DNA of 64,000 nt, from NCBI GenBank assembly GCA_000309945.1, contig CM001633.1, forward strand, positions 3,374,199 to 3,438,198. The letters are read 5' to 3'. Every line of letters starts with the position of its first letter. Position 1 is the stretch's first letter. The DNA is from Leptolyngbyaceae cyanobacterium JSC-12 (GTDB lineage Bacteria > Cyanobacteriota > Cyanobacteriia > Leptolyngbyales > Leptolyngbyaceae). The position numbers were made by a program, and so were the translations under genes. The notes beneath the pieces were generated by a model that was not told where the DNA came from, ran no database searches, and saw nothing but the letters and a program-made list of their open reading frames with translations. This document shows positions 1-64,000 of the stretch, in pieces.

Positions 1-90
1 GAAACTTTAGAGTGATATTGCGATCGCGGACGGTTTCTACGCTGTCCCCCTGCCAACCCTTATTAAAAGTAAGCATTCCGAGACACTGGT

Positions 91-990
91 ATGACTAGCC
101 AAGAGTTCCCTATATCCCTTGCTAAAGGTAGAAGCTTAGAACGCACTGTCACCTCTAAGACGATCTTTTCAAATGTAATGACAGGGCTGGTGATTTTTTG
201 TGCTTTGTTGGCGCTGATCCCACTCCTAGCATTGCTCTTCTACGTCATCACTAAGGGAGCTGTTCGCTTAGGTCCTCAACTCTTTACTCAGTTGCCACCC
301 CCTCCTTTTCCCCGTGAATCACCGCAATTTTATTCGGGTGGCTTTGGGAATGCAGTGGTTGGAACGTTCATGACAGTTGGGATTGCTGCCTTGATCAGTA
401 TTCCCTTTGGGATTATGGCTGCGATTTATTTATCTGAGTTCGCTCGAGATACAAAACTGGCCAATGCGATTAACTTTTTCACAAACGTCCTGAGTGGTGT
501 CCCTTCGATTGTGATGGGGGTGTTCGCCTATGGTTTAATCGTTGTGACTACCCGCTCCTACTCTGCATTTGCAGCTGGTGTAGCCTTAGCAGTTCTAATG
601 CTACCTACAATTGTGAGAACTGCAACAGAAGCGTTGGAGGCAGTTCCAAATAATTTGCGTCAAGCATCGGTTGGGCTAGGTGCGTCGAACTATCAAACTG
701 TTTTGAGGGTTGTCTTGCCGACGGCAGTTCCAGCTATTTTAACCGGGATTATTCTAGCGATCGCACGAGCTGCTGGAGAAACTGCGCCGATCATCTTTAC
801 CGCACTGTTCAGTAACTTCTGGAATTTTGATATTTGGCGACCAACTGCGACCCTATCGGTGCTGGTTTACAATTTCGCCATCACTCCTTTTGCAAACTGG
901 CAAGAGCTTGCTTGGTCTGCTGCGCTTGTGTTAGTTGCACTAGTATTGATAGCAAACATCCTGGCTCGATGGATTACCCGCAAACGCTAA
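91..990 (+). CDS. pstA: Phosphate ABC transporter permease PstA
   Basis: Inner-membrane permease of the high-affinity phosphate importer PstSCAB; with PstC it forms the channel powered by PstB. The 299-residue product has the usual length and about six hydrophobic segments, starting near residue 28. A permease EAA-type loop (EALEAVPNNLRQASVGLGAS) lies around residues 176-195, followed by the PstA-typical AGETAPIIFTALF stretch. pstB follows after 96 bases on the same strand, which fits an operon. pstC and pstS would lie upstream, outside the window. The first 90 bases hold only an open frame with no recognisable PstC tail, so I assign nothing there. Confidence 0.95.
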   Translation: MTSQEFPISLAKGRSLERTVTSKTIFSNVMTGLVIFCALLALIPLLALLFYVITKGAVRLGPQLFTQLPPPPFPRESPQFYSGGFGNAVVGTFMTVGIAALISIPFGIMAAIYLSEFARDTKLANAINFFTNVLSGVPSIVMGVFAYGLIVVTTRSYSAFAAGVALAVLMLPTIVRTATEALEAVPNNLRQASVGLGASNYQTVLRVVLPTAVPAILTGIILAIARAAGETAPIIFTALFSNFWNFDIWRPTATLSVLVYNFAITPFANWQELAWSAALVLVALVLIANILARWITRKR

Positions 991-1086
991 TTTCTTCAAG
1001 TGGTTGAAAATAACTGTTCAGGAACTCTTTAGCTGCTTTTCTCAATTCGCCTTCTCCAGTAGTCTTTCATCACCAACTCTTGACCT

Positions 1087-1893
1087 ATGACCTCCAATCT
1101 TCATCAAAATGTCCGCACTGACGACGTATTCCACACTGAGAACGTCAACATTTACTATGGAGACTTTTTAGCAGTACGGGACATTAATCTTGATATTCCT
1201 AGAAACGCAATCACTGCCTTTATTGGTCCGTCAGGGTGCGGTAAGAGTACCGTACTGCGGTGTTTTAACCGCTTGAATGACTTAATTAAATCCTTCCATT
1301 TAGAAGGCAAGATTTTATATCACGGTCAAGATTTGTACGCTCCTGAAATTGATCCGGTTGAGGTACGACGGCAAATTGGGATGGTCTTCCAGCAGCCCAA
1401 CCCCTTTCCAAAAACGATCTATGACAACATTGCCTTTGGTCCACGCCTGTTGGGCTACAAGGGGGATATGGACGAATTAGTAGAGCGTTCTCTCAGAGGG
1501 GCTGCACTTTGGGATGATGTGAAAGACAAGCTTAAAGCTTTAGGAACTGACCTATCAGGTGGTCAGCAACAGCGTTTGTGTATTGCACGAGCGATCGCTG
1601 TGCAACCTGAAGTTATCCTGATGGACGAACCATGCGCTGCCCTAGACCCTATTTCCACGCTCAAGATTGAAGACCTGATGCAGGAATTGAAAGAGAACTA
1701 TACCCTCGTCATTGTGACTCACAATATGCAGCAGGCATCGCGGGCTTCTGATTACACTGCCTTCTTTAATGTTCAAGCCAATGAAAAAGGGCAACGCACT
1801 GGCTACATTGAAGAGTACAATCGTACTGAAGTTATCTTCCAAAGTCCGAAGAACAAGGCAACTCAAGAATACGTCAGCGGTCGCTTTGGTTGA
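1087..1893 (+). CDS. pstB: Phosphate ABC transporter ATP-binding protein PstB
   Basis: Cytoplasmic ATPase of the Pst phosphate importer. Walker [10 protein letters not shown] is at residues 47-55, the signature LSGGQ at 156-160, Walker B VILMDEP at about 176-182, and the switch His lies in IVTHNMQQA. The PstB-specific FNRLNDL segment follows Walker A. At 268 residues it is of family length. The motif after Walker B reads CAALDP where CSALDP is more usual. It lies downstream of pstA in the same direction, and psb27 begins only after a spacer with a large hairpin, so pstB is probably the last pst gene. Confidence 0.96.
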
Positions 1894-1992
1894 TTCCGAA
1901 TCATCCTTTCCGTTACGGCGGTTATCGCAACCTATGCTTGAGATTGATTTTGGAACCTGATGTCTTACACGTTACCAAATCAAGCTACGATG

Positions 1993-2036
1993 ATTGAGAG
2001 ACTATAACCTTTACGAAAGGTAAAGATTCTCTCAAT
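1993..2036 (+). other. Two-part hairpin between pstB and psb27
   Basis: A 9-bp outer stem (ATTGAGAGA at 1993-2001 with TCTCTCAAT at 2028-2036) encloses a 6-bp inner stem (ACCTTT at 2007-2012 with AAAGGT at 2016-2021, loop ACG). No T-run follows, so it is not a classical intrinsic terminator. It ends 24 bases before the psb27 ATG. It could end pst transcripts, or be a leader structure of psb27 mRNA. Confidence 0.5.
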
Positions 2037-2060
2037 GTCGTCCTCTCTCTTGTGAATATC

Positions 2061-2468
2061 ATGAAGCGCTACATATCTCGTTTACTTGCACTAGTACTAG
2101 TAGTTTGCGTAGGGCTAATGGGATGTTCAGCCGTTCCAGAAGGGTCCATTGGATTGAGTGGAAACTATCGCCAGGACACCTTACTGGTCATTGATAGTTT
2201 GAGAACAGCGCTTCAAGTTCCAGATGATTCTCCAGAGAAGATTACAGTTCAAGCTCAGGCAAAGCAGCTAATCAGTGATTTTGCGTCTCGTTATCGACGA
2301 GACAGTTCATTGACTAAGTTGTCTTCATTCACAACGATGCGCACTGCTCTAAATTCTCTCGCAGGGCATTACAGTTCCTACCCCAATCGTCCAGTCCCAC
2401 AAAAGTTGAAAGATCGGCTAGAACAGGAATTTAAACAGACAGAAATTGCTTTGGAACGGGGAGCGTAG
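2061..2468 (+). CDS. psb27: Photosystem II assembly lipoprotein Psb27
   Basis: Lumenal lipoprotein that binds CP43 in immature photosystem II and keeps the manganese cluster site accessible during assembly and repair. The N-terminus is a lipoprotein signal (MKRYISRL, hydrophobic stretch, then LMGCS with the lipidated Cys). The mature part is the small helical Psb27 fold, with the typical GNYRQDTLLVIDSLR segment near its start. I chose the ATG at 2061; an in-frame GTG at 2052 would add three residues. A strong terminator follows, so the gene looks monocistronic or read through from pst. Confidence 0.93.
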   Translation: MKRYISRLLALVLVVCVGLMGCSAVPEGSIGLSGNYRQDTLLVIDSLRTALQVPDDSPEKITVQAQAKQLISDFASRYRRDSSLTKLSSFTTMRTALNSLAGHYSSYPNRPVPQKLKDRLEQEFKQTEIALERGA

Positions 2469-2499
2469 GATCTATAACGGTATTCTAAGAAATGGTGGA

Positions 2500-2529
2500 G
2501 GGGGTGATTTTAAGTCACCCCTTTGTTTT
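2500..2529 (+). terminator. Intrinsic terminator after psb27
   Basis: Stem GGGGTGA (2501-2507) with TCACCCC (2515-2521), 7-base loop, then TTTGTTTT. It lies 32 bases after the psb27 stop and ahead of the convergent adenosine deaminase gene. Confidence 0.85.
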
Positions 2530-2565
2530 CAAGCAATCGTTTTCTAGCGATCGCCTCTCAAATTC

Positions 2566-3615
2566 TCAAACGACGGCTTCATAGCGATCAGCAGACTCTG
2601 TATCCAGTTTCAGGAATCGATTGAGCAAGGATGCTGGATGATGGGGATGAGGCCAGGCAAATGCATGACGAAATGCAGCATCCTGGCAGGCTTGGAGTTC
2701 CTCAAAGCCAATAATGTCGTAAGTCAGCAGATTTTCATACTCAAATGGTAATCGCACATTGTGTAAGCCAGCATTATCTGTACAGATGGCAATATCAACA
2801 CCCGCATCAAAGCAACGGTCAAAAACGAGCTTGAGTTGGGAGAGGTCTTCCAGCGTGCCAGTTTTTGTGTAGGTTGTAGGACAGACCTCTAAACACTGTT
2901 TACGCTCTGCCACTTCTTTCAACAGATGAGGATAGTGAATGGGGATCTGAATACCATGACCAATGCGCATCAGATAGGGAAGCAAATCTGGATGGCAGCC
3001 CTGGCGAGTTTCATACAAATGCCCGGTAGTGCTGAGGTTGAGCGATCGCGCATAGGCATATAATTCGATAAATTCGTCTAGTCGCTCCCCATAGTGGTTA
3101 TCACCACCTGCCACATCAACCGCACAGACATAGTTGCGTGATTGAGCAGCCAATTCTACAATTGCCCGATTCACTTCATAGGGCAGTTTAGAATGCATAC
3201 AAAGAATTTGGCTCGTCACAATTGGGTATTCACCAATCTGACTCGCCTTACCCACAATCTCAACAATTTCCGCCATGGCATCAATTCTTTGCGATTGTGC
3301 GAGATGGGCAGGAGTTCGCAGGTAAGGTGTATACCGCAATTCCAGATAAGCAAGATTCTCAAAGATATAGGCTCCCCGAACGAGTCGGTAGATGAAATAA
3401 GGCAGGGTTTCTGCCGTTTGCACACTTTCCACCAGCGTATGAAGTTCAAGATACTCATCCAAGGTATTGCGAGGACGAGTATAAAAGTCTTCAAACTCTG
3501 CATAGTTAGGGAAGCGCTGAGTCAACTCAGACTCATTCCGTTGTAAGTACCGCCACAAAATGCGAGGGACAACAGATCCTCCCAGGTGACGATGTAATTC
3601 CGCATATAGAGCCAC
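2566..3615 (-). CDS. Adenosine deaminase family protein
   Basis: Metal-dependent amidohydrolase expected to deaminate adenosine (or a related purine) to inosine. The zinc-binding HRH pair is at residues 8 and 10 (AELHRHLGG), the catalytic-Glu region GHLYETRQG at about 198-206 (Glu202), then RIGHGI and LEVCPTT, and the metal-ligand Asp280 in CTDNAG. Classical enzymes have T-D-D there; this one has T-D-N, so substrate may differ. I chose the GTG at 3615 because AAGAGG lies 5 bases upstream and the protein then begins directly with the first catalytic strand. The longer frame, to 3705, adds 30 residues without homology. It is convergent with psb27 and divergent from purA. Confidence 0.85.
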   Translation of the reverse strand: MALYAELHRHLGGSVVPRILWRYLQRNESELTQRFPNYAEFEDFYTRPRNTLDEYLELHTLVESVQTAETLPYFIYRLVRGAYIFENLAYLELRYTPYLRTPAHLAQSQRIDAMAEIVEIVGKASQIGEYPIVTSQILCMHSKLPYEVNRAIVELAAQSRNYVCAVDVAGGDNHYGERLDEFIELYAYARSLNLSTTGHLYETRQGCHPDLLPYLMRIGHGIQIPIHYPHLLKEVAERKQCLEVCPTTYTKTGTLEDLSQLKLVFDRCFDAGVDIAICTDNAGLHNVRLPFEYENLLTYDIIGFEELQACQDAAFRHAFAWPHPHHPASLLNRFLKLDTESADRYEAVV

Positions 3616-3838
3616 GAGAACCTCTTGAATTTGTAGTAATCGGTTTATGGGTACTGAGCGATTGCATGAAAAGATCTGCTCTTTAACAAATCTTTTCTTC
3701 ATCATAGGGAACTCACATTGGTCGTTGTGTGATTTGCAGGCACTTCAGCCAGTTTGCACCTTAAGCAAAACGCATTGAACGGTTTTGCGATGTTTTCTTG
3801 CTTGACCGACAACAAATAGTTGACACTCGTCTTCATAA

Positions 3839-5218
<1,380 letters not shown>

Positions 5219-5234
5219 AGTTCACTAAAGCACT

Positions 5235-5798
5235 ATGGAATTTACGATTGAATGCCAAGCCCGTCCAGAGGGCAGCAAACCAAATGCGCTGCGTCGTTCT
5301 GGCAAACTACCTGCCGTCTTGTATGGTCATAACGGTGATGAATCTCTCTCGTTGGTTTTAGATGCGAAGGAAGCAGAACTGCTGCTACGGAAAGCATCAA
5401 TCAACAACTCCCTGATTCAAGTCAACATTCCTGACAAATCCTGGAATGGCAAAGCGTTGTTGCGAGAGGTACAAACTCATCCCTGGCGTGGTACTCCTTA
5501 CCACATCAGCTTTTTTGCAGTTGCCGCGCATGGCAGCCTGGAAGTGGATGTGCCTCTGCATTTTGTAGGAACTGCCAAAGGAATTAAGGTGGGAGGTGGA
5601 TCTCTAGATCCGTCTATGAGTTCACTACACGTGAAGTGTGTTGCAGAGAAAATTCCTGACCAAATTGAAGTAGATGTATCTGACTTGGATGTGGGTGAAT
5701 CGCTTCAAGTTAGCCAGTTAACTCTACCTGAAGGCATTGAAGTGCTTAATGATCCCGGACGAGTCGTTGTTTCTGTCCTACCGGGCGGCGGGTCGTAG
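5235..5798 (+). CDS. rplY: 50S ribosomal protein L25 / general stress protein Ctc
   Basis: 5S rRNA-binding protein of the large ribosomal subunit, long (Ctc/TL5) form: an N-terminal L25 domain (about 1-90, with [13 protein letters not shown]) followed by the beta C-terminal domain (about 95-185, with [18 protein letters not shown] and the closing segment with VVSVLPGG). The 187 residues fit this form. It lies 16 bases downstream of purA on the same strand and ends ahead of a bidirectional hairpin. Confidence 0.93.
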
Positions 5799-5837
5799 TT
5801 TAGCCGTTACCATCTGATTTTGCGTCTCGAAAGGATT

Positions 5838-5860
5838 AACCAGGGTTCATTGCCCTGGTT
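5838..5860. terminator. Bidirectional hairpin between convergent genes
   Basis: Perfect 8-bp stem AACCAGGG (5838-5845) with CCCTGGTT (5853-5860), 7-base loop. It lies between rplY (plus) and the glycosidase-like gene (minus) and overlaps the minus gene's stop codon. T-runs are weak on both sides, so termination strength is uncertain. Confidence 0.6.
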
Positions 5861-6773
5861 TGTCGGTTTGTTGAACCAGGAGCACTGATAAAACTGGGCG
5901 ATCGCTTACCTGTCCAGTTTTATCTACCTTTCCATGAAAAACTTCACCCTGATAATACATAGCAGAAGAACTGCCACCGTCTAGATTCAGCCCCTTTTCA
6001 ACCCCCAGCTTCTTCATAAAATTCGCGAGTTCTGATAGGGTTAACCCAGAATTAGTAGGAGAATCTGGACGCTGAGCAGCCAAAACCCAGATAACACTGC
6101 CATCGCGGGTAATGCCGATCGCACTCCGAGCATTGAGGTGGATGCTGCCGAGTGGGTCTCGGATAACTTGTTCGTTTTGCACATGCCAAAATCCTTCCTG
6201 CTCTAATCTCAGGAGAGGCAATAGTTCTGGTCCCCCACCCAATGCCGCCTCAAGTTGACAGTTAGCAGGGGGCAATTCCTGGCGCAGCACAATATCATAT
6301 TGCAGGATTCCGTCACAGCGGTAGCGGCGAAACTCACTGCGATTCAAAATCTTGTCCAGATAAGGTAGCAAATCAGGGTTAGACATCAACCGCTCGTTGT
6401 CTTCCGGTTTCGCAACCTGCTGACCGTTGAGAATCACAGATGACGTTGATTTATGATTTTGTGGATCAAAAAAACCACCGTTGAGCACCGCGATCGCATC
6501 CGTTAATGTCGCAAATTGTTCTACAGTTTTGAGTTTGTTATCAACCATTGGAGTAATCACAAAGCGCCCTTGAGCTGGAATTTTTAAGGTATGAACCAGA
6601 CTACGAGGAAGTTTGTGCAGGTTATACTCCAACTGGCGCTCCGGAGTTTGAACAGGTGATGCTGTAGGAACAGGCGATCGGGTTTCAGACGGCGCTCTCT
6701 GCAAACAAGCGACCAACAAGACACCGACACTCCATAACACCCAGTATCGTAGCCAGTTTAGAGCCATTCCCAC
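5847..6773 (-). CDS. Phosphodiester glycosidase family (NAGPA-like) lipoprotein
   Basis: Exported protein of the NAGPA/DUF2233 fold, a family that cleaves phosphodiester-linked sugars; the substrate here is unknown. A hydrophobic N-terminus (about residues 5-23) ends in LLVACLQ, a likely lipobox. Family marks are LNGGFFDPQN in the first half, a central GGGPELLP, and LNLDGGSSSAMYY near the C-terminus. At 308 residues it is complete. A proline/serine/threonine-rich linker follows the signal. Its 3' end converges on rplY and shares the hairpin there. Confidence 0.8.
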   Translation of the reverse strand: MGMALNWLRYWVLWSVGVLLVACLQRAPSETRSPVPTASPVQTPERQLEYNLHKLPRSLVHTLKIPAQGRFVITPMVDNKLKTVEQFATLTDAIAVLNGGFFDPQNHKSTSSVILNGQQVAKPEDNERLMSNPDLLPYLDKILNRSEFRRYRCDGILQYDIVLRQELPPANCQLEAALGGGPELLPLLRLEQEGFWHVQNEQVIRDPLGSIHLNARSAIGITRDGSVIWVLAAQRPDSPTNSGLTLSELANFMKKLGVEKGLNLDGGSSSAMYYQGEVFHGKVDKTGQVSDRPVLSVLLVQQTDKPGQ

Positions 6774-6864
6774 ACTTCACCCAACCACAACTATCACCCT
6801 TTACCCTATATCCCAACCAGCAGTATCACAAAACTAACAGAACGATAAAATTCTCAAAAATCCC

Positions 6865-6891
6865 AAAAAAAGACCCTGCAAGGTGCAGGGT
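6865..6891 (-). terminator. Intrinsic terminator of the high-light-inducible gene
   Basis: Reading the minus strand: stem ACCCTGCA / TGCAGGGT (8 bp, loop CCT) followed by C and seven T. It lies 40 bases past the stop of the small chlorophyll-binding protein gene. Confidence 0.92.
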
Positions 6892-6931
6892 ACTTATACT
6901 TGTGGAGGAAATCCAAACTGGCTAGATAAAC

Positions 6932-7141
6932 TTACAGACTAGTTAAAAAACCGATAACACCATGCCCTGTAAAAACTTCCAGCAGCAGCAACGCCACAAA
7001 GCCAAGCATCGCCAGACGACCATTCAACAACTCTGACTGCTTGTTAAAACCAAACTGAGACTCACTAGAGACATACATGGTTGGCTCAACTGCGTAAATA
7101 TTTTGCCTTCCCTGATCTTCTGTAACAACGCCGCTTCTCAT
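6932..7141 (-). CDS. High-light-inducible protein (one-helix chlorophyll-binding)
   Basis: Small thylakoid protein of the Hlip/SCP family, which binds chlorophyll and carotenoid and protects photosystem II assembly intermediates. The signature is SELLNGRLAMLGFVALLLLE (chlorophyll-binding Glu, Asn, Arg of ExxNGRxAMxG), forming the single membrane helix near the C-terminus. I chose the ATG at 7141 because AAAAAGGA lies seven bases upstream; the ATG at 7162 has no such site and would add seven residues. A strong terminator follows, so it is monocistronic, typical for stress-induced hli genes. Confidence 0.92.
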   Translation of the reverse strand: MRSGVVTEDQGRQNIYAVEPTMYVSSESQFGFNKQSELLNGRLAMLGFVALLLLEVFTGHGVIGFLTSL

Positions 7142-7346
7142 TGATTTATCCTTTTTGATCATTCTTGTAAAGATATATTAACAATAATAAAGCTATATTA
7201 CAAGCTCGATGACGGTTTTTCTGAAAATCGGCAAAGTGATCGTAGATTATCCCGGCAAGGCTTAGACGAGGGCGAAACTTCTTGAATCAAAAATTGCATT
7301 CTGTGGAACAATTGTTGGGTTGCAGCCACTCTAACGCCAGTTCATC

Positions 7347-7760
7347 ATGAGCCAATTTGTTAGACTTCTACTCCTCGCCCCAACGGCATTTGCACCGCTA
7401 TTGTCATTGATTGTGGTTGCCCCAGCTCATGCCAGTTCTGAGTCTTGGGTCAAGGTTTCAGAAGACTATGCTTGTGTGCGAACAGTGACGCGGGAGCCGA
7501 AAAAGCTCGTGTGCAAACGGCTCGGCACAGGGGCTTCTGAGGCTGGAAAGGTGGTTGACTTAACGCAGGTGAGAGAAGCTTCCGCCGTGGATGAAGTCAC
7601 GACTCCCAAAGACGATTTGCCTGATACATTTGAGTTGACAGACGAGGAGAGTGATGCTTCTGTTGCACTCTTTGGTTGCGACTGCCCGGCATGTGTACGA
7701 TCGCTGCGGAAATTGCGCAGCCTGACATCATCAGCTCGGTTTGAGCCTAGAGTGTGTTGA
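7347..7760 (+). CDS. Secreted protein of unknown function, C-terminal Cys cluster
   Basis: 137 residues with a clear signal peptide (hydrophobic core about 6-25, cleavage after PAHA near residue 29). The mature part has Cys in DYACVRT and VCKRL, an acidic middle (PDTFELTDEESD), and a C-terminal cluster FGCDCPACVRSLRKLR followed by a final Cys. The CDCPAC spacing suggests disulfides or metal binding. I do not recognise a named family. Its stop overlaps the start of the aspartoacylase remnant. Likely periplasmic or lumenal. Confidence 0.7.
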   Translation: MSQFVRLLLLAPTAFAPLLSLIVVAPAHASSESWVKVSEDYACVRTVTREPKKLVCKRLGTGASEAGKVVDLTQVREASAVDEVTTPKDDLPDTFELTDEESDASVALFGCDCPACVRSLRKLRSLTSSARFEPRVC

Positions 7761-8147
7761 GTCGCAAAATTCATCGAGTCGCGATCGTGAGGGGAACTCA
7801 CGGCAACGAGTTGGCTGGAATTTATCTGGTTAAGAAGTTTCAGCGTTACCCGGATTTAGTTAGCCGTCACAGTTTTGAAACCATGCCACTACTAGCAAAT
7901 CCACAAGCTTTTGCCCTCCAGCGGCGCTATGTCGAGCAAGATTTGAACCGCTGTTTTCTCCCAACTGAGTTGCAAACTCCAAGGGCAACAAGTTACAAAG
8001 CATTGCGAGCAAAGGAAATCTATCAAACGCTTGTTACCAATCTTTATCAAAGAAGCCGCCTACTACGAGAAAGGCATCGCCCTGTGCCTGACTGAACAAC
8101 AAACACTTACTCTCTTCCCTATCACCCATTTCCTTGCTAGTCGCTAG
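7754..8147 (+). pseudogene. Aspartoacylase (AstE/AspA family) remnant, internal deletion
   Basis: The first frame (7754-8095) encodes the N-terminal third of a zinc carboxypeptidase-like aspartoacylase: RVAIVRGTHGNELAG with the zinc-binding His and Glu, then LLANPQAFALQRRYVEQDLN with the family's NP and DLNR motifs. It stops at 113 residues, where the family runs to about 290-300. The region with the third zinc ligand (usually DLHTTT) is absent. From 8043, in another frame, the DNA reads AAYYEKGIALCLTEQQTL up to a TAG at 8145-8147, which looks like the enzyme's usual C-terminus. The two ends therefore survive around a deletion of roughly 170 codons plus a frame change. Not expected to be active. 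Confidence 0.75.
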
Positions 8148-8218
8148 ACAAAAGACATAGAACAGCGGAGTATACTTTTGTGAAGTTGAAGGCAATCGTT
8201 AATTGAGCGAGGAGTCAG

Positions 8219-9694
8219 ATGTATATCGTACAAATTGCCTCTGAGTGTGCCCCTGTGATTAAAGCTGGAGGCTTAGGCGATGTTGTGTACGGTCTCAGCC
8301 GGGAATTAGAAATTCGAGGTCATACTGTCGAAATTATTCTGCCCAAGTACGACTGTATGCGCTACGACCACATCTGGGGATTGCACGATGCCTATAAAGA
8401 TCTCTGGGTGCCCTGGTACGGTGCGGCAATCCATTGCTCGGTTTATTGCGGCTGGGTGCATGGGCGGCTTTGCTTCTTTATTGAGCCTCACTCCCAAGAC
8501 AATTTTTTTGATCGCGGCATTTACTATGGGCACAAGGATGACAATATGCGGTTTGCCTTCTTCAGTAAGGCAGCCTTGCAATTTTTACAGCAAAGTGGCA
8601 AGCGTCCAGATGTAATTCATTGTCATGATTGGCAAACAGGGCTAGTGCCCGTCATGCTCTACGAAATTTACCAATGGCATGGCATGGGTAATGTACGAGT
8701 CTGCTACACCATTCACAACTTCAAGCATCAAGGCATCGGCGGTACTGATATTCTCTGGGCAACGGGACTCAATCGAGAATCTTATTACTTTGAATACGAT
8801 CGCTTGCGAGATAACTTTAACCCTTTTGTGCTCAATTTCATGAAGGGGGGAATTGTTTACTCCAACCACGTCACCACCGTATCACCGCATCATGCCTGGG
8901 AAGCCCATATGGGCGAGTTTGGATATGGGTTGGGGCATACCTTGCACGTGCATCAAAACAAGTTCAGCGGTGTATTGAACGGCATTGATTATGATGTGTG
9001 GAATCCAGAAGTTGATCGCTACATTCCCTATCAATTCAGCAAAGATGACCTGGAGCAAAAAGCGCTCAATCAAAAAGCCTTGCGTGAACGTCTCTGGTTA
9101 GACCATAGCAATAAGCCGATCATTGCTTACATTGGTCGCCTGGATGATCAAAAAGGCGTCCATCTTGTACATCATGCGATTTATTATGCTCTCCATCGAG
9201 AAGCACAGTTTATCTTGCTCGGCTCTCCCACCGAAGCAGGGATTGCCTCCTGGTTCTGGCATGAGAAGAACTTCCTCAACAACAACCCAGATGTGCATCT
9301 GGAGTTAGGGTTTAATGAGGAACTGTCGCACCTGATTTATGCTGGGGCAGACATGATTATTGTGCCCAGCAACTTTGAGCCGTGTGGGCTAACTCAAATG
9401 ATTGGGCTGAAGTATGGCACAGTGCCTATTGTGCGGGGTGTGGGCGGTTTGGTAAATACGGTTTTTGACCGCGATTATGATCAAACTCATCCGCCAGAAG
9501 AACGCAATGGCTATGTGTTCTACCAAACGGATTATCAGGCATTAGAGTCGGCAATGGATCGGGCGATTGGCTTGTGGTATCACTATCCCGAAGAATTTGA
9601 AAAGTTGCAAATTCAGGGCATGAATTACGACTATTCCTGGAATCATCCTGGACAAGATTATGTCGCAATTTATGAGCATATTCGTCACAAGTAA
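8219..9694 (+). CDS. glgA: Glycogen synthase (ADP-glucose, GT5)
   Basis: Transfers glucose from ADP-glucose to the growing alpha-1,4-glucan of glycogen, the main carbon store. The N-terminal ADP-glucose loop KAGGLGD is at residues 15-21, HCHDWQTGLVP and YTIHNFKHQG are in the first Rossmann domain, and the retaining-transferase segment EPCGLTQM begins near Glu386, followed by VRGVGGL. At 491 residues it is full length. AGCGAGGAGTCAG just upstream gives a strong ribosome site. Cyanobacteria often carry two glgA paralogs; I cannot say firmly which this is, though length and N-terminus resemble the GlgA2 type. Confidence 0.95.
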   Translation: MYIVQIASECAPVIKAGGLGDVVYGLSRELEIRGHTVEIILPKYDCMRYDHIWGLHDAYKDLWVPWYGAAIHCSVYCGWVHGRLCFFIEPHSQDNFFDRGIYYGHKDDNMRFAFFSKAALQFLQQSGKRPDVIHCHDWQTGLVPVMLYEIYQWHGMGNVRVCYTIHNFKHQGIGGTDILWATGLNRESYYFEYDRLRDNFNPFVLNFMKGGIVYSNHVTTVSPHHAWEAHMGEFGYGLGHTLHVHQNKFSGVLNGIDYDVWNPEVDRYIPYQFSKDDLEQKALNQKALRERLWLDHSNKPIIAYIGRLDDQKGVHLVHHAIYYALHREAQFILLGSPTEAGIASWFWHEKNFLNNNPDVHLELGFNEELSHLIYAGADMIIVPSNFEPCGLTQMIGLKYGTVPIVRGVGGLVNTVFDRDYDQTHPPEERNGYVFYQTDYQALESAMDRAIGLWYHYPEEFEKLQIQGMNYDYSWNHPGQDYVAIYEHIRHK

Positions 9695-9863
9695 TCTTCA
9701 CTATCAGTCAACGCATAGAGGCTCACCAGCGTCATCTTATCTTTGGTTTCTTCCACGACGCTTCTCTGAGAAGATACTTGATAAGTTTTCTGCTCATTTG
9801 ATTGCCGTTTTCGGCATCCGGCAATGGGATAGGAATGGTATTAGGTATTGGGCGGCAGGAGTT

Positions 9864-10910
9864 TCAAAAATCGGGATCGGTGGAAGTAGAGTTTTGAGCC
9901 GTGGGGATGATCGCTGGAATCACAATTTGATCATCTTGTTGCAATAGTGGATCTAATGAGCGATCGCCCATTTCCAGGGTTTTTGCCACATCTACCTTAA
10001 TCACTTTTTTCGTTCCTGTTTCAGTCAGGCGATGAATTTCAACTTGTTGCAGATTAGCATTGGCAAGACTACCACCCGCTTGCTGAATGGCACGGCTAAC
10101 AGTCGGTAATTGATCTTCTTGCCTTAAATTTTCATTACTCATTGCCGCCAGAGAATAGGCTCCGGGACGAGACACTTCTCCATTGACTTGAATGCTAGTC
10201 ACAATTGGAACAGGTTCGGTTCTGATAATTGCCCGATAAATATAAGCAGCAGCATCCGCTCTGGTTGCAGCCCGACCAGCGATCGCCATTTGCAATTCAC
10301 GATAGGAAACAGGCACCTTATCACCAAAACTGGAACTCGGAAATGCCCTGCGAGTCATACTGTTAAACTCAGTCGGCGTAATTGTGCGATCTGGACGAAA
10401 ACTTCCATCTGGAAAGCCCTGCACAACCCGCTTAGTGATCAAAAACTCAATGTAATATTGAGCCCAGTGCCCTTCAATATCTCGCAGTGATTGCTCTCTA
10501 GTACTGAAAATGGGTTCGGTGGCTGATCGATTTTGCTCGATCGCGGCTTCCTGCAGAACCATATTACTGGCTGGCAAAGTGGGTAACGCTTCCTGCGATC
10601 GCTGCCAATAAGGAGCAATTGGGAGAGGGGAGGTGTCTACAGTTACCACTGTTACTTTGGGACTTGGCTTGGCTTGGCTTGTTGACTTGCTCGATGGTTT
10701 AGCCGAAGGCTTGGTCAGCTTTTCTGGAGTCGAGATCGCTGTTGTTTTCGGGCTAACTGGCTTTTGTTGATCGTTGGAAGAATCCTCGTCTGCATCCGTT
10801 GTTGCCTGCTGACCCAATTCTGAAAACCCGCGAATACCGCTCCACAGCGCAATCGCAGACAACGAACACAGCACAGTGGCAGTGAGAAGTTTAGAAGCGT
10901 TCTCGTTCAT
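9864..10910 (-). CDS. SLH-domain protein with C-terminal SLBB domain
   Basis: Predicted cell-envelope protein. Order: a membrane segment or uncleaved signal at about 8-28, a Ser/Thr/Pro/Lys-rich linker (30-100), one S-layer homology motif at about 143-200 (DIEGHWAQYYIEFLI, VVQGFPDGSFRPDRTITPTE), and a C-terminal SLBB-like domain from about residue 240 (VNGEVSRPGAYSL ... DDQIVIPAI), a fold found in polysaccharide export proteins. SLH binds cell-wall polymers and SLBB usually binds a soluble ligand, so the protein may tether or sense envelope polysaccharide. The combination with a single SLH is less usual. Confidence 0.75.
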   Translation of the reverse strand: MNENASKLLTATVLCSLSAIALWSGIRGFSELGQQATTDADEDSSNDQQKPVSPKTTAISTPEKLTKPSAKPSSKSTSQAKPSPKVTVVTVDTSPLPIAPYWQRSQEALPTLPASNMVLQEAAIEQNRSATEPIFSTREQSLRDIEGHWAQYYIEFLITKRVVQGFPDGSFRPDRTITPTEFNSMTRRAFPSSSFGDKVPVSYRELQMAIAGRAATRADAAAYIYRAIIRTEPVPIVTSIQVNGEVSRPGAYSLAAMSNENLRQEDQLPTVSRAIQQAGGSLANANLQQVEIHRLTETGTKKVIKVDVAKTLEMGDRSLDPLLQQDDQIVIPAIIPTAQNSTSTDPDF

Positions 10911-11037
10911 CAGTGGATAGTCTTCTTACTCAACGCTTGGTTACTCCATACAGAGGTTTTGTTAGCCCATCAGGATTCAGTTCAACACCCACTTCCGCAT
11001 AGGATGAAGTCACGTAAATTTTCACAATCACATAGTT

Positions 11038-12459
11038 ATGACGGATATGACGGACGACATGCAGCCCCGGATGCGACGGGAAAGTGACAGTTTGGGTGAA
11101 GTAGAAGTGCCTGCTGATCGCCTCTGGGGGGCACAAACGGCGCGATCGCTGGAGAATTTTGCAATTGGGGTATCACGGTTTTCCTGGGAACGTCCGGTGG
11201 TTCGAGCTTTTGGGATCTTGAAAAAGTGCGCCGCGATCGCCAATGGCGAACTGGGGCAGTTGCCTTTAGAAAAAGTTGAACTGATCGTCCGTGCTGCAGA
11301 GGAGGTGATTGCTGGACAGTGGGATGATGAGTTTCCGTTAGTAGTATTTCAAACCGGGTCAGGAACACAATCAAACATGAATGCGAATGAGGTGATTGCC
11401 AACCGGGCAATTCAACTGGCAGGGGGAGTAGTTGGCTCCAAGCAACCGATTCATCCCAATGATGATGTCAACCGCTGCCAGTCTTCCAATGACACATTTC
11501 CAACTGCAATGCACATTGCTACTGTGGAACAGTTAGACGCGGTGTTGCTACCTGCAGTTAATCGATTACGCGATACCCTGGCAGCCAAAGCAGAGGCGTA
11601 TCAACCAGTGGTGATGGTAGGGCGAACCCATTTGCAGGATGCCACCCCGATTACGTTGGGGCAGGCAATTTCAAGCTGGGTAGCGCAATTAGATGACGCG
11701 ATCGCTACAATTCAACGATCTACTCCTGATTTGTATGAACTGGCGATCGGTGGCACTGCTGTTGGCACAGGAATCAATGCCCATCCAAGATTTGGTGATC
11801 TGACTGCGGAAAAAATTGCTGCCGAAACCGGCAAACCGTTCGTTTCAGCCCCTAACAAATTTGCGGCACTCTCTGCCCACGATGCCATGGTGAATATCAG
11901 TGCAGCACTGCGAACTTTAGCAGGCGCATTGATGAAAATTGCCAATGATGTGCGCTGGTATGCCAGCGGACCACGGGCGGGCATTGGCGAGATCAAAATC
12001 CCGGAAAATGAGCCAGGTTCCTCAATCATGCCAGGTAAAATCAACCCCACCCAATGCGAAGCACTAACAATGGTAGCGGTACAGGTATTCGGCAATGATC
12101 ATGCAGTGGCATTTGCTGGGTCTCAGGGCAACTTTCAACTGAATGTCTACAAACCCGTAATGCTACACAATGTGCTGGAATCGATTCAACTTTTGGCAGA
12201 TGGGTGTCGCTCATTTTGCGATCGCTGTGCTGTAGGCATTGAACCGAATGAAGCCCGGATTAAAGAGCACCTCGACAATTCCCTGATGCTGGTAACAGCA
12301 CTCAATCCCCATATTGGCTATGAAAAAGCCGCAAAGATTTCTTTAATGGCTTATCGGGAAAATATTAGTTTGCGAGAAGCCGCATTAAAACTTGGATTTG
12401 TTACGGCTGAGGAATTTGATCAGTGGGTAAAACCAGAGGAAATGACCCATCCTTTCTGA
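11038..12459 (+). CDS. fumC: Fumarate hydratase class II
   Basis: Hydrates fumarate to malate. The superfamily signature [11 protein letters not shown] is at about residues 326-336, the substrate-site [14 protein letters not shown]-like stretch ([13 protein letters not shown]) near 106-118, [11 protein letters not shown] near 147-157, and [10 protein letters not shown] near 195-204. Its 473 residues are normal. Several in-frame ATGs follow the first (11047, 11059, 11071); the family's conserved part starts at the residues [11 protein letters not shown], so the true start could be slightly downstream. Confidence 0.95.
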
Positions 12460-12586
12460 GGCTTTGGCTGCAGTGAGGGATTGGTGACGAGGAGGGGAGA
12501 TGGGGTATCAGACGTACCACCGGCCGGTAAAAACCGATCTATGATCAGCGTTATTCTTTTGCGTGTGTCTACGGTTTCCACTCTTC

Positions 12587-13222
12587 ATGACAGCTAACGT
12601 TTTCGTCATTGACCATCCCCTGATTCAACACAAACTCACCATTATGCGCCGGGCGGAAACCAGTACCGCCAAGTTTCGATCGCTGCTTACCGAAATCAGT
12701 ATGCTGCTGGCATACGAAGTTACTCGTGACCTGCCGATTAAGTATGAGTTGATTAAAACGCCGCTGGCAGAAATGCAAGCCCCCCTGTTAGCACCTGAAA
12801 AGAAACTGGTAATTGTTTCCATCATGCGGGCAGGGCAGGGGATTTTAGATGGAATGCTGCAACTGATGCCATCTGCCAGGGTGGGACACATTGGGTTATA
12901 TCGCGACCCCACAACGCTGATTCCTGTGGAGTATTACTTCAAAGTACCTCACGATATTGAGGAACGGGATATGCTGGTGGTCGATCCCATGATTGCTACA
13001 GGAAATTCGGCGATCGCAGCCGTGGATCGGCTCAAGGAAACCAACCCAAAATCCCTAAAGCTGGTATGTTTGCTGGCAGCTCCAGAAGGTATTGAAAATT
13101 TCCACAGCTATCATCCCGATGTGCCTATCTACACAGCAGCAGTAGATGAGAGACTAGACGAGCACGGCTACATTATTCCAGGATTAGGGGACGCAGGCGA
13201 TCGCTTATTTGGCACCAAGTAA
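12587..13222 (+). CDS. upp: Uracil phosphoribosyltransferase
   Basis: Salvages uracil to UMP using PRPP. The PRPP-binding loop [11 protein letters not shown] is at residues 131-141, [13 protein letters not shown] is at about 78-90, and the C-terminal [11 protein letters not shown] closes the uracil site. I chose the ATG at 12587 (211 residues, close to the 208 of E. coli); a GTG at 12563 would add eight residues. It would use uracil produced by the cytosine deaminase encoded about 7 kb further on. Confidence 0.94.
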
Positions 13223-13407
13223 GATCCAGCATCCTGCACTCCAACAAGGAATAATGAGAGTGGAATGCGATCTCCCACCCAGACAGTTTGATGCTCCCTA
13301 CCTTTTCCCACCCCACTCTCCCCACGTTACTGGATAAACGACTGAAATTCTCAGGCAAGCTGTCCAGCAGCGGCTCAATTAGAGATGAGCAGCAAAGCAG
13401 GGAAATC

Positions 13408-14226
13408 ATGTTCTGGAAAGGTTACAGGAGATACAGTCGCCCTGTGATTCACAGCTTTGTGACGGCGATACTACTGGTGCTAGTGCTTTGGTTGTCTGGT
13501 GACCAGACTGTTCTTGCCAGCCCTTTAACTGAGCGGTTAGCAGCGTTTCCCCATTGGGACAGCAAACCCGCCGTGCAGCCTGCGGTAGGAGAACTGGTCT
13601 ATCCCGATTGGCTGGCTGGTTCCTGGACAATGACCAGCACTCTGGTTGAGATGGTAGCTCCACTGGCACCAGAGGTAACCACACCTGGATTTGAAGGCAA
13701 TCGGCAATTTCTCAATAAGCCGATTCAATGCCAAGTTCGGTTTGTGCCCAGCACTGCCTTAAAAGGGAATGGCATTTCGGTGCCATTGTTATCCTTACCA
13801 ACCAAATCGCTCATCAAAGCGGAAGTAGTGTCTGATCGCGCCTTCAACGGGTTAAATCTGGCAAAAGCATACCTGGGCGATCGCGTGTTTCGGGTCTGGG
13901 TGGATGCTCGTGATGGTAATCGCTTGATTACCAAATTTCGTGATAATCGCAAACTATTTTCCACCACGACGGGACGCATAGTTGAACAGCCCGATGCCAG
14001 CCACTTCATTGCCACGGAACTGTTTCAGCAGTTTTTCCAATCCCCTGTCAAGCCTTACAAAAATCAGGTGGAAACTACAACAGAATACACGCTGAATACG
14101 AATGGTACGATCTCTGCTGATCAGTTCACTGCAGTGTATCTCAACCCGCCCCACCCCAAAGCGTTTCTGGCAGGCGATCGCCCGGTGGCCCTGTATCGTT
14201 ACCGCCTGGAGTTTGTGAAGCGGTAG
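13408..14226 (+). CDS. Conserved exported cyanobacterial protein (DUF6816-like)
   Basis: A 272-residue protein conserved, as far as I recall, in cyanobacteria and plastids without known function. It starts with a signal peptide (hydrophobic core about 17-32, ending VLASP), then LTERLAAFPHWDSKPAV and LVYPDWLAGSWTMTSTL, which resemble DUF6816. I chose the ATG at 13408, with AGGG six bases upstream and a signal peptide immediately after; the longer frame from 13288 adds 40 unlikely residues. Probably lumenal or periplasmic. Lipocalin-like beta strands are plausible from the alternating pattern, but that is inference. Confidence 0.75.
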   Translation: MFWKGYRRYSRPVIHSFVTAILLVLVLWLSGDQTVLASPLTERLAAFPHWDSKPAVQPAVGELVYPDWLAGSWTMTSTLVEMVAPLAPEVTTPGFEGNRQFLNKPIQCQVRFVPSTALKGNGISVPLLSLPTKSLIKAEVVSDRAFNGLNLAKAYLGDRVFRVWVDARDGNRLITKFRDNRKLFSTTTGRIVEQPDASHFIATELFQQFFQSPVKPYKNQVETTTEYTLNTNGTISADQFTAVYLNPPHPKAFLAGDRPVALYRYRLEFVKR

Positions 14227-14233
14227 CAGCCGG

Positions 14234-14842
14234 TCACCCCTTTATTGCCTGTAGCAACGCCGTGAGCGCCCGATCTTCCGATGAATTCACCTGCCGATCC
14301 ATCATCGCCAAACTTACCGCTTTCGGCAGAGCGATCGCTGCCACATCCGGGTCAAGTCCTTCCACCAGATCATCCAGACTTTGCGGCACTTTCAACGCCG
14401 ACCGTACTCCTAGCAAGGTTGTTTCATCAAAACCCATCGCCATCAGTTGAGGTTGCAAATGCTCCCAATTCGTAGCTTCTTTGGGATTACCAACTTGGAT
14501 CAAATATGCCAGCAACCGCTGAATCCGGTTTTGCTGCTGAGGCGTAAACCGGGATTCCACCAGGTTGAGTCGAGCACCATTTCCCGCTTCATTTGCATTT
14601 AGATTGTTAATGATCTGCTGCCAATCACGAGAGTCACAGCAATCAGGCTTATCCACCGTGAGCGCAATGTGAATCTTGCCTGAATCAGTTTCCAGTTGAG
14701 TCACTTCTGCCCGCACCCCCAAAAAGCCAAGCCATTGGGACACCGTTGAAACCAATGTAGAGCGAGTAGCTCGACTATGCGCCAGTAGACGAACCTGGGT
14801 TTGAACCATTGGACGGACGATTTGCGACAGCATAGGCAACAT
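14234..14842 (-). CDS. Conserved hypothetical protein, possible TerB-like C-terminus
   Basis: About 202 residues; the frame opens at a TTG (14854) and the first ATG is 14842. No signal peptide is obvious, and one amphipathic start segment is seen. The C-terminal stretch VSLAMMDRQVNSSEDRALTA resembles the short acidic helix-loop of TerB-like proteins, but the match is weak. It is convergent with the DUF6816-like gene, 7 bases apart, and is followed at 42 bases by ilvN in the same direction (ilvN lies upstream), so it may be the last gene of an ilvN transcript. Confidence 0.65.
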   Translation of the reverse strand: MLPMLSQIVRPMVQTQVRLLAHSRATRSTLVSTVSQWLGFLGVRAEVTQLETDSGKIHIALTVDKPDCCDSRDWQQIINNLNANEAGNGARLNLVESRFTPQQQNRIQRLLAYLIQVGNPKEATNWEHLQPQLMAMGFDETTLLGVRSALKVPQSLDDLVEGLDPDVAAIALPKAVSLAMMDRQVNSSEDRALTALLQAIKG

Positions 14843-14896
14843 TGTGAACAACAACCACCGTTTCCACCCTACACCCTAACTTCTTCAACCCTCCGG

Positions 14897-15430
14897 CTAT
14901 CTTGGAATTCCTTCCACTTTCGATTCCAGCGACTTCAAGAATTCGGTGTTCACACCCGATTCACGAGTCAGAGCAATCTTACCTGTGCGAGCGATTTCGC
15001 GCAGTCCAAACTTGTTAAGCACTTGAACAATCGCTACCATTTTGCCAGGGTCACCCACCACTTCCAGGGTCAAAGAATCTTCCGCCACATCCACCACTCT
15101 CGCCCGAAAGATCTGTGCCAGTTCAATAATTTCGGAGCGGGTAGAGCTGTTAGCGTTCACTTTCATCAACATCAGTTCCCGTTCCACACAGGGGACTTCG
15201 GTGATGTCCTGCACCTTTAGGACATTGATTAGCTTGTAAAGCTGCTTGGTTAACTGCTCGATGATGCGATCGTCTCCTGGAACCACCATTGTGATGCGAG
15301 ATATCCCAATTTGTTCGGCTGGTCCCACCGCCAGACTTTCAATGTTAAACCCCCGTCGCGCAAATAACCCAGCAATACGGGTTAAAACCCCTGCCTCATC
15401 TTCTACCAAAACCGAAAGCGTATGCTTCAT
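14897..15430 (-). CDS. ilvN: Acetolactate synthase small (regulatory) subunit
   Basis: Regulatory subunit of the first enzyme of branched-chain amino acid synthesis; it confers valine feedback. The N-terminal ACT domain reads [20 protein letters not shown] (1-20) with [16 protein letters not shown] after it, and a second ACT-like C-terminal domain covers about 85-165. At 177 residues it has the usual bacterial long form (ilvH/ilvN). The catalytic large subunit is not in the window. The GNAT gene ends 42 bases upstream on the same strand. Confidence 0.93.
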
Positions 15431-15472
15431 GGCTGCAACTGCCCAACACTGTAAAAACCGTAGTTTTTTATT

Positions 15473-16168
15473 TTACTGTGCGGGATGGGTCAACGCATCA
15501 GCTTGTGAAAAAGCCATGATTTCCCAACGAGTACGGCTGATTTTTCGATCAATTTCAAAATCTTTAAAGTGAATTTGTAAAGGCTTTGATAGGTATTTCC
15601 AGGACACCGAAACAAAGCCTAGATTGGCATAGAAGCCAGCCAGTTTTGGTTTGCAAACCAAATAAACTGGCTGCTTTAAATCTTTGACTATCTGCCGAAT
15701 TAAGCAAGACGCCAGCGATCGCCTGCGCCATTTTTGGTCAACAACAACATGATACAGCACGTAAAAATCGCTGAAATGAGACATTGCTGCACAAGCGACT
15801 GGACGCTGATTGTGTTCAACCACCCAGTACATCGACCAATTGAACAAAGGTTCAGTGGGAATTAACACCACATACAGCAACAAGACAAGAATCAACGCGA
15901 TCGCCCATAATGCCGCATAGAGCATTGTTGCCAATACCACACTTTGCAACGCAGGGGATTGAACTTTTCTCAGTAACCAGGCATCTATCCCCACGACTGC
16001 ACTCAGTAAAGAAATCTTCACCAGTCGATAGGCAACAATTCGGGCATCAAACCCTAAGGCTTCTGACCAAATGAGGTTTAGGACTAACTGCTGCAATACC
16101 CACCGATCTGTTTTACGCGCAGGTCTAACAATACAATTGGGAGGCAAAGAAGAGCAGAAATCAGTCAT
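15473..16168 (-). CDS. GNAT-family acetyltransferase with embedded membrane segments
   Basis: 231 residues. The N-terminus (IVRPARKTDRWVLQQLVLNL) is the usual GNAT opening strand and helix, but a block with two or three hydrophobic helices (about 55-110, including SVVLATMLYAALWAIALILV) follows before the acetyl-CoA part. The latter has FYVLYHVVVDQKWRRRSLAS (a divergent Q/RxxGxG/A loop, here RRRSLAS) and the late strand KLAGFYANLGF. Substrate unknown; it may act on a membrane-associated target. The loop lacks the Gly residues of the classical motif. Confidence 0.75.
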   Translation of the reverse strand: MTDFCSSLPPNCIVRPARKTDRWVLQQLVLNLIWSEALGFDARIVAYRLVKISLLSAVVGIDAWLLRKVQSPALQSVVLATMLYAALWAIALILVLLLYVVLIPTEPLFNWSMYWVVEHNQRPVACAAMSHFSDFYVLYHVVVDQKWRRRSLASCLIRQIVKDLKQPVYLVCKPKLAGFYANLGFVSVSWKYLSKPLQIHFKDFEIDRKISRTRWEIMAFSQADALTHPAQ

Positions 16169-16230
16169 TCAGCCAGGGTAGAAGCGGGATATGATTTGAG
16201 ATTGTCGGTTTTGGTTTTAGATTACAAGAA

Positions 16231-16275
16231 CAGGAGACAACAATCAGAGTCGTTTTTTCCGACTTCTGACTCCTG
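16231..16275 (-). terminator. Long hairpin after rpsU
   Basis: Stacked stems CAGGAG/CTCCTG (16231-16236, 16270-16275), TCAGA/TCTGA (16244-16248, 16265-16269) and GTCG/CGAC (16249-16252, 16260-16263), with a 7-base bulge on one side. On the minus strand it lies 36 bases past the rpsU stop and is followed by TTCTTG, so termination or 3'-end stabilisation is likely. Confidence 0.55.
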
Positions 16276-16310
16276 CTCCTAATTTCCCATCTGCAAATGT
16301 AACGAGTTGT

Positions 16311-16508
16311 TCAGTTAGAATCGCTGAATTTTCGGTAAAAGCGCTTTCTGCGGCGAGCGATCGCTTTACGCTTTTCCTTCTCTAGCGGTGTTTCAAAATG
16401 GCGGTTCTTCCGCATATCTTGAAAAATGCCAGCCCTCGCGACCTGACGCTTAAATCGGCGTAGCGCCGACTCAAGCCCTTCATTTTCGCCTAACACCACC
16501 TGAGTCAT
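16311..16508 (-). CDS. rpsU: 30S ribosomal protein S21
   Basis: Small basic protein of the 30S subunit, needed for mRNA base pairing during initiation. [20 protein letters not shown] at the start and the Arg/Lys-rich end ([14 protein letters not shown]) are typical. The ATG at 16508 has AGGAGG six bases upstream; the longer frame (to 16556) is rejected. The upstream RNA-binding protein gene lies 201 bases away on the same strand, the cyanobacterial rbp-rpsU arrangement known from Anabaena, where both respond to cold. Confidence 0.95.
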
Positions 16509-16709
16509 GCGTCGCCTCCTACGAATTTGTATTGTTGAAATCGTCATCAATGACAAAGAGTTTCCGGGCGGTTAGAGCAGTTGCCAACCACCTGGAAACC
16601 CTCCAATTATGATTTGGGTTCTGCAGTAGATAGGAAAACCTGATGACCAGTACTCCAGCAATCTTGATTCTACAGAACAAGTGGGATAAAACAATCCCAC
16701 AGCCGCTTA

Positions 16710-17024
16710 CTAATAACGGCGATCGCCCCGACGGCTGAAACTATCTCTACCACCACCTCCACCCATCGGCGAACGACGTTCTTCACGGGGCTTAGCTTTA
16801 TTCACCTTCAAATCTCGACCCATCCACTCTGCTCCATCCAGAGCATCAATGGCGGCAGCTTCCTCCGTTTCAGAAGACATTTCTACAAAAGCAAATCCGC
16901 GCATCCGACCAGTTTCCCGATCTTTAGGCAGTTGAACACTGACAACCTTCCCGTATTCTGAGAAAGTTTCTACCAAATCATCTTCCGTCACTTTGAAGGA
17001 CAGATTACCGACATAAACTGACAT
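16710..17024 (-). CDS. RRM-type RNA-binding protein (Rbp family)
   Basis: Single RNA-recognition-motif protein; cyanobacterial members bind mRNA and are often cold induced, some directing thylakoid-protein mRNAs to membranes. RNP2 VYVGNL is at residues 3-8 and RNP1 RGFAFVEM at about 42-49, followed by a short Gly/Arg-rich tail (GGGGGRDSFSRRGDRRY) as in RbpA proteins. I chose the ATG at 17024, with GGAGAA five bases upstream; 17051 would add nine residues. It precedes rpsU, and the 130-base AT-rich leader region (17025-17172) would fit cold regulation. Confidence 0.93.
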   Translation of the reverse strand: MSVYVGNLSFKVTEDDLVETFSEYGKVVSVQLPKDRETGRMRGFAFVEMSSETEEAAAIDALDGAEWMGRDLKVNKAKPREERRSPMGGGGGRDSFSRRGDRRY

Positions 17025-17172
17025 GGGAATTCTCCGACATGAAATACACAAAGACTTAAATTCGGAGAATCGCCCACAATACTTAAGTGAGGCAAATTAC
17101 AGAACCGAAAAAAATCTTGCTCGCATGAGTCTAACACAAAATTTAAGGAGTATTACCGATTTAGTAAGATGC

Positions 17173-18534
17173 TTAATGGTTTTCTCGCTCTAGCCAGGCA
17201 CGCATTTTACCGGGGTTAAGTAGCCCATAAGGATCCATCCTTTCCTTAAAGCGAAGATGTTTGTAATCGACGGTTTTTCGCCCCCCTTCTTCCAAAATGT
17301 AGGTATGCGGGTTGAAAATCAAGGCGTCATGCTGATCGTGATAGGTCATGATTTCTTGCAACCGTTCAGGAGTTGTGTAGCGAACGATTTGCAATCCAGC
17401 CGGATGGACAGATCCTCCCATCCGCAAGAATTCTAAATGCATCATGACTTCATCACCAAAGTGGTGATACAGATGCTCAACAGCTTTTAGCTCCTTATCG
17501 TTTGGAAAGATGGTTTGCAAGTATGTGAGGGTGGGGTCAACGCTGCGGGCATGAAGCGTGGTGTGGTTCCAGGAATATTCCACCAACGTGATGCCTTTGC
17601 TCGCTTCTTGAGCCGATTTTTGATAGCAGACCGTGCCGCCAAACTCTTTTACAAGCTCCGCAAAAGGTTCCAGGCAGCACTCAGCGACAAGAATCAATGC
17701 AACATGGCTACCGGTTGAGATGTGATTCTTTAACGCTGCAAAATAGGTGGGAATTGGGTCAGCACACACACACACCAGTTTTTTGATAATGCCGTCGCTA
17801 TCGCTGAGAGCCTGTCCAAACCGGGCGCTGGTCATGAAATCAGAAAATTCGACAATCACTTCTGCCCAGGCATAGGCTGGTCCTAATGGAATTTCCAGTT
17901 CAGTAATAATGCCATTCGTGCCCCAGGCATGAGCGACCTGATACACGTCATCACCACGCAGTTCCACAATCCGTGGTTCGTCTTCCATCGTGACTACACG
18001 CAATGCCAAAATATTACCGCGATCGCCCAACAGTCCATAGGTCACTGACCCAATGCCACCACTGCCACCCCCAATAAATCCACCAATCGTCGCTTTCCGA
18101 TAGGTAGAAGGAGCCATGCGAATTTCCCAACCCGTTTCCCGCGCCTGTTTGTCGATCGCCGCCAATTTCACGCCTGGTTCTACGCACGCCATTCCGGGCT
18201 GAATCCATTTAATCTGTTGCATCCCCGATAAATCGAGAATAATTCCACCTTCCAGCGGCACGCATTGCCCATAGTTTCCAGTTCCCGCTCCTCGCACCGT
18301 CAGGGGAACTTTGTGTTTCACACACACCCGTGCCACCCGCAGCACCTCAGCCTCACTAGTGACTCGAACTACCAACTCTCCCCGTTTATCGCTCAGTGCC
18401 TGCACCAGCACTGGGCTATAGGTGTAGTAATCCTGAGAGAGCTTGGAAATTTGAGTTGGGTCTGTGATTAACTCTAGCCCAGCCAACTCTGCCATCACTT
18501 CGTTAAGGTCATATCGGGTTGCGGTAAATGTCAT
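17173..18534 (-). CDS. FAD-binding oxidoreductase (GlcD/VAO family)
   Basis: Flavoprotein of the PCMH/VAO fold, related to glycolate and D-lactate dehydrogenases. The FAD-binding domain covers about 30-215: VPLTVRGAGTGNYGQCVPL holds the pyrophosphate loop, and IGGFIGGGSGGIGSVTYG the second loop. The C-terminal cap ends with the conserved region containing DPYGLLNPGKM. At 453 residues it is complete. I chose the ATG at 18534 (GAGG just upstream) over a TTG at 18546. The substrate cannot be read from sequence; a 2-hydroxy acid is the best guess. Confidence 0.85.
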   Translation of the reverse strand: MTFTATRYDLNEVMAELAGLELITDPTQISKLSQDYYTYSPVLVQALSDKRGELVVRVTSEAEVLRVARVCVKHKVPLTVRGAGTGNYGQCVPLEGGIILDLSGMQQIKWIQPGMACVEPGVKLAAIDKQARETGWEIRMAPSTYRKATIGGFIGGGSGGIGSVTYGLLGDRGNILALRVVTMEDEPRIVELRGDDVYQVAHAWGTNGIITELEIPLGPAYAWAEVIVEFSDFMTSARFGQALSDSDGIIKKLVCVCADPIPTYFAALKNHISTGSHVALILVAECCLEPFAELVKEFGGTVCYQKSAQEASKGITLVEYSWNHTTLHARSVDPTLTYLQTIFPNDKELKAVEHLYHHFGDEVMMHLEFLRMGGSVHPAGLQIVRYTTPERLQEIMTYHDQHDALIFNPHTYILEEGGRKTVDYKHLRFKERMDPYGLLNPGKMRAWLERENH

Positions 18535-18660
18535 AGCTCCTCGCAATGATTAAATCTCAAAGGTTTGCACATAAACCCTGTCCATCTCCAAATCCATAAT
18601 TTTTCTTTGGAGAAACCTCCAGTTTTCGAATCGGACAAGGTTCAGGTTCTCACTGCATAC

Positions 18661-18690
18661 AGTGAATAACAGTGAATATCTATGAATATC
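18661..18690. repeat. Three degenerate 10-bp tandem repeats
   Basis: Three 10-base units read AGTGAATAAC, AGTGAATATC and TATGAATATC. They lie in the spacer of about 299 bases upstream of the FAD oxidoreductase gene (18535-18833), about 127 bases before its ATG. One helical turn per unit suits a regulator array or simple slippage. Nothing else was seen in this spacer. Confidence 0.5.
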
Positions 18691-18833
18691 TGTTGGAAGA
18701 TTAGCAGGCGACTTTTCCTCCAGTTGTTCGCAAATGACGAATCAAAGCGATCGCTCAATGAAAGCATTGTAAACAGGGCAATCGCCATAGCACTTAAAAG
18801 GCTGGATAGTAAAGGTTATGAGCGTGTGTGGGT

Positions 18834-19277
18834 TCAAGTTTTAGTCTTTAGCAAATTCAGCATTTCGGCGTGCATAAAGGCAATGTCAGGATTGCGTTGA
18901 ATTGCGTGATAATAACGCTGTTCGGCTAAACTTCCTTCTTCTGAAGCACGCAAGAGTAGCGAAGCATTACTTAACAGATCTGTCACCTGGGTCAGATCAA
19001 TCGGCTCTTTTGTGTCAAACAGTTCATCAATTTGAACGATGAACTGAGACATTGGACGGAGCCAATCGAACCATTCATGCCCAATCACCAGGCGGAAAAA
19101 TTCACTATTGTTGTGGATAGGACCATAGTGTTGTTCGTAAGACTCCCGCTCAGACTCTAGTAAAGCCTTGTGGAGACGTAAGAGCACATGACGGACTGCA
19201 CGGAGGCGTTGTACCTCAAAATCGAAAGATGGACTGCTCGATGACATTGGACCAGTGCGATAAATACTTCCACTCAT
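18834..19277 (-). CDS. Conserved hypothetical protein
   Basis: 147 residues, soluble, largely helical, no signal peptide. The region FDFEVQRLRAVRHVLLRLHK and later IGHEWFDWLRPMSQFIVQID look like a packed helical bundle; I do not recognise the family. The first ten residues before MSSSSP may be dispensable, as a second Met occurs at residue 11. It follows the cytosine deaminase gene by 42 bases on the same strand, so it may be cotranscribed with that gene. Confidence 0.65.
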   Translation of the reverse strand: MSGSIYRTGPMSSSSPSFDFEVQRLRAVRHVLLRLHKALLESERESYEQHYGPIHNNSEFFRLVIGHEWFDWLRPMSQFIVQIDELFDTKEPIDLTQVTDLLSNASLLLRASEEGSLAEQRYYHAIQRNPDIAFMHAEMLNLLKTKT

Positions 19278-19319
19278 CTTGCCACAAGGAAGAATTTTGC
19301 AGCATTTGACTCTGGTCTT

Positions 19320-20651
19320 CTATCTCTTCACCAGATCATCTAGTTCCGCATAGTCGGGCAAGGTGGTATTGATCGCAGTTCCGTTTCTTAACACAGTGCG
19401 ATCGTGCTGGGAACGAGAAAATAGTTCACTGTAGCGTCGAGCTTTGAACAATACCAGATCAGCAGGTAGCCCAACGCCGATGCGTCCAACAGTGGGGAGT
19501 CTCATCAGGTCTGCAGGGGTAAGAGTGATGGCACGACACCAATCGCTGTAAGGACGATCCAAATGAGCAATCTTGGTAGACCAAGCGAACACTTCTAGCG
19601 CATCATGGTCACCGTAGGCATAGAACGGATCACGGCAGTTATCGCTGGCAATCGCAACGGGGATGCCCGCCTGTTTCAACTCATGTAGCAGGGTGACTCC
19701 CCGCCAGCGAGGGGTACGTCCGGGACTGCGATCTTGCAGATACAGATTGCACAGAGGCAGGCTAACAATCCCAATTTTTGCTTGCTTAACTGCTTTGATG
19801 GTAGCTTGAATCTCATCTGGTGATTGCACCGCCAAACTGCAGCAGTGCCCGCAAACTACCCGCTCCTGGTAGCGATGGCGCACGGTCGCTTCCGCAATAT
19901 GTCGCAGGCACATAGAGTCTGCCTGGTTATTTTCGTCAACATGGAAGTCGAGATCAAGGTTGCGGTCTTTGGCCAGGGCAAAGGCACGTTCTACCTGTGC
20001 TTTAATGTCTGGGTTGGCATAGGCAACTCCTCCCAAAATGGCACCCATTTCAGCAACGCGATCGGCTAGCTTTTCCCCTTCTGGAGTCAAAAAATAATCC
20101 AGGGAAACCAGGCATACTGCTTGCAGTAGCAATTTGTCTTGCCACGTTTGCTGGAGCGACTTAAACACCTCAAAGCTAATATCTGCCAGTTTGCCAGCCG
20201 AGTCGAGATGGGTTCGGATGGCTTTTGTGCCATGCGCATAGCTACACTTCAGGCCAAATTCCATGCGGCGATACACATCCTCACTGGTCCAGTACTGCTC
20301 CGAGTCAAGATTGACGGCGGCTAAGGCACTGGTAAAGATACCATCGGGGTTGGGATGGCGCTCCCATATGTGCCCTTTATCTAGATGAGTGTGCAAATCA
20401 ACAAAGCAGGGAAATACCATCCCCCCTTGCAAGTCGATGGATGGGTGACTGTAGGTAATTAATGTTCCAGCTACAGCAATGCTGGCGATCGCACCATCAG
20501 CAATTTCTAGATCCACCAGCAGCAAAGAATCTTGAGAAGCAGCCGAATCGGAGGCTGACCAATCTTTGCTACGCCCCTGTTTGCTGCGAACCATTAAAGG
20601 TTCAGGCACATGAGCATTTCTTAACCAGTAGTGGCGGGAGTGGGGAATCAT
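19320..20651 (-). CDS. Cytosine deaminase family amidohydrolase
   Basis: Metal-dependent deaminase expected to convert cytosine to uracil and ammonia. Metal ligands: HTHLDKGH near residue 86, HVDEN near 238 with the proton-shuttle-type Glu, GHCCSLA near 270, and SDNCRDPFY near 335. At 443 residues it is complete. The product uracil could be used by Upp. It sits 54 bases downstream of an acetamidase/formamidase gene in the same direction; both would release ammonia, suggesting nitrogen scavenging. Related isoguanine or creatinine deaminases cannot be excluded. Confidence 0.85.
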   Translation of the reverse strand: MIPHSRHYWLRNAHVPEPLMVRSKQGRSKDWSASDSAASQDSLLLVDLEIADGAIASIAVAGTLITYSHPSIDLQGGMVFPCFVDLHTHLDKGHIWERHPNPDGIFTSALAAVNLDSEQYWTSEDVYRRMEFGLKCSYAHGTKAIRTHLDSAGKLADISFEVFKSLQQTWQDKLLLQAVCLVSLDYFLTPEGEKLADRVAEMGAILGGVAYANPDIKAQVERAFALAKDRNLDLDFHVDENNQADSMCLRHIAEATVRHRYQERVVCGHCCSLAVQSPDEIQATIKAVKQAKIGIVSLPLCNLYLQDRSPGRTPRWRGVTLLHELKQAGIPVAIASDNCRDPFYAYGDHDALEVFAWSTKIAHLDRPYSDWCRAITLTPADLMRLPTVGRIGVGLPADLVLFKARRYSELFSRSQHDRTVLRNGTAINTTLPDYAELDDLVKR

Positions 20652-20704
20652 AGAGCGCTGTCAAATATGGCAATTTGACTAGACAAGCTACTACAAATTA
20701 CACC

Positions 20705-21670
20705 TCATAATCTAACCGTCCGCGGCAAAATAGCTTTTGACAGCAATCCATGCACCCCTTTTTGGGGGCTGTTGACCACCTGCGTAATATGGAAGTTCAC
20801 TGCCAGACTACACAACACATAAGCCTCTTCTGGGGAGATTTTTATCAGCGTTTGCAGTAGCTGGATCATTTGCTGGAGAGCATGTTCAAAAGCTTCATCC
20901 AGAGTGGAGCCAAACCCCATCGTGATCAAGTCAGTCGGTGTTTCGGCACAGGGGGTTGGGAGTTGCCAATTTTTGTGAACGATAAGCTGAATGGTGCCGT
21001 TCATCGAAGTTTCAATCGCGGTCACATCCACTTCACCATCTCCCTGCACCGCGTGACCATCACCAATCGAGAACAGTGCACCGGGCAGAAACACCGGCAG
21101 AAACACCCGTGAACCCGTCTGGAGTTGCCGATTGTCGATATTGCCGCCGTAGGCACCGGGAGGAATGGACGATCGCGTCGTTTCATCCGTCGCTACGCCT
21201 AAAATACCAAAAAAGGGTTGGAGAGGAATGTTGATCCCGCTACCTGGGGGAAATTCTGCAAGTTGCCGATTTAGATCGAGTGGGATGAAGCGCAGCGCTG
21301 GTTTCGTAAAAAGGTGTGGTAAGGCTCCCCAACCAGGACGGATAGCATTGAAACCAATGGGCAAACTGGGCGTAATTGCTTCTAACCGGACTTCCAGCAC
21401 ATCACCGGGTGCTGCCCCCCGGATGTGAATCGGTCCTGTGAGCAAGTGAGGTCCAGGTCCCACTTTGCGATCGCAGTCCAGATGTTCATAAATTTCGCGA
21501 AATGCAGCGGGGACAAAATCTGGTGGGGCTTTGTCGCATACATTAAAGCCGGAAAAAGTTTCTACCTGGATACGATCGCCCGACTCAACAAACAGGGCTG
21601 GCGGCAACGCTGATGAAAATCCGCCCAGATGCACCGTGTCACAGGTCGCTCTAAGAATATGGTCTGCCAT
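20705..21670 (-). CDS. Acetamidase/formamidase family protein
   Basis: Hydrolase of the FmdA/AmdA family, which splits formamide or acetamide to ammonia and the acid. Family marks: the segment with GPHLLTGPIHIRGAAPGDVL in the first third, the central GGNIDNRQL, and FSIGDGHAVQGDGEVDVTAIE with conserved acidic and His residues. Its 321 residues agree with the family. Followed 54 bases later by the cytosine deaminase gene. The true substrate in cyanobacteria is not settled by sequence. Confidence 0.87.
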   Translation of the reverse strand: MADHILRATCDTVHLGGFSSALPPALFVESGDRIQVETFSGFNVCDKAPPDFVPAAFREIYEHLDCDRKVGPGPHLLTGPIHIRGAAPGDVLEVRLEAITPSLPIGFNAIRPGWGALPHLFTKPALRFIPLDLNRQLAEFPPGSGINIPLQPFFGILGVATDETTRSSIPPGAYGGNIDNRQLQTGSRVFLPVFLPGALFSIGDGHAVQGDGEVDVTAIETSMNGTIQLIVHKNWQLPTPCAETPTDLITMGFGSTLDEAFEHALQQMIQLLQTLIKISPEEAYVLCSLAVNFHITQVVNSPQKGVHGLLSKAILPRTVRL

Positions 21671-21820
21671 GCCTGAAAATGAAGGATTGTTTTCAACGTT
21701 GTACGGCTAAAAATCAGTTAGATCAATCTCTAACCCGCGAGCGTCTTGTTTGAGTCGGGAAGTTCCTTAGCAGAAGGGAGACAGTCGTAGCGGTTGTATT
21801 GCGACATGAGGCGTGGAGCG

Positions 21821-22228
21821 TTATTCGCCCCAAAATTGGTCGATGCGCTGCACATAATCTAGGTTCACCAGATTTGTTAACACTACACGCCAACCATATT
21901 GATGCGTATGACCAATTACCAGATATTGATCTTGTTTACAGCCAATGCGCCCTGGCGATCGCGAATATTGCACCGTTGAATCAATAGCTTGGACTTCTGC
22001 CAGTGCCGCCGCCGTTGCCGGAATACAAAACTCATAACTTAGCGATCGCAAACCACCCTCTGAACCAATTAAACCTTCAGGCGAAATCTGAGATAAGTCA
22101 AATGTAATCTTCTTTAGAGCTGATGGTGTTTGAACACCTGCTTGATTACTTGCTTCACAGGCAACTGTCGGAAAAGTCGCCAGTAGCAACACGAAACTAA
22201 ACCCAATCCCCAATCCCCTAAACCTCAT
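21821..22228 (-). CDS. Exported hypothetical protein
   Basis: About 135 residues beginning MRFRGLGIGFSFVLLLAT, a signal peptide with possible lipobox-like TVACEAS. The mature part has two more Cys (EFCIPATAA, IGCKQDQY) and ends in FWGE. No family recognised. I chose the ATG at 22228, with AAGGTAAGTAAGGG upstream. The longer frame to 22273 begins inside a duplicated 19-bp sequence and is likely artefactual. It follows the sugar-type ABC ATPase gene by 60 bases on the same strand. Confidence 0.6.
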   Translation of the reverse strand: MRFRGLGIGFSFVLLLATFPTVACEASNQAGVQTPSALKKITFDLSQISPEGLIGSEGGLRSLSYEFCIPATAAALAEVQAIDSTVQYSRSPGRIGCKQDQYLVIGHTHQYGWRVVLTNLVNLDYVQRIDQFWGE

Positions 22229-22260
22229 ACCCTTACTTACCTTCTGACTCTTGACTTCTC

Positions 22261-22298
22261 CTCTTCCTTTCATCCCTTTCTCTTCCTTTCATCCCTTT
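22261..22298. repeat. 19-bp tandem direct repeat at the end of an ABC ATPase gene
   Basis: CTCTTCCTTTCATCCCTTT occurs at 22261-22279 and again at 22280-22298. The second copy contains the stop codon of the minus-strand ATPase gene, so the repeat duplicates that gene's 3' end and creates a spurious ATG for the next frame. Confidence 0.8.
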
Positions 22299-23362
22299 AA
22301 TGCTTCCCCCGTTTTTGCATCAAACCAATGAATTTGGTCTTGCGGAATGGCTAAGGTAAGCGTTTGATTCGTCCAATCTTCGCTGGGTGAAAGCAGCGAT
22401 CGCAACACAATTGGGTTCCCTTGATTATTTGGGATTTGGACACTTACCAACTTATGCATCCCTAAATTCTCCACCAAAAACACCTTACCCTGGACAATCG
22501 ATGTTTCTTCTGGATGGGCAACGCGAATATGTTCTGGACGAATCCCCAAAACCAACTGGGGAACTTCCACAGCCATTGGGACAGGAATTTTGAAAGCTCC
22601 TAATAAGACAAAAGAACCCTGTTTAGGGACGGTGAGCAAATTCATCTGCGGACTGCCAACAAAACCTGCCACGAACTGGTTAGCAGGATCTGTGTAAATG
22701 CGATCAGGTGAATCAAGCTGTTGCAAATAGCCATTATTCAAGACAGCCACTTTTGTGGATAGAGTTAATGCTTCAGTTTGATCATGAGTTACATAAACAA
22801 CTGGAGCATTTTGAGCCTCAAAAATTTGCTTGAGTTCAGCTCGCACATTTTCACGTAACAACGCATCAAGATTACTAAGCGGCTCATCCAATAAAAAGAC
22901 ATCGGATTTACGAACCAATGCTCGTCCTACGGCAACCCGTTGTCGCTGCCCTCCAGACAGTTGCCCAGGCTTGCGGGACAATAACTCATCCAATCCCAAA
23001 ATCCGAGAAACTTCTTGAATGCGATGGTTAATCTCGCCTGTGGGAATACGTTTTAACTTCAAGCCAGCCGCAAGATTCTCGTACACATTCATGTGAGGAT
23101 AAAGGGCATAGCTTTGAAACACCATGGCTATATTGCGATCGCCCGGAGGCACAGTCGTTACATCTTTGCCACCAATTAACACTTTTCCACGGGTGGGAAT
23201 TTCTAACCCAGCGATCATGCGCAGAATTGTAGATTTACCACAGCCTGACGGTCCTAACAAACTCAAAAATTCTCCCTCATCTACTGTCAGGCTAATATCC
23301 TTGACCGGAACAACAGTTGTCGTGAAGGTTTTATTGAGGTTGATTAGTTCTAGCTTTGCCAT
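22289..23362 (-). CDS. MalK/UgpC-type sugar ABC transporter ATPase
   Basis: ATPase of a carbohydrate importer of the CUT1 class. Walker [10 protein letters not shown] is at residues 37-45, signature LSGGQRQR near 134, Walker B VFLLDEP near 154, followed by LSNLDALLRE and the switch VTHDQTEA. A C-terminal TOBE region (about 275-355, with VLGIRPEHIRV) is typical of MalK/UgpC and often regulatory. At 357 residues it is complete. No permeases adjoin it; the binding protein and two permeases of this class lie at 29.9-33.1 kb, with the cmp operon between. Confidence 0.9.
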   Translation of the reverse strand: MAKLELINLNKTFTTTVVPVKDISLTVDEGEFLSLLGPSGCGKSTILRMIAGLEIPTRGKVLIGGKDVTTVPPGDRNIAMVFQSYALYPHMNVYENLAAGLKLKRIPTGEINHRIQEVSRILGLDELLSRKPGQLSGGQRQRVAVGRALVRKSDVFLLDEPLSNLDALLRENVRAELKQIFEAQNAPVVYVTHDQTEALTLSTKVAVLNNGYLQQLDSPDRIYTDPANQFVAGFVGSPQMNLLTVPKQGSFVLLGAFKIPVPMAVEVPQLVLGIRPEHIRVAHPEETSIVQGKVFLVENLGMHKLVSVQIPNNQGNPIVLRSLLSPSEDWTNQTLTLAIPQDQIHWFDAKTGEALKG

Positions 23363-23585
23363 TGGAAAAGAAAAATCGACATCCAGCGATCGCGCCTAAA
23401 AAGTATGTTGACTTTTTCAAGGGTACTGCACACCTCACTAGACTTCTCAAGAACTGCAAGGAAAATTGGCAAATATGAGAGATTCACTTCTATTTGCAAA
23501 ATAACGTAACGCTAAAAAGTCTCCAAGTTTTGAGGGAACTCGGAGACTTTGATAGCAAACACTCTAATCTCTGATGGCAAACGTC

Positions 23586-24434
23586 TTAATCAACGTCGTG
23601 GGCAAACCGATTGTAGAGGAAGTCAAGTGCATAGTTACGAAGTTTATAATACTCCGGCATTTCCATGATGCGGCTGCGATCGCGGGGACGCTTGAATGGA
23701 ATCTCCAAGACCTCACCAATATTGGCTGCGGGACCGTTTGTCATCATTACCAATCTATCCGCTAGGAAGAGTGCTTCATCAATGTCATGGGTGATCATTA
23801 ACACGGTGCAGCGGCTCTTGTTCCAAATTTTCAACAGTTCTTCTTGCAGTTCTTCTTTCGTGATGGCATCGAGTGCACCAAAGGGTTCATCTAGCACCAG
23901 CACTTCAGGACGAATGGACAAAGCCCGCGCGATCGCGACCCGTTGCTTCATCCCACCAGAAATTTGGGGTGGCGTTTTTTCTGCTGCATCTGCCAGCCCA
24001 ACCATTGCCAGGTGTTCCTTCACAATCTGGCTTTTTTCAGCCTTGGACTTATCTGGATAAACGGCATTCACTGCTAAAAATACATTGTCAAACACAGTCA
24101 GCCAAGGCAACAAGGCATAGCCTTGAAATACCACCATTCGATCTGGACCAGGAGCCGCGATCGCCTTACCATTCAACCGCACTTCACCAGTTGTTGGTTT
24201 AGCAAAACCACTGACCATATTCAACAATGTGGTTTTGCCACACCCTGAATGACCAATCACACAAATAAATTCACCCTGACTAATCGTAAGATTCACGTTT
24301 TGCAAAACAGTGTAGGTATCACCTTTGGGCAATTCGTAAACCTTAGAAATATTGTCAATAATCAAAAATGGTTCAGACGATGGTTGCTCAGTTTTTAGCA
24401 GCGTTGGAGTTGCGGTAGTCATTACTGTTTGCAT
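23586..24434 (-). CDS. cmpD: Bicarbonate (or nitrate) ABC transporter ATPase CmpD
   Basis: Second ATPase of the four-gene NrtABCD/CmpABCD importer. Walker A GHSGCGKTT is at residues 61-69, signature ISGGMKQR and Walker B VLVLDEPFGALDA are in the second third, and the end (PEYYKLRNYALDFLYNRF) is typical of NrtD/CmpD. I chose the ATG at 24434 (282 residues); a frame to 24527 would add 31 low-complexity residues. Assignment to Cmp rather than Nrt rests on the binding protein of the same operon. It is the last gene, 157 bases after cmpC. Confidence 0.8.
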   Translation of the reverse strand: MQTVMTTATPTLLKTEQPSSEPFLIIDNISKVYELPKGDTYTVLQNVNLTISQGEFICVIGHSGCGKTTLLNMVSGFAKPTTGEVRLNGKAIAAPGPDRMVVFQGYALLPWLTVFDNVFLAVNAVYPDKSKAEKSQIVKEHLAMVGLADAAEKTPPQISGGMKQRVAIARALSIRPEVLVLDEPFGALDAITKEELQEELLKIWNKSRCTVLMITHDIDEALFLADRLVMMTNGPAANIGEVLEIPFKRPRDRSRIMEMPEYYKLRNYALDFLYNRFAHDVD

Positions 24435-24591
24435 AGGGGTAATGGGAGTAAGGAATGGAGACTCAATAGCAGGTAAGAGGAAAGCGTTCAGGGGTAGGAA
24501 GGTGGAGGGATGGAGGAAAGAGAACAAGTTTATTGCACCAACTCACCTACAAACCGATTCACCTAATCTATCCGCTGAACCCTTCAGCCCC

Positions 24592-26592
24592 TTAAGCCGC
24601 CTTTGCCACTGGCGTACCAAGGGCAATTTCTGCCATGTAGATGTCATGTTTGATCTGCAAGCTGTTGAGGTAGGCGATCGGATCGTCAGCAGTAAAGGTG
24701 ACTCCATCAAAAAGATGAATGGGACCTCGACTATATGTGAGATCGGCTAAGCCCAGTTCTCGTGCAGCAATGCTAAAGACACTGACTTTGCTAACTCGTT
24801 CCAAAATTTCTACCCAGTTGCGCGGGAAAGGCACATCGCCCCAGCGTGCCAGTTGGGTGAGAATCCAGAGATGCTCCGTACGGCTGGGACGGTTTATTCC
24901 TGCTCCAAAGAATTGATGGTGGGCATACTCTTGAGGCGTTTTGCGAATACTGCATACACGGTGACTAGTATCACCCAGGTAAATATAGTCTTTGTCCATA
25001 CTGAGGTACTCAGCACGAGACAAAATTTCCCTCACCTCTTCCTGGTTGGCTTCGTCAGCGCAGTAGCGGCAGGCTTCTAGCAAGGCTTTCACTAATGCTA
25101 CATGCGTATTGGGATAGGCAAGTGCCCAATCTTCCCGCACGCCCAATACTTTACCGGGGTGCCCATCCCAGATTTCCAGATCAGTGGCGATCGTGTACCC
25201 TAGATTCTCGATCGATGCTCGCACGTTCCAGGGTTCCCCTACACAATAACCGTCAATATTTCCGGCTTCTAGTTGGGCAATCATCTGGGCAGGGGGAATT
25301 GTCGTCACCGAGACATCGTGGTTGGGGTCGATGCCGCCAGCCGCCAACCAGTAGCGCAACAGCAGGTTATGCATGGATGCTGGATGCACTACGCCAAAGG
25401 TGTGGCGTTTGTCGGGGGTTTCCAGCAGCATTCTCTTCAGATCGTTCAGGGTGAGAATTCCCTGATCAGCAAAGCGCTTATCGAGAGTGATAGCGTTACC
25501 GTTGCGGGTCATGGTTAAGGCGCTAACAACTGGAAGCGGCTGATCGTTGAAGCCTCCAACTGTCATCCAAATAGGCATCCCGGAAGGCATTTGGGCTGCA
25601 TCCAGATACCCTCCAGCAATCCCATCCTGGATACCACGCCAACTGGATTCTCGTACCAGGTTCACTTCATCCAACCCATGATGGGTAAAGAAGCCCTTCT
25701 CTTTGGCGATCGCCAGTGGAGCACAGGCTGTAAGCGGGACAAATCCAACCTCTAGATTGATTTTTTCCAACCCGTGGCGAGCGATCGCGGTTGTTTTGCG
25801 TGCCCGCAATTTCTTAATCTGCTTCTGCTGATTCAGAAAATAGATGATTTCGCTGCGGTAACTGTAATAGTTGGGATGGTTCACTACTTCCATACGCAGG
25901 CGAGGACGAGGAATGTCTACGTCCAGAATTTGCCCAATCTGTGAGGCGGGACCATTGGTTAACATCACCACGCGATCGCTGAGCAAAATTGCTTCATCCA
26001 CATCATGCGTCACCATGATGGCAGTGACATTATTTTCCTCGCAAATTCGCATTAACTGCTCTTGCAAATTGCCGCGAGTCAACGCATCCAGCGCACCGAA
26101 GGGTTCATCTAGCAATAACAACTTGGGACGAATCGAGAGAGCACGGGCGATCGCAACCCGCTGTTTCATCCCACCAGAAAGTTGATCAGGTGGTTTATCT
26201 GCTGCATGACCCAGCCCTACCATTTTGATGCTGTCTTCAATAATTTGCTTCCGTTCAGCATCTGGCAGATGAGCCAATACATTGTTGACCGCTAGCGCGA
26301 TATTTTGGCGCACAGTCATCCAGGGCAACAGGGAATAGTTTTGGAATACGACCATTCGATCAGGACCAGGACGAAGAATTTCTTCTCCTTGCAACATCAC
26401 CACCCCTTCAGTCGGTAAGTCCAAACCTGCCACCATGTTCAGCAGTGTAGACTTCCCACAGCCAGAGTGACCAATCAAAGAAATGAACTCACCTTGCTTG
26501 ACTTGCAAATTAATCCCTTTCAAGGCGACATAGGTATCACCATTAGCAAGTTCAAACGTTTTTTCGATGTTATCGACTGTAACAAAAGCCAT
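24592..26592 (-). CDS. cmpC: Bicarbonate (or nitrate) ABC transporter ATPase with binding-protein domain, CmpC
   Basis: Fusion of an ABC ATPase (about 1-260) with an NrtA/CmpA-like substrate-binding domain (about 275-666), the hallmark of NrtC/CmpC. Walker A GHSGCGKST is at 41-49, signature LSGGMKQR and Walker B LLLLDEPFGALDA follow, and the binding domain opens with VGFVPLTACAPLAIAKEKGF. In NrtC the extra domain senses intracellular nitrogen status; in CmpC its ligand is unclear. Its 666 residues are normal. A 237-base spacer separates it from cmpB. Confidence 0.85.
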   Translation of the reverse strand: MAFVTVDNIEKTFELANGDTYVALKGINLQVKQGEFISLIGHSGCGKSTLLNMVAGLDLPTEGVVMLQGEEILRPGPDRMVVFQNYSLLPWMTVRQNIALAVNNVLAHLPDAERKQIIEDSIKMVGLGHAADKPPDQLSGGMKQRVAIARALSIRPKLLLLDEPFGALDALTRGNLQEQLMRICEENNVTAIMVTHDVDEAILLSDRVVMLTNGPASQIGQILDVDIPRPRLRMEVVNHPNYYSYRSEIIYFLNQQKQIKKLRARKTTAIARHGLEKINLEVGFVPLTACAPLAIAKEKGFFTHHGLDEVNLVRESSWRGIQDGIAGGYLDAAQMPSGMPIWMTVGGFNDQPLPVVSALTMTRNGNAITLDKRFADQGILTLNDLKRMLLETPDKRHTFGVVHPASMHNLLLRYWLAAGGIDPNHDVSVTTIPPAQMIAQLEAGNIDGYCVGEPWNVRASIENLGYTIATDLEIWDGHPGKVLGVREDWALAYPNTHVALVKALLEACRYCADEANQEEVREILSRAEYLSMDKDYIYLGDTSHRVCSIRKTPQEYAHHQFFGAGINRPSRTEHLWILTQLARWGDVPFPRNWVEILERVSKVSVFSIAARELGLADLTYSRGPIHLFDGVTFTADDPIAYLNSLQIKHDIYMAEIALGTPVAKAA

Positions 26593-26791
26593 AGGACAAT
26601 AAGGATTGTGAAGGGTAAACTGGCTACAGAATTGGGAAAAGTTCTGAGTGAAACAGTTGAGAAGTCAGGAGTGAATACGCAACCCGCGCTTTTCCACTCA
26701 GAACTCAGTTTTGGCTTAAGAAAGATGAAGGGCTAGGGAAGCCTTGCAGGTGGAGAACACATACCCCTGCATCCATTAACCCTTCATCCGA

Positions 26792-26823
26792 CCGCTATGC
26801 GGAGGCTGTTCACCGCGAAGCGG
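26792..26823. repeat. Paired small hairpins CCGC-NNN-GCGG between cmpB and cmpC
   Basis: Two identical mini-palindromes, CCGC-TAT-GCGG (26792-26802) and CCGC-GAA-GCGG (26813-26823), lie 7 bases past the cmpB stop. Such GC-rich short palindromes are a common dispersed repeat type in cyanobacterial spacers. They could fold in the polycistronic mRNA and set the balance between cmpAB and cmpCD. Confidence 0.55.
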
Positions 26824-26829
26824 CAAGCT

Positions 26830-27675
26830 TTATTGGCGTTGGCTCTGAGGTAGGATCAAGCTTTGGATGTAGACCATCAGCTTATCGAGTGCCCAACCCA
26901 CCAAACCGATGTAGAGCAAAGCCAGGATAATTTCGCTGACAAAGCCATTTTGGTAAGCATTCCAGATGAAGAAACCAATTCCTACAATTCCCGACATCAC
27001 AATTTCTGCCGCGATAATTGCCAACCACGCTAAACCAATCGCAATCCGTAACCCTGTGAAAATGTAGGGCAATGCAGCTGGGAACAAAATCTTAAAAAAA
27101 TACTCTTTGCGAGGCAGGCGCAATACCTGAGCAACGTTGTTATAGTCTTGCGGAATTTGCTTGACACCCACTGATGTGTTAATCAGGATGGGCCAGACTG
27201 CTGTGATAAAAATCACAAATAACGCAGCGGGTTGGTTCTGTTGTAGTGCTGCCAGTGCGATTGGTACCCATGCTAGCGGTGGAACCGTTCGTAAAACTTG
27301 AAATACAGGATCTAAGCCTTTGGAAACGCGCTTATTCAAGCCAACCAAAATTCCTAAACTAATGCCAACGACGGCAGCAAAGAAATATCCGATCGCTACC
27401 CGTTGCAAGCTGGCAAGTACCTGCCAGAACAACCCCTTATCTGTACCACCGCGATCGTAAAAAGGATACAGAATTAACATCCATGTATCTCGCACAACCT
27501 GAATCGGCCCTGGCAGCGTAGCACCTGGAAGGGATGAGAAGATCTGCCATAGAACAAGCAGGATGAAAATTGTTACCAGAGGAGTCAAGATATCATCCAG
27601 TCTTTCTCTAACCTTAGGATTACTCAGAAAAGAGTTTCCAGTTGCACTTGGCAAGCGTCTTTGAGCAATAGTCAC
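26830..27675 (-). CDS. cmpB: Bicarbonate (or nitrate) ABC transporter permease CmpB
   Basis: Inner-membrane permease of the Cmp/Nrt importer, with about six helices; the first is at LTPLVTIFILLVLWQIFSSL. The transport-loop motif is near GVKQIPQDYNNVAQVLRLPR. I chose the GTG at 27675 because AGGAGA lies 7 bases upstream; the GTG at 27702 would add nine residues. About 281 residues, as expected. Lies 105 bases downstream of cmpA in the same direction. Confidence 0.85.
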   Translation of the reverse strand: MTIAQRRLPSATGNSFLSNPKVRERLDDILTPLVTIFILLVLWQIFSSLPGATLPGPIQVVRDTWMLILYPFYDRGGTDKGLFWQVLASLQRVAIGYFFAAVVGISLGILVGLNKRVSKGLDPVFQVLRTVPPLAWVPIALAALQQNQPAALFVIFITAVWPILINTSVGVKQIPQDYNNVAQVLRLPRKEYFFKILFPAALPYIFTGLRIAIGLAWLAIIAAEIVMSGIVGIGFFIWNAYQNGFVSEIILALLYIGLVGWALDKLMVYIQSLILPQSQRQ

Positions 27676-27780
27676 TTTTTGTTCTCCTGTATAGCGGTCC
27701 ACTACTACGAAATGTGTTCATCAGTCATTAGCTGTTAGGTAATCAAATCTCCCCAACGAATGACATGTTTTCTACAGTCT

Positions 27781-29118
27781 TTACGCCTTCTTAATTTTCA
27801 AGCTATCTAAATAAGCTTGTGGGTTCTCCGGGTCAAACTTAGTCCCGTCAAAGAATGTTTCAACTCCACGAGAAGTACTAGATGGAATATCTGCACTTGC
27901 AACACCCATTTCCTTTGCAGCCTCTTTCCATAGGTCTTCACGGTTGACCTTATCAATCAATGCCCTAGCATCAGTTAGATATTTTTTATCTAAAAAGCCC
28001 CAGCGCACACTCTCAGTGATGAACCAGAGATCATGGCTCTTGTAAGGATAGGACACACTACCTTTACTATCCTTCCAATACAGAACTGCCATTGATTTAT
28101 CATCGATTTTGCGCCCATCCCCCATATCATATTGACCCATAAGCGGCTTCATCAGGATATTTTCAGGCAAGCCAAAGTATTGCCGCTGTGCCAGAATCGA
28201 TGCCATTTCTTTGCGATTATCAAAGTTGTCGCACCATTGTTGCGCTTCCATCACGGCTTTCAACAATGCCTTTGTAGCTTTAGGATTCTTATCAACCCAA
28301 TCCTGACGAATTGCTAAATATTCTTCCGGGTGATCTTTCCAGATTTCCGCCGTTAGAGCTGCCATAAAACCAATTTTGTCTGCCACAATCCGGTAAGGCC
28401 AAGGATCTCCGGTACTGAAAGCATCCATTGCACCTCGCTTCATATCTGCAACTGTTTGAGATGCCGGAACTGTGAGTAATTCAACATCAGTATCTGGATC
28501 AATGCCATTCGCTGCTAACCAATACCGAATCCAAAACTCCTGGTTTGCTTTCGGAAAAGTATTGGCGGCTTTAAACCGATTTCCAGCAGACTTCAGATTG
28601 TTAAAGTAGGCAATTTCTTGCCCCATTTTCAAGCTGATTCCCTTGCCTTGGTGTTCGCTTGCAATCGCAATTCCGTTTCCATGTGTATTCAACTGTGCCA
28701 ACACATACATCGGCACCTTTTTACCATCGGTAATCAAACCTTCATGAATCAAGTAAGGCATTGGCATTTGCCATTGACCGCCATCAATCCCACCACCAGC
28801 AGAACCAATTTTCACGTTATCCCGCGCGGCGCCCCAATTTGCCTGCTTTTCCACCTGCACATCGGGCATCCCGTATTTCGCAAAAAAGCCTTTCTCTTTG
28901 GCAATGATCAACGGAGCCGCTTCTACAATTGGAATGAACCCAAGCTTAACTGTTGTCACCTCGGGTTTGTCGCCACCTGTAGCCGCAACGGGGCTTGCGA
29001 CTGGAGAAGACTGTGTCGTGGTATCGGGCGGATTGCCCAGGCACCCTTTTAACAGGAGCGAAGCAGCCGTAGTTGCACCAGCCGTCGCCAAAAACTTACG
29101 CCGAGAATACTGCACCAT
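27781..29118 (-). CDS. cmpA: Bicarbonate-binding lipoprotein CmpA (NrtA family)
   Basis: Periplasmic binding protein of the low-CO2-induced bicarbonate importer BCT1. It begins with a twin-arginine lipoprotein signal ([20 protein letters not shown], then GC). The ligand-site segments [29 protein letters not shown] and FSTGDPWP match my memory of Synechococcus CmpA. NrtA instead has GGIDGAHILTPMP, a His at the Gln position of the second segment, and VGEPWP in the third. I chose the ATG at 29118, with AGGAGG four bases upstream, giving 445 residues. The first gene of cmpABCD; low-carbon induction through CmpR is expected. Confidence 0.8.
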
Positions 29119-29870
29119 AACGCCTCCTTGGATTATTTCTGGGTAAGACAAATCAACTCTCGCCAACTGAATTGCAAGAGCATCTGAAGATTGTTGGCAC
29201 AATCTTTAAACCTCCAGTCGCAATCAAGTTTGCAACCGAGAAGTACTAAAGACCACAACTCTAGAGATAAGACTGACTAGAAGATTGCGACTTAGATAAC
29301 ATAAAAACTGTCTGGAACCAGCCTGCTTTAGCAAAAAAACTAGCTTAGGCAAGCAGCAAAGACCTAAATGAGAACAGGGATGGATTTAAAAAAAACATCA
29401 TTGAAACAGCTAACTGCAATAATGCAACTAACTTGGGCGACCTCTGCGCGATCAACAAGAAACTGCCACTATGAATGAAGCGATCGCGAATTCTAGCACC
29501 TTAAGATAACCTCTTAAAAAGAGCCTTCTTCGCTGCATACACTCAGCAAGACAGTACCAAGTGTGTAACCAGTAGGTAACCCCTCTTCGAATACAGTAAC
29601 TCGTATCCGACCCGTTCCATTGGTTTATGACTATGAATTTACCCGTTCTCATAGAGGAAGTCTAGGGGTTAAACCAGCAATTATTAAAGAATTCTTATAT
29701 TGTAGCTATAAGTAAATATTAAATAGTTATACCTACCATAGTAGGTTATTGAATTATCTCTATGATTCTTTCAATAGACATTTGCAAACCTTAATTCGGT
29801 TTTCAATTCCTGAATCTTACTCCTGGTAGCGCTTTGGATGTAGTTCACCAGTTCTAGTTTTTCTTACCGT
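29119..29870. other. Long AT-rich regulatory spacer upstream of cmpA
   Basis: About 750 bases without a gene between the sugar-permease stop and cmpA. It holds a TTA-N7-TAA element (29292-29304), a GTAACC direct repeat 11 bases apart (29565-29570 and 29576-29581), and very AT-rich stretches around 29690-29770. I saw no intact GTA-N8-TAC (NtcA) site; GTA-N8-TAA at 29702-29715 is one base off. It probably carries the cmp promoter. Confidence 0.5.
29292..29304 (-). promoter_or_regulatory. Candidate CmpR-type site TTA-N7-TAA
   Basis: TTA GATAACA TAA, about 175 bases upstream of the cmpA start. CmpR, the LysR-type activator of cmp operons, binds TTA-N7/8-TAA elements. Only one perfect element was found where several are usual, so this is tentative. 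Confidence 0.3.
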
Positions 29871-30764
29871 CTATCCCTTTACGGCTCCAGCAGTCAACCC
29901 TTGAACAATCTGTTTTTGGAAAAACAACACCAGAATAACTAGAGGAACAGTACCCACGACCGTAGCTGCGGCGATCGCACCATAGGGAATTTCAAACATC
30001 GAAGTTCCACCCAGTTGAGCAGAGGCAACGGGAATTGTTTTCATTGTTTCTTCAGTAATGAAAGTGAGCGCAAAAATAAATTCATTCCAAGCCGCGATGA
30101 ACGTCAAAATTCCAGTTGTCACCAGCGCAGGTAATGTCAATGGTGTGAGAATTTGTACTAACAGTTGCCAGGTATTATAACCATCTACTCGGGCAGCATC
30201 TTCCAAATCTTGGGGTAGTTGAATAAAGAAGCTTCGCATCACCAAAATTGTTAATGGCAAGTTCATAGCGGTGTACGGCAAGATCAGTGCAAGATAGTTA
30301 TTTCCTAAGTTCAGGAATTGCACAATTTCTAGCAAACCTTGCAACAGCAAAATGCTAGGAAACAGAGTCACGAACAAGATACATACTTGGATGAAATAAC
30401 TCCCACGAGGACGTGATCGCGCCAGGGCATACGCGGCTGGGGTGCCAATGAGCAAACATGCCAATGTTGAAGTTAATGAAACAAAAGCACTATTGAGAAT
30501 ATAGCGACCAAATGGACGACGAGTAAATAACTCTATATAGTGGTCAAACGTGATGCGCGTAGGGAAATAAACATTTGGAATAGCAACAATATCTTCATTC
30601 ACTTTGAAGGAAGTCAGCACTTGCCAGAGAACTGGAGCCAGACAAAAGATCACAATTGCAATCACTGCGCACCAAAATAAAACAGTGCTCAACAATAGCG
30701 ATCGCTTTTTGGGTGCTGAGGTGAGATTGTTTGCAATTGAATCTGAATCCAAAAGAGTAGACAT
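29871..30764 (-). CDS. Carbohydrate ABC transporter permease (MalG type)
   Basis: Second inner-membrane permease of a CUT1-class sugar importer. About six helices, the first at STVLFWCAVIAIVIFCLAPV. The EAA loop reads EDLEDA-like (LPQDLEDAARVDGYNTWQLL), followed by PLTLPALVTTGILTFIAAWN with the N-E-F of MalG proteins. 297 residues, complete. It lies 79 bases after the first permease and is the last gene of this group. No ATPase gene follows; the likely partner is at 22.3-23.4 kb. Confidence 0.9.
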   Translation of the reverse strand: MSTLLDSDSIANNLTSAPKKRSLLLSTVLFWCAVIAIVIFCLAPVLWQVLTSFKVNEDIVAIPNVYFPTRITFDHYIELFTRRPFGRYILNSAFVSLTSTLACLLIGTPAAYALARSRPRGSYFIQVCILFVTLFPSILLLQGLLEIVQFLNLGNNYLALILPYTAMNLPLTILVMRSFFIQLPQDLEDAARVDGYNTWQLLVQILTPLTLPALVTTGILTFIAAWNEFIFALTFITEETMKTIPVASAQLGGTSMFEIPYGAIAAATVVGTVPLVILVLFFQKQIVQGLTAGAVKG

Positions 30765-30843
30765 ATCGATGATGGGAAACAGTGAATAGGGGAATAGGGA
30801 ATAGGGTATCAGGTGTGAAATGATTCAGGAATGCAGAGAATTG

Positions 30844-31740
30844 TCAGGTCAGACTTGCTTGGCGCGATCGCGAGATGATAAAGCTGCACACCGTAATTAC
30901 TAACACTAGTAACAGAAATGTCACCACAATCAATGCAGAGGCATAACCAAAGTCGAGATAACGCATGGCGTTAGCGTAGATATAAAGAGCAACAACTTCT
31001 GTTGATCCACCAGGACCACCACCTGTCATGACTTGCATCAAGTCAAAAATACCGAATGCCTGAGCAAACCGAAACAGAACAGCAATCACAATCTGGGGGG
31101 TCAACAAGGGTAACGTAATATGCCAGAAACTTTGCCAGGGCGATGCCCCTTCCAGTGCATAAGCTTCATACAAATCATGGGGAATGGATTGCAATCCGGC
31201 TAATAACAAAATGCTGATAAAGGGCATGGTTTTCCACACATCTGCAACGATCAGCGCAAGGGTTGCGGTAAAAGCATCTCCCAACCAGTTAATTCCTGTG
31301 TTGATGACTCCTAGCCGCAGCAAAATATCATTGGCAATGCCATATTGATCGTTGAAAATCCACGTCCAGCCAAGGGCAATCAGTGCAGTGGGCAATGCCC
31401 AAGGAAGAATCGCGATCGTTCGTACCACCCCTCGTCCTCGAAATGACTGGTTGAGCACTAATGCCACTCCCAAGCCCAAGAGCAATTCCAGCGAAACAGA
31501 AAGGACCGTAAACCGAATCGTAATCCAAAAGGTTTGCCAGAAGTGGCTGTCTCCTAAAATCCGAATGTAATTCTTAAATCCAATGAATATGGGTTGCAGT
31601 TCAGTTCCCAGATTTTGGGCAAAAAATCCCAACCACAGCGATCGCCCAATTGGATATGCAAACACCAGCAGCAATACGGCTAAGGCAGGCAGTAGTAAAT
31701 ACAGCCCAGTTCGTTGTTGCTGTGCCTGAATTGATTTCAC
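30844..31740 (-). CDS. Carbohydrate ABC transporter permease (MalF/UgpA type)
   Basis: First permease of the sugar importer. Six or so helices from residue 12 on; the EAA loop is IPHDLYEAYALEGASPWQSF, followed by ITLPLLTPQIVIAVLFRF. The stretch MTGGGPGGSTEVVALYIY is typical of MalF/UgpA proteins. 298 residues. Its ATG is only two bases after the stop of the binding-protein gene, indicating translational coupling. Confidence 0.92.
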   Translation of the reverse strand: MKSIQAQQQRTGLYLLLPALAVLLLVFAYPIGRSLWLGFFAQNLGTELQPIFIGFKNYIRILGDSHFWQTFWITIRFTVLSVSLELLLGLGVALVLNQSFRGRGVVRTIAILPWALPTALIALGWTWIFNDQYGIANDILLRLGVINTGINWLGDAFTATLALIVADVWKTMPFISILLLAGLQSIPHDLYEAYALEGASPWQSFWHITLPLLTPQIVIAVLFRFAQAFGIFDLMQVMTGGGPGGSTEVVALYIYANAMRYLDFGYASALIVVTFLLLVLVITVCSFIISRSRQASLT

Positions 31741-31742
31741 GG

Positions 31743-33116
31743 CTAACTCCTCTGTGCTCGTCCGGCTTCTAACAACCGTTTGGTTTCTGCAGTAGCTTGC
31801 TGCATTGCAGCTTCGGAACTTTGCTGATTCGTTAATGCTGCACTTAAATAGCGTTGTAGTATATCCGATGCCTGAGCATACTGCGCGATCGGAGGACGCA
31901 AAACGGCTTTATCTATAACCTTCAAAAGCTCTGGGTAGTGTTGATACTTCGCCACCACCTCCGGATCGTTGAACAATTCCTGCTGACTGGGAACATACCC
32001 AGCATCCATAATGAATTCCTTTTGCGTTGCCTCATTGGTGAAAAAGCGAATCGCCTGAAGTGCTTCTTGCTTATGGCTTGAAGTTCTGGCAATGCCCAAT
32101 CCCCAACCGCCTAAACAAGAGCCGCCCTCAGCCCCACGCTCTGACCGCACCATGGGAACAATGCCCACCTTACCTTTTACGGGAGAATCATCCTCATTCA
32201 GCAGTGCCCAGGCATAGGGCCAATTCCGCAAAAAGGCAGCTTCGCCATTTTGAAAAATCCGTCGCGTGTCTTCCTCTATGTAGGTCGTAACGCCTGGCGG
32301 AGAGATACCTTGATTAATCGTATTCCGCAAAAACTCTACTGCCTGAATAGCTTCGGGGCGATCGAGTCCAACATCTAACGTGTCAGGGTTGACCCAAAAA
32401 CCACCAAATCCTTTCAACACTTCTACAAACATTGCTGCCAAACCTTCGTACTGTTTGCCTTGCCAGAGATACCCCCAGCGCACTGCGTTCTTTTCCTGCA
32501 AAGCTTTAGAAATCTGCTCAATCTCCTCGAAGGTTTGAGGCGGAGCAATGCCAGCCGCATCGAGCAAATCTTTACGGTAGTAGAGCATTCCTGCATCTGA
32601 GCGCACTGGCAAGCGATAGAGCCGTCCCTGATACTTACCACCTTCTACATCTGCTGGAGAGAAGCCCGCCAGTTCCGCAGCAGAGACATCATCCGTCAGG
32701 TCAGCTAACCAGCCAGCCGCCGCAAATTTGGGCGTCCAGATCACATCAAGATTTACCAGGTCATAAGGAGAGTTCCCCAAAAGAAATGCAGTGGTGTACA
32801 TATCCTCCAGCAAGTTCACCTGGTTCGGACCTTCGACGATTTGTAGACGAATACCCGGATGGCTCTCCTCAAAGGCTTTCACCATGTGTTTAGTCCAGGC
32901 AGGTACATCTGGCGCACTCATGAGTAACTTGAGGGTGACAGGTTGCTGAGAGACAGCAGGAACCGTTAGCAAAACTATGCTCAAAATACACAGGCAGCCG
33001 ATAACCAAGATCTGAGTGGTTTTTGGTACCTGCTGCAAGCGCTTGGAGAATTGTAACCATGAAAACGAAGACATGGAAAATAGACCTGGAAATACATGTA
33101 TGCCATGCGATCGCAT
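31743..33116 (-). CDS. Carbohydrate ABC transporter substrate-binding protein
   Basis: Extracellular family-1 solute-binding protein that delivers a sugar or polyol to the two permeases. The signal anchor is at ILVIGCLCILSIVLLTVPAV, ending at VSQQ, and the mature part opens VTLKLLMSAPDVPAWTKHMV. Ligand-site type motifs include PVRSDAGMLYYRKDLLDAAG and GGWGLGIARTS. I chose the ATG at 33116 because GGAGGAGGT lies just upstream; 33074 is an alternative that shortens the N-region. The ligand cannot be told from sequence; disaccharides or glucosylglycerol are possibilities in cyanobacteria. Divergent from the next gene. Confidence 0.88.
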   Translation of the reverse strand: MRSHGIHVFPGLFSMSSFSWLQFSKRLQQVPKTTQILVIGCLCILSIVLLTVPAVSQQPVTLKLLMSAPDVPAWTKHMVKAFEESHPGIRLQIVEGPNQVNLLEDMYTTAFLLGNSPYDLVNLDVIWTPKFAAAGWLADLTDDVSAAELAGFSPADVEGGKYQGRLYRLPVRSDAGMLYYRKDLLDAAGIAPPQTFEEIEQISKALQEKNAVRWGYLWQGKQYEGLAAMFVEVLKGFGGFWVNPDTLDVGLDRPEAIQAVEFLRNTINQGISPPGVTTYIEEDTRRIFQNGEAAFLRNWPYAWALLNEDDSPVKGKVGIVPMVRSERGAEGGSCLGGWGLGIARTSSHKQEALQAIRFFTNEATQKEFIMDAGYVPSQQELFNDPEVVAKYQHYPELLKVIDKAVLRPPIAQYAQASDILQRYLSAALTNQQSSEAAMQQATAETKRLLEAGRAQRS

Positions 33117-33222
33117 CTTACCTCCTCCAAAATTCCTTTGCCCTGAGATACTTAACAAACTCAATAAAGCAGTGCGATCAATGACGCTATGATTGAATAG
33201 AGGTTAAGTTCTGTAAAGAAAA

Positions 33223-33849
33223 TTGACTGCAATCATTCAGCCTTCAGATAATGCCGTTTGCTCTACCGCATGGTACGCGCTTGCTCCACTTTGGCAAGGA
33301 GACGAAAAAGCCGTACAACAAGGCTTGCCTCATAGCCAACTAGCCCCTGCCTGGCAAATTTTGCTGTTAGGCGATGGTTCACCCACACGCCACTTACAAC
33401 TGTTGACAGGGGAACCAACGGAGGTTGATGTGATTGATATGTCACCCATTGGCATGGCAGAAGATAATGCCCCGCCCCAAATTCAAGTCGTGCCAGGACC
33501 ACGGTTACGACGGCAGGTATGGCTTCGTACTGCGTCTGGGCAGCGGCTCGCTTATGCCACTTCCTGGTGGGAAGCTAGCCATGTGGATGATTATCTCCAG
33601 AACAAATCACTTCCCATCTGGCTCAGTCTTGCTCGCCTCCGCACTGAGCTTTATCGGGATGTGCAAGGCATTTACTATGGACACTCGATTGAACTAGAGC
33701 GGGCATTTGGGCAGCCGGGACCATTCTGGGGACGCCATTATCTCTTCTGGCATCATGGGCAACCCTTTACCTTAATTTACGAAGTCTTTTCTCCTTATCT
33801 GCAAAAATATCTGGGAGCGATGCAGTTGAAAGATGCGGTTGAAAAATGA
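33223..33849 (+). CDS. Chorismate lyase-like protein (DUF98)
   Basis: 208 residues of the DUF98/chorismate pyruvate-lyase fold; in cyanobacteria such an enzyme makes 4-hydroxybenzoate for plastoquinone. Visible marks are RRQVWLRTASGQRLAYATSW in the centre (the conserved strand-rich region with R-x-V-x-L) and LPIWLSLARLRTELYRDVQG near 150-170. The frame opens at a TTG; no ATG fits, and the upstream ribosome site is weak (AAAGAAAA). Divergent from the sugar-binding protein gene over about 106 bases. Confidence 0.75.
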   Translation: MTAIIQPSDNAVCSTAWYALAPLWQGDEKAVQQGLPHSQLAPAWQILLLGDGSPTRHLQLLTGEPTEVDVIDMSPIGMAEDNAPPQIQVVPGPRLRRQVWLRTASGQRLAYATSWWEASHVDDYLQNKSLPIWLSLARLRTELYRDVQGIYYGHSIELERAFGQPGPFWGRHYLFWHHGQPFTLIYEVFSPYLQKYLGAMQLKDAVEK

Positions 33850-34096
33850 AAGCTGAATCTTTGCGGATAGACCAATAGCCAATCGTGGATTATCGTCATG
33901 AGTCCATCAGGACTAGAGTCAGACAAGCTAGGCGAACAACTCAAAAATTTGTTCAGCTAGTTCCCGATCTCAGGTTTGAAGTTGCCTCTGCATAGTGCAA
34001 TGGTGTCAATCAGCAAAATTCCTATTCCAAAAGCACTTGCGTTATCCTGGGCTATATTCGAGGAACTTGAAAACAACTCACTCCGGAGAATGAAAA

Positions 34097-34600
34097 ATGA
34101 CCTGGCGCGGCTCTAGCTCCCCTACTGACCGAATTTTTGCATGTTTGACGTACCTGCTGCCATTGCTAAACGTTATCGGACTGGTTGGAGTAGTTTTGGC
34201 CACTTCTGGCTCTTTTCTGGCTCCCTTGCTAGCACTTGTTGTGATTCCCCTTAGTCCGTTGTTGGGAATTTATTACGGCTTTGGTGGGTTCATGCCGTTG
34301 ATTGTTTTCTTTGCGTTGTATTTGCTGGTGGTTCGAAATGATCGCGTTGCGCATTTCATTCGGTTTAATGCTATGCAGTCCATCTTGATTGGGATTTTAT
34401 TGAGTCTGTTCTCAATTATTTGGAGTTACGTTCTAGCATCGATTTTTCCTACCACCAGCCTTGTGGCTCAAACACTTTTTAATTCCGTATTCCTGGCAAC
34501 GCTTGGTGTTTCAATCTACTGTATCTTCCAGTCAGCGCTTGGACGATATGCCGAGATCCCCACGATTTCCGAGGCAGCTTACACGCAAGTTCGTTACTAA
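34097..34600 (+). CDS. Tic20-family membrane protein
   Basis: 167 residues with four hydrophobic helices (about 13-35, 42-62, 66-79, 95-120 and a last one near 128-150). The motifs DRIFACLTYLLPLLN at the start and VAHFIRFNAMQSILIGIL in the middle are characteristic of the Tic20 family, whose plastid members form the inner-envelope import channel. The role in cyanobacteria is not known. It stands alone between chorismate lyase and the convergent FAH gene. Confidence 0.78.
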   Translation: MTWRGSSSPTDRIFACLTYLLPLLNVIGLVGVVLATSGSFLAPLLALVVIPLSPLLGIYYGFGGFMPLIVFFALYLLVVRNDRVAHFIRFNAMQSILIGILLSLFSIIWSYVLASIFPTTSLVAQTLFNSVFLATLGVSIYCIFQSALGRYAEIPTISEAAYTQVRY

Positions 34601-34626
34601 TAGGGGGATGCAGACTTCTGCGAGTT

Positions 34627-35403
34627 CTAATCTCTAGCCATTAAATAATTGTCCAAATGCCCAATTCCCTCGATCGCAACTCGAACCCGATCGCCTGGTT
34701 TGAGAGGGCCCACTCCTTCTGGTGTTCCAGTCAACACCACATCTCCAGGTAATAACGTCATCACTTGGCTGATATAAGCAACCAGTACTTCGGGAGCAAA
34801 GACCATATCGTTAATCGAAGCTGACTGGACTGGATTGGGCAAATCGTTGAGGAATGTTTGAAGTTTGGCACCGGGACTGAGTTCCCGCACAATCCACGGA
34901 CCCAACGGACAAAATGTGTCAAATCCTTTAGCACGAGTCCACTGTCCATCTCGTTTCTGTAAATCACGGGCGGTGACATCGTTGGCGATGGTGTATCCCC
35001 AGATCTTGGTTTGCGCTTGCTCTGGGTTACAACCTACACAGCGATCGCCAATTACTAATGCCAACTCCCCCTCATAATCCACCCGCTCCGATTGCGGCGG
35101 ATAATGAATTGCAGCATCCGCTGGAATCACAGATGTTGAAGGCTTTAGAAACAGCAATGGCTCTGATGGTACAGGCGTCCCCATTTCTGCTGCATGGTTT
35201 GCATAATTTTTGCCAACCGCCACGATTTTGGACGGCGCACAAGGAGACAATAGTTGATAGTCTCCCGGTGCGAGTTCCATCTCTGTTGTTTGCCCTTTTA
35301 ACCACGGAGGTGCGTCCAAAACGGTCACCTGCCGATCTACCTGGAGGAGACCATAGTAGATTTGCCCATCTTTTGCCTGAACCCGGACATAGCGTTGTGC
35401 CAT
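34627..35403 (-). CDS. Fumarylacetoacetate hydrolase family protein
   Basis: FAH-fold hydrolase/isomerase acting on C-C bonds of diketo acids, or an oxaloacetate decarboxylase; the exact substrate is undetermined. The catalytic region has KIVAVGKNYANHAAEMG at about 59-75, LFLKPSTSVI, the metal-binding DYEGELALVIG at about 110-120, GYTIANDVTARDLQ, and the glycine-rich GDVVLTGTPEGVGPL near the C-terminus. 258 residues, full length. Confidence 0.9.
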   Translation of the reverse strand: MAQRYVRVQAKDGQIYYGLLQVDRQVTVLDAPPWLKGQTTEMELAPGDYQLLSPCAPSKIVAVGKNYANHAAEMGTPVPSEPLLFLKPSTSVIPADAAIHYPPQSERVDYEGELALVIGDRCVGCNPEQAQTKIWGYTIANDVTARDLQKRDGQWTRAKGFDTFCPLGPWIVRELSPGAKLQTFLNDLPNPVQSASINDMVFAPEVLVAYISQVMTLLPGDVVLTGTPEGVGPLKPGDRVRVAIEGIGHLDNYLMARD

Positions 35404-35662
35404 AGTCTGCTGAATTCCGTAATTTCCTAATAGAAATTATCTATTGAGTTGATTGACCTTTGTCCAAGCCTCAAAAAACTCGAAACAGAGTCCGTTCAAA
35501 CCCATCAAAAATTGATGTAAAATGGTTATTCCTTGCTTTTTCACAGAACTCGTGGATTGGTGGAGTGATTAGAGAGAAAAATCGTATTGGTTTTCTTTTT
35601 TCCAATGCTCCAAAATTCCATATCCCTGGGAAAAGGCCTTCAAGTCCATAAGGAGAACTAGC

Positions 35663-35983
35663 ATGAGCAATCTATATGAAACAATGTACATTCTGCGTCC
35701 TGATTTAACCGAAGAGGACCAGATTATTGAGAAATATCAAGCCCTCTTGCGCGATGGTGGAGCTGAAATTCTGGAAACGCAACATCGCGGTAAGCGTCGC
35801 CTTGCTTACGAGATTAACAACCACCGTGAGGGAATTTACGTTCAGATGAATTACCGGGCGGATGGTAATAGTGTTGCAACTTTGGAGCGAGCAATGCGGT
35901 TAAGCGATGAAGTCATTCGCTATCTCACAATCCGTCAAGAACCTCCTAAAGAAACCAAAAACGCTGAAGAAGAAGAAGAATAA
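35663..35983 (+). CDS. rpsF: 30S ribosomal protein S6
   Basis: Small-subunit protein next to S18. It begins [20 protein letters not shown], with the S6-typical [18 protein letters not shown] strand in the middle and an acidic tail (NAEEEEE). AAGGAG lies eleven bases upstream. 106 residues. rpsR is not adjacent, unlike in many bacteria. A hairpin follows the gene. Confidence 0.95.
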
Positions 35984-35999
35984 TAATCTAGCGATCGCA

Positions 36000-36030
36000 C
36001 GGTTGGGGTGTGTTCCAAACCTCCCAACCG
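36000..36030 (+). other. Hairpin downstream of rpsF
   Basis: 8-bp stem CGGTTGGG (36000-36007) with CCCAACCG (36023-36030), 15-base loop, no T-run after it. It may protect the rpsF mRNA 3' end or attenuate transcription into the next gene. Confidence 0.45.
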
Positions 36031-36246
36031 GAGATAGTTCCCATCGAACAAACCGCACATCAAAAAGATTTGTAACCGTGAATTGAAAAGTTGAGAGGAT
36101 TCAGGTATCAATTTCGTTTTCAGATGGTACATTGACTGCAATCAACGAATCGCTAAGCGTACGATTATGCTCTTAGGGAGTATCATCGAGTATCCCTACC
36201 GTTGAAAGCCAACGATCCTAGTCATGACAAACGGAGTTGCAATACT

Positions 36247-36795
36247 GTGACGGAATCTAGTAACAATCTGTTAGACACCCAAGCTGAAGTTGCCCGCCTA
36301 CGAGAAGAGCTACAGATGCGGGACAATCTGGTTCAACAGCTCTCTCAAGAGTTGTTTCGCCTGGTGAAGGGTAACTCAAGCTTCATGCCCAATCCTGAAG
36401 TCTCTGAACGGCATCTGGCGGAAGTGCGTGCTCTACGGGAACAATTGAAAAGCGTTGAGCAACAGGTCACATTCTATCAAGAGCAAATTGCTGATCGTGA
36501 TGCTGAAATCTACCAACTGCGCCAATCCGTTCAAGAATTAACGGATCGTTCTCGCATGTTGGAGCAAGTCGTACAAGAGTTGCCCAAAGTCTATCGCCAA
36601 AAATTTGCTGAACGGCTTGCCCCCATTAAAGAAAAAGTCACCCAAATCCAGCGGGAGAACCGCCAACTTCACGCAGAGCTTCAAAGTGTGAGCTATCGGT
36701 TAGCCGTGCGGACGCGTCGCCAAACCCATCTCGATTTGCCAAGCTTTCCTCGCCCTGGCACTGATGTAGCCCTTCCCAGCTTTGGCAATGCCTGA
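36247..36795 (+). CDS. Coiled-coil protein of unknown function
   Basis: About 182 residues from the GTG at 36247, with GGAG eleven bases upstream; the frame also opens at a TTG (36202). It is strongly coiled-coil from residue 10 to about 155: ARLREELQMRDNLVQQLSQE and LREQLKSVEQQVTFYQEQIA show heptads. It ends in a Pro-rich tail (LPSFPRPGTDVALPSF). Its stop overlaps the next gene's ATG by 8 bases, so the two are translationally coupled and probably interact. No family name can be given with confidence. Confidence 0.75.
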   Translation: MTESSNNLLDTQAEVARLREELQMRDNLVQQLSQELFRLVKGNSSFMPNPEVSERHLAEVRALREQLKSVEQQVTFYQEQIADRDAEIYQLRQSVQELTDRSRMLEQVVQELPKVYRQKFAERLAPIKEKVTQIQRENRQLHAELQSVSYRLAVRTRRQTHLDLPSFPRPGTDVALPSFGNA

Positions 36796-37492
36796 CGTTC
36801 TCATCATTACTGATCCCTTTGTTTCAACCTCTCAGCCGACAGCGACACCCGCCATTGCGGCTGAGATGAGGCGAGCAATTCTGGAGTCTATTCGCCCTAC
36901 TTTCAAAGGTGAATCAGCCAGGAAACAGCCCTTCCAGATTGAGATTCTACCTACCTCTAGCCTTCAGGATCTGAAAGACACTGATTGGGTAGCTCAGGCA
37001 GAGCTTCAGGTTTGCCCATTAACGCTGGAGTTGCCAGAGTGGGTTCCTTTCTTTGCTGGCAAGGTTTTTGCTGCCTGTAAATGTGTCGAGAAACTTCAGC
37101 AACGCGTGTCTGACTGGGGATATGCAGTTGGGGCAGGATCGTGCTGGTTACCGATTGTACTAACTGCTAAAGGGCCTCTTTATGCAGAGGTTATCACTCA
37201 GGTAAACCAATCAGAGCAGCGTTACCAACAACCCTTTCATCTGAAGGATTCAGAACGGCAGCCACTGTATGAGTTGGGAAATCGATTGCTGAAATCGCTG
37301 GATGCATCACCGGGCGTCTATCTCATGCAATTTAGCTTGGAAGTGCCCATTCGATTTGAACGCTTAGTTCCATTTCCAGCTCAACCTGCGATCGCCAGCG
37401 TTGGTGTTCAAGTACCTGATCTATTTACTTGTCACTGGCGGTGCCTGACTCAGCAACCGATTCGAGAGATTACCATCCTGTCTAGTAGGTAA
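36788..37492 (+). CDS. Conserved hypothetical protein coupled to the coiled-coil gene
   Basis: 234 residues from the ATG at 36788 (a TTG at 36782 would add two). Globular, no signal or membrane segment. Distinct stretches are LELPEWVPFFAGKVFAACKC near 80-100, GYAVGAGSCWLPIVLTAKGP near 115-135, and PGVYLMQFSLEVPIRFERLV near 180-200. Three Cys lie in the first half (VCPLTLE, AACKC). I do not recognise the family. The 8-base overlap with the upstream coiled-coil gene suggests a shared role. Confidence 0.75.
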   Translation: MPDVLIITDPFVSTSQPTATPAIAAEMRRAILESIRPTFKGESARKQPFQIEILPTSSLQDLKDTDWVAQAELQVCPLTLELPEWVPFFAGKVFAACKCVEKLQQRVSDWGYAVGAGSCWLPIVLTAKGPLYAEVITQVNQSEQRYQQPFHLKDSERQPLYELGNRLLKSLDASPGVYLMQFSLEVPIRFERLVPFPAQPAIASVGVQVPDLFTCHWRCLTQQPIREITILSSR

Positions 37493-37544
37493 CGCTAAGC
37501 GGTAGTTCGTTAGCAAGCAATTAATTTGCTTTCAGCCGCCAGCC

Positions 37545-37919
37545 TCAAGCAGCACTCACAAGTGGAACTGCGGTAAAAATAAGCTCAGGCATTGCAGAGA
37601 AGTCCTGCTCTAGCTGGGTTGATTCAACAATCTCAAATACCTGATCTAACTGAGTGATTTCAAACACTAATTTGACAGATGGATGAGGATTATGAAGTGT
37701 TAAGCGACAACCATTCTCTAGTGCAAGGTTTAATCCATAAATAAGGGCAGTCAGACCTGCACTGTCGATAAATTCAACCTCAGTCAGGTCAACAATACAG
37801 AGATCATGGCGATCACAGATGACTTCCGTCAGCTTATGCTTAAGTGTCATCCCACCCTCCAGATCCAGATGACCTTTGGGTTGAATCAAAACAGAATTGC
37901 CTTTGCGGTAGGTAATCAT
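37545..37919 (-). CDS. STAS-domain anti-sigma factor antagonist-like protein
   Basis: 124 residues, one STAS domain (about 4-105). The phosphorylation loop EFIDSAGLTALIYG, with the acceptor Ser at about residue 53, is intact, and the strand SVLIQPKGHLDLEGG is typical. Such proteins bind anti-sigma kinases or sit in phosphatase-driven switches. No kinase or RsbU-type phosphatase adjoins it. It is convergent with the unknown pair and divergent from the DedA gene. Confidence 0.88.
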   Translation of the reverse strand: MITYRKGNSVLIQPKGHLDLEGGMTLKHKLTEVICDRHDLCIVDLTEVEFIDSAGLTALIYGLNLALENGCRLTLHNPHPSVKLVFEITQLDQVFEIVESTQLEQDFSAMPELIFTAVPLVSAA

Positions 37920-38283
37920 AGAACCTGCATAGTTAAGGGACTAAGCTTGAATGCTCAAGGCCAGGGAATGCATCCGCTAAGTTGTCTCTCAGCCATTCCC
38001 CATAAACCCGGATCGTTATTAAGTACAGAAATCGTGAATTCCGCAAAACTACGATTGCTTCCAAAATATAAAGACACCTTCAAGGACACTACTGTTTCCT
38101 CGGTAACTTTACAAAATCTTCATTCTGACCAGGGTATTCTCCAGCCGTTTAATGAAGTTTTTTGGTGAATAAAGAAATGTATTTTGAGAACAGTGGTTCT
38201 CAACCAAAGTTAGCTAATTGACAGATTTCGCAAGCACACGCCAAGATCAAAGCAGTTGGTGACGTTTTGTAAAGGCTGCCCGG
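37920..38283. other. Divergent spacer with perfect palindrome
   Basis: 364 bases between the STAS gene (minus) and the DedA gene (plus), without a gene. It contains a perfect 8-bp palindrome TTGAGAAC-AGTG-GTTCTCAA at 38184-38203, 80 bases before the DedA start. Nothing else clear was seen. Confidence 0.45.
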
Positions 38284-38943
38284 ATGTCCTTCGAATTTAT
38301 TTCTTTAGAATCAGTTCAGGAATTTGCTCAACACTATGGCTATTGGGCTGTTTTCCTGGGCATTTTACTCGAAAATATTGGCATTCCCATTCCTGGTGAA
38401 ACAGTTACACTAGCGGGTGGTTTTTTAGCAGGAAACGATCAGCTAAATTACTGGCTGGTGCTGGCAGATGCGGTGCTCGGTGCAACCCTGGGCGGTAATA
38501 TTGGGTATTGGGTAGGACGATACGGCGGCTGGTCCCTGTTATTGAACACCGGCAGGCTTTTCCGGGTTTCTGAGACGCAAATTACTGCACTTCGCGATCA
38601 ATTTAGCGAAAATGCAACGAAAGCTGTTTTTCTGGGACGTTTTGTTGCGCTCTTGCGCATCTTCGCCAGTCCCCTCGCTGGGATTGCTGAAATGCCTTAC
38701 CCCAAATTCCTGTTCTATAACACATTGGGAGCAGCAGTCTGGGCGACGGTGATGGTATCGCTTTCCTACTTTGCTGGGCAGTTTATTCCGCTGGAAAAGT
38801 TAGTGACCTGGGCAAGTCGGTTTGCGTTGCTGACATTGGTGATTCTGGCAGCATGGTTCGTGATCCCGCTCTGGTTGGAGTCTCGTAAAGCAAAGCAGAA
38901 TGCGATCGCTGCCGTGTCCGAAGAAACACGAATAGAACAATAG
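38284..38943 (+). CDS. DedA-family membrane protein
   Basis: 219 residues, four to five hydrophobic helices. Family marks are GILLENIGIPIPGETVTLAG at about 27-46, GGNIGYWVGRYGG at about 77-89, and FLGRFVALLRIFASPLAGIA near 118-137 with the conserved Arg residues. DedA proteins are lipid (undecaprenyl phosphate or phospholipid) transporters or scramblases in the inner membrane. It ends 23 bases from the convergent DUF4335 gene. Confidence 0.9.
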   Translation: MSFEFISLESVQEFAQHYGYWAVFLGILLENIGIPIPGETVTLAGGFLAGNDQLNYWLVLADAVLGATLGGNIGYWVGRYGGWSLLLNTGRLFRVSETQITALRDQFSENATKAVFLGRFVALLRIFASPLAGIAEMPYPKFLFYNTLGAAVWATVMVSLSYFAGQFIPLEKLVTWASRFALLTLVILAAWFVIPLWLESRKAKQNAIAAVSEETRIEQ

Positions 38944-38966
38944 GCAGTCTTTTGAAGTCCAGGCAG

Positions 38967-40352
38967 CTATTGTTCCAGAAAGGCACGCACCTGCCCATCA
39001 GGTTCTAAAAGAAGGCGGATTTTAGCACCTTGCCGCCCTTTTAGCGGGGAAACGAACTCATCTCCTACCAATGGCATTCCAGTCCGATCAATGTAATCTC
39101 CTGATGCTTGGCGGAGTGGAGTAATTCCCTGAAGTGAACCATCGGCCGCAATTTGTAGCGAATATTCTAAAACCTGGCTTAATTCTTCGGGTGGTTTCCA
39201 GCGTTGCTGAAAATAGTTTCTTACTTCTGCAACCTGGGGAATCGTATCGAACGCAGTGCTCCCAGCAGTATTCGGGGCAGCAGATTCTGGCACTGCGCCC
39301 CTGCGGGCAGTCGTTGCCTGACTGAGGGATTCACTGACTGCATCAGCCGCAGCCCTGCTGTAAGACGGAGCAACTGCCACAGGTGCTTTAGCAGAAGGAT
39401 TGGTTTTTGGTGAGGTGGAAGTTTCACCTGTAATCACAGTCGGTTTACTAGGAACAATGGGTACTGGGTAGGTTGCGATCGCATCTGGTGAAATTGCTCC
39501 AGCGGCTGGACTGGGCTGCGTTACCTTAGGCGTAACTACCATTGGAGTACCAGTTTGAGGACTCGGCGATGGACTAACGGGCGGCGGCGGTAATTTTTGA
39601 TTCGAAACAACAGGCGGAGTTGCCTTTTCCACTACAGCAGGCGGGATCTGAGTCGCAATCTTTTGATCACTGCTACTAGCTCCCTGGCTGGTAGTAGGAG
39701 CGAGGGAAGCGATATGACCACCAGAACCATCTAATAATCGAATTGCGGACGTCGAAAGACCTACCGCAATCAATACAACCGCTGCAACTTGTGCCCAATT
39801 AGGAAAAGCAGCAGCCCAACCTTTTTGCCCTAAGTCTGGCAGTTCCAACACATCAGTGGAATACTCGTCTAGGGCATTTGCCAGATCAAATAGCTGCAAG
39901 GTACTGAGCGAAGTTACGGCACCCGATTCAGCATTCGCCAAACTACCCCAGTACAAGTTGTGATTCAGCAAACCTTTAGGCTGCAGCGTGATCCCAGCGA
40001 GATTAGGGGACATTTCAGACAGATCTTGAAAAGCGTTAGCGGTCGCCGAGAGGGTTGCAACTGAGGCATCAGGCTCAACATGGGTAACGTTTAGATGATC
40101 GTGAGACCGTACCAGAAATTGCTGGACATAGGTAGAAACAGCTTCACAGAGAGCAGCAAGCTGGGTGCGATCGCCCCTGATCACAATCCACTGATCTCGA
40201 TTTAATGTCGGATCGTCCAGGCTCAACTGAAACCGCAAATTCTTGACCACGGGTTGAGCTGCCCAACGGGATAATGCAGAGTCTTTCGCAATGACTTCTA
40301 GGGTGCAGGTTGGGGGGGTGTATCGTCGTAGAACGGAGTGCGATCGCGCCAT
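38967..40352 (-). CDS. DUF4335 protein with transmembrane and TonB-like C-terminal part
   Basis: 461 residues. The N-terminal DUF4335 region (about 1-170) includes RRYTPPTCTLEVIAKDSALS. A membrane helix follows at about 190-210 (VAAVVLIAVGLSTSAIRLLD), then a Pro/Ser/Thr-rich linker (220-340). The end (about 370-461) has YFQQRWKPPEELSQVLEYSL and DGSLQGITPLRQ, resembling energy-transducing TonB C-terminal folds. It follows a DUF3038 gene by 33 bases; I recall these two being adjacent widely in cyanobacteria. Function unknown; an envelope-spanning role is inferred. Confidence 0.8.
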   Translation of the reverse strand: MARSHSVLRRYTPPTCTLEVIAKDSALSRWAAQPVVKNLRFQLSLDDPTLNRDQWIVIRGDRTQLAALCEAVSTYVQQFLVRSHDHLNVTHVEPDASVATLSATANAFQDLSEMSPNLAGITLQPKGLLNHNLYWGSLANAESGAVTSLSTLQLFDLANALDEYSTDVLELPDLGQKGWAAAFPNWAQVAAVVLIAVGLSTSAIRLLDGSGGHIASLAPTTSQGASSSDQKIATQIPPAVVEKATPPVVSNQKLPPPPVSPSPSPQTGTPMVVTPKVTQPSPAAGAISPDAIATYPVPIVPSKPTVITGETSTSPKTNPSAKAPVAVAPSYSRAAADAVSESLSQATTARRGAVPESAAPNTAGSTAFDTIPQVAEVRNYFQQRWKPPEELSQVLEYSLQIAADGSLQGITPLRQASGDYIDRTGMPLVGDEFVSPLKGRQGAKIRLLLEPDGQVRAFLEQ

Positions 40353-40385
40353 GGGAAAATCGTGAGAGATGAGAGTAGACGTAAC

Positions 40386-40973
40386 TTAGCTAATTCGAGT
40401 CCGATCTAACAGCGCTAACCAGAGTCGTCGAGGACCGTTTGGAGCGCTATAGAACAAGATGTCAATCAACAACTTGAAGGCAAGATTCGTTAATGTATCT
40501 GGTGAAATAGCATCCCCATCTTCCATACGTTCTTGATAGGTGTTGTGAAAGCGATCCAGATAATCTCCTAGCAACGAAACCTGATGAGGTTCACGGTGCT
40601 GTTCGGTGACTTGCTCCAGCAATGCCACTGCTCGCCGAATCAGTTCCTGGTGATCTTTTGCCAGATGGCAGCAAATCAGAACCAGTGCTCGTGCCTCCTC
40701 CACATCCAGTTTCTTCCGTCCGCCTTGTCCTTTTCGCAGTGGGCTAGCTTGCCGTAACCGCCAAAGGGCAACCCGATCCGCTACCATCGACTCTAAATCT
40801 AAATCGGCTGCGGCTTTCAGCATTGCTTCAGAACCGATCCCAGCCAATGCCTCCAATGCTAGCAAAACCAAGTCAAGCTGGGCTTTGATGTTGTCGAGCT
40901 GGCTCGGATCTGGCTGAGTCGCTAACGGTAGAGTTGTAGATACGGGAACAGTAGGTTTGGTGATGGGTGGCAT
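40386..40973 (-). CDS. DUF3038 protein
   Basis: 195 residues, mainly helical, no signal peptide. The core is LDNIKAQLDLVLLALEALAG near 26-45, with ALVLICCHLAKDHQELIRRA near 95-115 and an end with LAFKLLIDILFYSAPNG. It matches what I know of DUF3038, a cyanobacterial family without known function. It lies upstream of the DUF4335 gene, 33 bases apart, so the two are almost certainly cotranscribed. Confidence 0.8.
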   Translation of the reverse strand: MPPITKPTVPVSTTLPLATQPDPSQLDNIKAQLDLVLLALEALAGIGSEAMLKAAADLDLESMVADRVALWRLRQASPLRKGQGGRKKLDVEEARALVLICCHLAKDHQELIRRAVALLEQVTEQHREPHQVSLLGDYLDRFHNTYQERMEDGDAISPDTLTNLAFKLLIDILFYSAPNGPRRLWLALLDRTRIS

Positions 40974-41161
40974 AGCTTCAGGATAGGCAATAGAGCCAGG
41001 GCTGACTGGGTGGTTACCTGTCTTGAAACAAGACTTGGAAAAATTTCGTCATGTTCCTATTTTTCAAGAGGAGCAGCGAACTCTGATGAAACCCCACATT
41101 AAGATTACACACTAATTCTTGCCATCTCAGGAGAAGCGCACAAGACAAACTCGTATTGCTT

Positions 41162-41863
41162 TTAGAGTAGCAACCAGGAACCTAAAGTAAATGCTAGAAA
41201 GGCACTGCCTAAAGGCACGGTTAAGTTATCAATCCCCCATTTAGAGAATGCCTCCAGCCCCGTTGCTAGAACGGCTACAGCAACCGAAATTGCCCATACG
41301 GACCAATTAGCACCATAGATACTGACCAAAATTAAGTTGGTAACAATAAAGCTTACGATCGCCATTGCCAGAGACCCTTCCCAGCTTTTTTTAATGCCCC
41401 AAGCAATGTAAGGATGCTGACCAAATTTCTGCCCAACTAGTGCCGCTAGTCCATCTCCCCAGGTCATTACTAAAATGCCGATCGCTGCGTAGTGGGGCAT
41501 TTGGAGCAGCCAAAACCAACCAACTAAAATGCCAATACTAACCGCGTAGAAAAAAGTACCCAGGCTTTTACGCCCAACACTATTAATGCTTGGCAAAATA
41601 GGGCGGTAATAGGACAGGAGTGCGATCGCGCTAAAGATAATCGAGGCTCCCACTCCCATCCACAAGGGCGTCTGCATCCACCATGCCAGTAAGATCACAT
41701 TCCCTACCCCGATATGCACCACCTTGCGAACCACTTCCGAATTCACAAACTGAGAGCGATGCAGCCATTCCGCAATTAGCCCCACTAACCCCAACCACGC
41801 CGCAACCATTCCTATCTGAAACCAGATAGGAAAAGGAACCCCAAACCAGGACGGCAGAGACAT
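41162..41863 (-). CDS. Phytol/dolichol kinase family membrane protein (VTE5-like)
   Basis: 233 residues, six to seven helices. Cyanobacterial members phosphorylate phytol from chlorophyll turnover for tocopherol or chlorophyll resynthesis. Typical segments are FVNSEVVRKVVHIGVGN near 38-54 with RKxxH, the nucleotide-site WGDGLAALVGQKFG near 135-148, and KKSWEGSLAMAIVSF with K-S-x-E-G. Followed in the same direction, after 154 bases upstream, by ubiX. The exact lipid alcohol is not certain. Confidence 0.85.
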   Translation of the reverse strand: MSLPSWFGVPFPIWFQIGMVAAWLGLVGLIAEWLHRSQFVNSEVVRKVVHIGVGNVILLAWWMQTPLWMGVGASIIFSAIALLSYYRPILPSINSVGRKSLGTFFYAVSIGILVGWFWLLQMPHYAAIGILVMTWGDGLAALVGQKFGQHPYIAWGIKKSWEGSLAMAIVSFIVTNLILVSIYGANWSVWAISVAVAVLATGLEAFSKWGIDNLTVPLGSAFLAFTLGSWLLL

Positions 41864-42017
41864 CTAATACGACACACACCTAACACTCTCTCTATTCTCT
41901 CACTCTTCTTCAGTCCCTATCCCTCGTCCTTTCTCTTCCTTTCTTAAGACTTGGGAAACCTTGTAAATAAGAGTAATAAGAAGACACTATCCCCGCCCTT
42001 CAGATTTCCCCATCCTC

Positions 42018-42671
42018 TTACTTTGCTCCTCCCTCCCATCGCCTCAGCGGCACACAATCAATCTCCAGTTGATCCAGCGCCCTAGCAACAACGAAGTCAA
42101 CCAGGTCTTCAATAGTTTGCGGGTTGTGATACCAGGCGGGGATAGCAGGCACAATGCGAGCACCTGCCTCTGCCAGGGTAGTTAAGTTGCGCAAATGGAT
42201 TAAGCTGAATGGTGTTTCACGGGGCACCAGTACCACCTTTCGACCTTCTTTTAACTGCACATCTGCAGCCCGTTCTAGCAAATCAGAACTTAACCCAGCG
42301 GCGAGTTTGCCCACCGTACTCATGCTACACGGCAGCACTAACATTCCTAAAGTGCGAAATGACCCGCTGGCAATGGTTGCACCAACATCCCCCCAGGAAT
42401 GGCATACTAGCTTCCCACCAGTTTCCACACCTGCTTGTTGCCGCCAGAACTGTTCCTGCTGCACTGCATCTACTGGCATCCGAATACCCAATTCTGACTG
42501 CCAAACCATGTAAACCGCTTTAGAGGCAACCAGTTCGATCGCGTACTCTGCCGCCAACAAAAATTTCAACGCCCGAACTGCATAGATTAAACCAGAAGCA
42601 CCCGTCACACCCAGGATTAAAGGGAGAGAGGGACGAGAAACCGAAGAGTAGGAATCAGAAACTGAGGACAC
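42018..42671 (-). CDS. ubiX: Flavin prenyltransferase UbiX
   Basis: Makes prenylated FMN, the cofactor of UbiD-type decarboxylases, used in quinone synthesis. The FMN-binding opening is LILGVTGASGLIYAVRALKF at about 17-36, the phosphate/prenyl site is LPCSMSTVGKLAAGLSSDLL in the middle, and VLVPRETPFSLIHLRN is the family signature. 217 residues, GTG start at 42671. It lies 138 bases downstream of rnr in the same direction. A partner UbiD gene is not in the window. Confidence 0.92.
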   Translation of the reverse strand: MSSVSDSYSSVSRPSLPLILGVTGASGLIYAVRALKFLLAAEYAIELVASKAVYMVWQSELGIRMPVDAVQQEQFWRQQAGVETGGKLVCHSWGDVGATIASGSFRTLGMLVLPCSMSTVGKLAAGLSSDLLERAADVQLKEGRKVVLVPRETPFSLIHLRNLTTLAEAGARIVPAIPAWYHNPQTIEDLVDFVVARALDQLEIDCVPLRRWEGGAK

Positions 42672-42809
42672 AACTAATCAACTGGGTAAAAGAACGCAAC
42701 TCGCAGTCAGCCTAAACGCAAACCACTCGTCTCTCTTACCCTAACCCGATTCTCCATCCCTGATTGCACGGGGCAAGGGGAAGGCACTGCCTTCACGTTT
42801 TTTTGCTGT

Positions 42810-45155
42810 CTAGTCTTCTTCGTCCTCCATATCTGGCTCATCGTCTAGCGCTTCCGATGCCTCATCTTCGATATCGCTGCCACCGCCTACCGCCAGCAGG
42901 TCAATTTGTTGACGGTAGTAATCAACGCTCTTGACTTGAACTTCGATGCGATCGCCCAGACGATATTGTTTGCGATTCTTCCGTCCTACCAGGGTTTGTT
43001 GTCGCGAGCGATACTCATACCAGTCATCTTTGAGAGAACTAACGTGAACTAGGCCTTCCACCAACAGTTCCTCAATTTCCACAAACAACCCATAGGATTG
43101 CACACCCGTAATCAATCCATGGAAAATTTCTCCTGTGCGTTCCCGCATCAGTTCGGCTTTTTTCAAGCCTTCCAGATCTTGCTCGGCTTCCTGGGCAACT
43201 CGTTCGCGCTCTGTCAAATGCACGACAATCGCATGGAACTGGTTTTCTAGTTCTTGATGCACTTCTGGCGGCAACACATTCCAGCTAATTTCTCCATGGC
43301 AAGAGCTATGCCGCAAATCCACTACTTCTTTAGCACGGGTGGTTTTGCGATCGCGTCCCAGTTCAAATACCGCATGAAGCACTCGATGCACGAGTAAATC
43401 AGGGTAGCGCCGCACAGGCGAGGTGAAATGGGTATAACCCTGTTCCAGCGCCAATCCAAAGTGAGATTTCGGCGTGGTGCTATAGAAAGCTGGCTTCAGC
43501 GTTTCCAACAGTAGATAAGTCAACACTCGCTCCGCATCAGACTCTGCAAACTTCTGAGTAAAGTGCTGATAATCTTGAGGATGCACTTCATTCTCTTGTT
43601 CTAAGTGCAAGTCAATACCCATGCTACCCGCCAGCTTCATTAATTCCTGCACATCTTCAGGATCGGGCGTAGGATGCACTCGATAAATTCCAGGAACACC
43701 GAGAGCTTGCAAGTGAGCTGCCACTAGTTGATTTGCTAATAGCATAAATTCGGCAATGATGGCATGGGTCTGAGCAGACGGCGTTACCACCATGGCACCC
43801 AATGCGCCTTCATCGTCGTAATGGAACTTGGGAGTCAATAGGGATTTGTTTTGAGCATCTGCATCGTCACTGGACAGAGGTTTTTCTGGCAAATTCAGCT
43901 CAAAGGCTCCCCGCTTCCGTCGCTGCTCCTTTAAAGCATGGCTGACCGCGGCCAAGTCATCCAGTAACTCAAAAATGGGGGCAAATTCTTCAAGATCCCC
44001 ATCGTCCTCTGCTTCAGAGCGCTCTAAAATAGCCTCTGCCTGATCGTAACTCAGTTGATAGTCCACCTGAATAACTGTTGGATGAATCGCATATTCCAGT
44101 ACCTCACCTTCATCATTTAGAGTGACTAGTACAGATAGCGCTAAACGATCTTTCCCAACTAAAAAGGCACACAGGTTGCCACTAATTTGCGATGGCAACA
44201 TAGGAATTACCAGGTCTCCCAGATACACGGAAACTCCGCGTTTCTGGGCTTCTCGATCAATTACAGAATCGGGTTCGACATAGTAGGACACATCAGCAAT
44301 ATGAATTCCTAATCGCCACTGGTCATCTTCTGTCCGTTCTAAGGTAATAGCATCGTCCAGGCTATCGTTTGAGTCTTCCGGGTTGGCTTTAATAGTGAGT
44401 GTTGTCAGATCCCGCAAGTCTACTCGTCTCTTGATTTCAGTTTTGCTGATTTTGGTGGGTAATGCTTTTGCCGCTGGTTGAATAGCACTGGGAAATTCAT
44501 GGGGGAGGTCATGTTTGCAGCACACGATGTCTACATCTGCAGCCTCAGAATCGCCACCTAAAATGCGGGCAATTCGCCCCTGAGGTGGATGTTGCCCTAG
44601 CGGATAGCGAGTGACTTGAACATGAACTAACTGGTCGATCGCTTGCTCCAGGTCGATACCGTTTTCTTGCAAAGCCAGCTCAAATAATAATCGATCATCC
44701 AACGGGACAGCACGATAGTCAGAATCAACTTGTTTTACCCGCGCCAATACGGAAGGATTAGAGCGTTCCAGAATTAGCTTTACTTCCCCCTCTGGGCTAC
44801 GGCGGCGACTGCCCTCTTTTGTGACTTTGACTAAGACGCGATCACCATTCCAGGCGTTGTTTAACTGGCTTTCGCGAATGTAAATATCATCTGCCCCTTC
44901 AACATCTTGAATGGCAAAGCAAAAGCCCTTACTGGAACACCGCAATTTCCCTTCAATTACGCCCTCTTCATAAATGCGCCGATATCGTCCCCGCTCTTTA
45001 GCAAGCACTCCAATTTTCTCGAGCGCATCCAATGCAATTTGAAGAGACCGAATGCTGTTGTCGTCATTGCAATCTAGCTTTTTCTCCAGTGCTTTCGGTG
45101 CAACGAGTTTATCATCTGTGAAGTTTGCCAACAGGGCTGCGATCGAAAATTCCAT
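42810..45155 (-). CDS. rnr: Ribonuclease R (RNB-family 3'-5' exoribonuclease)
   Basis: Degrades structured RNA from the 3' end. Order: N-terminal helix-turn-helix/cold-shock regions (1-240), RNB catalytic core (about 250-590, with PSQISGNLCAFLVGKDRLAL and FTSPVRRYPDLLVHR), and a C-terminal S1 domain (about 690-755, GEIFHGLITGVQSYGLFVEI). An acidic tail closes it. The catalytic Asp cluster reads DSNDSLDDAI, with one residue more than the common D-x-D-D spacing. I chose the ATG at 45155 (781 residues); the frame to 45224 adds 23 residues. A strong hairpin lies in its leader. Confidence 0.92.
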   Translation of the reverse strand: MEFSIAALLANFTDDKLVAPKALEKKLDCNDDNSIRSLQIALDALEKIGVLAKERGRYRRIYEEGVIEGKLRCSSKGFCFAIQDVEGADDIYIRESQLNNAWNGDRVLVKVTKEGSRRRSPEGEVKLILERSNPSVLARVKQVDSDYRAVPLDDRLLFELALQENGIDLEQAIDQLVHVQVTRYPLGQHPPQGRIARILGGDSEAADVDIVCCKHDLPHEFPSAIQPAAKALPTKISKTEIKRRVDLRDLTTLTIKANPEDSNDSLDDAITLERTEDDQWRLGIHIADVSYYVEPDSVIDREAQKRGVSVYLGDLVIPMLPSQISGNLCAFLVGKDRLALSVLVTLNDEGEVLEYAIHPTVIQVDYQLSYDQAEAILERSEAEDDGDLEEFAPIFELLDDLAAVSHALKEQRRKRGAFELNLPEKPLSSDDADAQNKSLLTPKFHYDDEGALGAMVVTPSAQTHAIIAEFMLLANQLVAAHLQALGVPGIYRVHPTPDPEDVQELMKLAGSMGIDLHLEQENEVHPQDYQHFTQKFAESDAERVLTYLLLETLKPAFYSTTPKSHFGLALEQGYTHFTSPVRRYPDLLVHRVLHAVFELGRDRKTTRAKEVVDLRHSSCHGEISWNVLPPEVHQELENQFHAIVVHLTERERVAQEAEQDLEGLKKAELMRERTGEIFHGLITGVQSYGLFVEIEELLVEGLVHVSSLKDDWYEYRSRQQTLVGRKNRKQYRLGDRIEVQVKSVDYYRQQIDLLAVGGGSDIEDEASEALDDEPDMEDEED

Positions 45156-45246
45156 GAAGCGACTAATCCTTATTTGCAAGATTGCGTACCCGTGTTGCCG
45201 TGACCCTCGATAACTCCAGAGCAAATACTTCTACAGTTATCCCTTC

Positions 45247-45277
45247 TGCTTGTTCAGCAAGTCCTGTTGAACAAGCA
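45247..45277 (-). other. Perfect 10-bp hairpin in the rnr leader
   Basis: TGCTTGTTCA (45247-45256) pairs fully with TGAACAAGCA (45268-45277), 11-base loop. It lies about 92 bases upstream of the rnr ATG and has no T-run, so it is more likely an mRNA leader structure or operator than a terminator. Confidence 0.5.
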
Positions 45278-45502
45278 CTCTCGGTCTGGCATGTCTAGCG
45301 CTCAACCCCTCAAACTTCCTAATCTGCTTGATTCACCCTAGGGCGCGTCTTGCACTCCACCTCAAATGATGCAACGTTGGACACTCCGACAGGTGCAATC
45401 TGGACTTAGGAACCTCAAGATTGTTGCTCAAAAATCATCAGAATTAAGCAATCTCCAATATTAAACTCTAACTCTTGACTTTTGAGGATGCTAGTCAACC
45501 GG

Positions 45503-45536
45503 ATAGTTCAGAAATAGAAATAGTTCAGAAATAGAA
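45503..45536. repeat. Perfect 17-bp tandem duplication
   Basis: ATAGTTCAGAAATAGAA at 45503-45519 is repeated without gap at 45520-45536. It lies in the rnr-IS spacer. Confidence 0.85.
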
Positions 45537-45711
45537 GAGGTATTATCAGCACAAGGAACCTTCCTGTTCAAGAAATTCAAGCAATCTCAACAGTTGCTCA
45601 CCTAATGCTAACGACTCCTGAACTCCTCTTTCTCTTTTCTACATTCTAGTTATCCTTCCGCATCACCTGGAAACCTGTCAAATTCTGTCAGATAAGTTCA
45701 TCGAATTCAGA

Positions 45712-46762
45712 CAGGGATTACGCAGTTGGATTGAGGATGAAACGAGGAGCCGCTAAAAAGGAGCGAATGGCATCCCGGACGATCGCCGCTTTCGCTTCGT
45801 ACCAACTGATACCTGTCGTCCACATGTGCACCTCTAAGCGCAGGAAAGCGCGAATGGCTAAACCCACATGATTGCGCTGGGCACGACTTGAGCGAACCTG
45901 CGCCCGTTCAACGCCACAGCACTGTTTGAGTCCGCGATGGTACTCCTCAATTGCCCAACCAACCTCGGCAAATTGCAGCCGTTGTAGCTCACCCATCCCC
46001 AGGTCATTGGTTGCCCAGTAATCAATGTCACCGTTTGGGGCAACCATCTTGAACACTTTGATGAACCCATAACCTTTGAGATGGAGCACCGTGCCAGTCG
46101 CCGCAAGCACGACCTTATGCAGAGGGCGATTGCCTGTATTGTCCGGGTTGACCTGCCGATTGCGCTTGAGTCGAGTCAACCAAATCCAACCATAATCTCG
46201 AATCAACTTAAGGTTCTCCAAGCTACTGTACCAACTATCAAACACCACACATCGGGGCGCAAACCCTCGTTCCTTGGCAGTTTCAAGCATCGAGCGGAAG
46301 TGGTCGTTTTTGGTTGAGCCATCGACACCCTTTTCGTAAAATCGATAGTCCAACGGAAGGTGACGGTCTCCCTCACTCCATAGCAGCGTAATTAGGTTGA
46401 TGCCTTGCACTACCCGTCCATGCTTGCCCGACCAGTGCCGAGTCACCAATTCCATCTTCTTGGCATACCACTTGTCGAGCGTTGAGTCATCTACCACTAA
46501 AATTCCCTGGTGCAACCGTACTTGCGACTGCGCTTCTTGCCACAACTGCTGAGTCGATGGCTCCAGTCGATGCAACAACCGAGTAATTGCGTCATGGGCA
46601 GCGGCATTATCAGACTCCGGTTGCACTCGTTCGGCTTCCGTGCAGCTATAGGCCTTCTGCGCCGCAATCAGAAAGTTGATGTAGTCGTATTCGTTGACTT
46701 TGGGTGGATTCATTTCTTGGTTCTACCGCACCTCCCCTTTTTTCTCAACTGCGTAACTCCTG
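45712..46762 (-). mobile_element. Insertion sequence copy A (1051 bp, intact)
   Basis: Bounded by imperfect 17-bp inverted repeats: CAGGAGTTACGCAGTTG at the transposase-start end and CAGGGATTACGCAGTTG at the other. It is flanked by a 5-bp target duplication, TCAGA on the plus strand at 45707-45711 and 46763-46767. It carries one DDE transposase. The same 1051-bp element occurs in the opposite orientation at 62861-63911. It inserted between the apcC terminator and the rnr leader, disrupting no gene. Confidence 0.93.
45718..46713 (-). CDS. DDE transposase of IS copy A
   Basis: 331-residue transposase of the IS4-superfamily type (resembles IS701-like DDE_5 enzymes). Acidic catalytic candidates are the Asp pair in VVDDSTLDKWYA near residue 95, Asp in VVFDSWYSSLENL near 160, and Glu in WAIEEYHRGLKQ near 260. 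The conserved HWSGKHGRVVQGINLITLLW lies between. The stop codon falls within the terminal repeat. It differs from copy B by Ala versus Val in QEAQSQ/QEVQSQ. A 5-bp duplication is unlike the 4 bp usual for IS701, so family placement is open. Confidence 0.92.
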   Translation of the reverse strand: MNPPKVNEYDYINFLIAAQKAYSCTEAERVQPESDNAAAHDAITRLLHRLEPSTQQLWQEAQSQVRLHQGILVVDDSTLDKWYAKKMELVTRHWSGKHGRVVQGINLITLLWSEGDRHLPLDYRFYEKGVDGSTKNDHFRSMLETAKERGFAPRCVVFDSWYSSLENLKLIRDYGWIWLTRLKRNRQVNPDNTGNRPLHKVVLAATGTVLHLKGYGFIKVFKMVAPNGDIDYWATNDLGMGELQRLQFAEVGWAIEEYHRGLKQCCGVERAQVRSSRAQRNHVGLAIRAFLRLEVHMWTTGISWYEAKAAIVRDAIRSFLAAPRFILNPTA

Positions 46763-46785
46763 TCAGAATCCATCTCTCTTGCAAC

Positions 46786-46808
46786 AAAAAAGAGGTCTAC
46801 TCGACCTC
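46786..46808 (-). terminator. Intrinsic terminator of the apcABC operon
   Basis: Minus strand: GAGGTC-GAGTA-GACCTC (46792-46808) followed by six T (46786-46791). It lies 46 bases after the apcC stop and 19 bases before the IS target duplication. Confidence 0.93.
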
Positions 46809-46853
46809 CCACATTCAACCATCAAAGATAGGGCGATTCCTTGTTGAACCCGG

Positions 46854-47057
46854 TTAAGCCAAGCCCGTATTCAATCCAGGCTTACCAGTTGCCAGTTCAA
46901 CTTTCACAATTTTGCCGCCCATTTTTTGAATTCGTTGTTGTTCACGGAACCAGTTCTCGTAGGGAACTAGCTTCGTGAAGTAAGTATTTTGAAGCTCACG
47001 TTGGGTTCGAATGCGGGTTTGGCTGGGAACGCAAGCCGTAATCTTAAACATGCGCAT
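46854..47057 (-). CDS. apcC: Allophycocyanin small core linker ApcC
   Basis: 67-residue linker (about 7.8 kDa) that caps allophycocyanin trimers in the phycobilisome core cylinders. The sequence MRMFKITACVPSQTRIRTQR and later WFREQQRIQKMGGKIVKVEL are near-invariant in the family. It is the third gene of apcABC, 299 bases after apcB. It is followed by a strong terminator. Confidence 0.97.
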   Translation of the reverse strand: MRMFKITACVPSQTRIRTQRELQNTYFTKLVPYENWFREQQRIQKMGGKIVKVELATGKPGLNTGLA

Positions 47058-47356
47058 GGGAATCTTACTCCTGAATGGGCTGAGGAAACGTTTAGATATG
47101 AACGGGAAGAAACAATTGGCGATTGTGCTGACCTCTGTGGATACCCATCATCAACACTTTGCCTGCACTTAAAGCAAGTTCGGAAGCCAAGAACCCGTAC
47201 TAGACCATCAAAACCTAACCACTCACGTGAGATAAGTCTCTAACGAGCTAGTACTCACTCCAGACTTCCGAAACTTACAGGAAGGTTAAAAGTAAAAAGG
47301 TTAAAGACAAGAGTGAACTAAGTTTTTCTCTTCCCTCTCTCCTTTTCAAAGAGCAG
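47058..47356 (-). other. Spacer between apcB and apcC
   Basis: 299 bases without a gene. On the minus strand, CAGGAG before the apcC ATG is the ribosome site. A small inverted repeat CTTCC/GGAAG near 47264-47285 could form a weak hairpin after apcB, which would fit lower apcC expression through partial termination. I see no other feature. Confidence 0.4.
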
Positions 47357-47842
47357 TTAGCTCAAACCAGAGGAGATGTAGTCGAGGTAAACACCCATTT
47401 CCTTACCAGCATCGGCACCGACTAGACCAGCAGTTACTTCTTTCATTGCTTGAATTGCTTGAACCGTAGCAGCAATTGGTACACCCAAGGAGTTGTAGGT
47501 TTCTTTCAAGCCGTTCAGAACACGCTCGTCCAGAATAGACGGGTCACCAGCCAGCATGGCATAGGTAGCATAGCGGAGGTAGTAGTCGAGGTCACGGATG
47601 CAAGCAGCGTAACGACGAGTAGTGTACATGTTACCACCGGGACGGGTGATATCAGAGTACAACAAGGACTTAGCAACAGCCTCTTTCACAATTGCAGCAG
47701 CGTTAGCGCTGATGGTGGTAGCTGCACGTACGCGCAGTTCCCCTGTGGAGAAGTATCCTTTTAGCTTTTCTAAAGCAGCAGTGTCCAAGTACTTACCTTG
47801 AACGTCAGAAGAATTAATGACAGCGGTAATTGCGTCTTGCAT
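47357..47842 (-). CDS. apcB: Allophycocyanin beta subunit
   Basis: 161-residue beta chain of allophycocyanin, core of the phycobilisome. Phycocyanobilin attaches to Cys81 ([20 protein letters not shown]). Asn71 in [10 protein letters not shown] is the site methylated in beta subunits. AAGGA lies eight bases upstream of the ATG. It follows apcA by 122 bases on the same strand. The first 20 residues ([20 protein letters not shown]) are typical of the family. Confidence 0.98.
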
Positions 47843-47964
47843 GATTGAAATCCTTAAATTGCGTAATCTTACGAAATGTTATGCGAACAATCCAGGTGGT
47901 TGGTAATTAGGCAGTGAAGATTGGTAATCGACATTTCCAATTTTCAGTTCCCGATTCCCTGGTG

Positions 47965-48450
47965 TTAGCTCATCGCACCAATCACGTAGTCGAAGTAGCC
48001 AGATGCTTCAGCGGCATCTTCAGCAGACATCAAGGAAGTTGCAACGCTCTTCATGGCACGAACGCCTTCAGCCACTGCCTCGATGGGAGTGCCGAGAGAC
48101 TTGTACATTTCACGCACACCCACGATACCGATTTCTTCGATGGGGGTTACGTCGCCAGCAACTACACCGTAGGTTACGAGACGCAGATAGTAATCCAGGT
48201 CGCGCAGGCAGGTAGCGGTCATTTCTTCGCCGTAAGCGTTTCCACCAGGAGAAACAACGTCAGGACGCTTTTGGAACAGTTGATCGCCTGCTTGCTTCAC
48301 GATGCGCTCACGAGATTCGCTCAGAGTTTGAGCAATCCGCAGACGCTTTTCACCAGAACCAACAAAGCTCTTAATCCGATCCAGTTCGCCAGGGCTCAGG
48401 TAACGAGCTTCAGCATCTGCATTCACGATTGACTTCGTGACAATACTCAT
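47965..48450 (-). CDS. apcA: Allophycocyanin alpha subunit
   Basis: 161-residue alpha chain that pairs with ApcB; bilin-binding Cys81 lies in [20 protein letters not shown]. The opening [20 protein letters not shown] is family-typical. GGAGGAATCCATCA precedes the ATG, a strong ribosome site. First gene of apcABC; its promoter must lie within the 260-base spacer 48451-48710. apcE, often directly upstream in other cyanobacteria, is absent here. Confidence 0.98.
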
Positions 48451-48710
48451 TGATGGATTCCTCCAGAAGAATGTAACCGATTATGTTTAAACGGGGATTC
48501 CCAGATGGGGTTCTAAGTCTGCCTTGATTAGGATTCTCAGTTCGACACTAGAAAACTAGAGTCAAACTAGTACAACACGGAAGCTGGAAATGCCTAACAT
48601 TAACAGCTTCGAGCAGTACAGCACCTTTAGACTCAGTTACCTTCCGAGATTATTGTGCGGCATTGAGTTCACACTCCAAGACTGCGTGTAATAGTTTGTA
48701 ATAATTGTCC

Positions 48711-49175
48711 TCAGATTTGAGTGAAGGCATCGATGATGTAGTCGGTAAGCACTAGACGATAGCCAGCGGCGATCGCGGTGGTTTCTCCATCGACCATTGA
48801 TACATCTACTGCCCCTGATAATTTCTCGCAATTTACTAGTGCCACATCAAACCGGCAGGGAAGTTGTTCCCAAGCAGGATGCTGCATTAGAAATAGTTCA
48901 GCAGTTTTCCAGAGTTTGGCTTGTTTTTGAGCCGTCAATGCCAGTTTGCCATCTTCATCCCAATTGTTGCCGCGCCGAGTTTTGACTTCCACAAAGGCGA
49001 TCGCAACGAGGTCGGCAGTTTCAGCATTGAGCTCCCCTACAATGAGATCGAGTTCCCCCCAGCGACAATGCCAGCGTTGCTGTAGCAATTTCCACCCACG
49101 ACGCTGAAGCCAGCGGGCAACCAATGCCTCACCAAGAAAGCCAGGGTCGGGATTGGGAGACTTGGGATGAGGCAT
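48711..49175 (-). CDS. YraN-family endonuclease-like protein
   Basis: 154 residues of the UPF0102/YraN family, a restriction-endonuclease fold. The core is GFLGEALVARWLQRRGWKLL at about 12-31, then RWHCRWGELDLIVGE with the E-x-D pair, and IAFVEVKTRRG with the E-x-K catalytic pair. A long insertion and C-terminal extension (SMVDGETTAIAAGYRLVLTD) are cyanobacterial features. Role in nucleic acid metabolism is presumed only. Upstream of apcA in the same direction, 260 bases away. Confidence 0.88.
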   Translation of the reverse strand: MPHPKSPNPDPGFLGEALVARWLQRRGWKLLQQRWHCRWGELDLIVGELNAETADLVAIAFVEVKTRRGNNWDEDGKLALTAQKQAKLWKTAELFLMQHPAWEQLPCRFDVALVNCEKLSGAVDVSMVDGETTAIAAGYRLVLTDYIIDAFTQI

Positions 49176-49516
49176 GGGAAGGGGGAAAGGGGAAATGGGG
49201 ATAGGAAATATGAGGATGAAAGAAAAAGTTAGAGATTGGAGATTAGAGCTTTAGAGATTGCGGATTGAGGAGTTAGAGAATTTTGAATGTCTTCCCTAAT
49301 TTGTCTCCCTCCCTTACTCCCCATCAGTTCTGACTTCTAACTCCTACTTCTTACTTCCCCCTTCCCCTTTACTTTATGAGAATTTATGACCAAAGGTATC
49401 GCTCTGTTGCAGTTTCAGCGTTGTTGCAGAGATGGTTGACGGATTCCGCTAGGATCGAAAAACGGACAACATGAAGACTGTAACGCTGACACTGTAACGC
49501 TGGTATAGATGCACGC
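49176..49516. other. Repeat-like spacer between divergent genes
   Basis: 341 bases between yraN (minus) and the pentapeptide gene (plus). It holds degenerate TTAGAGATTG-type units (about 49227-49285), a pyrimidine-rich block (TTCTGACTTCTAACTCCTAC and similar, about 49325-49370), and a 14-bp duplication of ACTGTAACGCTGAC (49477-49490; the first 12 bases recur at 49491-49502) just before the pentapeptide start. No gene seen. Confidence 0.5.
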
Positions 49517-50095
49517 ATGGCTACGAAACACTTCAGTCATTCAGACCACTATTCAGAGTTGAGCCCCCCCCCGGTTGACGGGGCAGATCGTGGGGTGGTG
49601 TCTCAAATTCTTCTAGAGAAAGGGCTACGAATGTTAACGATCGCCCTAGTAGGAATCTCAGTCTGGATAATGTTAGTAGTGCCGACTCTGGCAGATGATT
49701 ACAACAAGGAATTTTTAGTGGGTGCTGACTTTTCCGGTCGAGTGTTGACTGATTCTAGTTTTACCAAAGCCAATCTGCGCGAAAGTAATTTTCGCGGAGC
49801 TGATTTGCATGGAGTTAGCTTTTTTGGTGCCAACTTGGAAGGGGCAAACCTGGAGGGGGCGGATCTCCGCAACGCCACGTTGGATACCGCCCGGCTTAGT
49901 CGCTCCAATCTGAAAAATGCAAATCTCGAGGGCGCATTTGCCTTCAACGCGAAATTTGATGGCGCAACAATTGATGGTGCTGACTTTACAGGGGTGGATA
50001 TGCGGCAGGATGTGCAGCATGCATTGTGCGATCGCGCCGCTGGTACTAATCCCACGACAAAACGCAACACCCGGGATACCCTCAATTGCGATTAA
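49517..50095 (+). CDS. Pentapeptide-repeat protein, probably lumenal
   Basis: 192 residues. A hydrophobic segment (about 38-56, ending VVPTLADD) is followed by about twelve A(D/N)LXX units from residue 68 to 155 (GADLHGVSFFGANLEGANLE and so on), forming a right-handed beta helix. The C-terminal part has Cys in HALCDRAAG and a final NCD, as in lumenal pentapeptide proteins. The start is uncertain: ATG 49517 gives a long N-region, while ATG 49631 (GAAAGGG upstream) would start just at the signal. Confidence 0.82.
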   Translation: MATKHFSHSDHYSELSPPPVDGADRGVVSQILLEKGLRMLTIALVGISVWIMLVVPTLADDYNKEFLVGADFSGRVLTDSSFTKANLRESNFRGADLHGVSFFGANLEGANLEGADLRNATLDTARLSRSNLKNANLEGAFAFNAKFDGATIDGADFTGVDMRQDVQHALCDRAAGTNPTTKRNTRDTLNCD

Positions 50096-50191
50096 TTTCC
50101 TCTCTCCATCGAGCCAGTATCAGGTATTGAACCTACACTCTGTCTCTAAGTTTCTGTTCTCCATCCCCATTTCCCTTCGCTTCCCCTTGCC

Positions 50192-52111
50192 TCAAATCTC
50201 TAACAGCGGCACTCGCACTAAATCTTCAAACATCACCTGCCGTTCTTGCTCTAGTTGTTTAATGCGCTGATCTTCAGCGTAGATTTTTTTCTGATACAGG
50301 TGTCCTAAATCAGGAGCAGTTGCCCAATCAAGGCTTTGCAGCAAGTCCAGCAGATGACGACGGCGTTTCTCGCACATCACTTTTTCCATAGCAGCAACAG
50401 CAGTGCGAATTACCAGCATTGCCCGTTGCGTATTCAGGTAATGAGTTTCATCCAGTTGAAACAGGGAATAAACACGAGATAGTTCCGTGGAAACTTCAAT
50501 GTCTGCTTCTTCTAGCAGACTCAATAAATTTACGGAGGCATCAGTTAGGTCAATGCCTTGCTCTTTCAAGTGCAGAATCTGCCGCCAGAGGTGCCGATGA
50601 TGCGAGAGGCTGAATTCAAGATCCCGCTCTTCCAGAGATGACTCAATCAGGGCGCGATGTTGCGGTTTATGAATATAGAGCCGCAGCAGTTGTTCCTCGG
50701 CTTCTTCCAGCAAGGTGCGATCGCTGCGCGTTTGCCACTTTTGGGAACGTCCATGCCAGCGTTCCCCCCGCACTTGCAAACGCAAATCTTCCTCTAGTTG
50801 CAGCATCAGGCGAGAATCGCCCTGGCTCAACCGCTCGGCACAGCGATGGATGTAATGAGTCCGCAGGGTTGCGCTTGGCAAATTGCCCAGGAGTTTCACC
50901 ATCGCCTGCACCATTGTCTGAAACTGGTCTGCCTGTTTCGGGTCTCGTTCGGCAATGGCTCGTTCAATCTGCCAATCTAACCATAGTGGAGCTGTATCGA
51001 CCAACTCCTGATACTCCGCCGCTGAATGGCTTTTGAGGAACTCATCCGGGTCTTTGCCAGCCGGAATATTGAGCACCCGCAGTTGAATATCTCCCCGATA
51101 AGCCAGCATTTCTACTTCGCTTACGGCTCGCTCTGCCGCCTGATTCCCAGCATTGTCTGCATCAAAGTTTAATACTATCCGCTTTGACTCGGTGTAGCGC
51201 AGCAGTTGCCGCACCTGAGCCGAACTGAGCGCTGTCCCCATTGAGGCAACAACGTTTGTAATCCCAGCATCGTGCAGCGCGATTACATCAAAATAACCTT
51301 CCACTACTACGGCTTGATCCTGCTTGGCGATCGCGGCACGGGCTTTATCCAGCCCAAACAACAACTTGCCCTTATCAAATAGCTCCGTTTCCGGTGAATT
51401 GAGATATTTGGGCTGTTCATCTGTCAGAGTACGCCCGCCAAACCCCACCACGCGCCCCTGCAAATCATGAATCGGAATCATCAGGCGATCGCGAAACCGA
51501 TCATAAAAGCCGCCCCCCGTTTTGCGCGGCACCAATAACCCTGCTTTTTCTACCAGTTCCACTGGGTAGTGCTTCTGCTCCACCAAATAGCCATACAGCG
51601 TTTCCCAACCCGCAGGCGCATAGCCCAACTGAAATTGCTGCATAGTTTCTCGATTCAGGTGACGCTGAGCCTGTAAATATTTCAATGCTGCTTGCCCTGC
51701 TGGTTGATAGAGAGCATGTTCATAGAACTTCGTCGTGACAGCAAGAATCTCATACAGTTGATCCCGTAACGAAACTTGGCGTTGAAACTCCTGCCGTTCT
51801 TCCGGCTTCAACGTTTGCACAGGAACTTGATAGCGTCGTGCCAGATCCAGCACTACCTCGCTGAATGGACGCTTACCCAGTTCCATCAAAAACTTTATCG
51901 CGTTCCCGCCTGCACCGCAGCTAAAGCAGTAGTAAAACTGCTTCCCTGGACTGACCGTAAAACTAGGGGACTTGTCATCGTGGAACGGGCATAATCCAAC
52001 AAAATCCTTGCCCTGCTTCCGTAACACCACATGTTCCGACACCACATCCACAATGTCTGTTCGTTGCTTGACCTGTTCAATCGTTTCTGGGTGGAGGCGG
52101 GGGATGTCCAT
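50192..52111 (-). CDS. dnaG: DNA primase
   Basis: Synthesises RNA primers for replication. The N-terminal CHC2 zinc ligands are Cys41 and His44 (CPFHDDKSPSF) and Cys62 and Cys65 (CFSCGAGG). A TOPRIM domain follows near 255-340 (AVVVEGYFDVIALHDAGI, NFDADNAG), then a helicase-binding C-terminal region. I chose the ATG at 52111 (639 residues) because homologs begin near MDIPRLHPETIEQVKQRTDI; the frame to 52342 adds 77 residues of unlikely composition. No ribosome site is evident. Confidence 0.95.
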   Translation of the reverse strand: MDIPRLHPETIEQVKQRTDIVDVVSEHVVLRKQGKDFVGLCPFHDDKSPSFTVSPGKQFYYCFSCGAGGNAIKFLMELGKRPFSEVVLDLARRYQVPVQTLKPEERQEFQRQVSLRDQLYEILAVTTKFYEHALYQPAGQAALKYLQAQRHLNRETMQQFQLGYAPAGWETLYGYLVEQKHYPVELVEKAGLLVPRKTGGGFYDRFRDRLMIPIHDLQGRVVGFGGRTLTDEQPKYLNSPETELFDKGKLLFGLDKARAAIAKQDQAVVVEGYFDVIALHDAGITNVVASMGTALSSAQVRQLLRYTESKRIVLNFDADNAGNQAAERAVSEVEMLAYRGDIQLRVLNIPAGKDPDEFLKSHSAAEYQELVDTAPLWLDWQIERAIAERDPKQADQFQTMVQAMVKLLGNLPSATLRTHYIHRCAERLSQGDSRLMLQLEEDLRLQVRGERWHGRSQKWQTRSDRTLLEEAEEQLLRLYIHKPQHRALIESSLEERDLEFSLSHHRHLWRQILHLKEQGIDLTDASVNLLSLLEEADIEVSTELSRVYSLFQLDETHYLNTQRAMLVIRTAVAAMEKVMCEKRRRHLLDLLQSLDWATAPDLGHLYQKKIYAEDQRIKQLEQERQVMFEDLVRVPLLEI

Positions 52112-52420
52112 GGGGGTAGAGGAGAGGGGGAGGTGAAGGAGATGGGGGGAGAAAAAGCAGTCCGGAGGTGATGGAAATGAGCGATCACGCGTTTGCCCAA
52201 TCATCAGCGCAGATTTGGATACTGATTGTAGCGAACAGCTACATCCTTTGCGGCTGATTCTTTTGAAATTCTTCTGACTTCTGACTCTTTTCTTTTGGGC
52301 AAAAGACACCGCATTTTCCAATTCCCGACTTTCTGTTTCCAACTTTTTGCTCCCATTCTCCGTTCTTGAGCTACAACTGGCTCTAGTAAAGTCCTGTTCT
52401 GGGATAAGGGGCTTTGGCGC

Positions 52421-53785
52421 ATGGGACGGATCTTTGTTTCGGCAGGCTATGACAGCTTAGAGAGTCGCAGATTAGACGTAACTGGGACTATGTCTGTGAA
52501 GGATGTAGTCATGATCCGGGATCTGGTTGTGACAGATTTGCGATCGCGGGGGTTTGAAGTCCTTGCCGTTCCAGATGAATTGGGAGGAGATCAAACCATC
52601 CGCTGGATTAATAGCCGCGATCGCAGTGGGGACATTGCCCTAGAAATTTACGCCAATGCCCATGCAAACCCAGTCATGCGGGGAACGGGAGTGTATTACA
52701 TCGTTAACAACAGCGAACGCAAGCAACACGCTGACTTGATTCTGCTGGCGTTGACCCGTCGGTTACCCCAACTGCTGATTCGGGGAGCCTTACCCGACAC
52801 CAGTTCAGAATTGGGACAGGTGAGCTTTTGTCGGCAATTGGTACCACCGTCGCTCTACTTACAAATTGGCTTTTTGACCAATCTTGACGATCGCACCCTG
52901 ATTCAAAATCACCGTCAGGAAATCGCCCGCGGCATTGCCGATGGGTTAGCTGCCTGGAGTCGGGTGGTATCTGAAGGGACCTCGCCTCCCGCCGCGATCG
53001 GGCAACCTGTTGTGCCACCATCGACCATCCCTGTTCCAGTCAACATTAGTGTCAATGAGCGACCGTATGGTGAACTGGGAATCATGGTAAACGGCAACGC
53101 CTACATCCCGGTTGATCTAGCAGACCGGTTGGGCATGAAGTTGAATCATTCTCCAGCGCATCGCCGCTTGACCTACGGCAACGTGGTATACGTCAAGGCA
53201 ATTGAACTACGAGAGGCGGATATTTCAGTAACCTGGAACCCTACCACGCGAACCGTCAACATCCGCTCTATCCTGCAAATCTGCCGACCGTTTCGGGAAA
53301 TTACCGGGCGTGGGTACACAACGGAAGTCCAAATGTTAATGTTCCTCAAAGCTCATAATGAAATGGGACTTTCCCAGTTTCCTGATGTCGCACGATTGTA
53401 TCGGGATGAAGGGGCAAACGAGGGAATTCGTTACGATATTGCCTTTGCCCAAATGTGTGTAGAAACTGATTTTCTCCGCTTTGGCGGCATGACAAAACCC
53501 AACCAGAACAACTTTGGTGGGTTAGGAACGGTAGGCGGCAACCCAGAAGGAGCAAGTTTTCCCAGTGCTCGGATTGGGGTGCGTGCTCACATTCAACATC
53601 TCAAAGCCTACGCCAACACTGAACCGCTGCGAGAAGAAATTGTCGATCCTCGTTTTCACCTGGTGACACGGGGCATTGCTCCATCCATCGAGGACCTAAC
53701 CGGGCGATGGTCGGCAGATTTGAATTATAGCGATCGCATCCTGTCCGTCCTTCGCCAGCTTTACGAAGCAGCAGGCTTACTATAG
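52421..53785 (+). CDS. N-acetylmuramoyl-L-alanine amidase with glucosaminidase domain
   Basis: 454 residues combining an Amidase_3-type domain (about 1-185: FVSAGYDSLESRRL, ALEIYANAHANP, LYLQIGFLTNLDD) with a middle copper-amine-oxidase-N-like strand region (about 215-290) and a C-terminal glucosaminidase domain (about 305-454: YDIAFAQMCVETDFLRFGG with the catalytic Glu, NNFGGLGT). It would trim peptidoglycan. No signal peptide is evident. The layout recalls the hormogonium cell-tapering protein TftA of filamentous cyanobacteria, but this is from memory. Confidence 0.83.
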   Translation: MGRIFVSAGYDSLESRRLDVTGTMSVKDVVMIRDLVVTDLRSRGFEVLAVPDELGGDQTIRWINSRDRSGDIALEIYANAHANPVMRGTGVYYIVNNSERKQHADLILLALTRRLPQLLIRGALPDTSSELGQVSFCRQLVPPSLYLQIGFLTNLDDRTLIQNHRQEIARGIADGLAAWSRVVSEGTSPPAAIGQPVVPPSTIPVPVNISVNERPYGELGIMVNGNAYIPVDLADRLGMKLNHSPAHRRLTYGNVVYVKAIELREADISVTWNPTTRTVNIRSILQICRPFREITGRGYTTEVQMLMFLKAHNEMGLSQFPDVARLYRDEGANEGIRYDIAFAQMCVETDFLRFGGMTKPNQNNFGGLGTVGGNPEGASFPSARIGVRAHIQHLKAYANTEPLREEIVDPRFHLVTRGIAPSIEDLTGRWSADLNYSDRILSVLRQLYEAAGLL

Positions 53786-53808
53786 ATGTGTCTGCTCAAA
53801 TCATCTGC

Positions 53809-54621
53809 TCAAATAAATACACGATGCTGCAATGAAGGCATCTGGCGACGGACTTGTTCCAGACGAGTTGGTTCAATGCTGGCGATCGCAACACCTGGCT
53901 TATCCCCCGCATCTGCCAGCACAGTTCCCCACGGATCAACAATCATGGCATGCCCATGAGTCTGGCGCATAGCATAGTGATGCCCGGTTTGAGCAGGCGC
54001 GATGATGTAGCAAGTATTTTCAATCGCACGTGCCTGAAGTAACACTTGCCAGTGGTCTTTGCCAGTAAAGGCAGTGAACGCAGCAGGTACAAACAGCACC
54101 TCCGCCCCCATCTGCGATAGATGGCGATAGAGCTCCGGAAAGCGCACATCGTAGCAAACTGACAAACCCAGGTTCCCCAGTTCCTTGGATGGATAAATGG
54201 GTGGCATTTTCATCCCTGCCACAACTGTTCCTGATTCGCGATAAGTGTTGCCATCCGGCACATTCACATCAAACAAATGTACTTTCTCATATCGCGCAAG
54301 ATCATCACCATTGGGACCAACTAGCAGTGCCGTATTGTAAACCTTGCCGTTACCGACTGGAACTGGAAACCCCCCACCTAATATCGTGACCTGAAAGCGC
54401 TGTGCCATCGTCCTTAAAAACTTCTCACTGGCACGGGCGATCGCCTCTGCCTGGGCTAACTTTTCATGTTCTTCGCCCAGAAACGAAAAATTTTCTGGTA
54501 AGCCAATTAATTCGGCTCCTTGTCGTACTGCCAAGTCAATCAATTCCTCCGCCTGCACCAGATTTTTCTGGAGATCGGGAAGACTGGTCATTTGGATGGC
54601 AGCAGCCAAGTAAGACTTCAT
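53809..54621 (-). CDS. Carbon-nitrogen hydrolase (Nit2-like nitrilase family)
   Basis: 270 residues of the nitrilase superfamily. The catalytic triad is visible: Glu in IGLPENFSFLG near residue 42, Lys in RYEKVHLFDV near 110, and Cys in LGLSVCYDVRFPEL near 147. Sequence style suits the omega-amidase/deaminated glutathione amidase group (Nit1/Nit2). I chose the ATG at 54621, where the family's opening YLAAAIQMTS follows; the frame to 54657 is longer by 12. Convergent with the amidase gene, 23 bases apart. Confidence 0.9.
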   Translation of the reverse strand: MKSYLAAAIQMTSLPDLQKNLVQAEELIDLAVRQGAELIGLPENFSFLGEEHEKLAQAEAIARASEKFLRTMAQRFQVTILGGGFPVPVGNGKVYNTALLVGPNGDDLARYEKVHLFDVNVPDGNTYRESGTVVAGMKMPPIYPSKELGNLGLSVCYDVRFPELYRHLSQMGAEVLFVPAAFTAFTGKDHWQVLLQARAIENTCYIIAPAQTGHHYAMRQTHGHAMIVDPWGTVLADAGDKPGVAIASIEPTRLEQVRRQMPSLQHRVFI

Positions 54622-55072
54622 ACACCAAACCTTAGAAAGGATAAGAGCAACAAGCAAGAATCAGAATCAGGGCAAAAATAATGGACCAATGAACCGACAA
54701 GCAGTAAAAGCTTGCAGCGTGATTGCCACAACGAAGGGAGCAAGATTGCTAAACCTAAAGCAGGGAACTTTCTTCTCATTAAAGCAACTCAACCTAAAAA
54801 GTGATGCGCTAGGGGTAAATTTTTCATGACAACCTCTGTGTTAGTAAAACACCGGAAGCTTGAATTCAAGAGCTTTACGTCCAGAACACACTAATCCTGC
54901 TGAATTAAAGACAGTTTACTGCGTTGATTGCACTGTAGAATCTCTAAATCATTTATTAATTCGTATCCATCAATAATTCGTATCCAGCAAGCAAGCTTCA
55001 CGGCGGGGAAAACTCTGGCTTTCCTTGGCTCCTCAAAATAGCGTTGAGGGGAGTTTCTTTGAATTGCCTGCC
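54622..55072. other. Gene-free stretch with 17-bp direct repeat
   Basis: About 451 bases without convincing coding signal on either strand. AATTCGTATCCATCAAT (54958-54974) is followed directly by a near copy AATTCGTATCCAGCAAG (54975-54991), 15 of 17 matching. No tRNA-like T-loop was found. Confidence 0.5.
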
Positions 55073-55390
55073 TCAGTGCGCTCCACACCAATCAGGACAT
55101 TGGTCACTAATTTGCCAACCATAGGGATGAAAGCCACAAACAAGCGTTGTGCGACTTTCATGGGTATATCCATAGGCCATGCCATGGTAGTGCACACAGC
55201 CCTGACAAGCTTTCGGGCGAGATGGGATTCTATCTGTAAAACCAAGCTGCGATCGCAAAATGTGGCGTTTACTCTGCATCCGATGCCACTGGGCGTGGTC
55301 AGCTTTGCGGAAAAAGTAGTGAATTTTGCCAAACGGATATTGGGCGGCGTTCATGGCAGTGTGGATAGGGTCTACTCTTAGACTACCCAT
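55073..55390 (-). CDS. Small Cys/His-rich protein of unknown function
   Basis: About 105 residues. The C-terminal half carries a likely zinc site: KACQGCVHYHGMAYG (C-x2-C-x2-H), then LVCGFHPYGWQ and CPDWCGAH. I recall similar small proteins with CGFHPYGW and CPDW in cyanobacteria, of unknown role. The N-terminus (VDPIHTAMNAAQYPFGKIHY) is soluble. A sixty-base gap separates it from the kinase gene on the same strand, so cotranscription is possible. Confidence 0.6.
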   Translation of the reverse strand: MGSLRVDPIHTAMNAAQYPFGKIHYFFRKADHAQWHRMQSKRHILRSQLGFTDRIPSRPKACQGCVHYHGMAYGYTHESRTTLVCGFHPYGWQISDQCPDWCGAH

Positions 55391-55456
55391 ATTTACTCCC
55401 CAAGTTCTTCCCCCCTGCAGAATAACTACACAAGACTTAAAGGCAACACATCAGGC

Positions 55457-57475
55457 TCAGGCAATCTGCCAAATTTTCACTGTGGTATCGGAGCTAGCGC
55501 TCGCCACCCGTCGCCCATCTGGACTGATATTGACAGCATTAACTGAACTAATGTGGTCAGCTAGTGTCCCTTTCAATTCACCAGTTTCCACGTTCCAGAG
55601 CTTGAGTGTGGTGTCACTGCTGCCGCTCACCAAAAGCTTGCCGTTGCTGCTGAGGGCGATCGCATTCACCGAGTCGGTATGCCCCGTCAACGTACGAATG
55701 ACTTCCCCTCGATCAAGGTTCCATAGCTTAATGGTTTTGTCTTTGCTGGCGCTGATCAAGGTATTGCCGTCAGGAGTAATTGCGATCGCATTCACCGCAC
55801 TGTAATGACTTCTAGCAAACGTGCGAACTAACGAGCCAGTTTTTAAGCTCCACAATTTGATCTGGTTATCCAAGCCACCGCTAGCAAGCATCTGCCCATC
55901 AGGGCTAATTGCGACCGCCCGGATCATGCCCGCCAGATTAGAAAACACCTGTAATGGCTCACCTGTTGCCAACTTCCAAACTCTGGCAGTCCGATCTTCG
56001 CCACCGCTGGCTAAAATCTGCCCACCTGAGTGGATCGCCACTGTATGCACATCACGCGCATGACCAGTCAGGGTTTGCAATAACGCCCCCGTTGCCAAAT
56101 TCCAGATCTTCAGGCTGTGATCATCACTACCACTCACCAACATTTGACAATCTGGGCTAATTGCCAGGCAATTCACAGGCTTCGTGTGACCTCTTAAGGT
56201 CAGCAGCAATTCCCCAGTCCCAAGATTCCACACCTTAATGGCATCATCCAAGCCAGCACTGGCAACCCGCTGCCCATCCGGACTAATAGCTACAGCAGTC
56301 ACCCAGCGAGAATGCCCGGTTAACGTTAACAAGCAGCGTCGCCCCTGAGAACCAGATATTGGTGGATTGGACGGTGGATTGGAGACTTTGGGCGCAGAGA
56401 GGAACGGGCGGCTAGAACGCGCTGCCGGAACAGCAGAATTCCCGGAACCCTGAGGCTGTCCTGACGGCGGGGTGGAAGGAGTAGAGCCAGGAGAAGAAAC
56501 AGGTTGACCTGTTCGTGGGGATGACAGGGATGGTCTAACAGGTGCAGTCGCTGAAGCAGATGTTGCCCCTATAGGGCGGGAAAGTGCCAGGCGTAGATCT
56601 CGCATGACAGCATCCGCCGATTGATAACGCTCACTCACCAGGTCTTTCAACATTTTGTTCAAGATGTGAGCGATCGCATCACTAATCGTTCCTCCTTGCT
56701 GCATCAAGCGCTCCCGCCAGAGCCACCGCCCTTCCAAGGGGTCATATAAATCATCTGGCTTGGTTTGGGTCAGGAGATAAATGCAGGTTGCACCAAGGCT
56801 GTAAATATCGCTAGCAGGATATGCCTTCCCACCTCGCAATTGCTCCATAGGGGCATACCCCTCCGTGCCAATTTTAGTGCCTGGTTGACTGGAAGTCTCA
56901 GCCGACAGCAGTTTCGCAACACCAAAATCAATCAACACCAACTTGTTATCCGAGAAACGCCGAATGATGTTAGAGGGAGTAATATCCCGATGAATCACTT
57001 GATGGTCATGCACAAACTTGAGAACAGGTAATACCCCCGCCATAATCTCCCGAATCCGTCGTTCGCCAAACACTCCATACTGCGCCAATTCTTGCAGAAG
57101 TGTTTGACCCTCGATGAACTGCTGAATTAAATACAGGCGCTGATCGTGCTCAAAGTACGCCAGCAGAGTTGGGATTTGGGGATGTTCACCCAGTTCATTC
57201 AGTCGTTCTGCCTCTTGCTGGAATAGTTTAACGGCTTTCTCGCGGGATTTGGTTCCTTTTATCTGCGGAGAAAATTGCTTGACTACGCATCGAGCCGATA
57301 GCCGATCTTCATCAACTGCCAGATAGGTTCTGCCAAATCCACCTTGTCCTAAAGGACGAGTGACCCGGTAGCGTCCTCGCAATAGAGGAGTCAGCTTTGA
57401 GCCGCAACTCAGGCAAAACTCGGCATCATCAGGGTTCTGGGGCTGCTGGCAATCAGGATTGAGACAACAAGTCAT
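55457..57475 (-). CDS. Four-Cys Ser/Thr protein kinase with seven WD40 repeats
   Basis: 672 residues. An N-terminal zinc-ribbon-like motif (CLNPDCQQPQNPDDAEFCLS then CG) precedes the kinase domain (about 30-290). It has the glycine loop LGQGGFGRTYLA, Lys in CVVKQF, HRDITPSN and DFGVAK. The HRD motif has Thr where Lys is usual (HRDIKPxN). A Pro/Ser/Thr linker (295-380) leads to seven WD40 units (about 385-672, from LTLTGHSRWV to TTVKIWQIA), enough for one full propeller. I chose the ATG at 57475. It resembles SpkB-type cyanobacterial kinases; the target is unknown. Confidence 0.9.
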   Translation of the reverse strand: MTCCLNPDCQQPQNPDDAEFCLSCGSKLTPLLRGRYRVTRPLGQGGFGRTYLAVDEDRLSARCVVKQFSPQIKGTKSREKAVKLFQQEAERLNELGEHPQIPTLLAYFEHDQRLYLIQQFIEGQTLLQELAQYGVFGERRIREIMAGVLPVLKFVHDHQVIHRDITPSNIIRRFSDNKLVLIDFGVAKLLSAETSSQPGTKIGTEGYAPMEQLRGGKAYPASDIYSLGATCIYLLTQTKPDDLYDPLEGRWLWRERLMQQGGTISDAIAHILNKMLKDLVSERYQSADAVMRDLRLALSRPIGATSASATAPVRPSLSSPRTGQPVSSPGSTPSTPPSGQPQGSGNSAVPAARSSRPFLSAPKVSNPPSNPPISGSQGRRCLLTLTGHSRWVTAVAISPDGQRVASAGLDDAIKVWNLGTGELLLTLRGHTKPVNCLAISPDCQMLVSGSDDHSLKIWNLATGALLQTLTGHARDVHTVAIHSGGQILASGGEDRTARVWKLATGEPLQVFSNLAGMIRAVAISPDGQMLASGGLDNQIKLWSLKTGSLVRTFARSHYSAVNAIAITPDGNTLISASKDKTIKLWNLDRGEVIRTLTGHTDSVNAIALSSNGKLLVSGSSDTTLKLWNVETGELKGTLADHISSVNAVNISPDGRRVASASSDTTVKIWQIA

Positions 57476-57697
57476 AGGACACACGGCACCCAGGCGACGA
57501 TTACTTTATTTTCACTCAACCCCTCGGTTTGAAGTGAATTTTAGTACCCATCACTTTACAGTGATCGCAAAGACAATGGGATTAGTTCAAGAGTGTACCT
57601 GCCTGTTCACTTTAAAACCGTTCAGCATTAAACCACGTCCAACTAAAAACCAGAGGTTTCTTCAAGAAAAACCTACGGATTTAGATGTAGACAAAGT

Positions 57698-58012
57698 TCA
57701 ATACTCCAGGCAAAACGTAGTAAAAGCACTGGGTAAGGAAGCATCAGTGGGCTGCATCTTGCGTTGCTGGCGAGGCATCTCATCTCGGAGTTGCTGTGCA
57801 GTAACCTCTAGAATTGCCGTTTGCTGATCCAGCACCTCCAGACGGTTTAAGATGCGATCGCGCCGCTGCTCTAAGATTTCCAGTTCTTGCTGAAGTCGCT
57901 TACGCTCAGTGACCAGCTTGTAGATGTCTAAATATGCCGCTGCCTCTGTTCTTTGCCGGGGCATAGTGCTGACCTTGGGGCGAATCGGCATCAATGATGG
58001 ATGGGGGCGCAT
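57698..58012 (-). CDS. Coiled-coil protein, possibly GvpV-like
   Basis: About 104 residues from the ATG at 58012 (frame open to 58144). After PKVSTMPRQRTEAAAYLDIY it becomes a long coiled coil (KRLQQELEILEQRRDRILNR and beyond) and ends FCLEY. The pattern of STxPRQRTEAxxYLDIYKL reminds me of GvpV of gas-vesicle clusters, but no other gvp gene is in the window, so I leave the symbol empty. It stands 222 bases upstream of the WD40 kinase gene on the same strand. Confidence 0.6.
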   Translation of the reverse strand: MRPHPSLMPIRPKVSTMPRQRTEAAAYLDIYKLVTERKRLQQELEILEQRRDRILNRLEVLDQQTAILEVTAQQLRDEMPRQQRKMQPTDASLPSAFTTFCLEY

Positions 58013-58131
58013 AAAACAACCATTAGTTAATGATGTAAACTTAGAGTTCCCAATTTTCTGATGAACCACGCAATGATTGAAAAGAGAAAAAAGAACAATG
58101 ATACACGGGTAAACTCTTAACCATCGCCGGA

Positions 58132-58452
58132 ATGCCCCAAGCAATAGATACCCAAAAGCTTGTAGAAATTTAGGACGACGCGATCAACCCCGTAAAAGCT
58201 CTACAAGACGATCGCCAATTTGGCATGGATGCACCAATACTAGTACTTCGCACTTGGCAGTTAATCCGCCAGTATCCCAACAGCGTGCCCAAAGTGATTG
58301 CTGAAAGTGTCCTCTCCTATGATCTAGGTGCCAATAAAACCGTTGTATCTACCAATCGCAGCGGCATCTACCTACTCAAGCTTAGGGTCATTGGTTACAG
58401 TAACAAATCCAGGGCATCGGTTGTCTGCGTTGTAATCATCACGGGTTCCTGA
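58132..58452 (+). pseudogene. Interrupted reading frame of unknown origin
   Basis: From the ATG at 58132 one frame reads 13 residues (MPQAIDTQKLVEI), a TAG, then continues open for about 92 codons to 58452. The part after the stop (DAPILVLRTWQLIRQYPNSV, PKVIAESVLSYDLGANKTVV) has the composition of a real protein. The last third overlaps the 3' end of the histidine kinase gene on the other strand. It may be a decayed gene, or its coding part may end by chance. No family recognised. Confidence 0.35.
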
Positions 58453-60272
58453 TACAGCGGCACAGTAAAGGTGACTGTGGAGCCTAGCCCTTCGCCCATG
58501 CTGTAAAAGTTCACAACACCTCCCATGGCTTCAACCAACTTTTGAGAAATGGCCAGCCCCAACCCTGTGCCACCATACTGTCGGGTTCGGGAACCATCCA
58601 CCTGGCTAAAGGACTGGAACAATTTGTCTTGTTTATCCAATGAAACCCCAATTCCCGTATCGGCAACGCGCACTTTGGCAGAACCAGGGAGTTCTCGTCC
58701 TTGAACTATCACCTTTTTCTTGATGATTTCCACGCTTACAGTCACTCCTCCTTCATGGGTGAATTTGATCGCGTTCCCGACTAAGTTCAACATCACCTGT
58801 AGTAAGCGCTGATAGTTGCCGTAGAGGATAATTTCGTCATCGGTGGGGGGTTTTTGGATTTCAAAGCTGAGGTTTTTCTGGCGAACCTGAGCGCTAATGA
58901 AATCTTCTACGTCATTGAGCAGTTCACTTAACTTAACTGGACTAAGTTCAATTTGCAGTTTCCCAGCTTCAATTTTGGCAATATCCAGAATGTCATTAAT
59001 GATGCTGAGTAAATGCAGCGCCGAGCGGTATGCCTCTCCAATGAATTCTTGCTGTTCTTCAGGATCATCCGCCATGCCATCCAAAATCAGCTTGAGGAAA
59101 CCGATCATGCCATTGAGAGGTGTTCGCAATTCATGGGAGGTGTTCGCGAGGAATTCACTTTTCAAGCGCGATGCTTCTTCTGCTTGTCGTCTGGCTTCTT
59201 CTAAATCTCGCTGTTTTTGCAGTAGGGTACTATTGGCACGTTGCAGTTCATTAGCAAGAGCTTGGCTGGCAGCGATCAGGTTTGCATGGGCGATCGCAGT
59301 TCCCACCTGATCAGCTAACTCCTGCACAAACTCCAACTCAATTTCAGTCCAACGACGGGGCTGATCGTCCTGATACAGTACAATCACTCCATTAGGCTGA
59401 TCCTGGTAGCTCGTGGTTACCACCAACATGGAATGAACAATCAAGCTGCGGAGCGTAATCGGTTCTTCCAGGGTATTGGTATCTACATGACTGCGCTGGC
59501 TACGAACGTTAATCGGCTTAAGGGTTGCGATCGCAGACTTCAAATCAGGATCTTCTGTAACTGAAAATGCCAGCCCAACCATCGGACAAAGCACCCCCCG
59601 ACAGTATTCGGCAGCGACTTTAACAGTAGGCTCACCAGGCTTGTAGGAACAAACAATACAACGACTCACGCCCAAAACTTTACCCAACCCCTCCACTGTT
59701 TGCTGCCAGATTGTGGGCAGGTCCAGGGTACGGCGAATGCTCCAAGCAATTTGGGTCAGTAGTTTATGATGCCGATCAGCACTGATTGATAGTTCCGGTT
59801 CTTTTTCATGCAGAGCTGGTTTAGCTGGCAAAACTGCTTCTTCAGCCGTAAATCCTAAGCCCTTGCGTCGCTCTGGTTTGGGAACATGCAGCCTTCCAGT
59901 TACCATCACAGTCGTGGGAACCCGATCCGGTAACAACACAGGACTCATAACTAAATCAAGGGAGATCCGTTGCTCTCCATATTGAAATTGGGCACTGAAC
60001 TGTTGGGCTAAACGAGTCGATAAAACTTCCTGAATTCGCGCAAGGTATGACTTGGGTTCAACCGGGGTAAACACCGCATCCAATGGGCTACCCACAATCT
60101 TTTCTGAGCAAATATTGTAGCAGGTGGCTGCCTGCCAAAAAAAAGATAGATACTGACCTTCTGAATTGTGAGTGAAAACGATTTCAGCGGGGTAATCGTG
60201 GGAAGATGCCAACGTCGCTGTAAGCTCGTTGTTCGTAGACAGAGTTGCCGGGTCATTCACAGGAAGAGCCAT
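58395..60272 (-). CDS. PAS/GAF sensor histidine kinase
   Basis: 625 residues from the ATG at 60272 (AAGG six bases upstream; frame open to 60338). Order: a PAS-like N-terminal region (about 30-125), a GAF domain (about 175-340, with SRCIVCSYKPGEPTVKVAAE), a coiled linker, then a HisKA H-box FLANTSHELRTPLNG and HATPase_c with N box LVGNAIKF, ADTGIGVS and GGTGLGLAIS. No receiver domain and no membrane segment, so it is a soluble sensor. The GAF Cys pattern (YCRGVLCPMV) might bind a bilin, but this is unproven. No response regulator adjoins it. Confidence 0.9.
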   Translation of the reverse strand: MALPVNDPATLSTNNELTATLASSHDYPAEIVFTHNSEGQYLSFFWQAATCYNICSEKIVGSPLDAVFTPVEPKSYLARIQEVLSTRLAQQFSAQFQYGEQRISLDLVMSPVLLPDRVPTTVMVTGRLHVPKPERRKGLGFTAEEAVLPAKPALHEKEPELSISADRHHKLLTQIAWSIRRTLDLPTIWQQTVEGLGKVLGVSRCIVCSYKPGEPTVKVAAEYCRGVLCPMVGLAFSVTEDPDLKSAIATLKPINVRSQRSHVDTNTLEEPITLRSLIVHSMLVVTTSYQDQPNGVIVLYQDDQPRRWTEIELEFVQELADQVGTAIAHANLIAASQALANELQRANSTLLQKQRDLEEARRQAEEASRLKSEFLANTSHELRTPLNGMIGFLKLILDGMADDPEEQQEFIGEAYRSALHLLSIINDILDIAKIEAGKLQIELSPVKLSELLNDVEDFISAQVRQKNLSFEIQKPPTDDEIILYGNYQRLLQVMLNLVGNAIKFTHEGGVTVSVEIIKKKVIVQGRELPGSAKVRVADTGIGVSLDKQDKLFQSFSQVDGSRTRQYGGTGLGLAISQKLVEAMGGVVNFYSMGEGLGSTVTFTVPLYQEPVMITTQTTDALDLLL

Positions 60273-60396
60273 CCGAGCCTTGACCGATAGCTGTGAGCTA
60301 ACAAGATTACAGTAGATTTGGTAGACGAGGACACCCACTCAATAGAACTAATTTAGCCCTAAACAACGCGATCGCACATTATTTCTGGAAAAAATG

Positions 60397-60627
60397 CTAA
60401 TCGTTCCATTCACCGCGGGGTGGAACGGGTGGATTTCGTTGCAACGTCCGGGTCAATTCATCATCACGGCGCAACTCATTGCGGAGCCATTGCCGTACTG
60501 CCACTTCGATCACTTTGCTAGGGTCATTGGTGAGATGCTTAATTTGCTCTAACAAGTCCGGGTCAAGACGAACAGAAAGTTCCACCTTTTCAGAGGGGGA
60601 GTAAGAGTGGAGAGCAGGTTCATTCAT
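60397..60627 (-). CDS. Ribbon-helix-helix DNA-binding protein
   Basis: 76 residues from the ATG at 60627. The core VELSVRLDPDLLEQIKHLTN then VIEVAVRQWLRNEL is an RHH/CopG fold, followed by a charged tail ending in PPVPPRGEWND. Such proteins regulate genes or act as antitoxins. No toxin-like partner is adjacent, so I treat it as a free regulator. The longer frame to 60729 has no ribosome site. Lies just upstream of the histidine kinase gene on the same strand. Confidence 0.75.
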   Translation of the reverse strand: MNEPALHSYSPSEKVELSVRLDPDLLEQIKHLTNDPSKVIEVAVRQWLRNELRRDDELTRTLQRNPPVPPRGEWND

Positions 60628-61018
60628 AGATAGCGTGAAACCAAAACGATTGATGAAAAGCGATAGAGGTAGATGGAAAGTTCTGCCAGACCCGACCGAT
60701 TTTAGACGTGCTTGCCTAGCCCGAAACACTAGTGTTCTTCACTCTACGGTACTATACCAAACACCCATATAGGAGCAGCCAAAGCTGGGAACCCCTTCAA
60801 GAATCATTGCCAGATGCCAAACTAGCTTTAACTAAATGCAACCTTGGCATCTTTGGCGTTCTGATTGATAGACTCGTTAAAATACGTAAGAAGAGTACTG
60901 CGACGCCCATTTCACACGCCTCTTTGATATAAGCAAGATGGGTAAGGTACTTTAGTCTAGAGCTTAGATTAAAAAGTTCAACGTTTTATTTGATTTCATT
61001 ACTGGTTGAGCAACTGAT
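60628..61018. other. Spacer upstream of lepA with inverted repeat
   Basis: 391 bases without a gene between the RHH gene and lepA. It contains an imperfect hairpin: GATGCCAA (60813-60820) with TTGGCATC (60844-60851), extended by GCCA (60809-60812) with TGGC (60854-60857) across a two-base bulge, 23-base loop. It lies about 160 bases before lepA. Confidence 0.45.
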
Positions 61019-62827
61019 ATGACTGATGTGCCTGTTTCCCGTATCCGTAATTTTTCCATCATCGCCCACATTGACCACGGCAAATCGACTCTGGCAGATC
61101 GGCTGTTGCAAGCAACGGGTACTGTCGATGCACGGGAAATGAAAGAACAGTTCCTCGATAACATGGAACTGGAGCGGGAACGCGGCATCACCATTAAACT
61201 CCAGGCTGCCCGGATGAACTACACAGCTCAGGATGGGCAACATTACGTACTGAACTTGATTGACACACCGGGACATGTAGACTTTTCCTACGAAGTATCG
61301 CGATCGCTGGCTGCCTGCGAAGGAGCTTTGCTAGTTGTTGATGCTTCTCAAGGGGTGGAAGCCCAAACCCTGGCAAACGTGTATCTAGCACTGGAACATA
61401 ACCTGGAAATTATTCCAGTCCTCAATAAAATTGATCTACCTGGAGCCGAACCTGATCGCGTTAAGAAAGAAATTGAAGACATTATTGGACTCGATTGCAG
61501 TCAGGCAATTCTGGCATCCGCAAAAGAAGGCATTGGCATTCCCGAAATTCTAGAATCCATCGTGCATCTGGTACCGCCACCTCAAGACACGATCAACCAA
61601 CCATTACGGGCACTGATCTTCGATAGCTATTACGACCCTTATCGGGGTGTCATTGTCTACTTTCGGGTCATGGATGGCAAGGTAAAGCAGGGCGATCGCG
61701 TCCGCCTGATGGCATCCGGCAAAGAATACCAAATTGATGAGTTGGGGGTGCTGTCTCCCAACCAAGTGCGGGTGGATGAACTCCACGCTGGCGAAGTAGG
61801 TTACATCGCTGCTGCCATCAAAGCCGTGGAAGATGCCCGTGTGGGCGATACCATTACCTTGGCAACTGCTCCTGCCCCTGAACCACTTCCTGGTTATGTA
61901 GAAGCCAAACCCATGGTGTTTTGTGGACTGTTTCCCACCGATGCCGACCAGTTTGAAGACCTGCGGGAAGCCCTGGAAAAGCTCAAACTCAGCGATGCTG
62001 CGCTCAACTATGAACCCGAAACTTCTAGCGCAATGGGCTTTGGCTTCCGCTGTGGCTTCTTGGGTTTGCTTCATATGGAGATTGTGCAAGAACGGTTGGA
62101 GCGGGAATACAACCTGGATTTGATCACGACTGCGCCTTCCGTAGTGTATCGAGTTACCACGATCAAAGGCGAGGTTCTCTACATCGACAACCCCAGCAAG
62201 TTACCCGATCCACAATATCGGGAAAAAATGGAGGAACCCTATGTGCAGGTAGATATTATTACACCCGAAACCTACGTGGGGACGTTGATGGAACTGGCGC
62301 AGAGTCGGCGCGGGGTATTTAAGGACATGAAATATCTGACCCCGGAACGGACAACCTTGATTTACGAGTTACCGTTGGCTGAGGTTGCTACGGACTTTTT
62401 TGACCAGATGAAATCGAGATCGCGCGGCTATGCCAGTATGGAATATCAACTCATTGGCTACCGCGAAAATCCCCTTGTGAAGCTGGATATTATGATCAAT
62501 GGGGATCCAGTTGATCCGCTGGCAACCATTGTGCATCGCGATAAAGCCTACAGTGTAGGACGGGCACTCACCGAAAAACTGAAGGAGTTGATTCCCAGAC
62601 ATCAATTTAAGATTCCTATCCAGGCGGCGATCGGCGCAAAGGTAATTGCTAGCGAACATATTCCTGCCCTGCGCAAAGACGTCCTGGCGAAATGCTATGG
62701 TGGCGACATTTCCCGAAAGAAAAAATTGTTGCAAAAACAAGCAAAAGGGAAGAAACGAATGAAGTCAATCGGGACAGTAGATGTACCGCAAGAAGCTTTT
62801 ATGGCTGTGCTCAAGCTAGATTCATAA
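61019..62827 (+). CDS. lepA: Elongation factor 4 (LepA)
   Basis: Ribosomal back-translocase GTPase. G1 AHIDHGKST is at residues 16-24, G2 region RERGITIK at about 57-64, G3 DTPGH near 83, G4 NKIDLPGA near 139. The EF4-specific C-terminal domain ends [20 protein letters not shown]. 602 residues, the usual length. IS copy B inserted 33 bases after the stop, so any native terminator or downstream gene connection is lost or displaced. Confidence 0.97.
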
Positions 62828-62860
62828 ATTCGGTTAAAAATTAACTTTAGGCAAAACATA

Positions 62861-63911
62861 CAGGAGTTACGCAGTTGAGAAAAAAGGGGAGGTGCGGTAG
62901 AACCAAGAAATGAATCCACCCAAAGTCAACGAATACGACTACATCAACTTTCTGATTGCGGCGCAGAAGGCCTATAGCTGCACGGAAGCCGAACGAGTGC
63001 AACCGGAGTCTGATAATGCCGCTGCCCATGACGCAATTACTCGGTTGTTGCATCGACTGGAGCCATCGACTCAGCAGTTGTGGCAAGAAGTGCAGTCGCA
63101 AGTACGGTTGCACCAGGGAATTTTAGTGGTAGATGACTCAACGCTCGACAAGTGGTATGCCAAGAAGATGGAATTGGTGACTCGGCACTGGTCGGGCAAG
63201 CATGGACGGGTAGTGCAAGGCATCAACCTAATTACGCTGCTATGGAGTGAGGGAGACCGTCACCTTCCGTTGGACTATCGATTTTACGAAAAGGGTGTCG
63301 ATGGCTCAACCAAAAACGACCACTTCCGCTCGATGCTTGAAACTGCCAAGGAACGAGGGTTTGCGCCCCGATGTGTGGTGTTTGATAGTTGGTACAGTAG
63401 CTTGGAGAACCTTAAGTTGATTCGAGATTATGGTTGGATTTGGTTGACTCGACTCAAGCGCAATCGGCAGGTCAACCCGGACAATACAGGCAATCGCCCT
63501 CTGCATAAGGTCGTGCTTGCGGCGACTGGCACGGTGCTCCATCTCAAAGGTTATGGGTTCATCAAAGTGTTCAAGATGGTTGCCCCAAACGGTGACATTG
63601 ATTACTGGGCAACCAATGACCTGGGGATGGGTGAGCTACAACGGCTGCAATTTGCCGAGGTTGGTTGGGCAATTGAGGAGTACCATCGCGGACTCAAACA
63701 GTGCTGTGGCGTTGAACGGGCGCAGGTTCGCTCAAGTCGTGCCCAGCGCAATCATGTGGGTTTAGCCATTCGCGCTTTCCTGCGCTTAGAGGTGCACATG
63801 TGGACGACAGGTATCAGTTGGTACGAAGCGAAAGCGGCGATCGTCCGGGATGCCATTCGCTCCTTTTTAGCGGCTCCTCGTTTCATCCTCAATCCAACTG
63901 CGTAATCCCTG
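62861..63911 (+). mobile_element. Insertion sequence copy B (1051 bp, intact)
   Basis: Same element as copy A, opposite orientation. Terminal inverted repeats are CAGGAGTTACGCAGTTG at 62861-62877 and the complement of CAGGGATTACGCAGTTG at the right end. A 5-bp duplication ACATA is at 62856-62860 and 63912-63916. Different target duplications show the two copies inserted independently. Confidence 0.93.
62910..63905 (+). CDS. DDE transposase of IS copy B
   Basis: 331 residues, identical to copy A's transposase except Val for Ala in the segment QEVQSQVRLHQG (a single C-to-T change at about 63091). The same catalytic candidates are present (VVDDSTLDKWY, VVFDSWYSSLENL, WAIEEYHRG). The frame is intact, so both copies may be mobile. 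The gene's ATG is preceded by GGAGGTGCGG. It reads in the same direction as lepA, so read-through from lepA could raise its expression. Confidence 0.92.
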   Translation: MNPPKVNEYDYINFLIAAQKAYSCTEAERVQPESDNAAAHDAITRLLHRLEPSTQQLWQEVQSQVRLHQGILVVDDSTLDKWYAKKMELVTRHWSGKHGRVVQGINLITLLWSEGDRHLPLDYRFYEKGVDGSTKNDHFRSMLETAKERGFAPRCVVFDSWYSSLENLKLIRDYGWIWLTRLKRNRQVNPDNTGNRPLHKVVLAATGTVLHLKGYGFIKVFKMVAPNGDIDYWATNDLGMGELQRLQFAEVGWAIEEYHRGLKQCCGVERAQVRSSRAQRNHVGLAIRAFLRLEVHMWTTGISWYEAKAAIVRDAIRSFLAAPRFILNPTA

Positions 63912-63943
63912 ACATAAAGAGGTGGGCAGCAGATTACTGCCTT

Positions 63944-63977
63944 GCAGAGAAGTACTTATTGCAGAGAAGTACTTATT
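63944..63977. repeat. Perfect 17-bp tandem duplication beside IS copy B
   Basis: GCAGAGAAGTACTTATT at 63944-63960 is repeated at 63961-63977. It lies 28 bases past the right target duplication. The remaining window end (63912-64000) holds no recognisable gene. Confidence 0.85.
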
Positions 63978-64000
63978 GATGACGGCTTAATGACGACGAT

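What the first reader, a model, noticed from the sequence alone, without database searches (positions are those of the whole stretch)
7754..8147. Aspartoacylase gene reduced to its two ends
The N-terminal zinc motif HGNE and DLNR survive, and the usual C-terminal AAYYEKGIALCLTE appears about 290 bases later in another frame. About 170 codons with the third zinc ligand are missing. This catches a metabolic gene in mid-decay, just before glgA.
Basis: partly seen in the sequence, partly recalled or inferred. Interest (0 to 1): 0.5.

Follow-up and report, generated by a model that had tools for sequence, protein, structure and literature searches.

The report
Aspartoacylase pseudogene with internal deletion
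A cyanobacterium has lost the middle of an enzyme gene that a sister species still carries whole in the same place; this looks like an ordinary, fairly recently broken gene.

Summary
Window 7754-8038 encodes the first ~94 residues of an aspartoacylase (NCBIfam NF002601, E 2.2e-32, profile 3-93 of 293), with HGNE and DLNR; the last ~25 residues follow in another frame (E 2.9e-8). A same-genus genome, G002 (apparently JACYLN010000081.1, Leptolyngbyaceae cyanobacterium C42_A2020_001), carries the intact gene between the same upstream ORF and the same glgA. Alignment shows one 524-bp deletion with 2-4 bp shared at its ends, shifting the frame. The lost part holds the third zinc-ligand His and the catalytic Glu (roles recalled; aligned). 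The one-contig own genome gives no other NF002601 match, only a distant 382-aa family member. No comparable short form was seen among 45 family matches in 58 genomes. The gene is patchy: 99 of 291 genomes of the class over cut-off. The 5' remnant against G002 still shows constraint (dN/dS about 0.13), so the break looks recent. This is a deletion pseudogene: real, ordinary, low interest.

The parts
7754..8038 (+). 5' remnant of the aspartoacylase gene (GTG start; about 94-95 codons; HGNE at 7802, DLNR at 7940)
   Evidence: NF002601 and PF24827 matches; lies in a segment, upstream ORF included, 77% identical (586 of 765 aligned positions) to the G002 locus
8037..8038 (+). Deletion joint: 524 bp of the intact gene are missing here; 2 bp (CC) are placed in both flanks by the alignment, and G002 has CCCA at both ends
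8039..8108 (+). 3' remnant (23 of the last 25 codons of the intact gene) in a shifted frame; the frame runs on to a TAG at 8145-8147
   Evidence: NF002601 264-291 and PF04952 matches; 84% identity over 79 aligned positions to G002, the BLAST block ending at 8113 after a 2-base gap
8114..8142 (+). Stretch between the BLAST blocks, not aligned with G002; the original TGA stop is lost, and G002 has about 252 bp, partly simple repeat, here before the glgA leader
7347..7760 (+). Upstream ORF, 137 aa, with a signal-like N-terminus (judged by eye) and a C-terminal CDCPAC; overlaps the remnant's start; 77% identical in G002 at the same place
8219..9694 (+). glgA-like glycogen synthase gene, open over 491 aa, 94% identical to G002 and 90% to G001

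Best explanation
This is a pseudogene of a cyanobacterial aspartoacylase (zinc-dependent amidohydrolase, AspA/AstE family). A single short-homology (illegitimate) deletion removed 524 bp from the middle of the gene. It took out the third zinc-ligand histidine, the catalytic glutamate and most of the C-terminal domain, and shifted the frame. The remaining ORF ends out of frame at 113 aa and cannot form the active site. Shown: both remnants, synteny, the deletion and its length relative to G002, lack of another NF002601 match in the genome. Inferred: that the deletion came first rather than slow decay, the short-homology mechanism, and loss of enzyme activity.
For: Both ends match the same equivalog model in two frames. 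The intact 295-aa gene lies at the same place in G002, between the same upstream ORF and the same glgA. Frame and coordinates give a 524-bp deletion. The remnant is nearest to G002 of the 15 intact relatives compared: 72 of 94 residues, the next being 58 of 94. No other NF002601 match at E <= 0.001 in the 5.53-Mb single-contig genome. No comparable short form among the 45 matches. Differences from G002 at codon positions 1, 2, 3 are 14, 5, 36 in 89 codons, dN 0.115, dS 0.889, so most divergence accumulated under constraint and the break is late. Own breaks 2 of 20 columns that are invariant in the 15 intact proteins, among them the first G of GGTHGNE.
Against: The 113-aa ORF is still open, keeps a GTG codon shared with G002 at its start and has low dN/dS, so a short product under selection is not formally excluded. 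No acceleration of the own branch is visible: 7 own-derived against 5 G002-derived residue changes, 7 unclear; intact relatives break 0 to 4 invariant columns in the leave-one-out control; and at the looser 90% threshold own breaks 2 of 32 columns while intact G002 breaks 3 of 34. No reads, second strain or expression data were examined.
Confidence: 0.95

Rival explanations
1. Assembly collapse or sequencing error: the genome has the full gene and the assembly lost 524 bp.
For: No reads could be examined here.
Against: The genome is one contig, rated 100% complete. In G002 the deletion ends share only about 4 bp, so no repeat is seen on which an assembler would collapse.
Confidence: 0.03
2. 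The 113-aa ORF is a retained short protein, for example a zinc-binding or dimer-poisoning fragment, with a function of its own.
For: The ORF is open and differences from G002 lie mainly at third codon positions.
Against: It lacks the His and Glu of the active site. No relative among the 45 matches has a comparable short form (the shortest other open frame is 199 aa, in a frameshifted copy). Low dN/dS is expected anyway if the deletion is recent.
Confidence: 0.02

Closest known systems
NF002601 / PRK02259 aspartoacylase (copy intact in G002, apparently JACYLN010000081.1)
   Same: Same subfamily, GTG at the same start place, same neighbours; 72 of 94 residues identical in the 5' remnant
   Different: 524 bp missing, frame shifted, both parts below the family's 180-bit cut-off (109.5 and 31.3 bits)
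Solved aspartoacylases (3nh4 aspartoacylase-2; 2o4h/2o53 aspartoacylase)
   Same: The intact G002 protein aligns nearly end to end, 5.5e-71 and 1.6e-64
   Different: The window product lacks the stretch that holds DLHTTT and the glutamate of IEVG (LEMG in 3nh4)
Other broken copies in the class: G012:C37:9010-9871 (two frames); G154:C122:24524-24799 (C-terminal fragment with a TGA inside)
   Same: Same subfamily, broken reading frame
   Different: Different lesions; each of these genomes also has a full-length copy

Membership tests
Functional aspartoacylase (NF002601) | Whole-protein score over the curated cut-off (180 bits) | tested here: not met
   109.5 bits (5' part) and 31.3 bits (3' part); 112.4 and 33.2
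Functional aspartoacylase (NF002601) | N-terminal zinc motif HGNE and substrate-binding DLNR | tested here: met
   Present at 7802 and 7940; alignment (residue roles recalled)
Functional aspartoacylase (NF002601) | Third zinc-ligand His (DLH..T) and catalytic Glu | tested here: not met
   Lie in the missing 524 bp; present in G002 and in solved relatives (roles recalled)
Pseudogene of NF002601 | Disrupted reading frame relative to an intact orthologue at the same place | tested here: met
Pseudogene of NF002601 | No functional product in the cell | not testable with these tools
   Needs expression and enzyme assays

The most novel reading that the evidence does not exclude
The truncated 113-residue protein is still made and kept for a new, non-catalytic role, such as binding substrate or zinc.
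Probability: 0.02. Interest if true: 0.35.

Novelty: new member of a known kind. Interest (0 to 1): 0.12.

Why it matters
It is a clean example, read by synteny, of loss of a patchily distributed enzyme in cyanobacteria: of the three held genomes of the genus one has the gene, one a remnant and one no match (that one 84% complete). Annotation should mark it as a pseudogene, not as an aspartoacylase. Beyond that it is ordinary gene loss.

Tried and rejected
An intact paralogue was sought in the own genome. PF04952 found only the C-terminal remnant, NF002601 only the two remnants, and PF24827 the 5' remnant plus a match inside a 382-aa ORF at about G000:C1:5143343-5144491 (ORF). That protein is distant from the aspartoacylase (25 of 125 residues, E 0.006), does not match NF002601 at E 0.001, and its one NCBIfam hit is DoeB far below cut-off (42.7 of 402.7 bits). 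It was rejected as a replacement copy on sequence; shared function was not tested.

Conservation of the short form was sought and not found (nor did I see a comparable two-ended form among the rows listed, whose list is cut). Fragments of other kinds do occur there (G154:C122, G286:C67, G195:C104/C119); of these I looked no further, so some may be contig ends. A scan of genome contigs with the 113-aa protein gave 3 loci from 60 pattern matches: the G002 contig and two non-cyanobacterial records at 44-45% identity, not followed up; records of the own genome may be left out of that collection. Plasmid records gave no similar DNA.

Papers: 'aspartoacylase' + 'cyanobacteria' gave 8 papers and 'aspartoacylase' + 'bacterial' + 'pseudogene' gave 9, seen as listings with abstract starts. 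Passages of two were seen: PMC10206079 says that some enzymes annotated as M14 or succinylglutamate desuccinylase/aspartoacylase family are isoaspartyl dipeptidases; PMC11288746 names slr1705-as, an antisense RNA of aspartoacylase in Synechocystis. Neither bears on this locus.

One search used wrong coordinates for the G002 spacer (it hit the region further upstream); repeated with the right ones. dN/dS of the upstream ORF failed because the G002 frame stops earlier; only its codon-position counts were obtained (23, 9, 64 in 134 codons).

Full report
Observation. Residues 5-95 match the aspartoacylase model NF002601 at profile positions 3-93 of 293 (2.2e-32). The frame 8019-8147 matches positions 264-291 (2.9e-8). 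Pfam agrees: the catalytic domain PF24827 is cut at position 99 of 192, and the C-terminal domain PF04952 is present only from position 54 of 76. This is far beyond chance.

The intact counterpart. In a same-genus genome, G002, NF002601 finds a full-length gene (375.7 bits, 299-aa open frame) at C142:51034-51903. The glgA orthologue starts at 52236 (94% identical) and the same small ORF lies upstream (77% identical).

The lesion. BLASTN of the window against that locus aligns the upstream ORF and the 5' remnant up to G002 (L040) position 1773, and the 3' remnant from 2296, overlapping by two bases of the window. The offset between the two blocks is 524 bp, which is not a multiple of three. In G002, CCCA stands at both ends, and no longer shared stretch is seen there. 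So one short-homology deletion explains the loss and the frame shift. A second difference lies at the 3' end: the original stop is lost and the spacer before the glgA leader is about 223 bp shorter than in G002 (29 against 252 bases between the aligned blocks). G002 has ATTACCC-like repeats there; the G002 spacer has no match in the own genome at E <= 0.001. Which of the two spacers is ancestral is not known.

What was lost. The missing part holds DLHTTT and the glutamate of IEVG, both aligned with solved aspartoacylases. By established knowledge of the family (recalled) these are the third zinc ligand and the catalytic residue. The remnant keeps HGNE and DLNR.

Age. Between the remnant and G002 there are 14, 5 and 36 differences at codon positions 1, 2 and 3 in 89 codons (dN 0.115, dS 0.889); the first 387 codons of glgA give dN 0.036, dS 1.139, and the upstream ORF 23, 9 and 64 differences in 134 codons. 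Residue changes polarised by 14 other intact proteins are 7 own, 5 G002, 7 unclear. Own breaks 2 of 20 columns invariant in the 15 intact proteins; intact proteins in leave-one-out break 0 to 4. At a 90% threshold own breaks 2 of 32 and intact G002 3 of 34. So there is no sign of long decay: the gene was broken late.

Distribution. In the order, 15 of 42 genomes hold a match over cut-off, and in an even draw of the class 99 of 291. Among the three held genus members G002 is intact, the own genome is broken and G001 has no match (84% complete), with a different, membrane-protein-like ORF before its glgA (judged by eye). glgA was found next to the gene in 1 of 15 intact loci, G002 (flanks of at most about 1.5 kb, some shorter at contig ends). 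Repeated loss fits this patchiness; transfer was not tested.

Verdict.

Noticed in passing
window 7347-7760: A 137-aa ORF with a signal-like start (by eye) and a C-terminal CDCPAC motif, without a Pfam match up to E 1; relatives in the two other genus members, in G001 on two contigs other than that of glgA.
   Followed up: partly
L040 2375-2626 (G002), against window 8114-8142: The spacer before glgA in G002 is about 223 bp longer and holds ATTACCC-like repeats; pieces of 38-48 bases resemble four other places in G002, with no match in the own genome at E <= 0.001.
   Followed up: partly
L064 2005-2890 (G012:C37): A second aspartoacylase copy split between two frames, in a genome that also has an intact copy.
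   Followed up: partly
L061 1844-2992 (own genome): A distant AspA/AstE-family protein of 382 aa with HGDE in place of HGNE; its substrate is unknown.
   Followed up: partly
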